Shown here: piece after piece, positions 1-36,467 of the stretch | Position numbering within the stretch: the stretch's first letter is position 1 | How the letters are laid out: each line of letters opens with the position of its first letter | NCBI GenBank assembly: GCA_016186915.1 | Contig: JACPKU010000006.1 | Coordinates: 313,619 to 350,085 of the forward strand | Source: Candidatus Doudnabacteria bacterium | Lineage (GTDB): Bacteria > Patescibacteriota > Doudnabacteria > UBA920 > O2-02-FULL-48-8 | Length of the DNA stretch: 36,467 nucleotides | Direction of reading: 5' to 3' | Position numbers and translations under genes: made by a program | Notes under the pieces: model-generated | What the model was told of the DNA's origin: nothing | The model's database searches: none | What the model saw: only the letters and a program-made list of their open reading frames with translations

Positions 1-1100
1 AGACGCACGATTCGCCCCACCCTCTCTTTGTTGCCCGATCGCGTGTTCAGCACATAAGAGCCGGTTTGCAAAACACCGGTATAAACTCGAAAGAAAGCCA
101 GCTTGCCCACAAAAGGATCAGCCGCAATTTTGAAAGCCAGGGCCACAAACTTGTCCGAGTCGTTAGGCGTGATCTCCACTTCCTCACCGGTTTTAGGGCG
201 GGTCGCCTTCACCGGCGGCACGTCCAAAGGAGAAGGAAGGTAGCGAACCACCGCGTCGAGCAGGGACGTGGTAATAATGCCCCGTCCGTCGCCGCCGAGC
301 ACTGGGTAAAATTTTCCCGTCAATGTGGCTTTTCTTATGGCCCTGGCGATTTCAGCTTCTGTCAGCTCTGATCCGCTCAAATATTTTTCCAGCAAAGCAT
401 CATCGCTTTCGACCACCTTTTCCACCAACCTGTGGCGGTACTCCCGGGCTTTTGGGATCAGATCCGCTGGAATTTCTCCCTCAATTAATTTAGGGTCTTT
501 ATAATCTGTATAAGTATAGGTCTTCATCTTGACCAGATCCGCCACCCCTACAATGTCTTTTTCAAATCCCACAGGAATCTGGATGGGGAAAGCGTTGGGG
601 GAAAGGCGCTTGTGAATCGCATCAAGAGACATATAAAAATCACCGCCGGTTTGATTGATCTTATTTATAAAACACATCCGGGGCACGTGATATTTGTCCG
701 CTTGTCGCCAGACAGTTTCAGACTGCGGCTCCACCCCCATCTTGCCGTCAAACACCACCACCGCGCCGTCCAAAACGCGCAAAGAGCGCTCTACTTCCAC
801 GGTAAAATCCACGTGTCCTGGGGTATCGATGATGTTAATCCGATGCGTATCCTCGGCTTTCAGTCCGTTTTGCTGAGAAATTGACCAGAAAGCCGTGGTG
901 GCGGCCGAAGTGATGGTGATTCCTCTTTCGCGCTCCTGTTCCATCCAGTCCATGGCTGTGTCTCCTTCGTGGACTTCTCCGATCTTGTGGATCTTGCCTG
1001 TGTAAAACAAAATCGACTCAGTCGTGGTGGTTTTTCCCGCATCAATGTGAGCAATAATGCCGATATTTCTGATTCTATCTAAAGGATAATCTCGTGCCAT
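1..1100 (-). CDS. fusA: Elongation factor G, 3' end truncated by window edge
   Basis: Reverse complement from ATG at 1100 reads [69 protein letters not shown]...[13 protein letters not shown]; continues open to position 1. Absent from the ORF track because no stop lies in the window. Confidence 0.96.
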
Positions 1101-1215
1101 AAAATAAAAAATAACCAATTATTAATTTTCAATTTTCAATCAATTCTCAATAACTCAATTTTCAAACAGTTTGTGGTTTTGAAAATTGAAAATTAGAAAT
1201 TGAAAATTGAAAAAA

Positions 1216-1701
1216 CTACCTTCTCTGAAACCTGGCGAAATGGGCGAACGCTTTGTTGGCCTCGGCCATTCGGTGCACGTCTTCCCGCTTCTTGATGGCC
1301 ACCCCTAATTTATTATGGGCCTCCATCAGTTCTTCTGCCAATCTTTCGGCCATTCTTTTGCCTTTCTTATTTGCCGCCGCTTCAATGATCCAGCGCATGG
1401 CCAAAGTGGTCTTTCTGGGCTCCATCACTTCGATCGGCACCTGATAGTTGGCGCCGCCGATCCTGCGTCCTTTAACTTCCAGAATAGGTGAGACGTTTTT
1501 TACCGCCTGCTCGAAAACCGCCTGCGGATCAGATTTTAATTTGTCCGCGATTATATCAAAAGCATCATAAACAATTCTTGCGGCCACGGTTTTTTTGCCG
1601 CGCTCCATGATGTAGTTTATAAATTTCGCAACTTTAATATTGTTGTATTTATAATCCGCGTTTACCTTGTGTCGTTTGTAACTTCTTGCTTTCCTAGGCA
1701 T
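1216..1701 (-). CDS. rpsG: 30S ribosomal protein S7
   Basis: [40 protein letters not shown]...; S7 family; str-operon order S12-S7-EF-G. Confidence 0.98.
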
Positions 1702-1713
1702 AAATATTATTGA

Positions 1714-2127
1714 TTAAGTCCGCTTCGTTCCGTATTTAGATCTGCCTCTTTTTCGACCCTCAACCCCAGCGGCGTCCAGCTTGCCTCGCACAATGTGGTA
1801 TCGCACTCCGGCCAGGTCTTTTACCCTGCCGCCGCGAATCATAACCACGGAGTGTTCCTGGAGGTTGTGTCCAACACCCGGGATGTAGGCCGTGACTTCC
1901 ATGCCGTTGGAAAGCCTGACTCTGGCAATTTTACGCAACGCAGAGTTCGGTTTTCTGGGAGGAACCGTGGTTACTTTGATGCAAACCCCTCTTTTCAAAG
2001 GGCTTCCTTTGCTCACGTTGTAAGGCTTGTTTTTGAGCAAATTATAAACCCGGTCCAAAGCCGGCACCTTGGACTTATACTTGATTTTCTTTCTTCCCTT
2101 TTTTACTAGCTGATTGATTGTTGGCAT
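1714..2127 (-). CDS. rpsL: 30S ribosomal protein S12
   Basis: [14 protein letters not shown]...[70 protein letters not shown]. Confidence 0.99.
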
Positions 2128-2227
2128 ATAAAAACGGCAACAAATGCCGCGTGCAACTTCTTGTCCGCCGAAGCCTCGTGCGAAAGCGGATAACGCAGTT
2201 ATTAACTTTACTTATTATATTGAGAAA

Positions 2228-2256
2228 AGTATAACAGTTCCCGCCTACCTTGTCAA
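2228..2256 (-). promoter_or_regulatory. Sigma70-type promoter of the rpsL operon
   Basis: TTGACA - 17 nt - TATACT on the minus strand. Confidence 0.75.
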
Positions 2257-2259
2257 AGC

Positions 2260-2916
2260 CTAAAAAATGCTTGGCGGCAGGTCAGTCCCAGTAAATAAGC
2301 GGAACAAGAGCAAGGCTGGAAGAAAAAAGATACCGAACAATGGTGTTGCGGCGAAGACCAATAAAAATAACAAGATAAACATAAGTCCATAGCGCTCGAG
2401 GGCTATAAAACGATGCATCCATTCGATATTAATGTAGCCTAGGATACTGCCTAAAATTTTTGACCCATCCAAGGGCGGAATTGGAATGAGGTTGAACATC
2501 ATTAAGATCAAATTTAGCCACACGGTTTTCAAAAGCAGGCTTTCAGCTGTGCCCGAGGTCCCAGGCAAGAACAATACTACCAGGCCTGCCACCAAGGCCA
2601 AAACCAAGTTCGTGGCTGGCCCGGCCAGTGAAACCAAGGCCGTATCCCGTCTGTAGTTGCGCAAATTATAAAAATTCACCGGCACGGGTTTGGCCGAGCC
2701 CAAAACAAACTGCCCTTGCGTTATAATCAACAAAAACGCTGGCAATAAAATCGAGCCATACAAATCTATGTGCGGGATGGGATTCAAAGTCAGCCTGCCG
2801 GCAAACCTGGCAGTCGGATCCCCTAGTTTCTCAGCGACTAAACCGTGCGCTACTTCGTGGAAGACCACAGAGAACAAAAGTATGGCCAAACCAATTATCA
2901 GCGATGCAATGTCCAT
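2260..2916 (-). CDS. Site-2 protease (M50 family) membrane metalloprotease
   Basis: HEVAH zinc motif plus NLIPIPPLDGSKIL; multiple TM segments. Confidence 0.88.
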   Translation of the reverse strand: MDIASLIIGLAILLFSVVFHEVAHGLVAEKLGDPTARFAGRLTLNPIPHIDLYGSILLPAFLLIITQGQFVLGSAKPVPVNFYNLRNYRRDTALVSLAGPATNLVLALVAGLVVLFLPGTSGTAESLLLKTVWLNLILMMFNLIPIPPLDGSKILGSILGYINIEWMHRFIALERYGLMFILLFLLVFAATPLFGIFFLPALLLFRLFTGTDLPPSIF

Positions 2917-2993
2917 TGAATTAGAATTTAGAAATTAGAATTTAGAATTTTGATCTTATTCCACATTCCACATTCCAAATCCAATCAATGGCT

Positions 2994-3022
2994 TTGACAC
3001 AAGGCTACTGATATGATAACAT
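2994..3022 (+). promoter_or_regulatory. Promoter of rpmB with hairpin/operator-like palindrome over the -10
   Basis: TTGACA-17-TAACAT; TGATATG-ATAA-CATATCA overlaps the -10. Confidence 0.6.
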
Positions 3023-3056
3023 ATCAAGGCATATCAATTAAGCTTTTGAAAAAGTT

Positions 3057-3245
3057 ATGCGCAAATGTGAAATCTGCGGCAAGGGCTACCTCTCAAGTAT
3101 GAGACGCTCTCACTCCATGCGTGCGACCAAGGTCCGTCTCTACCCGAATCTGCAATGGCTCAAACTGGAACACGGCAAGAGAGTCAAAGCTTGTACTAAG
3201 TGTATGAAGACCCATGAGAAGAACTTAGCCAAAGTTACCGCCTAA
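3057..3245 (+). CDS. rpmB: 50S ribosomal protein L28
   Basis: MRKCEICGKGYLSSMRRSHSMRATKVRLYPNLQWLKLEHGKRVKACTKCMKTHEK; zinc-binding C+ form of L28. Confidence 0.93.
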   Translation: MRKCEICGKGYLSSMRRSHSMRATKVRLYPNLQWLKLEHGKRVKACTKCMKTHEKNLAKVTA

Positions 3246-3272
3246 ATCCTCCGCCCGGGGCGGAGGATTTTT
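3246..3272 (+). terminator. Intrinsic terminator after rpmB
   Basis: ATCCTCCGCCCGGGGCGGAGGATTTTTATTT. Confidence 0.9.
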
Positions 3273-3714
3273 ATTTGATAAAATCTTTAAGCCACTTCGT
3301 CCAACCATCGCCACTCTCATCCTGATAAGTGTTCCAAAACTCTGCCGGGCGGACGATTTTAATCCCATTATATTTTTCTAGTTTCAGCAAGTGCTGGTCT
3401 GCGGTAATAATATAATCAGCGCCTGCCTCAATCGCTGCTTCCACAAATTTATTGTCTTCTTCGTCTTCTACGACGTTTAGACGCTCACTGCGATCCACGA
3501 CATTAACGCTGGCAAAAAAATAATTGAGCTTTTGCAAATAATTCTGGTCTGTAATTTTCTGGGGTGCAATAAACTGGTTTTCGCGCAGAGTTTTCCGATT
3601 CGCGAAAGCTTGGATGTGGCCGGCAATCACCGCGTCAATGATGCGGTTGCCATAGTTATACGCGTCTTCTGACCCGTCAATCAGAAGATTGGTGTCAATC
3701 ACAACTTTGAACAT
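3271..3714 (-). CDS. PIN-domain toxin/ribonuclease
   Basis: MFKVVIDTNLLIDGSEDAY... DEEDNKFVEAAIEAGADYIITADQHLL acidic PIN motifs. Confidence 0.88.
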   Translation of the reverse strand: MFKVVIDTNLLIDGSEDAYNYGNRIIDAVIAGHIQAFANRKTLRENQFIAPQKITDQNYLQKLNYFFASVNVVDRSERLNVVEDEEDNKFVEAAIEAGADYIITADQHLLKLEKYNGIKIVRPAEFWNTYQDESGDGWTKWLKDFIK

Positions 3715-3744
3715 GTGGTTTATCTATAACCTACAACCTATAAC

Positions 3745-3930
3745 CTATTTTCTTTTCTTAGTAATCGCATCTCGCAGCAAGATCCCTCGCGCCATCCTTT
3801 TGACCAAAAGTCTCTGCCCCTCTTTCCAGCCCAAAGAACGGATTAAAGAAGGACTGATGGCCACACTGTAAGAACTACTGCCAGAGCGGCTAAGCCTATG
3901 AATCGGCTTTTTTGGTTTCGTCTTGGCCAA
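3745..3930 (-). CDS. AbrB/MazE-like SpoVT domain antitoxin paired with PIN toxin
   Basis: SRSGSSSYSVAISPSLIRSLGWKEGQRLLVKRMARGILLRD; swapped-hairpin AbrB pattern. Confidence 0.75.
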   Translation of the reverse strand: MAKTKPKKPIHRLSRSGSSSYSVAISPSLIRSLGWKEGQRLLVKRMARGILLRDAITKKRK

Positions 3931-4052
3931 AAGATTAAACTCCTATTAGAATCCCCCTCTCCTGACGAGGAGAGGGGCCAGGGGAGAGGTTATCCATGAT
4001 TAGTTTTTTATATTTACCATTCTACCTCTATTTTATTTCCCTTACAATCCCT

Positions 4053-4310
4053 TTATCTGTATAAATTGCTATGAGTATCAACTATTATAAATTGAATTAG
4101 ATCAGCTTCAATTACTTCATAAAACGCACGGTAAACTCCGGTAATGTTTATGCTTCTATAACCTCTATATTTTCCTGAAAGAGCATGGTTATTCAGATTC
4201 GGATTAAAAGGATTTTTCATAAATAAAACAAGCCGTTCATCAATTTGTCTTTGAATGGCTCTTAATTTTTTGTACTGCTTTCGAAAATTCTTATGATAAA
4301 CTACGCGCAT
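4053..4310 (-). CDS. RelE/YafQ-type mRNA interferase toxin
   Basis: MRVVYHKNFRKQYKKL...LSGKYRGYRSINITGVYRAFYEVIEADLIQFIIVDTHSNLY; overlaps the upstream antitoxin stop. Confidence 0.85.
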   Translation of the reverse strand: MRVVYHKNFRKQYKKLRAIQRQIDERLVLFMKNPFNPNLNNHALSGKYRGYRSINITGVYRAFYEVIEADLIQFIIVDTHSNLYR

Positions 4311-4585
4311 TATTGAGAATGCAGATAATCTAACATTTTTTTAGTACTGGTAAAAACGGGGGAAATATTTCTTCCCTTTCTAAAATCCTCGCTGGCTTTC
4401 TTCAGAAATTTTTCGACTTCTGGCCGGAGCTTTGGCTCAAGTGAAAGTTTAATCTCACGATTTCGGATAAAATCCTTCAAATACGCATTAATAACAGTGC
4501 TTAGGGGCAAGCCTAAGTTTTGCGCTATCTTTTGGGCATCTTTCTTAACCTCTTTATCGGTTTTTATAATGATCTGGGTCTTCAT
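4310..4585 (-). CDS. RelB/DinJ-type antitoxin
   Basis: MKTQIIIKTDKEVKKDAQKIAQNLGLPLSTVINAYLKDFIRN RHH-like N-terminus. Confidence 0.85.
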   Translation of the reverse strand: MKTQIIIKTDKEVKKDAQKIAQNLGLPLSTVINAYLKDFIRNREIKLSLEPKLRPEVEKFLKKASEDFRKGRNISPVFTSTKKMLDYLHSQ

Positions 4586-4682
4586 CCCGTTTAGAAATTT
4601 AATTGCTAAGCTTGCTGTTAATTTGATATTTCCCGTTAGCCGGCGATTATTTAAAAAGCATCGTGGAAATTTCTAACGGGAT
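4585..4682. repeat. MITE-like element with CCCGTTAGAAAT / ATTTCTAACGGG terminal inverted repeats (copy 1)
   Basis: cccgtttagaaattt...aaatttctaacggg; related copies at 16814 and 34681. Confidence 0.65.
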
Positions 4683-4789
4683 TCATAGCTAAAGTATATA
4701 CAACGGGTTTTATTTGTCAAGCACCAATTTCTATATATTCCAATTTATTCCTACTTATTTCATCTCGTCATACCTTCCTCACAATCCCT

Positions 4790-5176
4790 TTATTTAATCT
4801 TTTTTGAATGCCTTTTAAGCCAGTTTGCTATTTCTTTTAATTCTAATTTTTCATTGACAACTTTCATTATAAATTTTACCACTTCGGGATTCGGGAGCAA
4901 CAGCGTATAGTTATTTAGAAATAAAAACCTAGCGGCAGAGGCAAACCCGGTTCTTTTATTTCCATCTACGAACACATGATAATTTGCAAAAGCTTCCAAA
5001 TAAACTGCGGCCTTAACAAATACACTTACATACGGTTCTTTTCCACCAAATTCCATTTTGGGTTTTTCTATAATTGAAAGAAAAAGACCGGTGTCCCTAA
5101 TCCCGTGTAAGCCACCGGTCTCATCTATAATCTTCGAATGGAGAACTAAAATTTCTTCTCCTGTCAAATATTTCAT
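4790..5176 (-). CDS. Fic/Doc (death-on-curing) family toxin
   Basis: HVFVDGNKRTGFASAARFLFL = HxFx(D/N)GNKR motif. Confidence 0.92.
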   Translation of the reverse strand: MKYLTGEEILVLHSKIIDETGGLHGIRDTGLFLSIIEKPKMEFGGKEPYVSVFVKAAVYLEAFANYHVFVDGNKRTGFASAARFLFLNNYTLLLPNPEVVKFIMKVVNEKLELKEIANWLKRHSKKIK

Positions 5177-5410
5177 TTATTTCTTAGCCAAGGCTTCCAA
5201 TGCTGGCCTGTATTGTTCAATAAACTTTCCCGTCCAATCCAAGAGTTTCTTGTCAATTTTTTTATTGCTGGGTTCAATCAAAACAACTTGGTTTTTGCGG
5301 TCAATCTGAACACTCACATGGTCGCCAATTTTGAGGCCAAGCTCTTCCAAGGATTTTTTAGGGATGGTAACAGCGGCGCTGGAGCCGACTTTTAAAACTT
5401 TTTGAGTCAT
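5177..5410 (-). CDS. AbrB/MazE-like antitoxin paired with Doc
   Basis: MTQKVLKVGSSAAVTIPKKSLEELGLKIGDHVSVQIDRKNQVVLIEP. Confidence 0.85.
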   Translation of the reverse strand: MTQKVLKVGSSAAVTIPKKSLEELGLKIGDHVSVQIDRKNQVVLIEPSNKKIDKKLLDWTGKFIEQYRPALEALAKK

Positions 5411-5516
5411 ATAAATTATTTATTGATTATAATAATATTATAATACAAAAATTCTCTTGTCAATCTATAACCTATCATTCTTATTATCCTTATTCTCCCT
5501 ATCATCCCTACTCCGC

Positions 5517-7025
5517 CTATTTCTTCCCAAGCTTTCTCACAATTCCCTTATTCGCGTCCACCTCAACAAAATCCCCGTCTTTGAAAACCTGAGTTGCAAA
5601 TCTGGTGCCAATAACACATGGTGTTCCTAATTCGCGCGAAACGATGGCGGCGTGAGATGTAATGCCGCCCTGTTCGGTTACAATCGCTGCTGCTTTCTTC
5701 ATAGCTGAAACGATATCTGGATCAGTCGCAATGCTGACTAAGATATCCCCTTTATTCATCTTCTTCATATCCTTGGCTCTGATAATTATCTTCACGATAC
5801 CTTTTGCCATTCCTGGCTGAGCCACTTGACCAGTCAATTCTTTTAGGTTTTTATTAAGTGTGGTATTGATTGTTTTTCGGATTTTTTCTTCAAATTTTCC
5901 TAAATAGACGTGTTCAGAATTTTTCTCATAGAAAGTAACGCAGTGTCTTAGTCTGTTTTTTAGCTCTCCTTGGTTGACTTTGTTTTGAAGTAAAGCTTTT
6001 TTAACTTCATCCATCAACATAAATTGCACTTGGTATCTTGTAAGCTTTAATCTATTTGCAATCTCTGTGAGTAAGGTTTTGTGCATTAAAAGTAAATCAA
6101 GCAATTGAGCGTGCCGTCTAACTAATTTGGTTAGGGCGAAGTCAGTTGCCACGTCAAATAATCGCCTATAAAGCGGGGAAACTTTTAGTTTTCTATAAAG
6201 TTTAATTCTTTTTATTTTCGCATTCCTTAACTGTTCCGCTTCTTTTTTTAATACCTTTCTCCCCTCAATGCCGGTTTTTGCCAAGTCACCCATTTCCTTC
6301 CAATAGTGTTGCCAGGAAAAAGGCTGGGTATTTCCAGCATAAATATATCCCAAATGTCCCCATTTCTTAGCGTGTTCAACAAGAACTTGCTTTAAGCTTT
6401 GAGGAATGGTTTTTAATTTAATAAACTTTCTGTATTGATCATAAATTATTAAAAACTCTTCCCGTTCGGATGCAACAATGGTTTTTTTATCAGGTGTGGT
6501 AAAAGCGATAAACGCTGATTCTGCATCCTGTTTGCTTTCGCAGATACCGTAAAGATATTGCTTTAACTTCTTAGTAAAATTATTATGGAACATGTCCACG
6601 CAAACCGGCAGCCACCCATAGGTATAGAGTTTTGTATGCACTTGGTCGTGTTTTAAATAAAGTTCCCAGAGTTGTTTGTTTGAATATTTGTCTAAAGGTA
6701 AAACGGCTGTTCTTTTGGCAAATTCAATAAGCTTATGTGACCAGTCAACAATCTTCTTGTTTAATTCAGTCCCAAATTTTGGGCGATCAATTAAGGCTTT
6801 TAATATTGATTCTGCTACCTCATATGAATCTTTTTCTCCATAGCAGAAACTCATCTCGAATTTATCGTAGGTGGCCAGAACTTTTCGATAATTCTTAATA
6901 AACCTATAGCTTGTATCATTGGTAAAACAAGAAAACGGAATTTGAAAAAAGAAAATATCCGAATCTGGAATATTTTCCGCCAACATCCAAGAATCTTTAT
7001 CGAATAAGTATTTGGGTCTTACCAT
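5517..7025 (-). CDS. PEP-utilizing enzyme (swivelling His domain at C-terminus), acceptor module 2
   Basis: C-terminus ILVSIATDPDIVSAMKKAAAIVTEQGGITSHAAIVSRELGTPCVIGTRFATQVFKDGDFVEVDANKGIVRKL. Confidence 0.85.
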   Translation of the reverse strand: MVRPKYLFDKDSWMLAENIPDSDIFFFQIPFSCFTNDTSYRFIKNYRKVLATYDKFEMSFCYGEKDSYEVAESILKALIDRPKFGTELNKKIVDWSHKLIEFAKRTAVLPLDKYSNKQLWELYLKHDQVHTKLYTYGWLPVCVDMFHNNFTKKLKQYLYGICESKQDAESAFIAFTTPDKKTIVASEREEFLIIYDQYRKFIKLKTIPQSLKQVLVEHAKKWGHLGYIYAGNTQPFSWQHYWKEMGDLAKTGIEGRKVLKKEAEQLRNAKIKRIKLYRKLKVSPLYRRLFDVATDFALTKLVRRHAQLLDLLLMHKTLLTEIANRLKLTRYQVQFMLMDEVKKALLQNKVNQGELKNRLRHCVTFYEKNSEHVYLGKFEEKIRKTINTTLNKNLKELTGQVAQPGMAKGIVKIIIRAKDMKKMNKGDILVSIATDPDIVSAMKKAAAIVTEQGGITSHAAIVSRELGTPCVIGTRFATQVFKDGDFVEVDANKGIVRKLGKK

Positions 7026-7055
7026 ACAGGCTAATTATAATCAAAATGCGCCGTA

Positions 7056-7084
7056 TTGACAAAATGCCGAAAGAGGAGTACAAT
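7056..7084 (+). promoter_or_regulatory. Sigma70-type promoter
   Basis: TTGACA-17-TACAAT upstream of the 7228 gene. Confidence 0.75.
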
Positions 7085-7114
7085 ATATAGTTCTTTTACA
7101 ATGATGGCTCTAAT

Positions 7115-7180
7115 GTCATTCTGGGCGGAGCGAAGAATCTGATTTCTTGTGTTCGGATCCTCCACTCCGTTCAGGATGAC
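7115..7180. repeat. GTCATTCTG..CAGGATGAC interspersed palindrome (copy 1)
   Basis: gtcattctgggcggagcgaagaatct...tccactccgttcaggatgac. Confidence 0.85.
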
Positions 7181-7227
7181 AATTCACTGACTCACGACAA
7201 CATACGACAAGCCTGTAGGAGGGCTCA

Positions 7228-7770
7228 ATGAAAACGCTGCACTATCGGCGACACTCGCTGAAGGACGGGAACTACATCAGCGCCGAAGGACTTCGTCTGG
7301 CGTTCCGCGAAGGGGCCCTCTGCGGCGTGATTCACCACAAGGTCTTTCACGGGCCGCTGGTCCGTACCGCCCAGACGCTCCTCTCGTTCCTGCAGGGAAG
7401 GACCGGCAACTCGATGATCATGCCGATCATCGAGGAGATCGGCAATGACACGATCGTTGCGGCCATGGTCAACGACGCGTTCAAGGCCGCGGTGAAGGAA
7501 GGCCTTCCGAACATCGAGTGCCTCCGCAGAGCGCATGACAACGACAAGCTTGCCCAGTTTGCGGCCAGCGCGTTGCATGCCGTTGTGAAGATGTTTGATC
7601 GGATGAACGAGGGGGACATTGCTGTCGCTTTCGGCCACAGTCCGATCATCACCCCGCCCGAAGGGTGGGACAAGCTCGGTGAGCTGGATGGCCTGGTATT
7701 TGTCCAGGACGCAGCCCGCATCCGCGTCACCCAGGTCATCCGCGCCCAGCGCGACACCGTTCCGGCGTAG
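7228..7770 (+). CDS. Histidine phosphatase superfamily protein (putative), GC-rich
   Basis: N-term RRHS, internal FHGPLVRTAQTL, late GHSPII; strong SD TAGGAGGGCTCA. Confidence 0.65.
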   Translation: MKTLHYRRHSLKDGNYISAEGLRLAFREGALCGVIHHKVFHGPLVRTAQTLLSFLQGRTGNSMIMPIIEEIGNDTIVAAMVNDAFKAAVKEGLPNIECLRRAHDNDKLAQFAASALHAVVKMFDRMNEGDIAVAFGHSPIITPPEGWDKLGELDGLVFVQDAARIRVTQVIRAQRDTVPA

Positions 7771-7785
7771 CGACGGGAGCAGTAC

Positions 7786-7833
7786 AGAAAGGCGAGTGGA
7801 CGAATCCATCGTAGGGTTCCCACTCGCCTTTTC
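7786..7833 (+). terminator. Intrinsic terminator
   Basis: AGAAAGGCGAGTGG...CCACTCGCCTTTTCT. Confidence 0.85.
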
Positions 7834-7841
7834 TATTTGCC

Positions 7842-9302
7842 TTAAATTTTCCTCACAATGCCTTTATTCGCATCTACCTCGACCAAATCCCCATCTTTAA
7901 AAACTTTAGTTCCGACCTTAGTCCCAATTACGCATGGTTTTTTCATCTCACGGGCAACAATTGCGGCATGTGATGTGATTCCTCCAACATCAGTCACAAA
8001 ACCCAAGGCCTTGTACATGGCCGGTAATAAATCGGGAGTTGTGGAAACGCCAATCAAAATATCCCCACGTTTTACCTTATCTAAATCTCCTATCCCAAAA
8101 ACTAATTTTGCCGGGCCCCTGGCAATACCTAAGTATGCGGCCTGGCCGTGTATTTCACTGCCCTTAAACTGGATCTCGGGCATCATCATTTTCTTCAAAA
8201 AAGCCTTAGCCTTGCTTTTAGGGATAAATCTTGAAATACCGTTTTCTGTAATTTCCAGTAGCCAGCGCTGTCTTTTAGAAATCTCTTTTATCGCCAGTTT
8301 TTTACCTTTGAGTAAGTCCAATATCTCCTCACGGCGTGCGTATTGGAAAAATTTAACCGGAAGATGAAATCTTTTTCCCAATGCTTTGAAAATCTCATCA
8401 GAGGTATAATGAACTTTATGCCTTACATTCACTCTATAAGCTTTAAGAAACATAAAAGTTCGGGCCGTGGCGAAAAAATATTTATCTTTCCGTGATAGTC
8501 CTAATTGTTTTTCTAATTTATTTTGTTTCTTTACAAGAATTTTAAATTGATTTTTATGCTCTGTATGCATTTTGCTAAAACTCTTTCGAGACTTTGCTAA
8601 ATTTTTTAACCGTATTATAAAATCACTGCTTCGCCAAATAGGGCCTTGATATCCATAATTAAGCCAAAAATATTTATTAACATGATTTTTAAATTCTTGG
8701 CTCTTAACTATTTGTCTTAAACTTTTATATTTTCTGGCAATACCTAATAATTCCAACTGCTCTTGCCAATACAAGTCCGGTTGATTGTTGCTGATTAAAA
8801 GAGATAGATAATCCTGAACTTTTATGGGATCAACTTTATATTTTATTAAAATGCCGGTTAACCTCTGGTTCAAAATCGAATGCTCAAAATCACTAATTAC
8901 CGGGATCAACCCCAACATATTGAGTTCTATATAATCTTGCCAAATCGTTTTCAGATTTGAAATAATTTCTCTATTGCTGACTAAATTTAAATTTCTCTTA
9001 TTTAATTTGTTACAAATGATAAACAGCCTTTTGCCAAGCCTTTGATGTTCTTTGATTAGCTGTTTGACATCTAAATTTCCTTTTTCTATTCTATCTACAA
9101 CCAGTTTGCCTAACTTCTCCCAATTCTGAACTTCTACTCCCCAAAAACCGGCGTCCTTCTCCATTAACATCAAAGCTCCGGAAGAATATATACCGAGGTG
9201 TTTCTTAAACTCATTGGAAGTAAAACCGTTGGCGATTAGACTCCAGCTATAGTAATTCGTATTTGTCTCTTTTACGATCCATTTTACAGATTTTGGCCTC
9301 AT
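7842..9302 (-). CDS. PEP-utilizing enzyme (His domain at C-terminus), acceptor module 1
   Basis: C-terminus DILIGVSTTPDLLPAMYKALGFVTDVGGITSHAAIVAREMKKPCVIGTKVGTKVFKDGDLVEVDANKGIVRKI. Confidence 0.85.
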   Translation of the reverse strand: MRPKSVKWIVKETNTNYYSWSLIANGFTSNEFKKHLGIYSSGALMLMEKDAGFWGVEVQNWEKLGKLVVDRIEKGNLDVKQLIKEHQRLGKRLFIICNKLNKRNLNLVSNREIISNLKTIWQDYIELNMLGLIPVISDFEHSILNQRLTGILIKYKVDPIKVQDYLSLLISNNQPDLYWQEQLELLGIARKYKSLRQIVKSQEFKNHVNKYFWLNYGYQGPIWRSSDFIIRLKNLAKSRKSFSKMHTEHKNQFKILVKKQNKLEKQLGLSRKDKYFFATARTFMFLKAYRVNVRHKVHYTSDEIFKALGKRFHLPVKFFQYARREEILDLLKGKKLAIKEISKRQRWLLEITENGISRFIPKSKAKAFLKKMMMPEIQFKGSEIHGQAAYLGIARGPAKLVFGIGDLDKVKRGDILIGVSTTPDLLPAMYKALGFVTDVGGITSHAAIVAREMKKPCVIGTKVGTKVFKDGDLVEVDANKGIVRKI

Positions 9303-9373
9303 AAAGTCGTGATTGGTCTTGGTTGGATAATAATAAATTTGCCCTTTACATAAGCTCCTTCGATGTCTTGGGT
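9299..9373 (-). pseudogene. Remnant C-terminal tail of a second PEP-synthase ATP-binding domain
   Basis: In-frame after the stop of the 9374 ORF: TQDIEGAYVKGKFIIIQPRPITTL*, matching QDIEWAYSKGKFYITQSRPITTL* at the end of the 9694 gene; its TGA overlaps the ATG at 9302. Confidence 0.8.
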
Positions 9374-9658
9374 TTATTTTCTTGCGACATAAACAAAGGG
9401 TAAAAAATATGCTTGCAGCATTTCTGATCGACTCTCATCGCAGACTATTTCCCGTAAGCGCGTTAGTTCTTTAAGGCGCAACCGAAATCGGGGGTCAGCA
9501 ATGGTCAGATCCAAAAGTTCCAGCAGGCGAGCTTGGGCTTGCTGTTTCATCTCTGAATTTTTTGCTGAGATAAATCTATTATATTCAGCTCCAATATTAG
9601 CTAACTGTTGAATCAGTGACATTTTCTGCCACCTTTTAATAAAATCTTTCTTTAACAT
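9374..9658 (-). CDS. Small conserved protein of unknown function
   Basis: MLKKDFIKRWQKMSLIQQLANIGAEYNRF...RLLELLDLTIADPRFRLRLKELTRLREIVCDE; resembles a small protein common in CPR genomes (from memory). Start at 9658 preferred over the ORF-track start, which overlaps the upstream gene. Confidence 0.65.
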   Translation of the reverse strand: MLKKDFIKRWQKMSLIQQLANIGAEYNRFISAKNSEMKQQAQARLLELLDLTIADPRFRLRLKELTRLREIVCDESRSEMLQAYFLPFVYVARK

Positions 9659-9693
9659 TTTATCATAACTTACTACTGTCTTACTATACAGTA

Positions 9694-10659
9694 TTACAGT
9701 GTGGTTATGGGACGTGATTGAGTAATGTAAAATTTCCCTTTGGAATAAGCCCATTCGATGTCTTGGGGTTTTTTGTAGTGCTTTTCAATGTTGATGCAAA
9801 TTTTTGCAATTTCAATAATTTGCCTGCCAGTGAGTTTCTGCTTATTCCCTGTCATTCGCTCATTCGCGCGAATGAGTCCGCCGCCTTTCCCCAATCGAAG
9901 GGAAAAAGCTTGTTCTGACACATTGATATCCAAAATCGCCAAATCGTTTTTATGCACCACGTAAGTATCTGGGGTGATTTGGCCGGATACAATCGCCTCG
10001 CCCAAGCCAAACCCGGCTTCAATTACCATTTGATTGCGGTCTTTGGTGACGGGATGCACGGTAAAACAAATACCGGAAATTTCTGACTGCACCATAGTTT
10101 GTACCACCACGGCCACGGATACAAATTTCTTGTGCAGTTTTTTTTCAAATCTATAAAAAATCGCGCGCGGCGTAAACAGCGACCCCCAGCACTTCTGAAC
10201 ATTCTTCAACACATCTTTTTCCGTGGTGTTAAGATAAGTTTCCAACTGTCCGGCCCAAGCGTCAGATGAAGAATCTTCGGCGGTTGCTGACGACCGGACA
10301 GCTACAAACTTGACTTTTCCGCCGGAGGCGGACCCGCCTTTGGCGGAAATACTCCTAAAGTATTTTAAGATGTCGTTGGCAATATCTCGCGGCATCTTGG
10401 CTTTTTCGATTAAGGCACGAATTTTTTCCGAAGCCTGTTCCACTGAATTGATATCCTTGTGATTCACCTTATGCAAAGCCGCGTCTATTTCCACACCCAA
10501 ATCAGTTTCTTTCAGAAACTCGTCAAAAGCGCTCGCAAGCACCACAAAACCCGGCGGCACAGGAATTTTGACATTCGTCATTTCCCCCAAAGACGCCCCT
10601 TTTCCTCCAGCTTCAAAAACCGACTTCTTATTTAACTGCTTAAACGTCTTAATATTCAT
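9694..10659 (-). CDS. Pyruvate phosphate dikinase/PEP synthase ATP/PEP-binding (N-terminal) domain only
   Basis: FEAGGKGASLGEM; VAVRSSATAEDSSSDAWAGQLETYLN; ISGICFTVHPVT; DIEWAYSKGKFYITQSRPITTL. Confidence 0.88.
   Translation of the reverse strand: MNIKTFKQLNKKSVFEAGGKGASLGEMTNVKIPVPPGFVVLASAFDEFLKETDLGVEIDAALHKVNHKDINSVEQASEKIRALIEKAKMPRDIANDILKYFRSISAKGGSASGGKVKFVAVRSSATAEDSSSDAWAGQLETYLNTTEKDVLKNVQKCWGSLFTPRAIFYRFEKKLHKKFVSVAVVVQTMVQSEISGICFTVHPVTKDRNQMVIEAGFGLGEAIVSGQITPDTYVVHKNDLAILDINVSEQAFSLRLGKGGGLIRANERMTGNKQKLTGRQIIEIAKICINIEKHYKKPQDIEWAYSKGKFYITQSRPITTL
10316..10348. repeat. In-frame palindromic mini-element (SAKGGSASGGK type) inside the PPDK_N gene
   Basis: TTTCCGCCGGAGGCGGACCCGCCTTTGGCGGAAAT; encodes SAKGGSASGGK. 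Confidence 0.75.
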
Positions 10660-10683
10660 GCCCGATAACCCCATCTTCCCTTC

Positions 10684-10711
10684 GGTGTCCAATTCCATAG
10701 AATTGGACACC
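10684..10711. promoter_or_regulatory. Putative ArsR operator upstream of the PPDK_N gene
   Basis: GGTGTCCAATTC-CATA-GAATTGGACACC, 12-bp arms. Confidence 0.8.
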
Positions 10712-10720
10712 TCTAAAAAA

Positions 10721-10999
10721 TTAGAAAACAATCTTAAAAATTCTTGCTACAGCGCCGGATAACTTCGGATTAATGCTGTAGTATACTCGGTCCTGCCGAC
10801 CCTGAAATTCTATCAAATCTAAATTCGCAAGGATACTTAAATTCCTGGAAGTGTTTTTTAGACTAATCCCCAATTCATCAGCAAGAGCCGAGACTGACAT
10901 TTGTTTCGTCCTGCTTAAAATCTGTAATATCTTAAGCCGGTTCGGATTACCCAGTCCCCGAAAAACGGTAGCCCACTGTCTTAAACTTTTATTAGACAT
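10721..10999 (-). CDS. ArsR-family winged-helix transcriptional regulator
   Basis: VFRGLGNPNRLKILQILSRTKQMSVSALADELGISLKNTSRNLSILANLDLIEFQGRQDRVYYSI. Confidence 0.88.
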   Translation of the reverse strand: MSNKSLRQWATVFRGLGNPNRLKILQILSRTKQMSVSALADELGISLKNTSRNLSILANLDLIEFQGRQDRVYYSINPKLSGAVARIFKIVF

Positions 11000-11011
11000 A
11001 AATATACCCTA

Positions 11012-11037
11012 GTGTCCAATTCGCGCGAATTGGACAC
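11012..11037. promoter_or_regulatory. Putative ArsR autoregulatory operator
   Basis: GTGTCCAATTCGCGCGAATTGGACAC, perfect 26-bp palindrome with the same arms as 10684. Confidence 0.8.
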
Positions 11038-11088
11038 CGAACAAGAACTTTATAATTTTTTGAAAATACAAAGTTCAAGCTTGATTCC

Positions 11089-12024
11089 TTATGACTCCAG
11101 TATAGCAGATTTATAAGGATTTTGTAATGCGTCCGATTCGTTAACCTGTGTCAGCCCCCAGATAGCTCCAAGCAGAATAACGCCACCAACGATTTGGCCG
11201 ATTTCCAGACTGGCATCCAGAAAAATCCAGTTAACGACCACTGCGGCAAACGGGAAAGCTAGTTCCCCAAGCGTGGCAATGCTGGCTTTAGTAGTCTGCA
11301 GTCCTTGATAGTAAATGAATAGTGAAATAAACCCGGCAATCACGGCAATAATGAATACAAACAGCCAATCTTTACCAGAAGCCGAGGCCACTTCACCCAG
11401 CCTGCCATAATAAATCTGCAGCAGGAATAAAAATACAAGTGCGGCTAAAAATCTTACTGCTGTTACTGCTTGAAAGCTTATTTTTCTCAAAACCAATCTG
11501 CCAAACACAGTAGATCCTCCCCATAACACTGCAGCAAGCAAAGCAAACATTACTCCCAAACCTCCTCCAGTAAAATTCAGCCCCGAAATTTTGAATTCAG
11601 GAAAGGTGATTAGGTATGCGCCGAAAATAGCTATCAGGGCGTAAAGCCAAAACTTCTTACTCAAACGCTCTTTGAGAAATATTGCCGCAAGCAAGATTGC
11701 TATAAATGGCTGCACTTTCTGCAATAAAATCGCCACTGAAGGATTTACATAGCGAAAACTTTGGGTAAAGAACACGGTGGCCAAAGCTGACCCGCCGGCT
11801 GCAATAAACACAACTGCCAACCACTCTTTCCAAGACAAATTTTTAAGTTCACCCAAATATCGAAACAAGAACACCAGCACCAACACCGCAATTAAGACAT
11901 GCTCCATGAACACGATCGTGGTGGAAGATAGATCAACTGTCAAAAACTTGCGAAACGGCGCGTCGATCGCCCAGAGCATGGCTGCAATCACTATAAGCCA
12001 TGGGCCTAATTTGTATTTCTCCAT
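11089..12024 (-). CDS. EamA/DMT-superfamily transporter, candidate riboflavin importer (RibN-like)
   Basis: Ten-TM EamA pattern; start MEKYKLGPW preferred (SD GAAGG); immediately downstream of an FMN riboswitch. Confidence 0.8.
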   Translation of the reverse strand: MEKYKLGPWLIVIAAMLWAIDAPFRKFLTVDLSSTTIVFMEHVLIAVLVLVFLFRYLGELKNLSWKEWLAVVFIAAGGSALATVFFTQSFRYVNPSVAILLQKVQPFIAILLAAIFLKERLSKKFWLYALIAIFGAYLITFPEFKISGLNFTGGGLGVMFALLAAVLWGGSTVFGRLVLRKISFQAVTAVRFLAALVFLFLLQIYYGRLGEVASASGKDWLFVFIIAVIAGFISLFIYYQGLQTTKASIATLGELAFPFAAVVVNWIFLDASLEIGQIVGGVILLGAIWGLTQVNESDALQNPYKSAILES

Positions 12025-12040
12025 AAAAAATACACCTTCT

Positions 12041-12207
12041 TTCATCCCGACTATACGGTCGGCCCTGGAATTACACCAGATCATGCCACTGACTAGGTGG
12101 CTCGTGGGCTAAACCCTCTCTCGGCCTTCGGCCACTCTCTCCCAAGGAGAGAGAGATAAAAAGAAAGGGTCATTACCACCGATTGCCGAATCACACGGCA
12201 CCCTGAA
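12041..12207 (-). ncRNA. FMN riboswitch (RFN element)
   Basis: Minus strand: TCAGGGTGCCGTGTGATTCGGCAATCGGTGGTAATGACCC...TTTAGCCCACGAGCCACCTAGTCAGTGGCATGATCTGGTGTAATTCCAGGGCCGACCGTATAGTCGGGATGAAAG; matches RFN conserved blocks, including the diagnostic 3' half. Confidence 0.88.
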
Positions 12208-12212
12208 AATGT

Positions 12213-12653
12213 TTAATTACTTGGATTATAACTGGAGAAAAACTGTCTGGCAAACAGCTCATCCTGTTTCATCTGCTCGATCAATTCGTCCGCAGAATCA
12301 AATTTTTCGTTCTCTCGAATCTTTTTGATGAGTTCCACCCCTAACTCTTTCCCGTAAATGTCATATGTAAAATCCAGGATATACACTTCTACTTTTCTCT
12401 CCTGCTCATCAAAAGTCTTCGCGCTACCGATAAAGATTAAGGCAGGCAAATATTTTTGTTCCGGCATGATCGCTTTCCTCGGCCACAACTTGCGGACAAA
12501 CAATGGCGGCAGACCATTTTCTATGTGCGTGACTAAGCCTACATAAACACCTTCTTCGGCGTGGGTTTCCGCATCCAAATTCGCGGTCGGGAATCCTAAC
12601 TGCTTGCCTCGTCCCAAATGTTTTTTCACTTTACCGGAGATTATTGTTGCCAT
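12213..12653 (-). CDS. Riboflavin kinase (stand-alone RFK domain)
   Basis: MATIISGKVKKHLGRGKQLGFPTANLDAETHAEEGVYVG...KVEVYILDFTYDIYGKELGVELIKKIRENEKF. Confidence 0.9.
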   Translation of the reverse strand: MATIISGKVKKHLGRGKQLGFPTANLDAETHAEEGVYVGLVTHIENGLPPLFVRKLWPRKAIMPEQKYLPALIFIGSAKTFDEQERKVEVYILDFTYDIYGKELGVELIKKIRENEKFDSADELIEQMKQDELFARQFFSSYNPSN

Positions 12654-12720
12654 AATAGCCTTCGACTCCGCTTCGCTTCGCTCAGGCAACAAAAAGTTGA
12701 TGTCTGAGCTTGTCGAAGAC

Positions 12721-13191
12721 TCAACTTTGTTTTAATTTACTACTCTTAAAAATTTTGGGCTTAAATGCCTTCAGCCTGACTACCTTGGCGATCTTTTTTA
12801 ATTCTTTCAGATCCACATACGGTTTCTGATCATAACCGAGCGCGATAAGGTCTGGTGTTTCTTTCCTGATGTGCGGCCACGGATTTTGCTGGCCCCCTAA
12901 CACGACTCTGTCTACGAACTGAAGCCGTTTCAAATTATTCATGCGAACTTCTTCTGATTGCTGCGATTTATAACCCTTAACTTTCTTTACATTCACGTCC
13001 CTGGCTACAGACACCACTAAAAAATTCCCCCCGCCTTCGCCAAGGCTTCGGCGGGCAGGCAGCTTTTTTGCTTGCCTTAAAAAACTAATATGCCCCGGAT
13101 GCAGCAAATCAAACACCCCGAACACCATAACCCGTGTACCAGAAGCTAATCGCTTCGGTACAGGGCTTCGCTTTCGCTTCGCTTTTTTCAT
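12721..13191 (-). CDS. Cytidylyltransferase-like FAD synthetase (archaeal RibL-like)
   Basis: VFGVFDLLHPGHISFLRQAKK...LQFVDRVVLGG...PDLIALGYDQKPYVDLKELKK. Confidence 0.8.
   Translation of the reverse strand: MKKAKRKRSPVPKRLASGTRVMVFGVFDLLHPGHISFLRQAKKLPARRSLGEGGGNFLVVSVARDVNVKKVKGYKSQQSEEVRMNNLKRLQFVDRVVLGGQQNPWPHIRKETPDLIALGYDQKPYVDLKELKKIAKVVRLKAFKPKIFKSSKLKQS
13030..13061. repeat. In-frame palindromic mini-element (PARRSLGEGG type)
   Basis: CCCGCCTTCGCCAAGGCTTCGGCGGGCAGGC inside the RibL-like gene; same ends as the insertion at 19388-19421. Confidence 0.75.
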
Positions 13192-13202
13192 AATGTCTAT
13201 AT

Positions 13203-13276
13203 TGGTCGGGGTATCCGGAATCGGACCGGAACTACACCCACCCCATGGGCGCGTACTACCACTATACTATACCCCG
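13203..13276 (-). tRNA. tRNA-Pro(GGG), CCA encoded
   Basis: CGGGGTA TA GTAT AGTGGTA GTAC G CGCCC ATGGGGT GGGTG TAGT TCCGG TCCGATT CCGGA TACCCCG A CCA; all stems pair, anticodon GGG, G37. Confidence 0.88.
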
Positions 13277-13312
13277 ATAATGGCCTAAGTATTATAAAAA
13301 ATTTTTCAGAAT

Positions 13313-13349
13313 AAAAAAAGAGGCCCGAAGCGCTGTGCACTTCGGGCTT
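13313..13349 (-). terminator. Intrinsic terminator (GCACAGC apical loop type)
   Basis: GCCCGAAGTGCACAGCGCTTCGGGCCTCTTTTTTT on minus strand. Confidence 0.88.
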
Positions 13350-13402
13350 GTGAACGGCTGTGCCATCTGGACATACGCCAGCATGGCAGACTCGTTCGGG
13401 GG

Positions 13403-13537
13403 CTAGTCGCCGCCCCAGTCATACCCGCAAACCTTCGCAAGCCTGACTTCTTCTTCTTCGCGGCGCTGCTGCTCCTGATCGGGTTGCGGCGGAGGCGACT
13501 CCTCCTTCTCCTTCGGCTCTCGGACTTCGTCTGGCAT
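13403..13537 (-). CDS. Small charged/proline-rich hypothetical protein (44 aa)
   Basis: SD AAGGAG; MPDEVREPKEKEESPPPQPDQEQQRREEEEVRLAKVCGYDWGGD; GC-rich. Confidence 0.6.
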   Translation of the reverse strand: MPDEVREPKEKEESPPPQPDQEQQRREEEEVRLAKVCGYDWGGD

Positions 13538-13560
13538 TGCTGCTCCTTGTCTTGAGGCTC

Positions 13561-13629
13561 TTAGGGCCTCGGCTCTTCTCGCGGCGGAGGCACGGAATCC
13601 TCCGGCCCGCGAATCACATCGCGTGGCAT
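13561..13629 (-). CDS. Possible 22-aa peptide
   Basis: SD AAGGAG; MPRDVIRGPEDSVPPPREEPRP. Confidence 0.3.
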   Translation of the reverse strand: MPRDVIRGPEDSVPPPREEPRP

Positions 13630-13638
13630 GGTCGCTCC

Positions 13639-13827
13639 TTACTCGCGGCCGAAACCGCGGCGGTGGTGCGGCTGCAGCTCCCGCGGCATCGCGATCGAAT
13701 CGCGGTGGGTGAGATGCCCGTTACTTCCGGGCAGAGACGGCTCCGGGCTCCAGTCGATCTGGAGCGGCCGCGGCGGCTCGACTTTGTTCGGATCGAGCCA
13801 TGGGCAGAACCACTCGGTAAGCGGCAT
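13639..13827 (-). CDS. Small hypothetical protein (62 aa)
   Basis: SD AGGAGA; MPLTEWFCPWLDPNKVEPPRPLQIDWSPEPSLPGSNGHLTHRDSIAMPRELQPHHRRGFGRE. Confidence 0.55.
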   Translation of the reverse strand: MPLTEWFCPWLDPNKVEPPRPLQIDWSPEPSLPGSNGHLTHRDSIAMPRELQPHHRRGFGRE

Positions 13828-13836
13828 GATCATCTC

Positions 13837-14028
13837 CTATCCGACCGGATCCGGTCGGTCCGGGTCTTCCGGGTCGAAGTAGGGGCGACGCGGAGCGTCG
13901 CCGAAAACTCGTTCGTGGTTGCGAGCCGCGCGCACAACCTTCCAGTCACGTGGTCGTCGAATCGCAGGCTCGTCGATCTTCGCTTCTCCCGTCTGCTGGT
14001 CGCCGATGGCGGGGATCTCTGGCGTCAC
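13837..14028 (-). CDS. Small hypothetical protein (63 aa, GTG start)
   Basis: SD GAGGAGGG; VTPEIPAIGDQQTGEAKIDEPAIRRPRDWKVVRAARNHERVFGDAPRRPYFDPEDPDRPDPVG. Confidence 0.5.
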   Translation of the reverse strand: MTPEIPAIGDQQTGEAKIDEPAIRRPRDWKVVRAARNHERVFGDAPRRPYFDPEDPDRPDPVG

Positions 14029-14328
14029 CGATTCCCTCCTCTCGCTGCGAGACGTAGTGGACCGGAATTTCAGGTGGGCAGGTTTTACACGTTTGTAATT
14101 TGTGTTGATCTGTCCCACCTCCTTGAAAAAAGCCAGCGAGTTTGAAACACATCACCTTTCACCTTCTCCTTCTGAAATCCTCCATGTAATTGTTACGGTC
14201 CCCTCAAACCTACGCCCCAGAAAATCAATATATTGCTTTTCTAAGGCTTAGGCTTGATTTGAGTACCAATCCCGACGTTTCAGTCGGGATTCCGACTTCG
14301 ACACAGTCGAACGTCAGAACAAAAATCC

Positions 14329-14548
14329 GGCTCTTTTGGCCGGTTCATCGCTTTTCCTATTTAAACTTGCATGTTTAATGCTTCATTCTCTTAAGCGCTG
14401 AACCGGCTGCACTTGGGTTGGGACAAAATTAACCTTATCCAAGGCCTTGGTGGCAATGGAATTAGTGCGGGTAATTTGGTTCAGCTGTCGGTAATTCATA
14501 ATTATTGCTATCCATTGACAGTTTAAGCCAAAATAAAAATGCCGTCAA
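14329..14548 (-). promoter_or_regulatory. Attenuator-like leader L1
   Basis: Promoter TTGACG-17-TAAACT; leader ORF 14383-14499; segment 14395-14407 (GCCGGTTCAGCGC) complementary to 14338-14351 (GCGATGAACCGGCC); terminator CCGGCCAAAAGAGCCGGATTTTTG. Confidence 0.6.
14383..14499 (-). CDS. Candidate leader peptide L1 (38 aa)
   Basis: MNYRQLNQITRTNSIATKALDKVNFVPTQVQPVQRLRE. Confidence 0.4.
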   Translation of the reverse strand: MNYRQLNQITRTNSIATKALDKVNFVPTQVQPVQRLRE

Positions 14549-14642
14549 GGGCACATCCGCCTTCGCATAAAGCTTCCACCTGCGCTAAAGCTTCGGCGGA
14601 CAGGTCGGCGGATTGTCACATTTGTGTTTAAACATTGTGGAC

Positions 14643-14676
14643 AAAAAAGGAGGGTCGAGCTGTGCTCGACCCTCGA
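14643..14676 (-). terminator. Intrinsic terminator (GCACAGC apical loop type)
   Basis: GAGGGTCGAGCACAGCTCGACCCTCCTTTTTTG. Confidence 0.9.
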
Positions 14677-14691
14677 AATGGAGAGTCTCGA

Positions 14692-14868
14692 TTAGCCATC
14701 CTCTATAGACCTCAGTCGCGCTCGCGCGCGATGAAGCGGATTGACGACCAACCGATTCCACTCGGACGAAGTCCGTCCGTTCGGGGTAACTGCCTCGAGC
14801 CTTTCGATGAGTTCCTTAAGCTCATCGGCAGTTTTCGCCTGCTCCACCAATTGGGGGTATGCTTCCAT
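14692..14868 (-). CDS. Small hypothetical protein (58 aa), missed by ORF cutoff
   Basis: MEAYPQLVEQAKTADELKELIERLEAVTPNGRTSSEWNRLVVNPLHRARARLRSIEDG. Confidence 0.6.
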   Translation of the reverse strand: MEAYPQLVEQAKTADELKELIERLEAVTPNGRTSSEWNRLVVNPLHRARARLRSIEDG

Positions 14869-14877
14869 GGCTACCCC

Positions 14878-15144
14878 CTACACTCCGTGGCCGTAGCCAG
14901 CCTCAACGAGATCGGACCCGCGATGCTCGAACTGAACCGCTGGCTGCGCCGGCGCCGGCTTCTTGCTGCGGCAGAGCTCGGCTTCGGCAACAGCCAGTTT
15001 CTGGACCACTTGGTGAAGCGCGTCACCGCAGTCCACGATTTGCCGAACGCTGCCGCCATTGCGGACATGACCCACAAGAGTCGTGGCAAGCCCCGCGATC
15101 TCGCGCTTCGTCTGTTCCACCTCTTCCCGAAGCCTCGTTTCCAT
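14878..15144 (-). CDS. Small hypothetical protein (88 aa), coiled-coil-like N-terminus
   Basis: SD GAGGAGG; METRLREEVEQTKREIAGLATTLVGHVRNGGSVRQIVDCGDALHQVVQKLAVAEAEL... Confidence 0.65.
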   Translation of the reverse strand: METRLREEVEQTKREIAGLATTLVGHVRNGGSVRQIVDCGDALHQVVQKLAVAEAELCRSKKPAPAQPAVQFEHRGSDLVEAGYGHGV

Positions 15145-15197
15145 GGGTTCCTCCTCAATGTTTGTTCTGCGGACTCCTTCCGCTGTCTTGCTTTACT

Positions 15198-15265
15198 GTC
15201 ATTCTGAGCGAAGCGAAGAATCTAATTTTTCTTTTATTCAGATCCTTCACTCCGTTCAGGATGAC
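15198..15265. repeat. GTCATTCTG..CAGGATGAC interspersed palindrome (copy 2)
   Basis: gtcattctgagcgaagcgaagaatct...gatccttcactccgttcaggatgac. Confidence 0.88.
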
Positions 15266-15340
15266 AATGTTATATATTCGCAATTCGCAGCATTCGGATG
15301 TCTATTCGTAGATTCGAATCGCATGTTGCGAAGCAACAAA

Positions 15341-15602
15341 CAAAAATACCGGCCTTTTGCGAGCCGGTTGCTGTTACGTGATCCGTGTTATGTGATACGC
15401 GATCTATAACCAAAACCGACTCTTTGAGGCAAGAGCAACAACAAGCCCAAAATAATTAAAAGTCGGATTTGATTAGCCATGTGTTTAGTCTGGCCCTTCA
15501 GCTTTATTCTCCCCCGCTTGCGGGGGAGATGTCCCGCTAAACGGGGCAGAGAGGGCTTTCACTGATTGAAATCAGGTTATCAAAGAGTTTGCTTATTGTC
15601 AA
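15341..15602 (-). promoter_or_regulatory. Attenuator-like leader L2
   Basis: Promoter TTGACA-17-TAACCT; Leu-rich leader ORF; GAGTCGGTT (15414-15422) complementary to AACCGGCTC (15361-15369); terminator ACCGGCTCGCAAAAGGCCGGTATTTTTG. Confidence 0.65.
15388..15480 (-). CDS. Candidate leader peptide L2 (30 aa, Leu run)
   Basis: MANQIRLLIILGLLLLLPQRVGFGYRSRIT; five TTG codons. Confidence 0.45.
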   Translation of the reverse strand: MANQIRLLIILGLLLLLPQRVGFGYRSRIT

Positions 15603-15741
15603 GCGCGGTTTCAAGATCAATCCGCTTTCAGTACGAACAAGTCTACTCTATCTCACATATCCTTATAATATCGCTGCTACGTCTAAATTGTGCGATCGCA
15701 CAATTTAGACGTATGACTCTTTCTATTTTTTATACTGTGGG

Positions 15742-15775
15742 CAAAGAAAAGGCCGAAGCGCTGTGCGCTTCGGCC
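15742..15775 (-). terminator. Intrinsic terminator (GCACAGC apical loop type)
   Basis: GGCCGAAGCGCACAGCGCTTCGGCCTTTTCTTTG. Confidence 0.88.
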
Positions 15776-15794
15776 GGCTTGGGAAACCTTGAGA

Positions 15795-15989
15795 TCAACT
15801 GCTCTGTCTTCCCGACAGCTGATCCATAGCGCCCATCAAGTCTTGCATCCGATCACTGTTGGATGCCTTCTGCGCAAACAGGTGAGCCGGAACCGGTCCG
15901 ACCGTGTGCTGATCGATCTCTCTTTGCAGCCGCACATTCTCGCGGCTCAACTGCACGAGTTCCTCACTCAGCTTATGGACTTCGTTCAT
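15795..15989 (-). CDS. Small coiled-coil hypothetical protein (64 aa)
   Basis: SD AAAGGGGG; MNEVHKLSEELVQLSRENVRLQREIDQHTVGPVPAHLFAQKASNSDRMQDLMGAMDQLSGRQSS. Confidence 0.65.
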   Translation of the reverse strand: MNEVHKLSEELVQLSRENVRLQREIDQHTVGPVPAHLFAQKASNSDRMQDLMGAMDQLSGRQSS

Positions 15990-16022
15990 GATTCCCCCTT
16001 TATAATCGCAGGATGACCCCTT

Positions 16023-16073
16023 GTCATCCTGAACGCAGTATCCAATAATTTTAGACACAATGCTCAAGATGAC
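16023..16073. repeat. GTCATCCTG..CAAGATGAC interspersed palindrome (copy 3)
   Basis: gtcatcctgaacgcag...caatgctcaagatgac. Confidence 0.75.
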
Positions 16074-16079
16074 ATTAAA

Positions 16080-16241
16080 CAAAAAACCGGCCTTAAGCCG
16101 GCTTGTGCTACGTGATCTGTGTTACGTGATACGTGACAAAGGCCGACTTTACGGACGGATCATAATGCTAATAATAGAGATAATATTATGTGATCGGTTC
16201 ATACTTGAAACCAGTTTATCACTGGATTTAGTTTAAGTCAA
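16080..16241 (-). promoter_or_regulatory. Attenuator-like leader L3
   Basis: Promoter TTGACT-17-TAAACT; AAGTCGGC (16142-16149) complementary to GCCGGCTT (16095-16102); terminator AAGCCGGCTTAAGGCCGGTTTTTTG. Confidence 0.6.
16149..16202 (-). CDS. Candidate leader peptide L3 (17 aa, Ile-rich)
   Basis: MNRSHNIISIISIMIRP starting near the predicted TSS. Confidence 0.3.
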   Translation of the reverse strand: MNRSHNIISIISIMIRP

Positions 16242-16263
16242 GGCATGCTCTATGATATTGCGG

Positions 16264-16302
16264 ACAAAAAAAGATGGCCACAGCAGCAGAGCTGTTGCGG
16301 CC
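16264..16302 (-). terminator. Intrinsic terminator
   Basis: GGCCGCAACAGCTCTGCTGCTGTGGCCATCTTTTTTTG. Confidence 0.75.
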
Positions 16303-16305
16303 TAG

Positions 16306-16536
16306 TTACGCCACGGCCGTGGTCTTCGTCCTTGTTTCCCACGGCTCCCAACACGACGGGGGAATTGTCTTGCTGTCAGATGGCCAAGTGGCGTTGCACT
16401 TCTTGCAGCGCATCAGTTTGCCGCCCTGCTCGCGGATTACGGCCCGGCGCGCGTCAATCGATCCATGCCCTCGCCACATGCCGAAGGTCACTTCTTGGCT
16501 CAAGTCACCAAGCGCTTCACTTGCATCTCCGTTCAC
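16306..16536 (-). CDS. Small zinc-ribbon-like hypothetical protein (76 aa, GTG start)
   Basis: SD AAGGAGGTGGACC; internal LMRCKKCNATWPSDSKTIPPSCW. Confidence 0.6.
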   Translation of the reverse strand: MNGDASEALGDLSQEVTFGMWRGHGSIDARRAVIREQGGKLMRCKKCNATWPSDSKTIPPSCWEPWETRTKTTAVA

Positions 16537-16564
16537 GGTCCACCTCCTTAAAGTTTTCAGGACT

Positions 16565-16616
16565 GTCACCCTGAGCACAAGGCCCGATTAATCTTAGACA
16601 CTCCGCTCAAGATGAC
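16565..16616. repeat. GTCACCCTG..CAAGATGAC interspersed palindrome (copy 4)
   Basis: gtcaccctgagcac...ctccgctcaagatgac. Confidence 0.7.
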
Positions 16617-16754
16617 ATAACCTCTCGACTCGTCGCCCTTCGGGCGAACTTCGCTCGAGATAATTTTGCGTAAGCAAAATTAAAATCCGACCATGCCGGT
16701 CGGTTAGTTTTGTTTGTCTGCCTTCGACAAGCTCAGGCATCAATACAGCAAAAC

Positions 16755-16856
16755 TTACCGACCTCTGTATCGGAAAAAATAAAACCAAAACTGATTAGTA
16801 ATAGATGAATTCACCCCGTTAGAAATACTGTAATATGGCAAATTGTTTGCTGTCAT
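16755..16856 (-). CDS. Candidate leader peptide L4 (33 aa, aromatic run)
   Basis: MTANNLPYYSISNGVNSSITNQFWFYFFRYRGR; stop overlaps the anti-terminator strand. Confidence 0.4.
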   Translation of the reverse strand: MTANNLPYYSISNGVNSSITNQFWFYFFRYRGR

Positions 16857-16913
16857 TTAATATAAATTCGTTTAAGAACTCCGTAAAATTTGATTATTAA
16901 TTTCTAACGGGGT
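16814..16913. repeat. MITE-like element with CCCGTTAGAAAT TIRs (copy 2)
   Basis: ccccgttagaaat...atttctaacgggg. Confidence 0.75.
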
Positions 16914-16959
16914 TCATGCTGATAAACGCAGTATATACTTAAACTGCCCGGCCGTCAAC

Positions 16960-17799
16960 TTATTCCAACTTCGACATCCTGTCTAACAAACCATTCAGCT
17001 CTTCTTCTGAATAAAATTCAATCATTATCCGCCCGCTGCCGCCCTTTTTCGAAACCCGCACCTTGGTGCCCAGCTTCCCCCGCAGTTCCGCTTCTAAGGC
17101 CAAAACTTCGGGATCCTGCACAGTTCTCGGCGCCCTCACTGCTTTTTCTCTGTGAGTTAATTCCCGCACCCGATCTTCTGCCTGGCGAACAGTTAAATCC
17201 TGGGCAATTATCTCTTCCATTAAAGCCAGCTGTTTTTCCATCCCCGGCATGGCCAAGATGGCGCGAGCGTGCCCCTCGCTGATTTTTCCTTCTGCCACGG
17301 CACGTTGGATTTTCAGAGGTAAATGCAAAAGTCGCAAAAGATTGGTTACGGTGGTCCGCGCCTTGCCCACTTTCTTGGCCACCTCTTCTTGAGTTAAGTG
17401 ATACTTATCAATCAGTTGCTGATAAGCCAGAGCTTCTTCCACCGGATCGAGATTGTGGCGCTGAATGTTTTCTATCAAGGCCAGCTCCAGTTTCTTCTGC
17501 TCTTCCAGCGAGTCGCGGATTATCACCGGCACTTTGGTAAGGCCTGCCAGTTTCGAAGCACGCAATCTTCTCTCTCCGACTATCAGTTGATACCCGCCAG
17601 CACCATCTGGGATAACTATCAGTGGTTGCAAAATTCCATGCTCGCGGATCGAGTCAGCCAGTTCATTCAAGGTTTCTGGGTCGAACTCTTTGCGCGGCTG
17701 CCAGGGGTTGGGCTGGATCTGATCAATCGGAACTTCAGTAAAGTGAATAACTGGCAGATCAGGAGGTGGTGGTATTATTTTTGGTTCATCGTCATTCAT
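16960..17799 (-). CDS. parB: ParB/Spo0J-family chromosome partitioning protein
   Basis: IQPNPWQPRKEFDPETLNELADSIREHGILQPLIV...GERRLRASKLAGLTKVPVIIR...ENIQRHNLDPVEEALAYQQL; HTH SEGHARAIL. Confidence 0.95.
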   Translation of the reverse strand: MNDDEPKIIPPPPDLPVIHFTEVPIDQIQPNPWQPRKEFDPETLNELADSIREHGILQPLIVIPDGAGGYQLIVGERRLRASKLAGLTKVPVIIRDSLEEQKKLELALIENIQRHNLDPVEEALAYQQLIDKYHLTQEEVAKKVGKARTTVTNLLRLLHLPLKIQRAVAEGKISEGHARAILAMPGMEKQLALMEEIIAQDLTVRQAEDRVRELTHREKAVRAPRTVQDPEVLALEAELRGKLGTKVRVSKKGGSGRIMIEFYSEEELNGLLDRMSKLE

Positions 17800-17849
17800 G
17801 GATCGGTTTCTTACAATCTAACAAAAGCTTATCAAAATAAAATAACTTA

Positions 17850-17887
17850 GACAAAAAAAGATCCGAGCGCCGTTAAGGGGCTCGGAT
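17850..17887 (-). terminator. Intrinsic terminator
   Basis: ATCCGAGCCCCTTAACGGCGCTCGGATCTTTTTTTG. Confidence 0.88.
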
Positions 17888-18046
17888 GGGTGGGGCTAGC
17901 GGTACTGGCCGCGGTTCAAACTCCCCACAAGCGGGGCAGGGGTTCGCCGGTCCGCCTTTCGTAAAGCAAACCGTATAGTGGTGGCCACATGAGCCGCAGG
18001 CGACTTCCTCCTCAGCCGGAGCCACGGCGAGCTGAGGTTTCCTCAT
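17873..18046 (-). CDS. Small zinc-ribbon protein (57 aa)
   Basis: MRKPQLAVAPAEEEVACGSCGHHYTVCFTKGGPANPCPACGEFEPRPVPLAPPIRAP; two CxxC pairs. Confidence 0.65.
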   Translation of the reverse strand: MRKPQLAVAPAEEEVACGSCGHHYTVCFTKGGPANPCPACGEFEPRPVPLAPPIRAP

Positions 18047-18203
18047 TGTCCACCTCTGCTTCCTTGCCCTCAGCGCCGATCCCGCGCAGTCGTTGAAGGC
18101 GTGGGGTTCCCTCAGGCTCAGTTCCTTCACTTGCCTTGCTGCGGCCCATATCCTGCGGGCCAACCCGGAAATCCTTCGCAAACGAATTGTCCACACTCAT
18201 CAT
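18012..18203 (-). CDS. Small hydrophilic hypothetical protein (63 aa)
   Basis: SD AGGAGGAGG; MMSVDNSFAKDFRVGPQDMGRSKASEGTEPEGTPRLQRLRGIGAEGKEAEVDNEETSARRGSG; overlaps next start. Confidence 0.5.
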   Translation of the reverse strand: MMSVDNSFAKDFRVGPQDMGRSKASEGTEPEGTPRLQRLRGIGAEGKEAEVDNEETSARRGSG

Positions 18204-18216
18204 ATCCTCCTCCTGG

Positions 18217-18909
18217 TCAGTCAAGTAGGCGCTTGAGCTCAGGGTCCAGAGCCCAACCGCCCAAGTAACAGTCTTCCCTGCCTTGCCGCGCAAAGAGCAG
18301 TGGGTCAGTCACGATTTCCTCCACGAACAACTGAACACCGCGCAGAGCCACTGCTTTGTTTACCGCGGCCTTCAAGTCCAGTGGCATCCCTTGAGGCCAC
18401 AATCCCTCACCCCCAGGATAACTTGGCAATTCCAGAGTGATCCAGTAGGCCGCCGCCTGGGCGAAATTCTCGGAGCCTTCTCCTGCCCAGTAGTAATCAA
18501 GGACGGCGAGGGAGACCATCAACGCCAGACTGACGACGAAGATCAGAACGCCCCAGACGCTTGCCCATTTGAGCAGCCAGTAGATGGTGGGCAGAGCGTC
18601 GTAGCCAAGCATAGTATTTGCGATCAGTCTGGACACCCAAGCAATCCCGAACGCAGCACTTGCCATCGCGGCCAACATCCCGCTGAAAAAGGTGAGGGGT
18701 CCCAGGACACGAAAATACATGGTTGGGATGAACCAGAGCCTGCCCCAGACGCCGGCTTGGCTCCGAAGCTTGCTAACCACCGCCTGCTTGTAGCGCTTGA
18801 CTTTGGACGGGTCAAGCGTGTTGATCCCGGTTCGCTTCAGCCTCTCAGCCAATGAGGCGGTTGAAAAGATCCTGGACGATTCCAGGACTGCGGTTGTCAA
18901 CAGAAGCAT
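18217..18909 (-). CDS. Membrane protein of unknown function (230 aa)
   Basis: True start after AAGGAGGATCAC: MLLLTTAVLESSRIFSTASLAERLK...; two to three TM stretches. The ORF-track extension upstream is antisense tRNA. Confidence 0.65.
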   Translation of the reverse strand: MLLLTTAVLESSRIFSTASLAERLKRTGINTLDPSKVKRYKQAVVSKLRSQAGVWGRLWFIPTMYFRVLGPLTFFSGMLAAMASAAFGIAWVSRLIANTMLGYDALPTIYWLLKWASVWGVLIFVVSLALMVSLAVLDYYWAGEGSENFAQAAAYWITLELPSYPGGEGLWPQGMPLDLKAAVNKAVALRGVQLFVEEIVTDPLLFARQGREDCYLGGWALDPELKRLLD

Positions 18910-19033
18910 GTGATCCTCCTTGTCATTGAGCACGAGGTTTCCGCCTCCCGATCCGCTATCTTGCCATAGTATAACACTTATAAGCTGCTTTCCAAAAACC
19001 CAAAAATACGCTAATATATTAAGCGTAATTAAT

Positions 19034-19076
19034 GCCGCGGTGGCGCTTGCCTTTCGCCTGGCAGATTTACCCCGCA
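19034..19076 (+). pseudogene. 5' part of outermost interrupted tRNA-Leu (unit A)
   Basis: GCCGCGG TG GCG [cttgcctttcgc] CTGGCAGA TTTACCCCGCA. Confidence 0.7.
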
Positions 19077-19084
19077 TAGTTGGT

Positions 19085-19154
19085 GCCGCCGTGGTGGAAC
19101 CCCGCACCAAGGCGAAGCCTGGTACGGGGCAAGTTGGCAGATTTACCCCGCACC
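19085..19154 (+). tRNA. 5' part of middle interrupted tRNA-Leu (unit B) with a 34-nt D-loop hairpin insertion
   Basis: GCCGCCG TG GTG GAA [CCCCGCACCAAGGCGAAGCCTGGTACGGGGCAAG] TTGGCAGA then IVS arm TTTACCCCGCACC. Confidence 0.6.
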
Positions 19155-19181
19155 GTAACGTACTCTTTGTTTTCATATGGT

Positions 19182-19268
19182 GCCGCGGTGGCGGAACTGG
19201 CAGACGCACACGACTCAAAATCGTGCGGGAGCAATCCCATGAGAGTTCGATTCTCTCCCGCGGCACCA
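19182..19268 (+). tRNA. tRNA-Leu(CAA), complete, CCA encoded (unit C)
   Basis: GCCGCGG TG GCG GAACTGGCAGA CGC A CACGA CTCAAAA TCGTG cgggagcaatcccat GAGAG TTCGATT CTCTC CCGCGGC ACCA. Confidence 0.97.
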
Positions 19269-19292
19269 TATGCATGTAAATTGATCGTTACT

Positions 19293-19365
19293 GGTGCGGG
19301 GCACGCACGACTCAAAATCGTGTGGCTTTACAGCCATGTCGGTTCGACTCCGACCGGCGGCACCA
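19293..19365 (+). tRNA. 3' part of middle interrupted tRNA-Leu(CAA) (unit B)
   Basis: IVS arm GGTGCGGGG, then CAC G CACGA CTCAAAA TCGTG TGGCTTTACAGCCAT GTCGG TTCGACT CCGAC CGGCGGC ACCA; pairs with GCCGCCG and GTG of 19085-19096. Confidence 0.7.
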
Positions 19366-19369
19366 CTTG

Positions 19370-19452
19370 TGCGGGGCGCACACGGCTCCCGCCTTCGTCC
19401 TCCGGACTTCGGCGGGCAGGCAAAATCGTACGGGAGCAATCCCATGGCACCA
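19370..19452 (+). pseudogene. 3' part of outermost tRNA-Leu (unit A), anticodon loop split by a palindromic element and T-arm deleted
   Basis: TGCGGGG CGC A CACGG CTC [33-nt element] AAAATCGTACGGGAGCAATCCCATG GCACCA. Confidence 0.7.
19388..19421. repeat. Palindromic mini-element (same family as 13030-13061) in a tRNA anticodon loop
   Basis: CCCGCCTTCGTCCTCCGGACTTCGGCGGGCAGGC. Confidence 0.75.
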
Positions 19453-19476
19453 AAAAAACGACTTAGGTCGTTTTTT
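19452..19476 (+). terminator. Intrinsic terminator after the tRNA-Leu locus
   Basis: AAAAAAACGACTTAGGTCGTTTTTT. Confidence 0.85.
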
Positions 19477-19486
19477 ATTATGCGGC

Positions 19487-19984
19487 TTAAACTGTGAAGT
19501 TTTTTTTGAAAAGGGCTTTCAAGCCCCAAACAACCAAAGCGGCAATCACAACGCTTCCAATAATATCTGAAATATAATGCACCCCCACAAACACCCGTGC
19601 TATCGAGCCAATCGTGGCTAAAACAATCAGTGGCCAAAACCATCTAGTCCTATAAAAAGCCAAGGCAATCGCAAACAAAATCACGGCGTGCCCTGATGGA
19701 AAAGAAAAACCTTGGTCTTTTATAAGCAATTGATTTACATCCATAACTTCAAAAGGCCTGGCCCGTTCTATACCTCTTTTCAACAGCTCCACTATGACCC
19801 GCCCCGCCAAGGCGGAGCCAAGAGCCAACAAAACCTTGGTCCGCAAATTTTTATACAACCACAGAGCCAAGACCAGAGCCAACATCATCCAGACTAGATG
19901 TTCGGCGAAAAAAACTCCCAAGTAGTCTAACACTTGGCTCTGTCCCGCCAAGCTATTTATAAATTTGAATAATACTTGATCCAT
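19487..19984 (-). CDS. PAP2-family phosphatase
   Basis: KRGIERARPFE...FSFPSGHAVILFAIALAF...RVFVGVHYISDIIGS. Confidence 0.9.
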   Translation of the reverse strand: MDQVLFKFINSLAGQSQVLDYLGVFFAEHLVWMMLALVLALWLYKNLRTKVLLALGSALAGRVIVELLKRGIERARPFEVMDVNQLLIKDQGFSFPSGHAVILFAIALAFYRTRWFWPLIVLATIGSIARVFVGVHYISDIIGSVVIAALVVWGLKALFKKNFTV

Positions 19985-20094
19985 AAAATTCCTATTAACT
20001 CCTAACGAGGATGCTGGAAAAAAAAGAATCTCGGAGGCCGACCGTTTTGTGTCTAACGAAATTTGATGCCGTCTTTTTTCACAGTATCCGAACG

Positions 20095-21330
20095 CTATAA
20101 CCCCGGTGCTTTAAAATTTTTAGTAAACCTTTTAACCTCCTGTTTAACCTTAGCTGCAATCGAAGGGTCAGTAATCACGGCTGCGATCCAGGCCGCGATT
20201 TTGCTCATCTCTTTCTCTTTCATGCCTCGAGAAGTTACTGCTGGCGTGCCCAATCTTACTCCGGACGGATCCCAGGGTTTTCTAGGATCTTTAGGGATTG
20301 GGCTTTGGCTCGACACGATTCCGGCGGACTCTAACAACTTTCTCGCTTCCAACCCTGAAATATTTTTATTAGTCAAATCGACTATCATTAAATGATTATC
20401 AGTGCCGTCAGAAATAATCTTGAAACCAAAATCCTGCAATGACTGGGCCAAAATTTTGGCATTCTTCACCACCTGCTCGGCATATTTACGAAACGAACTG
20501 GTTGACGCCTCTTTCATTGTGACGGCAATCGCGGCAATAGCATTTTCGTGCGGGCCTCCCTGCATTCCGGGAAACACAGACTTGTCGATTGCCGTGGCGT
20601 ATTTGTCTTTGCACATTATTATTGCCGCCCGCGGTCCCCTCAAGGTTTTATGGACGGTCGTCGTCACCACGTCAAAGAAAGGAAACGGAGAAAGATGCGC
20701 TGCGCCCGCAATCAACCCGGCGATGTGGGAAATATCCGCCATCGCAATAGCCTTGACCTTGTCCGCAATCTCTCGAAATTTTTTAAAATCAACTTCTCGC
20801 GAATAAGCAGTGTAGCCGCACAGGATTAATTTAGGATTTATCTTGTCAGCCAGCTTCAAAATCTCCATATAGTCCAGCCTGCCGGTTTTTTCCGACACGC
20901 CATAATGAACAAATTTATAATTCTTTCCGGAAAAGTTGACAGGCGAGCCGTGAGTTAAATGCCCGCCGCTTGCCAAATCCATAGACATAATCGTATCACC
21001 CGGTTCTAATAAGGCGTTGTAAACTTCTAAATTTGCCGGACTGCCGGAATAAGGCTGCACATTCACATGCCAGTCGAGAGGCAAGCCAAAAGTTTTCCGC
21101 ACTCTTTCTTTCGCCAGTTCTTCCAATTCATCAATTACTTCACAGCCCCCATAATACCTTTTTCTAGGATAATTCTCGGCGTATTTGTTAGTTAAAATCG
21201 AACCAAGCGCTTCCATTACTTCACGTGACGCAAAATTCTCCGAAGCAATCAAGTTGATAGTTTCGGCTTGCCTTTTGCGCTCGCGCTGGATGAGGTCGTA
21301 TATTTCTTTGTCTTGAGATTTTAGACTCAT
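20095..21330 (-). CDS. glyA: Serine hydroxymethyltransferase
   Basis: NLIASENFASREVMEALGS...NKYAENYPRKRYYGG...TTTVHKTLRGPRA. Confidence 0.98.
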   Translation of the reverse strand: MSLKSQDKEIYDLIQRERKRQAETINLIASENFASREVMEALGSILTNKYAENYPRKRYYGGCEVIDELEELAKERVRKTFGLPLDWHVNVQPYSGSPANLEVYNALLEPGDTIMSMDLASGGHLTHGSPVNFSGKNYKFVHYGVSEKTGRLDYMEILKLADKINPKLILCGYTAYSREVDFKKFREIADKVKAIAMADISHIAGLIAGAAHLSPFPFFDVVTTTVHKTLRGPRAAIIMCKDKYATAIDKSVFPGMQGGPHENAIAAIAVTMKEASTSSFRKYAEQVVKNAKILAQSLQDFGFKIISDGTDNHLMIVDLTNKNISGLEARKLLESAGIVSSQSPIPKDPRKPWDPSGVRLGTPAVTSRGMKEKEMSKIAAWIAAVITDPSIAAKVKQEVKRFTKNFKAPGL

Positions 21331-21331
21331 A

Positions 21332-22492
21332 TTATTTCTTTAACAGCCCATAAAATAAGGTTAGTGCGCCGGCCATGACAAATACCAGATGTATGCTAAG
21401 GCCGAAAGATAAAATAGCAATGGCCAGAAGCGCCGTAATTATTTTTCCTATTGATAAACTAAACTCATAAAATACGTTATAGGCAATGGCGTAATCCGCC
21501 TTTTTCGCCCCCGCGATTTCGAATGTCAAAGAATTCAGCGGCACATTGGTGATGCCCTTGCCCAATCTGGTGAAAACCTCAAAGGTCAAAACCGAACCCA
21601 CACTTCTCGCCAAAAACCTAAAAATCCAAGTCAGCGCATAAAACCAGGAAGTCAGCTGGAGCAAATCTCGTTTGCTCATATAATCGCTAAGTCTGCCTAT
21701 ATACAACATTAGCATGGCGGCCAAAGCGCTGGCAACCGTAATCACGGTTCCCACCCCCAACACGTCAGGAATAGTAAGGAACACAAAAACCGGCCAAAGA
21801 CTCATCAACATCAAGTCCTCGCTATACCCCCAATAGGCAAAAAAGTTCTGGACATGTTTTTTGAACACGGTCCAAAAATTTTTGAAACGGAACCTGTGCT
21901 GCATATATATGTCCTGAGAAAAAAACAGCGGCCAGGAGGAAAACAACATGATGGCAGCGGAGGAGCTGAACAGCGCCAAAAACCCAAACTGATAGGAAAT
22001 AAATCCGCCCAAGAATGGACCGACGATGGAAACTATCTGGATTAGAGAAAACAACATGCCAACCTCTCGCCCCCCTTGGACCTTGGTGGAGTTCAGTGCC
22101 ATGTCTGCATTGATCGCCGGCCAGAAAAAAGATTTTTGGAGGGCAAAGAAAAAGGGTGCGACAAAAAAGAAACTTTCGTAGTTTTGGACGTGGTATAAAG
22201 CAATCCAATAAATAATGTAGAAAATGTTGGAGATAAGGATCGCGTGCTTGTAGCCAATTTTACTAATCATCTTCGCGCCACCGAACACGAAAACTGAATA
22301 CGCCGCATAGACGATCGCGTAAAAAATCATAATGTCTATAAGGCTGTAACCAAGCTGATACAAAAAAATCGGCTCAAAAATATAAGCCATGGTAAGAGCC
22401 AAGCTAAAAAGTATCGATTGCCAGTAAATCTCTCTTACCTCCTGGCCTACTCGGAACGAGAAATAATGTATATGTCTTGGCAGAATAAGCAT
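21332..22492 (-). CDS. MFS-like membrane transporter
   Basis: About 10-12 TM segments; MFS-like repeat pattern. Confidence 0.65.
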   Translation of the reverse strand: MLILPRHIHYFSFRVGQEVREIYWQSILFSLALTMAYIFEPIFLYQLGYSLIDIMIFYAIVYAAYSVFVFGGAKMISKIGYKHAILISNIFYIIYWIALYHVQNYESFFFVAPFFFALQKSFFWPAINADMALNSTKVQGGREVGMLFSLIQIVSIVGPFLGGFISYQFGFLALFSSSAAIMLFSSWPLFFSQDIYMQHRFRFKNFWTVFKKHVQNFFAYWGYSEDLMLMSLWPVFVFLTIPDVLGVGTVITVASALAAMLMLYIGRLSDYMSKRDLLQLTSWFYALTWIFRFLARSVGSVLTFEVFTRLGKGITNVPLNSLTFEIAGAKKADYAIAYNVFYEFSLSIGKIITALLAIAILSFGLSIHLVFVMAGALTLFYGLLKK

Positions 22493-23112
22493 TAGATTGT
22501 GTTTTGGATTTGTTTTTTGGTTATGGGACCCGCCCTTATTATTCTAACACGATCAGTATCCACTGCTACCACTGTAGACGGCTTACATTTTGCTAACCTA
22601 CCGCCGTCCAAATAATAATCAGGCTTGAATTTTGAGTTGGCAAACTGCTTTTTAACTGCTGAAATCGAATAATTATCGGGTTTGCCGGAGAGGTTGGCGG
22701 AAGTGGTGCTGATGGGTTTGCCAAATCTCCTAACCAGTTCCAAGGCGAGCTCGTGTTTGGGCAAACGAATACCTAAGGTGCCTGTTCCAGCAGACAACAT
22801 CTGCCAGGATTTACCAATGGCTTTCAGTGGCAAAACAATCGTCAAAGGACCCGGCCAAAATTTCTTTATCAATTTTTTTGCATACTTATTTACGCTTACG
22901 ATTATACTTAAATACTTTACAGTATTTAAGTATTTTCCTGGGGCGATAATATGAATGGGTTTTTTAAAATTGCGGCCCTTGAGGCGATAAAGTTTTTTGA
23001 CCGCGGCCAAGTTTGTGGCATCCACGGCCAAACCATAAGCCGTGTCAGTGGGGTAAACCACCGCCCCGCCTTGTCTTAAGATTTTAACCGCTTGGGTTAT
23101 TTGGTTTTTCAC
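22492..23112 (-). CDS. tsaC: Threonylcarbamoyl-AMP synthase (Sua5/YrdC/TsaC)
   Basis: GGAVVYPTDTAYGLAVDATN...KRKGRNFKKPIHII-type region...KFWPGPLTIVLP...GTLGIRLPKHELALELVRRFGKPISTTSANLSG. Confidence 0.93.
   Translation of the reverse strand: MKNQITQAVKILRQGGAVVYPTDTAYGLAVDATNLAAVKKLYRLKGRNFKKPIHIIAPGKYLNTVKYLSIIVSVNKYAKKLIKKFWPGPLTIVLPLKAIGKSWQMLSAGTGTLGIRLPKHELALELVRRFGKPISTTSANLSGKPDNYSISAVKKQFANSKFKPDYYLDGGRLAKCKPSTVVAVDTDRVRIIRAGPITKKQIQNTI
22904..22933. repeat. Perfect 13-bp-arm palindrome inside the tsaC coding sequence
   Basis: ATACTTAAATACT-TTAC-AGTATTTAAGTAT. Confidence 0.85.
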
Positions 23113-23587
23113 TGATTGTGTGCGTTAAAATTTCCAAAGGGTAATGCTTCCCGGCAAAATAATCTTTCACTGCTTGTTTAATGTCTAAATCACGCAGGGT
23201 CGTCTTATCCATGGCGTAAATTTCCTCTGGCGTAAACCACTTGGTTTCTGCTGAATCTGAAGCTAACTCTGACTGGCTTTCAGAAATCTTACCAATAAAA
23301 AGCAACTTAATAGCATGCGGGTGAAGCCCGTCCCGAATTATGTCTTTTCTATGTAAAGAATAGATGCCGAGCAAGGCGGTGGGTTCAAAATCATAACCAG
23401 ATTCTTCCTTGGCCTCGCGTTTTACTGCTTCGATCGGATTTTCACCGACATCAATCCAGCCAGCGGGATGGCTCCATTTGCCTTGATCAGGAGTTGGTTC
23501 CGCTTCCTTCATTAATAAAATCTTACCATCTTTTTCTAAGATTGCGCCAACCACCCCGAAGGTTTGACTAAATACTCGTTTCGGCAT
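23084..23587 (-). CDS. NUDIX hydrolase
   Basis: GWIDVGENPIEAVKREAKEESGYDFEPTAL = Nudix box. Confidence 0.93.
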   Translation of the reverse strand: MPKRVFSQTFGVVGAILEKDGKILLMKEAEPTPDQGKWSHPAGWIDVGENPIEAVKREAKEESGYDFEPTALLGIYSLHRKDIIRDGLHPHAIKLLFIGKISESQSELASDSAETKWFTPEEIYAMDKTTLRDLDIKQAVKDYFAGKHYPLEILTHTISEKPNNPSG

Positions 23588-23599
23588 AAATTATCTTAC

Positions 23600-23623
23600 T
23601 TATAATACGTTAACGTATTATAA
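23600..23623. promoter_or_regulatory. 24-bp perfect palindrome between leuS and the NUDIX gene
   Basis: TTATAATACGTTAACGTATTATAA. Confidence 0.55.
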
Positions 23624-23626
23624 CTT

Positions 23627-26554
23627 TTACTTCACCACAAAATTAATCAGTTTATCCTGCACAAAAATTTCCTTAATAATTTCTTTGTCCGTTAAATACT
23701 TTTTGACATTTTCGTCTGCCAGGGCCTTTTGTTTAACGTCTTCCTGCGAGCTTCCGGCATCCATTTCCAAAGTCGCCCGGACCCTGCCGGAGATTTGCAC
23801 TACGAAGATCACCTTCGTATCTTGGGCGAACTTTTCATCATATTTGGGCCAAGCTTCTTTATGTATTGATCCCTCATGGCCCAAGCCGTGCCAAAGTTCT
23901 TCTGTGATGTGCGGAGCCAAAGGAGCTAAAAGTTTCAGAAAATCCTCCCAGCTTAACTTACTAATGTTGGTTTTTTGACGCTCGAAGGCGTTAAGTAAAA
24001 TCATCAAGGCGCTAATTGCCGTGTTAAAGCGATAGTTCTCAATATCACTGGTCACCTTTTTGATCGTTTTATTTAAAACTTGCAGCACTTCCTGGCTGCT
24101 TTCCTCGACTTGATGCTCCACTAAAACTTGTCCCAAGTTCCAAGTTTTATCCAAAAATCTTTTCACCCCCATAATTCCTTTATCGTTCCAGCTCACGGTA
24201 TCCGCATGGGGGCCTAAAAACATTTCGTACATCCGCAGCACATCTGCGCCGAATTTTTCTACAATCTCGTCAGGGTTGACTACATTGCCCCGGCTCTTAC
24301 TCATTTTCTCGCCGTCGGCAGCCAAGACAATGCCGTGCGGCACGCGCTTCATATAAGGTTCTTGCGCGGTGACGACTTTTTGGTCATACAAAAACAAATT
24401 CCAGAAACGGGAATACAGCAAATGCAGCGTGGTATGTTCCATGCCGCCAAAATACACATCCACTGGCGTCCAGCGCTTGAGTAATTTTTTACTGGCTAAT
24501 TCCTTGCCGTTTTGTGGATCCGTATATCTTAACCAATACCAAGAACTGCCTGCCCACTGCGGCATGGTGTTGGTTTCTCTTTTCGCCGGCCCTTCACATT
24601 CAGGGCATTTCACATTCACCCATTCTTTAATCGCGGCCAAAGGGGACTCCCCTGTGCCGGTGGGTTCATACCTTTCTACTTCTGGCAAGGTCACGGGCAA
24701 ATCTTTTTCAGGCACTGCCACCACGCCGCAGTTTTCGCAATGAATAATTGGGATTGGCTCACCCCAATATCGCTGGCGTGAAAACACCCAATCGCGGAGT
24801 TTATATTGCACTTTAGGGACCCCAAACTCTTTTGCCATCTTCGGAATCGCTTCTTCCGAGGTCATACCATTATACTCGCCAGAGTCAACCAATTTTCCGT
24901 TTCCTACAAAAGGCAATTCTCCACCTTTGACGACTTCTCTAATCGGCAAATTGTATTTTTTCGCAAACTCGAAATCGCGCTCGTCATGCGCCGGCACGGC
25001 CATGATCGCACCGGTCCCGTAGCCCATGAGCGCATAATCAGCCACCCAAACCGGAATTTCTTCTTTGGTTGCAGGATTGATCGCTTTGACACCTTTCAGC
25101 TCTACACCCGTCTTTTCTCTGTTAACTGCTGTTCGAGTTATCTCGTCTTTTTTCTTAACCTCTTCTAAATACTTCGCGATGTCAGAAAAATTCTCGGAAA
25201 TAGACATCCGGCTTTGCACCAAAGGATGCTCTGGGGCTATGACCATATAAGTAGCGCCAAAAATCGTATCCGGTCGGGTTGTAAAAATTTTCATATACGG
25301 CAAGAGTGTCTCAAGAATTGCAGGCTCTTCTTTTCCTTGAAAGTGTGGCTTGAGCGCCTGAACAGTTTGCGGATAGGAATCTAGATTTTTACCCAAAACC
25401 TTACCATCTTCCATTGGAACCACTGTATCAGAAGAATCTACCAAAATTTTAAAATAATCGGAGTTTTGCCGAATTTTTTTATAATCGAATCCTCGACGTA
25501 CTGCTTCACTAACCGTTGGTCGAGCTTTTTTATCCAAAAATTTACCCGTTGTGGGGGTCGACACCAAGACCACGCCATGAACCTTATGACCTCTTTCTAA
25601 AAGCCTCAATGCTACAATCCCTCCAAATGAATGGCTAACGACAACCGTACTTTCATCTAATTTACAATTTTTTTCTACAAAATCAGTTTGCTCCAAGTCA
25701 TTCGGTTCACCTGGATTGGGCATTTCCGGTATCTCAACCTCGAAACCTCGATCTTCCAATTCCTTCTTTAACCAAGGATAAGAGTTATCTTTGGGCTTAC
25801 TTGCACGACCGTGCAAAATCACATACCGCTTGACCCTAGGATTTGCTATGGGAAATTCTATCTCCGCTCCCTCGCTCCTACCGATCCAGTTCTCCTGCTG
25901 GAGTTTAACTGCTTCCGGCCACTCGGTTAGGTCTTTTAAACCAGCAAGAAGTTTTTCAGCGTACGCCGTGATTTTCAGATACCACTGGCGCATTTCTTTT
26001 TTCTCAACTTTCGTACCACAACGCTCACAGCAACCGTCTATTACTTCTTCATTGGCCAGACCGGTTTTATCCTTGGGACACCAATTAATCAGCCCTGTTG
26101 CTTCATATGCCAAGCCGGCTTTGAAAAACTGCAGGAATATCCACTGGGTCCATTTGTAATACTCTGGATCTGTGGTGTTGATCTCCCTGCTCCAATCAAA
26201 ACTCATGCCCCAGCTTTGCAGCTGCTTTTTCGCATTCTCGATATTTTTTACCGTGGAAATTTTCGGATGCACGCCTTTTTTCAAGGCAAAGTTTTCAGCA
26301 GGCAAGCCAAAAGCATCCCAGCCAATTGGGTATAACACTTCATGCTCCTGCATTCGATAAAAACGCGAATACACATCACCGGCTGTGTAGGGCCGCAGAT
26401 GTCCCATATGCAAACCTTCCCCGGAAGGATAAGGAAATTCAATCAGGACATACTTTTTGTCCTTCTTACTTGTATCCGAAGCTTTATAAACTTCGTCTTT
26501 TTCCCATTTGTCCTGCCATTTTTTCTCTATTGCTTTGTGGTCGTATTTGGTCAT
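23627..26554 (-). CDS. leuS: Leucyl-tRNA synthetase with inserted alpha/beta-hydrolase domain
   Basis: HMGHLRPYTAGD, KMSKSRGN, FTTRPDTIFGATYMVIAPEHPL; inserted RBBP9-like domain at residues about 238-418. Confidence 0.97.
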   Translation of the reverse strand: MTKYDHKAIEKKWQDKWEKDEVYKASDTSKKDKKYVLIEFPYPSGEGLHMGHLRPYTAGDVYSRFYRMQEHEVLYPIGWDAFGLPAENFALKKGVHPKISTVKNIENAKKQLQSWGMSFDWSREINTTDPEYYKWTQWIFLQFFKAGLAYEATGLINWCPKDKTGLANEEVIDGCCERCGTKVEKKEMRQWYLKITAYAEKLLAGLKDLTEWPEAVKLQQENWIGRSEGAEIEFPIANPRVKRYVILHGRASKPKDNSYPWLKKELEDRGFEVEIPEMPNPGEPNDLEQTDFVEKNCKLDESTVVVSHSFGGIVALRLLERGHKVHGVVLVSTPTTGKFLDKKARPTVSEAVRRGFDYKKIRQNSDYFKILVDSSDTVVPMEDGKVLGKNLDSYPQTVQALKPHFQGKEEPAILETLLPYMKIFTTRPDTIFGATYMVIAPEHPLVQSRMSISENFSDIAKYLEEVKKKDEITRTAVNREKTGVELKGVKAINPATKEEIPVWVADYALMGYGTGAIMAVPAHDERDFEFAKKYNLPIREVVKGGELPFVGNGKLVDSGEYNGMTSEEAIPKMAKEFGVPKVQYKLRDWVFSRQRYWGEPIPIIHCENCGVVAVPEKDLPVTLPEVERYEPTGTGESPLAAIKEWVNVKCPECEGPAKRETNTMPQWAGSSWYWLRYTDPQNGKELASKKLLKRWTPVDVYFGGMEHTTLHLLYSRFWNLFLYDQKVVTAQEPYMKRVPHGIVLAADGEKMSKSRGNVVNPDEIVEKFGADVLRMYEMFLGPHADTVSWNDKGIMGVKRFLDKTWNLGQVLVEHQVEESSQEVLQVLNKTIKKVTSDIENYRFNTAISALMILLNAFERQKTNISKLSWEDFLKLLAPLAPHITEELWHGLGHEGSIHKEAWPKYDEKFAQDTKVIFVVQISGRVRATLEMDAGSSQEDVKQKALADENVKKYLTDKEIIKEIFVQDKLINFVVK

Positions 26555-26582
26555 TTCATTTTATAAGATGAATGTTTCCATG

Positions 26583-27473
26583 TTACTGCTTTATTTTAAA
26601 CAACTTGCAGGCATTATTAAAGGCGGTTTCGGCCGCTTCAACGGTATCCATATTCCTGATCTCGGCAATCTTTTGGGCAATATACCGCACATAACTCGGT
26701 TCATTGCGTTTGCCGCGGAAGGGCGGCGGGGTCAGATATGGCGCATCGGTCTCGGTCAATATCCTGTCAAAGGGCATCTTTGACACTACTTCGGCTAGTC
26801 TTCCTGTCTTATCAAAAGTCAGTATACCATTGAACGCAATGTAGCATCCCAGGTCTAGAAATTTCTTGGCCGTTTCCCAAGTATCGGTAAAAGAATGGAT
26901 CACTCCAAGCTGGCCTGCATATTCAGCTTTTAAAATTTCCAAAACATCCTCATATGCATCGCGGCAATGAACAATCAATGACAACTGATGTTTTTTCGCA
27001 AAACTGATCTGTGCCACAAAAGCCTGTTTTTGTTTACTGATTACATGTTCCTTGCTACTTGTTTCTGGAATTCTAAAATAATCCAAGCCGGTCTCGCCGA
27101 TTGCCACTACTTTCTCACTAATCAGCCCCTCATAGTCTTTTTCTTCAAACTTTTCTTGACGGGACTTAAAGTGACTTTCTTCCTCATCCACCATTTGTTG
27201 CCAAGTATGGATGGGATGCAAGCCGATGGCCGCATAGACACCTTCGGGATATTTGACAGCCAACTCTACCGCAGCTTTCGAAGTGTCGACTTGGGTGCCG
27301 ACATTAATCATCCAAGTCTGATTATCTAAAGCACGCTTAATCGTCGCCTCGCGGTCATTCTTTCCGCCGGAGGGTTTTGCGCCAGCCGGAGGCTGGTCAG
27401 CCTCCGGCTGAGATCCGCCTTTGGCGGAAAACGCGCTAAAATTGACATGGGTATGGGTATCAAAAAATCTCAT
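26583..27473 (-). CDS. tatD: TatD-family deoxyribonuclease
   Basis: FDTHTHVNF...GLHPIH...IGETGLDYFR...IVHCRDAYEDVL...ILTETDAPYLTP. Confidence 0.95.
   Translation of the reverse strand: MRFFDTHTHVNFSAFSAKGGSQPEADQPPAGAKPSGGKNDREATIKRALDNQTWMINVGTQVDTSKAAVELAVKYPEGVYAAIGLHPIHTWQQMVDEEESHFKSRQEKFEEKDYEGLISEKVVAIGETGLDYFRIPETSSKEHVISKQKQAFVAQISFAKKHQLSLIVHCRDAYEDVLEILKAEYAGQLGVIHSFTDTWETAKKFLDLGCYIAFNGILTFDKTGRLAEVVSKMPFDRILTETDAPYLTPPPFRGKRNEPSYVRYIAQKIAEIRNMDTVEAAETAFNNACKLFKIKQ
27361..27431. repeat. In-frame nested palindromic element in tatD (SAKGG...PSGGK type)
   Basis: TTTCCGCCGGAGGG...CAGCCGGAGGCTGgtCAGCCTCCGGCTG...GATCCGCCTTTGGCGGAAA. Confidence 0.8.
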
Positions 27474-27573
27474 AGCAGTATTACTCCTCCCCTTAATATA
27501 AGGGGAGGCTGGGAGGGGTTATAAACTCTTGAGTTCTAACTCCCCCTAACCCCCTCTTATTCTAAGAGGGGGT

Positions 27574-29013
27574 TTATTCAATCTTCGGAAACAGCGGCTG
27601 CGCTGGTTTCATAATTTTCTCCTGCTCCAAAGCCGTCTTAATCTTATTCGCAGTTTCTGGCATCACAGGGGAAAGTTTAAGCGCTATATCATACAGCAAC
27701 GCGCCAAGGCTTAATAACAGTTCTTTAACTTTCTTAGGCTCGGTCTTAACAAGCTCCCAAGGTTTAGATTTATCAATCAACTGGTTCGCCCAAGCAATCG
27801 CCTCCCAAATTTTCACCAGACCTTCGCTAAAATTAAGACTATGGAACGCTTCAGAGACTTCTGATAAATCTTTCGGGGATACCCGCGCATCTCCTAAATC
27901 GCCGTCCAAATATTTCTCCATCATGTTGGTTACGCGTGAAAATAAATTTCCCAAACCATTGGCCAGATCCGCGTTGTATCGCTCTTTCAATTTCTCTTCG
28001 CTAACATCGCCATCTTGGCCGAACGGCACTTCCCGGAGCAAAAAATACCTGACTGCGTCAGATCCATATTGGTGGGCCAAAGCCACTGGATCCATCACGT
28101 TGCCCAATGACTTACTCATCTTCTGCCCATTGACAGTAAAAAACCCGTGGGCATAAACCGCCCGGGGGAGCTGCTCACCAATCGCCAGAAGCAAAGCAGG
28201 CCAGATTATACAATGAAATTTGATGATATCTTTACCGATAATATGAAAATCAGCCGGCCAATATTTATCAAATTTTTTCCGGTCGCTTTCATAACCAATG
28301 GCCGAGCAGTAATTGAACAACTCATCCAGCCACACATAAATGGTCTGCTCCTTATCCCACGGCAGAGGCATAGCAAATTTGGCAGTGCGTCTTGAAACGG
28401 CGATGTCCTCCAAGCCTTGGTTGATAAAAGACAAAACTTCGTTCTTTCGGGCAAGAGGAAAAATCCGAAATTCATCAGTCTCGATTTTTTCTTTGAGAAT
28501 AGACGCAAATTCCGAAAGCTTGAAAAACCAATTTCTCTCTTTTATCCACTCGGGCTTGCGGTTGTGCAGAGGGCACACTCCATTTACTAACTCGCTCTCC
28601 TTTTTAAAAGATTCGCATCCCACACAATACCAGCCTTCGTAATCACCCTCATAAAGTTTGCCAGAATCTTTCAGTTTAGTGAAAAATAAATTCACTGCCC
28701 TGATATGACGCTCTTCAGTGGTCCTTATGAAGTCATCTGGAGCGATGGTTAGTTCGTCCCATGCCAAAGAAAATTTAGCGGCGTATTCATCTACAAATTC
28801 TTGGATGTTCAGCCCGGCCTTTTCCGCACTTTCGGCAACCTTGCTACCGTGTTCAGCCGTGCCAGTCAAAAAATAAACATCTTCTCCCAACTGTCTATGC
28901 AAACGCGCCAATACATCAGCCGCAAGCGTGGTATAACCAGTACCAATATGCGGCTTGTCATTGACGTAGTAGATTGGCGTGGTTATATAAAATTTATTTC
29001 TTTCCAAATTCAT
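27574..29013 (-). CDS. metG: Methionyl-tRNA synthetase
   Basis: KFYITTPIYYVNDKPHIGTGYTTLAADV...KMSKSLGN. Confidence 0.97.
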   Translation of the reverse strand: MNLERNKFYITTPIYYVNDKPHIGTGYTTLAADVLARLHRQLGEDVYFLTGTAEHGSKVAESAEKAGLNIQEFVDEYAAKFSLAWDELTIAPDDFIRTTEERHIRAVNLFFTKLKDSGKLYEGDYEGWYCVGCESFKKESELVNGVCPLHNRKPEWIKERNWFFKLSEFASILKEKIETDEFRIFPLARKNEVLSFINQGLEDIAVSRRTAKFAMPLPWDKEQTIYVWLDELFNYCSAIGYESDRKKFDKYWPADFHIIGKDIIKFHCIIWPALLLAIGEQLPRAVYAHGFFTVNGQKMSKSLGNVMDPVALAHQYGSDAVRYFLLREVPFGQDGDVSEEKLKERYNADLANGLGNLFSRVTNMMEKYLDGDLGDARVSPKDLSEVSEAFHSLNFSEGLVKIWEAIAWANQLIDKSKPWELVKTEPKKVKELLLSLGALLYDIALKLSPVMPETANKIKTALEQEKIMKPAQPLFPKIE

Positions 29014-29168
29014 AATAGACGGCGATCCGAATGACCCGAACTCGCATCCGAATTATCCGAATCTTGGATTTTATTCGTGGCATTCGGATGTATTCGTAGA
29101 TTAGGATCGCGATTACTAAAAACGCCTTTATAGGCGCAGTAATTATACCACAAAATTCTATTTTTCGC

Positions 29169-30212
29169 TTATTGTCCCTGCTGATTCTTTTCCTCTCCTG
29201 TTTCGTTCCCTTCCATAATATCGGTGACAAAAACCGAGGCCCCTGCCAGGATAGGAACCGCAAGTACTGCACCCAAAATCCCTCCGAGACTGCCGCCTAT
29301 CAGAATTCCCAAAATTACAAGCACTGGATTTAGGCCCACGCTCTTGCTCATCACCACTGGCACGATTATATGATTCTCAAGTTGTTGTATCAAAACATAT
29401 AATACCAGAACCGCCAGCGCCAAAGGCGGGTTCTGCAGGAAGGCAAAAAACACGGCCGGGATCAACGAAACGAAAGGCCCGATATAGGGGATGATTTCCA
29501 AAACCCCAGCAATCAGCGCCAGAACCAAAGCAAACTTCACTTTCAGAAGAGTTAATCCCAAAAAAGTCAGGCCAAAAATAATTAAAGACAAGATTGCTTG
29601 TCCCAAAACCCACCAACCGATTTTTTTCTGGATCTTGTTGGTCAGGCGAATTGCATACGCCTGATGCTTGTAAGGCGTTAAGTTCTTAATAAAATTTTTC
29701 ATCCCGTTCTCTTCCACCGTCAGATAGAAAGAAATTACCAGCACCGTAATCACCGAAAGAAAGCCTGTCACCACTCCACGCGTAGTTTCAAATAAGGCTC
29801 CAGAAATAGTTCCGGCGAACCCTTTGATGTTTTCTTCTATCTGCTGACCCACCCCAAAATTATCCAAAGCTGCCCGGAAGCTGCCCAGACGATGGCTGAT
29901 GGATCCATAATAATCGCTCTGCGCAATCTGGCTAAACTGCTGGGTGATCGGCGGAATCAACAAGGACACAATCAGCGTTAAGAGTCCAAACACTAAAACA
30001 TAAACCACCAACACACTTAACCCTCGGGGTATATGTTTTTTCCTCAGATAATCAGCCAAGGGATCAATCGCGGATGAAATAATAATGGAGATTAACAAAA
30101 TCAGGACAATCTCCTTGATCGCAAACAAAAACCAGACCAAAAGCAAGATAAACAGGACCTTTAGCACGGTTATGGTAGAAATATTGACGGTGTGGTGAGG
30201 GTTGTCGCTCAT
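29169..30212 (-). CDS. AI-2E/PerM family transporter
   Basis: Multi-TM; LEIIPYIGPFVSLIPAV...QQLENHIIVPVVMSKSVGLNPVLVILGILIGG. Confidence 0.9.
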   Translation of the reverse strand: MSDNPHHTVNISTITVLKVLFILLLVWFLFAIKEIVLILLISIIISSAIDPLADYLRKKHIPRGLSVLVVYVLVFGLLTLIVSLLIPPITQQFSQIAQSDYYGSISHRLGSFRAALDNFGVGQQIEENIKGFAGTISGALFETTRGVVTGFLSVITVLVISFYLTVEENGMKNFIKNLTPYKHQAYAIRLTNKIQKKIGWWVLGQAILSLIIFGLTFLGLTLLKVKFALVLALIAGVLEIIPYIGPFVSLIPAVFFAFLQNPPLALAVLVLYVLIQQLENHIIVPVVMSKSVGLNPVLVILGILIGGSLGGILGAVLAVPILAGASVFVTDIMEGNETGEEKNQQGQ

Positions 30213-30227
30213 AGGTTAATTATACCA

Positions 30228-31070
30228 CTAACCTCTTAGTTTCTTAAGCAGGTTGATATTTTGGGGATCGTCTTTAGGGTGGTCTTTGGGGGTTTCCAAG
30301 ACCCAATCAAGCTTGGACAACGCTTTGTGATTAACCATAGCCTTAAAACCACTGATCCCAATTTTGCCCTTGCCTATGTGTTCGTGCCGGTCCAGATGTC
30401 CACCCGGCTCACCTTTGGAATCGTTGGCATGAACCATTACCAATTTTTTCAGCCCGATAGTTTTGTCAAATTGCTTCAACACCTGGTTTGCTGATTTTTT
30501 TTCTCTAACATCGTAACCCGTGGCAAAGGCGTGACAGGTGTCAAAACAAACTCCAACATCATACTTCGATACTTGCTTACTATACAGTATGGAAGCGAGT
30601 TCGTTAAAAGTATCACCAACCAATTTACCAGCGCCAGCCGAGTTTTCCAACAACAATTGAGTCTTGCCTCTGTACCCGTCCATAATTTTGGCAAGGGCTG
30701 AAACCACTCGCTTAATTCCTTCTTTTTCACTCAACTCCCCGAAACTTCCTAAGTGAGTCATCACGGCCCTACATCCCAGTTTACTTCCGCGCTCCAGCTC
30801 TTCGCGAATTACTGATACTGAACCAAAATAAATGTTGTTTTTTGTAGAAGCTAAATTGATAAAGTAAGGCGTGTGAATGTAAAAAGTATCTTGTCTGTGC
30901 TTTTTCATTTCGGCTTGAAACTTTTTCACCAGCTCGGGCGTGATTGGCTTTACCGGGCCGCCGTGCGGCGAACGGGAAAAAATCTGGAACACTTCAGCGC
31001 CCACCTTAGCAGCATTACCAGGCGCGTTTTCTATCCCTCCGGCAATGGATACGTGCGTGCCTACTCTCAT
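30228..31070 (-). CDS. nfo: Endonuclease IV
   Basis: GTHVSIAGGIENAP...LLENSAGAG...GVCFDTCHAFATGYD...VHANDSKGEPGGHLDRHEHIGKG. Confidence 0.97.
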   Translation of the reverse strand: MRVGTHVSIAGGIENAPGNAAKVGAEVFQIFSRSPHGGPVKPITPELVKKFQAEMKKHRQDTFYIHTPYFINLASTKNNIYFGSVSVIREELERGSKLGCRAVMTHLGSFGELSEKEGIKRVVSALAKIMDGYRGKTQLLLENSAGAGKLVGDTFNELASILYSKQVSKYDVGVCFDTCHAFATGYDVREKKSANQVLKQFDKTIGLKKLVMVHANDSKGEPGGHLDRHEHIGKGKIGISGFKAMVNHKALSKLDWVLETPKDHPKDDPQNINLLKKLRG

Positions 31071-32347
31071 ATTTTCATTTTTCTTTCAAATACTGTCTTG
31101 TCCGAAAATGGCCCGATTATGGCAACATTCATTCGATCATTCCGGATCAATTCGCGAGACACCTTTAATACATCAGTCAAACTTACCTTATCCAATTCGG
31201 CAAACATGGCTTCTAAACTTTTGATCTTGCCCACAAACGCCTCCTGGCCCAGATGCCAGTCCAGTTTTTCATGGCTGTTTTCCAGACTCAACGCCATGCG
31301 TCCTTTGATCTGCTCCTTGGCTTTTTTGAGTTCTGCCGCTGTAATCCCTTTTTCCCGCACCTTGCGTAATTCCTGCAAAATCATTTCCAAAGCTTTCGGG
31401 GCACTGGCGATTTTCAACCCGCTTCTCACCAAAAAAGTCCCAGTGTCCAGATAATTTTCAATTGAGGTAGAAACGTAGTAAGCCAAACCTTTGCGCTCCC
31501 GGATCTGGATAAACAAACGGGCGCTTAAACCCCCGCCCAAAATTGCCGACAAGATTCTCAGCGCGCTGTTGCTTTTATGCTTGTACGAATAACCCTTAAA
31601 TCCCACGATCATGTGCGCCTGTTCAGTCGGCTTCGTTTGTAACGCCAACCGCGGTTTGGTCTGGTTCTCACTAATCGGTTGATACTTCTCCACGCGCTTG
31701 TCTTTCTCCTTTCCCCAAGTTTTAGCGATAAACTTCTCCACCTCTTTCTGATCGAAATTGCCGGCCAGCGCAATTATCATATTGCTAGGCTGATACCACT
31801 TGCTGCGATAATCAATCACGTCTTGTCTTTTTAAGGTTCTGATCACGTCTGCGGTTCCAGCAATGTCGCGACCCAGAGCAGTCTGCGGCCAAAGCGTTTG
31901 TTCAAACAGCGACTCCACGTGGATCTGCGGCGTATCTTTATACATGTTGATCTCCTCAATGATCACGCCCTTTTCCCGCTCCAGCTCTTTTTCATCAAAC
32001 AACGGATTTTTTATAAGCTCGGTCAGCACGTCGAAAATTACCGGGAGGTGCTGTTTGGCTGCCTGGATGTAATATTGAGTATGCTCTTTGCCGGTATTGG
32101 CGTTGAACTCGCCGCCTATCGAATCCACGGTTTCAGAGAGTTTTTTGGTCGTGGGATATTTTTTTGTGCCTTTAAAATGCACATGCTCCAAATAATGAGA
32201 AATGCCGTTTACTCTCGGTTCTTCGTATCTGCTTCCCGCCTTTACGAAAATCGACATCGTCACCGATGCCGAAGTATCAATCGGAACAGTAAGCAGCGTC
32301 AGCTTATTTTTGTAAATTTTTTTATTATATCTGGCTCTGTCGGACAT
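31067..32347 (-). CDS. M16 (pitrilysin-like) zinc peptidase
   Basis: GISHYLEHVHFKGTKKYPT = HxxEH; GKEHTQYYI; ERKGLAYYV. Confidence 0.95.
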   Translation of the reverse strand: MSDRARYNKKIYKNKLTLLTVPIDTSASVTMSIFVKAGSRYEEPRVNGISHYLEHVHFKGTKKYPTTKKLSETVDSIGGEFNANTGKEHTQYYIQAAKQHLPVIFDVLTELIKNPLFDEKELEREKGVIIEEINMYKDTPQIHVESLFEQTLWPQTALGRDIAGTADVIRTLKRQDVIDYRSKWYQPSNMIIALAGNFDQKEVEKFIAKTWGKEKDKRVEKYQPISENQTKPRLALQTKPTEQAHMIVGFKGYSYKHKSNSALRILSAILGGGLSARLFIQIRERKGLAYYVSTSIENYLDTGTFLVRSGLKIASAPKALEMILQELRKVREKGITAAELKKAKEQIKGRMALSLENSHEKLDWHLGQEAFVGKIKSLEAMFAELDKVSLTDVLKVSRELIRNDRMNVAIIGPFSDKTVFERKMKI

Positions 32348-32464
32348 ATTGAGAAAGTCAAAATTCAGAAATCAGAATGCAAAATGAAAAAGTAAAATTT
32401 AAAGAGAATTCAATGCTTTTTGCATTTTTAATTACATTTTGATTTTTGATATTTAATTTTTACA

Positions 32465-33892
32465 TTAACAATCAAGCTTATCCTCAAAATAATTTACAAG
32501 CTCATTAATCTTCACCCTGTCCTGCTTCATCGTGTCGCGGTCGCGGACAGTCACTGATTGGTCTTTGGCCGTATCAAAATCCACGGTGACGCAATAGGGC
32601 GTGCCGATTTCATCTTGTCTTCGATAGCGCTTGCCGATTGACTGGGTTTCGTCGTATTCAATGTTGAAATCTTTGCGAAGTTCAGAAGCAATGTTTTGCG
32701 CCACCGAAGTTAGTTCTTCTTTCTTCGACAGCGGCAACACCGCGATCTTGATCGGCGCCAGTTCTTTGGGTAGGCGTAAAACAACTTCCTGTTCTTTGAC
32801 CGATTCAGTGGTCGTGGTCCGGCCGCCCTTGATTTCTTCGTAGGCTGACAAAAGAACCGCAAGCACCGTTCGATCGACACCTAATGAAGGCTCGATAACG
32901 TGAGGTATATATTTCTCACCTGTCACCGGATCAGTATAACTTAAATCCTTGGCGGATAGCTTTTGGTGTTGAGTCAAGTCGTAGTCAGTGCGATAAGCCA
33001 AACCATAAAGTTCTTTTTGTCCGAAAGGGTATTCAAACTCTATATCTACAGTCCGTTTACTATAAAATGCCCGCTCGTCATCGGAAATTTCAGTATACTT
33101 CACACGTTTTTCATCAATACCCACAGCTTTTATCCATCGCTTCATCTCGTCAAGCCAGTGTTCAAAATATTTTTTCCAATCTTTGGCATTTATGAAGTAT
33201 TCAATCTCCATCTGTTCAAATTCGCGAGTGCGGAAAATAAAATTACCAGGGGTAATTTCGTTTCTAAAAGCTTTTCCAATTTGAGCGACACCAAAAGGAA
33301 TTTTCTTGCGTGTCGTTTCAAAAATTTGTGGAAAATCGATAAACATTGCTTGGGCGGTTTCCGGGCGCAAGTAGACGGTGTTTTCATCGTTCTCGACTGG
33401 ACCAAGAAAAGTTTTAAACATTAAATTGAATTGTTTTGGTTCAGTAAACTCTTTACCACCGCAAACACTGCAACCTTTTTCTATAAGTATTTTTTTTCGT
33501 TTTTCTAGTGTCGTCGAACGATGTTCTTCTATTGTTCCTTTAGTGACGCCCCTTATCCAGTGATCTTCTCCCAGCAAATCGGTTTCTCTATATCTAGTAT
33601 GACACTTTTTACATTCAATCATTGGGTCATTGAAATTATCCATATGCCCGGAAGCCAACCAAACTTTCGGATTCATAATAATCGCGCCATCAATTCCCAC
33701 CATATCATCCCGTTCTTGCACAAACATCTTCCACCACAACTTCTTAATGTTATTTTTTAGCTCCACGCCCAACGGCCCATAGTCGTAAGAATTAGCCAAG
33801 CCGCCATAAATTTCTGAGCCTGGAAAAATAAAGCCGCGCCTTTTGGCGAGGGAGACTATCTTTTCCATTAAGTCTAACTGTTGTTTGGCCAT
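32465..33892 (-). CDS. glyS: Glycyl-tRNA synthetase (dimeric class II)
   Basis: SLAKRRGFIFPGSEIYGGLANSYDYGPLGVELKNNIK...LRPETAQAMFIDF...EPSLGVDRTVLAVL. Confidence 0.97.
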   Translation of the reverse strand: MAKQQLDLMEKIVSLAKRRGFIFPGSEIYGGLANSYDYGPLGVELKNNIKKLWWKMFVQERDDMVGIDGAIIMNPKVWLASGHMDNFNDPMIECKKCHTRYRETDLLGEDHWIRGVTKGTIEEHRSTTLEKRKKILIEKGCSVCGGKEFTEPKQFNLMFKTFLGPVENDENTVYLRPETAQAMFIDFPQIFETTRKKIPFGVAQIGKAFRNEITPGNFIFRTREFEQMEIEYFINAKDWKKYFEHWLDEMKRWIKAVGIDEKRVKYTEISDDERAFYSKRTVDIEFEYPFGQKELYGLAYRTDYDLTQHQKLSAKDLSYTDPVTGEKYIPHVIEPSLGVDRTVLAVLLSAYEEIKGGRTTTTESVKEQEVVLRLPKELAPIKIAVLPLSKKEELTSVAQNIASELRKDFNIEYDETQSIGKRYRRQDEIGTPYCVTVDFDTAKDQSVTVRDRDTMKQDRVKINELVNYFEDKLDC

Positions 33893-33958
33893 AATTATGC
33901 TGATATTCTAGCACATTTTTAGTATTTGAGCACGTCTCCACGAGGCGATGCCCGAGCG

Positions 33959-34666
33959 TTATTTCCGGCCAAAAGTTTTCCTTATCTTCCCTGGCAAAGT
34001 TAAAGCAAACCAGAGAATGTACAGAAAAGTCAAAACCAGAAATGCGATGATCATAGTAGGTGCAATAACAAACACTCCCTCCCCGAAAATCGTAGTCAGA
34101 ATGATGTAGGGCAAAATTCCCAACAGGTTAAAAACCGTAAACTTCCAAAACTTCATGGGAGACGCGCCGGCAATGTAGTTAATGACATCAAAAGAGGTGA
34201 TAGGGTTAAGTTTAAGAAACAAAACAGCCAGGCTTCCGTTTTTCTCCACATATTGCTCCCACCGATCCAGGTGCCTTTTTTGAACAAACTTTTGCAGTAA
34301 AGGGTAACCCCATTTTCGTCCGATCCAAAAACTCACACTCGCTCCGATTAGGTTCCCGATCACAGAATAAAAAATCGCATTGCCCACTCCCAAAACCGCC
34401 CCCCCGATTGGATAAATTACGTAGCCCGGAATAAACGCGATCAAAACTTCTAAAATGATGGTGGCAGTGTAAACTAAGTTACCCATTGGTCCAACCTCGG
34501 AAAGATAAACCGCAAACTCGTCTGTGTTGTTTAGGAGAAGATCAAAAATCGCGGTGCCCTGATACAATGACCAGCCACCCCACAATAAAAAGCCAACCAG
34601 AATTATGGCCAAAACTATATCTAAAATTTTTGTCTGACGTTCGGTCATATAGATTAATTGTATCAC
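33959..34666 (-). CDS. TVP38/DedA-like membrane protein
   Basis: Multi-TM; PGYVIYPIGGAVLG...GNLIGASVSFWIGRKWG...INYIAGASPMKFWKF. Confidence 0.85.
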   Translation of the reverse strand: MIQLIYMTERQTKILDIVLAIILVGFLLWGGWSLYQGTAIFDLLLNNTDEFAVYLSEVGPMGNLVYTATIILEVLIAFIPGYVIYPIGGAVLGVGNAIFYSVIGNLIGASVSFWIGRKWGYPLLQKFVQKRHLDRWEQYVEKNGSLAVLFLKLNPITSFDVINYIAGASPMKFWKFTVFNLLGILPYIILTTIFGEGVFVIAPTMIIAFLVLTFLYILWFALTLPGKIRKTFGRK

Positions 34667-34680
34667 GATTTGGGGAATTT

Positions 34681-34746
34681 ATCCCGTTAGAAATCCGAAG
34701 TCACAACTTCGGCGGATGTCCAAGGGCATCCTATTTCTAACGGGAT
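34681..34746. repeat. MITE-like element with CCCGTTAGAAAT TIRs (copy 3)
   Basis: ATCCCGTTAGAAAT...ATTTCTAACGGGAT. Confidence 0.8.
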
Positions 34747-34773
34747 AAAAAAATGCTGATCCATCGGATCAGC
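34746..34773 (-). terminator. Intrinsic terminator overlapping the small-ORF stop codon
   Basis: GCGCTGATCCGATGGATCAGCATTTTTTTA. Confidence 0.85.
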
Positions 34774-34912
34774 GCAAACGCCGGGCCGGCCTTGCCTGTC
34801 TTCTGCTCCTGATTGCCTTGCGCAGGGTCGCCTTGTTCATACTACGGACGATCTTCCGGCAGTCAGGACAGCTAAATCGCAAACGGCCGCCGTGAGAATG
34901 TGGTTGCTTCAT
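34769..34912 (-). CDS. Small CxxC protein (47 aa), missed by ORF cutoff
   Basis: SD GGAGGG; MKQPHSHGGRLRFSCPDCRKIVRSMNKATLRKAIRSRRQARPARRLR. Confidence 0.7.
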   Translation of the reverse strand: MKQPHSHGGRLRFSCPDCRKIVRSMNKATLRKAIRSRRQARPARRLR

Positions 34913-34962
34913 CTACCCTCCTGCTTGCACTATTAATAACACATCCGGAGGCTGTTTGCAAC

Positions 34963-36102
34963 CTATTTTTTAGCCTTGTACTTTTGAGCCAATTGGAAAA
35001 AACTGCCATTCTCGATTGTCTCACGGATTCGCTTCATTAAATCCAAATAGAAACGCAGATTATGCATCGTGGCCAGTCTGATGCCCAATGGCTCTTCAGA
35101 CGCGAACAAATGACGAAGATACGCCTTGGTGTAATTCCTGCACCCGTAGCATGGGCAGGCGTTGTCTAGTGTTTCAAAATCTTCCTTGAATTGTTCTTGA
35201 AAAATATTTACTGTCCGATAGCCCTCCCCGTCTTGCGGTTTGAGATTAACGTATAACTTGCCATGCCTGGCTTCCCGGGTCGGAATGACGCAGTCAAAAC
35301 TGTCTATGCCGCGCGCCACTGATTGCACGATTTGTTCAGGTGTCCCCACTCCGAGCAGATGCTTGGGTTTGTCTTCTTCCAAAAAGGGTTGAGTATTTTC
35401 TATGGCTTTAAACATTTCTTCTGACGGCTCCCCCACCGCCACCCCGCCAATGCAGTATCCGGCAAACCCGAGCTCTCTAATCTGCTCCGCGCTCTGTCTG
35501 CGCAAATCTTTATAAGTTGAGCCTTGGGTAATGCCCCAAAGCTGCTGAGTGTCAAAGGGCATCTTTGACATTAACTTTTTATGCTCCGCCAAGGCGCGAT
35601 TGGCCCACTCCGTGGTTCGCGCCACCGACTGTCTGGCTTGTTCTTCAATAGCTGGATAGCCGGGAAACTGATCCAACACCAACGCAATATCTGAGCCGAG
35701 ATTAGCTTGAATTTGGACAGATAGCTCTGGAGTGAGCACATGAATCGAACCATCAAGGTCAGAATGAAATTGCACGCCCTTATCCGTGGTCTTCACCATT
35801 TTGCCAAGCGAAAAAACTTGAAAACCGCCGGAGTCAGTAAAAATCACGCCCTTCCAATTCATAAATATATGAAGACCGCCGGCTTTAGCAATCAGCGCAT
35901 CTCCCGGCCTCTGCCAAAGATGGTAGGTGTTAGCCAAAATCATCTCCGCTCCCCAGAACTTCAGCTCCTCCGTGGTGACGGCCTTCACCGCCCCTTTGGT
36001 GCCAATCGGCAAAAACACGGGCGTGTGCACCTCTCCGTGCGCTGTTTGTAAAACTCCAGTGCGGGCTTTGGTCTTTTCGTCTCTCTTAATTATTCTAAAC
36101 AT
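34963..36102 (-). CDS. tgt: Queuine/preQ1 tRNA-guanine transglycosylase
   Basis: TDSGGFQVFSLG...LDQFPGYPA...WGITQGSTYKDLRRQSAEQ...CIGGVAVGE...ACPCYGCRNYTKAYLRHLF. Confidence 0.97.
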   Translation of the reverse strand: MFRIIKRDEKTKARTGVLQTAHGEVHTPVFLPIGTKGAVKAVTTEELKFWGAEMILANTYHLWQRPGDALIAKAGGLHIFMNWKGVIFTDSGGFQVFSLGKMVKTTDKGVQFHSDLDGSIHVLTPELSVQIQANLGSDIALVLDQFPGYPAIEEQARQSVARTTEWANRALAEHKKLMSKMPFDTQQLWGITQGSTYKDLRRQSAEQIRELGFAGYCIGGVAVGEPSEEMFKAIENTQPFLEEDKPKHLLGVGTPEQIVQSVARGIDSFDCVIPTREARHGKLYVNLKPQDGEGYRTVNIFQEQFKEDFETLDNACPCYGCRNYTKAYLRHLFASEEPLGIRLATMHNLRFYLDLMKRIRETIENGSFFQLAQKYKAKK

Positions 36103-36246
36103 AAATATATCTTACTATAAATTCTACCATTCGCGCGAATTAGCGTGGGGTTGAAAGATGGGGCGTAGGATTGTCCATCAATCTTTAAAAAATCAAGTCA
36201 AGCCAGGTAGTGAAAATTTGATACTTGTTCGCAAAGCGAACAATTT

Positions 36247-36275
36247 TTGACATTTATCCAAATTTCTCATAGGCT
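36247..36275 (+). promoter_or_regulatory. Sigma70-type promoter
   Basis: TTGACA-17-TAGGCT. Confidence 0.55.
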
Positions 36276-36295
36276 GACAAAAAGGAGGAACCCTC

Positions 36296-36467
36296 ATGGA
36301 TCATGTACAGATCCTAAGCTTTCAGCCGTGCGCTCACTGCCGGCAGATTTACTACCTCTTCATCCTTTTTCGCCAAGGGCGAGAAGAGGTCATTCAAGGC
36401 TGTGCGGTTTCTAACAAGCAAGACGCCTTTGGCCTGCTTAATTCTCTGCGGATCAGCTTCCTCGGCC
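36296..36467 (+). CDS. Small CxxC hypothetical protein, truncated by window end
   Basis: SD AAAGGAGG; MDHVQILSFQPCAHCRQIYYLFILFRQGREEVIQGCAVSNKQDAFGLLNSLRISFLG... Confidence 0.65.
   Translation, partial: MDHVQILSFQPCAHCRQIYYLFILFRQGREEVIQGCAVSNKQDAFGLLNSLRISFLG

Follow-up and report, generated by a model that had tools for sequence, protein, structure and literature searches.

The stretch of DNA analysed here (36,467 nt, hereafter the window) carries on its minus strand a mini-ORF crowded with leucine codons, followed by an intrinsic terminator and then by small genes. What such an ORF does at this place is the question raised by the locus; an earlier note on the same DNA took it for leader-peptide attenuation of the leu/ilv type. 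Most Patescibacteria-like (CPR) bacteria cannot be grown, and regulation in these lineages is, to our knowledge, nearly unknown. Judging from the sequence and from folding models, positions 15388–15480 quite probably represent the sensor of a ribosome-mediated transcription attenuator answering the shortage of leucine or, more broadly, of branched-chain amino acids.

The ORF (15388–15480, minus) runs from the ATG at 15480 to a TAA and encodes a peptide of 30 aa, MANQIRLLIILGLLLLLPQRVGFGYRSRIT. Its codons 7–17 (CTT TTA ATT ATT TTG GGC TTG TTG TTG CTC TTG) hold eight Leu, five of them TTG, in agreement with the earlier note, which had reported eight Leu codons within twelve, five of them TTG, and gave no strand. 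When the 471-nt leader region was shuffled 5000 times with its dinucleotides preserved, a 12-codon segment with at least eight Leu arose in one shuffle; across all six reading frames, the whole window has such segments at three places. The preponderance of TTG (five of the eight Leu codons) is not special, because TTG is the commonest Leu codon here (190 of 593 in 15 genes). The tie between the TTG run and tRNA-Leu(CAA), suggested earlier, was therefore rejected, the more so as the tRNA gene (19182–19268) is located 3.7 kb away on the plus strand. Another leucine-related gene of the window, that of leucyl-tRNA synthetase (23627–26554, minus), encodes an enzyme whose residues 245–393, ahead of the editing domain, form an inserted alpha/beta (serine) hydrolase-like domain.

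The mini-ORF belongs to a compact transcription unit (unit D, minus strand throughout). Its promoter, as read from the sequence (15574–15602), comprises TTGACA (15602–15597), a 17-nt spacer, and TAACCT (15579–15574), a weak -10 element with three of six matches; the promoters of the sister units described below read TTGACN-17-TANNNT. A dispersed hairpin repeat, with an 80% identical copy at G000:C3:11586-11641, is inserted at 15497–15556 and extends the 5' UTR to approximately 90 nt. Strand 1 (AATCAAATCCGACTTTT, 15458–15474), located with the MFE fold, overlaps Leu codons 7–8 and is a partner of strand 2 (CAAAGAGTCGGTTTTGGTTAT, 15406–15426), the 5' strand of the antiterminator, which lies directly 3' of the Leu run and was delineated by the MFE fold, the terminator scan, and ribosome-position folding. 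Strand 3 (GTAACAGCAACCGGCTC, 15361–15377; terminator scan and partner-swap test) can pair either with strand 2 or with strand 4, the 3:4 pairing being the intrinsic terminator ACCGGCTCGCAAAAGGCCGGT with its T tract ATTTTTG (15338–15368; terminator scan). Hence, the 1:2, 2:3, and 3:4 pairings are mutually exclusive. The anti-terminator strand which the earlier note had placed directly downstream of the Leu run is indeed there: GAGTCGGTT has the ORF start and the 5' arm of the terminator (AACCGGCTC) as alternative partners. With GAGTCGGTT paired to the ORF start, the whole leader reaches an MFE of -87.7 kcal/mol (z -4.9), and its pairing with the terminator arm ranks unit D second among 130 terminators scanned in ~320 kb of the same genome. 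The best upstream partner of strand 3 is GAGTCGGTTTTGGTTAT, and an equally good one was found in none of 20 shuffles. A short dispersed repeat of the tatcacgtaacacggatcacgta type occupies the loop between strands 2 and 3 in this unit (15402–15362), in another leader of the window (16136–16096), and in leaders of relatives (L090, L091), so insertions seem to be tolerated in this loop.

The specificity of the antiterminator was assessed over 31 units by exchanging the partners. The summed dG of pairing between strand 2 and its own strand 3 was -603 kcal/mol vs. -421 ± 16.5 kcal/mol with swapped partners, and 0 of 20,000 permutations reached -603; because the units share ancestry through homology, they are no independent observations, and the statistics are descriptive. 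The 2:3 pairing is thus specific to each unit. Moreover, two units carry GGTTGG/CCAGCC in place of GGTCGG/CCGACC, i.e., they are changed on both sides of the helix.

The position of the switch was computed by folding the RNA downstream of the ribosome with each codon placed in the A site in turn, a thermodynamic procedure which ignores the kinetics of transcription and assumes the ribosome footprint. The predicted terminator probability of unit D is 1.00 without a ribosome, at most 0.11 for codons 3–16, 0.66 for L17, and at least 0.99 from P18 on. The predicted switch between antiterminator and terminator therefore falls at L17/P18, the end of the codon run: a stall within the run is predicted to free strand 2 and passage beyond it to cover this strand. 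An open stretch of this length with closed ends appeared in 2 of 300 shuffled leaders. Among 20 aromatic and branched-chain leaders, the five codons up to and including the switch, 100 in total, specified a residue of the respective class in 78 cases against 37.3 ± 6.9 at random positions, and 78 was reached in 0 of 20,000 draws, with the same reservation regarding the homology of the units.

From these computed features, we infer translation of the Leu leader, stalling of the ribosome, a response to amino acids, and whatever role the small proteins may have. RNA polymerase would transcribe the leader, with a ribosome trailing it on the mini-ORF. If Leu-tRNA is ample, the ribosome would clear the Leu run and cover strand 2, the 3:4 hairpin would form, and transcription would end near 15340. 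If Leu-tRNA is short, the ribosome would stall in codons 7–17, leaving strand 2 free to pair with strand 3; no terminator would then form, and the small genes at 15144–14692 would be transcribed. If the mini-ORF is not translated, strand 1 would sequester strand 2, making termination the default. For the majority of sister units, free RNA was predicted to be antiterminated; therefore, the untranslated default is not uniform.

The genes which would be controlled in this way are orphans without a known tie to leucine. The first (14878–15144, minus) is preceded by the Shine–Dalgarno sequence GAGGAGG and encodes an 88-aa protein, METRLREE...GYGHGV, for which Pfam gave no match above cut-off and the homology search gave no match in 20 relatives. 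Its C-terminus is shared: GYGHGV is found in five genomes of the family, once in each and always in the array of units, and in all five the gene is preceded by a leader rich in branched-chain residues. The second gene (14692–14868, minus) encodes 58 aa (MEAYPQLVEQAK...), and a 55-aa version of its product lacking C-terminal residues had no Pfam match. The operon closes with a terminator, GAGGGTCGAGCACAGCTCGACCCTC plus a T tract (14650–14674, minus; terminator scan). In the arrays of the relatives, too, the controlled genes are mostly small orphans, e.g., Cys-rich, zinc-knuckle-like, coiled-coil-like, or charged, with no Pfam match above cut-off. Otherwise unrelated-looking proteins of the arrays (window 14878–15144; L090, L092, L093, L097) share short C-terminal motifs, which follow the class of the leader: GYGHGV with branched-chain leaders, [FR]Y[AP]G with Val-rich leaders, and a Trp-containing end with aromatic leaders.

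The usual synthesis of branched-chain amino acids requires ketol-acid reductoisomerase, IlvC. None of the 49 genomes of the order was found to have this enzyme; the control search was positive in 14 of 14. Therefore, leucine would be sensed here by a cell that very likely must import it. As far as sequence and models allow, unit D would be best read as an attenuator by which an auxotrophic, CPR-like bacterium couples genes for orphan small proteins to the supply of leucine (branched-chain amino acids). A place among the Patescibacteria would fit the small genome and the named, though mixed, neighbours of ParB.

Unit D is not alone. Four tandem units of the same strand are located downstream of parB: A (aromatic), C (Ile), D (Leu), and E (Val-rich), each comprising a promoter, a mini-ORF, the competing strands 1:2/2:3/3:4, an intrinsic terminator, and then tiny orphan genes. 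The leader of unit A (MNSSITNQFWFYFFRYRGR, GTG start, 16755–16814, minus), supported by its sequence and by aromatic leaders in relatives, carries the run FWFYFF and is followed by a terminator at 16687–16703 (minus). Unit C (MNRSHNIISIISIMIRP, 16149–16202, minus; unit scan) reads NIISIISIMI and has its terminator at 16084–16104 (minus), and the Val-rich leader of unit E (MNYRQLNQITRTNSIATKALDKVNFVPTQVQPVQRLRE, 14383–14499, minus; unit scan and folding) precedes a terminator at 14327–14343 (minus); all three terminators came from the terminator scan. The start of unit A is broken by a dispersed inverted-repeat element, and reading resumes at the GTG at the end of this element. The motif MNPVRN/CCCGTTAGAAAT of unit A, tried as a leader peptide, was rejected, since it represents this same element landing at start codons. 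The element (CCCGTTAGAAAT...ATTTCTAACGGG, ~70–120 nt) is seen in the window at 16812–16913, near 4680, and at 34683–34744, and in many copies in relatives. Copies often follow immediately upon start codons, flanked on either side by the repeat ATGAA/TGAA, and the far end of the element can re-create a start codon.

Such units are found just downstream of parB in 11 genomes of the family, the present one included. An aromatic leader (FWFYF, FYFWF, or YWF) occurs in ten of them, directly after parB in nine and as the second unit, behind a lysine-type one, in the remaining genome (G011); the other units that follow in the arrays of the relatives carry Ile, Ile/Leu, Val-rich, or other runs. Leaders with FWFYF before small genes are also present in two other families of the order (f2 and f4 genomes). 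Elsewhere in the same genome, the unit scan returned only chance-like matches in 286 kb. Applied to 702 kb of ParB neighbourhoods from other bacteria, it gave 12 chance-like matches, none with a codon run, and no such arrays; this set was chosen by a wide contig scan with a ParB profile, which missed parB of the present family.

The Leu leader itself has an ortholog, MNSRPAINLLGLLLAITHRVGFGHR, in one other genome (G001, genus g2; L091 minus, 7633–7556); at the DNA level, the two are 75.5% identical over 49 nt. The runs of comparable units elsewhere consist of Ile or are mixed. The ortholog was found by blastn, the strict unit scan having missed it because its T tract is poor. It retains LLGLLL and RVGFG[Y/H]R, some of the codons being replaced by synonymous ones (TTG/CTG, GGC/GGT, AGA/AGG). 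Relative to unit D, its strands 1, 2, and 3 have changed in concert; the gene behind it encodes a different small protein. Hence, the Leu run is kept in a relative, as the earlier note had proposed to check, and the pattern of conserved hairpins with a non-conserved ORF was not seen. The leader-peptide mechanism of the earlier note thereby stands with computational support from the conserved-run ortholog, the paralogous Ile, Val, and aromatic leaders, the unit-specific 2:3 pairing, and the switch predicted where the run ends; its leu/ilv part does not, as no leu/ilv gene follows and the order lacks IlvC.

In the genome with the lysine-type unit, the leader nearest to parB reads MNLQISQFVSKKGRHLVG, with the predicted switch at Lys11–Lys12, and the gene after it encodes an aspartokinase, which belongs to the lysine pathway. 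The best-scoring family of this protein is the lysine-sensitive type, yet the score is below the cut-off of that model. The Lys–Lys switch together with the aspartokinase is the match between sensor and pathway expected of amino-acid attenuation. Separately, a leader with a Phe/Val run in another relative (L090 minus, at 7501; MNNQPAKFFQVILGVFRFGRLFKN) precedes a 351-aa protein with a distant likeness to type II GAPDH or diaminopimelate enzymes.

This match bears on the main rival explanation, according to which the leader peptide senses ribosome slowing in general, under antibiotics or other stress on translation (cf. the erm- and bmr-type leaders), and not leucine in particular. It would accommodate the controlled genes, which are not those of amino-acid enzymes, and the prediction that any stall in codons 3–16 opens the switch. 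Against it, the residue at the switch is class-specific and varies among the units at the same place (F/W/Y, Ile, Leu, Val, Lys), the lysine version stands before the aspartokinase gene, and the aromatic run is preserved through synonymous third-base changes. The latter account for every difference inside the motif among the six parB-near FWFYF leaders of the family, a set independent of the search for that motif. We therefore regard general slowing as improbable.

Even less likely is that a trans-factor or a ligand-bound RNA (a riboswitch, a T-box, or a protein-bound leader) drives the 2:3/3:4 switch, the ORF being incidental. The extra small hairpin inside the ORF of the Val-rich class would be in line with this explanation. 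At the same time, Rfam covariance models found no T-box or riboswitch in the array, which, within the reach of Rfam, rules out a T-box, and the matches in the window are an FMN element and the tRNA, both located elsewhere. Moreover, codon runs are conserved, and start codons lie 4–24 nt 3' of the -10 element in nearly all promoter-anchored units. The FMN riboswitch (12030–12214, minus) directly precedes a gene of an EamA-family transporter, suggesting that the latter is a flavin transporter. The small membrane peptide, offered in the earlier note as an alternative in which hydrophobicity is the point and the hairpins are a separate matter, is hardly credible: the maximum 15-residue hydropathy of the Leu leader is indeed 2.26, but its hydrophobic stretch of 11–13 residues is short for a membrane helix, the codon run coincides with the switch position, and sister leaders built alike are hydrophilic or no more than aromatic (down to -0.87).

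Returning to amino-acid attenuation, a broader picture can be suggested, which we hold somewhat more probable than not to be right. In an order without the usual branched-chain route, one family would keep beside parB a multi-channel sensor of amino-acid starvation, i.e., tandem attenuators with interchangeable runs (aromatic, Ile, Leu, Val, and once Lys) switching on fast-evolving small proteins with C-terminal motifs such as GYGHGV, so that attenuation would serve something other than amino-acid synthesis. A readable codon-level array of this kind would tell which amino acids such auxotrophs watch; it suggests that ribosome-mediated attenuation is not confined to operons for amino-acid synthesis, and it directs attention to small proteins with a possible role in times of failing amino-acid supply. 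Since the Leu and Ile leaders are versions of one design, the codon logic is testable by simple swaps. Our search of open-access journal papers found no publication joining these lineages with leader-peptide attenuation.

Among the known systems, the closest likeness is to leuL/ilvL of enterobacteria and the Leu-responsive ilv-leu attenuator of S. aureus (PMC5794164), which likewise combine a Leu or branched-chain mini-ORF, alternative hairpins, an intrinsic terminator, and predicted readthrough on stalling. In contrast to them, no biosynthesis operon lies downstream here and IlvC is missing from the order, the 5' UTRs of most units are very short, and four units with different residues stand in tandem. 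Unit D would thus be leuL/ilvL-like by mechanism, but it does not belong with the leu/ilv operon attenuators, which are defined by target genes that it lacks. Sister unit A resembles pheA/trp-type aromatic leaders and the leader peptides predicted in Actinobacteria (PMC1262725) in having its FWFYF run just before strand 1; unlike in those, Phe, Trp, and Tyr are mixed in one run and the controlled gene often encodes a small Cys-rich orphan protein. With antibiotic-responsive attenuators (erm and bmrCD leaders; PMC4191407), the units have in common a leader peptide, a stalled ribosome (here presumed), and an antiterminator, whereas what is conserved here is the residue class, varying between units, and not an arrest motif. 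Overall, the kind of switch is known; what appears to be new is the multi-residue array, its place at the side of parB, and its deployment by auxotrophs to control small orphan proteins.

Follow-up and report, generated by a model that had tools for sequence, protein, structure and literature searches.

The tRNA-Leu(CAA) locus examined here, in a 0.73 Mb Candidatus Doudnabacteria genome (G000), consists of three tRNA-Leu genes set one inside another. In the window, by which we mean the whole stretch of 36,467 nucleotides analysed, an intact gene (C) lies in the D-loop of a second (B), and B lies in the D-loop of a third (A), the nest spanning about positions 19034-19460. We consider it likely that the locus records how an essential tRNA gene, present in a single copy, was replaced in successive steps by insertions that complement the loss they cause. 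tRNA genes are usually regarded as stable and vertically inherited. The results below suggest instead that, of the tRNA genes detectable in a genome, at least one in four looks like a replacement housed in the shell of its predecessor. No published description of nested tRNA genes was found in the open-licence literature.

Along the + strand, positions 19034-19476 contain A5', B5', intact C, B3', A3' and a terminator, as determined by reading the sequence and by repeat search; the order claimed in an earlier, sequence-only reading holds, and its coordinates check. A5' (19034-19045, identified by the same two means) comprises the acceptor and 5' D-stem sequences of the outermost, decayed tRNA-Leu. 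Comparison with the intact D-loop of C reveals a short insert in the D-loop of A (CTTGCCTTTCGC, 19046-19057), probably the remnant of a hairpin insert, and beyond it lies a D-loop piece of A, TGGCAGA (19059-19065; direct repeat D6). The left frame of the B cassette (19066-19084; inverted repeat I2) has a TTTA tail, a CCCCGCA arm and a spacer. B5' (19085-19100) provides acceptor GCCGCCG, D-stem GTG and the start of the D-loop of the middle tRNA-Leu(CAA), as defined by spliced alignment and ARAGORN. Two inserts occupy the D-loop of B, one on each side of a second TGGCAGA piece (19135-19141; repeat search and spliced alignment). The first, I1, is a hairpin of 34 nt (CCCGCACC..GGTACGGGG with a CAAG tail; 19101-19134, ambiguous by one base), and the other, of 160 nt (19142-19301), carries C. 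The left frame of the C cassette (19142-19181) consists of a TTTA tail, an CCCCGCACCGTAACG arm, a spacer and CATATGGT; then come C itself (19182-19268) and the right frame (19269-19301), which begins TATG and includes CGTTACTGGTGCGGGG. B3' (19302-19365) supplies the 3' D-stem, the anticodon, variable and T arms, the 3' acceptor strand and CCA of the middle tRNA, and is followed by the right frame of the B cassette, CTTGTGCGGGG (19366-19376; inverted repeat I2). The 3' portion of A opens with the 3' D-stem and 5' anticodon stem (19377-19388). A REP-like hairpin, I3 (CCGCC..GGCGGG with a CAGG tail, about 19389-19420), lies in the anticodon arm directly 5' of CAA, its boundary being ambiguous by 1-2 nt, and the same site is used in G001, G034 and G036. 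The rest of A (19421-19452; repeat D2) retains the CAA anticodon, the variable arm and GCACCA, the T arm having been deleted, and a terminator-like hairpin, AAAAAACGAC/GTCGTTTTTT (19453-19476; inverted repeat I7), closes the locus. All these features are on the + strand. Repeat search, spliced alignment and frame comparison show that the inserts bear terminal inverted repeats. The two inserts of A, in its D-loop and its anticodon arm, are additions to the earlier description.

When the locus is left uncut, ARAGORN and Rfam see C only, the former calling tRNA-Leu(CAA) and the latter scoring 54.5 bits with RF00005; C is also the only intact gene for its anticodon found in G000. B was proposed earlier to be a diverged, covarying tRNA and not a broken copy of C, and excision was suggested as the check. 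Joined across its inserts (19085-19100, 19135-19141 and 19302-19365), B is an 87-nt sequence that ARAGORN calls as a perfect tRNA-Leu(CAA), and G008, G013 and G001 have intact genes of the B type at the syntenic locus, in agreement with the proposal. A, after excision of its inserts, is not called by ARAGORN because its T arm is gone. Depth thus tracks decay in the window, C being intact, B perfect when excised, and A the most decayed, as had been thought. In spliced alignment, C scores 72 against its own flanks, compared to a maximum of 31 against shuffled flanks (n=40, z 9.4), which excludes chance as the source of the match. The B+C transcript of 281 nt is predicted to fold into the inner cloverleaf on an extended stem (-134 kcal/mol), with a z of -7.0, as expected for nested palindromes.

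The locus has been followed in relatives, where it is considered orthologous because it shares a PAP2-like phosphatase and a glyA-like protein as neighbours (names read from translations, not profiles). In G013, an intact B-type tRNA lies inside the D-loop of an otherwise intact C-type tRNA, and G001 and G007 are similar. In G003, G005 and G008 the locus is un-nested. Around C in G000, the frame shares homology with that enclosing the B-type tRNA of G013 (z 7.6) and of G001 (z 8.6). Despite the homologous frames, the outer tRNAs and the cargo are of opposite types in G000 and in these two genomes, indicating that frame and cargo are separable, through recombination or cargo exchange. The tRNA block is also inverted with respect to the PAP2-like neighbour in the window (19034-19984), where the two are on opposite strands; in G003, G005, G001, G007 and G013 both are on one strand.

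A stepwise series is found at the tRNA-Leu(CAG) locus, which adjoins a conserved ORF (alignment to G006 over 447 residues). The gene in G002 is a single, un-nested one of the A type. In G003, A holds an intact B, and the outer A is without an anticodon. In G000 and G006, A holds B and B holds C, with the same TTTACCCCGYACTAAT A/B junction in both genomes. The progression from single A through A>B to A>B>C supports the outside-in order of insertion that was earlier proposed for the window locus. In G000, C of this locus resembles the A type again, so that the types alternate.

Nesting is neither confined to this locus nor to leucine, a breadth that the sequence-only reading did not anticipate: it is genome-wide, involves many isotypes and is spread over Patescibacteria. 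Searching 49 genomes of the order with the TTTACCCCGYAC pattern uncovered Thr, Glu, Pro, Met and Ile tRNAs, each nested in a tRNA of its own kind; copies that carry no tRNA were found between genes. Since non-Leu tRNAs were found nested, every tRNA of four genomes was aligned to its own flanks, allowing long inserts and masking the tRNA and its neighbours (G000, G006, G025 and G005, the last with 35 of its 47 tRNAs covered). A score of at least 50 was taken as nesting; with shuffled flanks, in the first run of the survey, single-locus maxima were at most 41. The nested tRNAs numbered 10/41 in G000, 13/47 in G006 and 9/20 in G025. G005 had 0/35, its top score being 48. At all but two of the loci scoring at least 50, the top-scoring query had the amino acid of the tRNA at that locus, and the two exceptions (Tyr of G000 and initiator Met of G006) adjoin remnants of neighbouring nested tRNAs. 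The initiator Met of G000 was dropped as an artefact of neighbouring tRNAs in clusters once the neighbours were masked. Wherever the outer anticodon is legible, it equals the inner one. The nested isotypes include Leu, Thr, Val, Gly, Arg, Trp, Ile, Pro, Met, Asp, Glu and Ala. Among GTDB contigs, nested tRNA-Leu genes marked by the motif that follows TGGCAGA occur, going by contig titles, in Doudna-, Jorgensen-, Moran- and Kerfeldbacteria, in other Patescibacteria and in BMS3Bbin08, a contig whose phylum is not stated. A motif scan of viral contigs found no nested tRNAs. Phage records match stretches of ordinary tRNA-Leu only, and a phage or viral origin was therefore rejected.

The inserts prefer loops. 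In high-scoring loci, 36 of 49 junctions are at the D, anticodon, T or variable loops or at loop edges, whereas loops make up about 43% of positions. None of the 49 is in the acceptor stem, a zero that is partly a matter of ascertainment because the alignment needs the acceptor ends. The usual element, by a consensus read by eye and carrying no model score, has a C-rich arm, a G-rich arm and a 4-nt tail, and is found in either orientation. The arms are typically CCCCG...CGGGG (CCCCGYAC...GTRCGGGG) or CCGCC..GGCGG, and the tails TTTA, CAAG or CAGG. Thr-GGT and Arg-UCG of G000 are nested, yet little or no inverted arm is visible in them. Within an isotype the insert site is identical across species, the D-loop pair I1+TGGCAGA+I2 co-occurs, and some outer tRNAs look mosaic, such as Ile-GAT of G006, whose 3' half is identical to the inner tRNA. 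Target-site duplications were not seen at the tRNA sites; some intergenic copies are flanked by TTTA or TTCA direct repeats. In the window, hairpins of the CCCCGTTAG..CTAACGGGG type occur away from tRNAs at 16814-16912 (with TTCA on both sides), 34683-34744 and 4632-4680. Three elements of G025, each about 115-120 nt long (L109, L131 and L134), are nearly identical; they have the form TTTAC..arms..TTTAC with a conserved internal sequence, and are possibly the termini of a larger mobile element. Two contigs of G000, C4 and C7, start only a few bases away from the TTTACCCCGCAC motif (L125 and L126), suggesting that the assembly breaks at repeats.

We propose that a short palindromic cassette, with inverted arms and a 4-nt tail, brings a whole tRNA gene with it when it inserts into a loop of a resident gene that has the same anticodon. 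This resident gene would be broken and the cargo would substitute for it, leaving a cell that survives and is now dependent on the cassette. The displaced tRNA would persist as a shell, gathering further hairpins and decaying, and a later cassette entering the new tRNA would produce nesting, with the innermost copy, here C, as the only working one. Hairpin and cargo would arrive in one step, and cassettes would be exchanged between cells. Their movement may be by hairpin (REP-like) transposition, by recombination through homologous tRNA halves, or both. The anticodon match would be expected: where the tRNA gene that is hit is essential and has no second copy, only insertions that supply a tRNA with the same decoding can survive. 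Spread by either route, or by both, would account for this match too, and for the shared precise site and the co-travelling D-loop inserts. Y1 transposase was considered as the mover and rejected: the Y1_Tnp profile (PF01797) has no matches in G000 or G025, both of which are rich in nested tRNAs. Against the proposal stand this absence, the tRNA sites at which no target-site duplication was seen, and the nested cases with little or no visible arm. Further, in the pattern-search loci no tRNA-bearing cassette is seen outside a tRNA gene, although free transposition predicts such cassettes, and several displaced outers have perfect stems, which is unexpected if they are long dead. A bolder version, for which we would claim somewhat short of an even chance, is that hairpin arms and a tRNA gene together form a selfish cassette that invades the matching essential tRNA gene and becomes indispensable, rival cassettes displacing one another, leaving nested fossils and circulating horizontally across Patescibacteria.

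The perfect stems raise the question of whether the outer tRNAs are used. Were the hairpin inserts spliced introns, the outers would mature after removal of hairpins from the D-, anticodon- or T-loop, and the inner tRNA would be an intron-encoded gene. The intact cloverleaf stems and anticodon of B, L006, L035, L049, L115 and of Met, Asp and Thr outers, with inserts in loops only, are what splicing would require, and the nested transcript folds well. However, G006, an essentially complete genome, has an intact gene for every needed anticodon with the sole exception of tRNA-Asn, and no anticodon there relies on a hairpin-interrupted gene. The tRNA-Asn gene (L252, G006:C9) was considered as a spliced sole copy and rejected; what interrupts it is a group I intron, of 580 nt by ARAGORN, with an open frame inside. 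Detection of this intron serves as a positive control for the window, where no Rfam intron family was reported and RF00028, the group I catalytic core, had no match. Moreover, the outers at L069, L057 and L086 are truncated after the D stem or the anticodon, and that of G003 lacks its anticodon, as described above. Wherever tested, hairpin-interrupted tRNAs have thus proved dispensable, and nothing calls for splicing as an explanation. The earlier suggestion that B might be spliced finds no support, we regard splicing of these inserts in general as improbable, and the outers, judged from their sequences, are most likely dead shells. That several retain perfect stems despite two or more inserts most simply means that they were displaced recently, or came together with the inserts. 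In G000, tRNA-Asn was found neither by ARAGORN (tRNA loci) nor by BLAST, reflecting either a gap or another interrupted gene.

Recombination might also suffice without any transposition: an imported interrupted locus would recombine through the tRNA halves and spread like a homing intron, with no transposase. This is a variant of the workings proposed above, and confidence in the two overlaps; as a sufficient account we find it possible but doubtful. The identical sites within isotypes, the co-occurring D-loop pair, the mosaic outers, the frame shared by G000 with G013 and G001 around opposite types, and the want of a Y1 transposase in G000 all suit it. It leaves the origin of the first cassette unexplained, and also the similar hairpins in other loops and in intergenic DNA. 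Tandem duplication of tRNA-Leu, which is common for tRNAs, followed by deletions and chance hairpins, is extremely improbable. Deletion cannot yield the order A5' B5' C B3' A3' with paired arms, and the nested order, which rules out a tandem array, recurs at dozens of loci and in relatives; an array lacking paired arms, which the earlier reading held would tell against nesting, was looked for in relatives and is not what they have. We give equally little credence to an assembly or binning artefact. Palindromes and repeats do break assemblies, and two G000 contigs start beside the motif, but many independent assemblies show the same architecture in the middle of contigs, and G000 has it at many other tRNAs.

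Replacement by self-complementing insertion, the reading we prefer, has partial parallels in known systems. Integrative elements that target tRNA genes encode an integrase, and they reconstitute the resident tRNA by restoring its 3' end. As in those systems, a tRNA gene is the target and the host stays supplied with that tRNA, but here about 110-180 nt bears a complete second tRNA and the resident is left split; the 160 nt of the C-bearing insert leave no room for an integrase gene. Group I and archaeal BHB introns likewise interrupt tRNA genes in loops. Here, in contrast, multiple hairpins interrupt the D, anticodon and T loops, a tRNA is what they carry, and the inserts have no catalytic core. 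REP elements of the REP/RAYT (Y1 transposase) system look similar in being short GC-rich hairpins with a 4-nt foot, in many copies, some of them intergenic, the likeness of the CCCCG..CGGGG and CCGCC..GGCGG arms and CAAG, CAGG and TTTA tails having been read by eye, not by homology. They differ in that the present elements carry a whole tRNA gene and interrupt tRNA genes, in a host without Y1 transposase. The RPE and WPE of Rickettsia and Wolbachia are palindromic elements of 100-150 bp that insert inside genes, RPEs sitting in ORFs without destroying the frame (PMC3767692). In the present case the host tRNA is destroyed and its replacement carried.

Nested tRNAs would thus constitute a readable fossil record of gene displacement, and they suggest mobile DNA that is viable only by carrying the gene it breaks. 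The nested shells are missed by standard tRNA annotation. They may offer a natural system for following the spread of tRNA alleles between species in ultra-small bacteria. Elsewhere in the window, an FMN riboswitch is present on the - strand (12030-12214, 86.3 bits).
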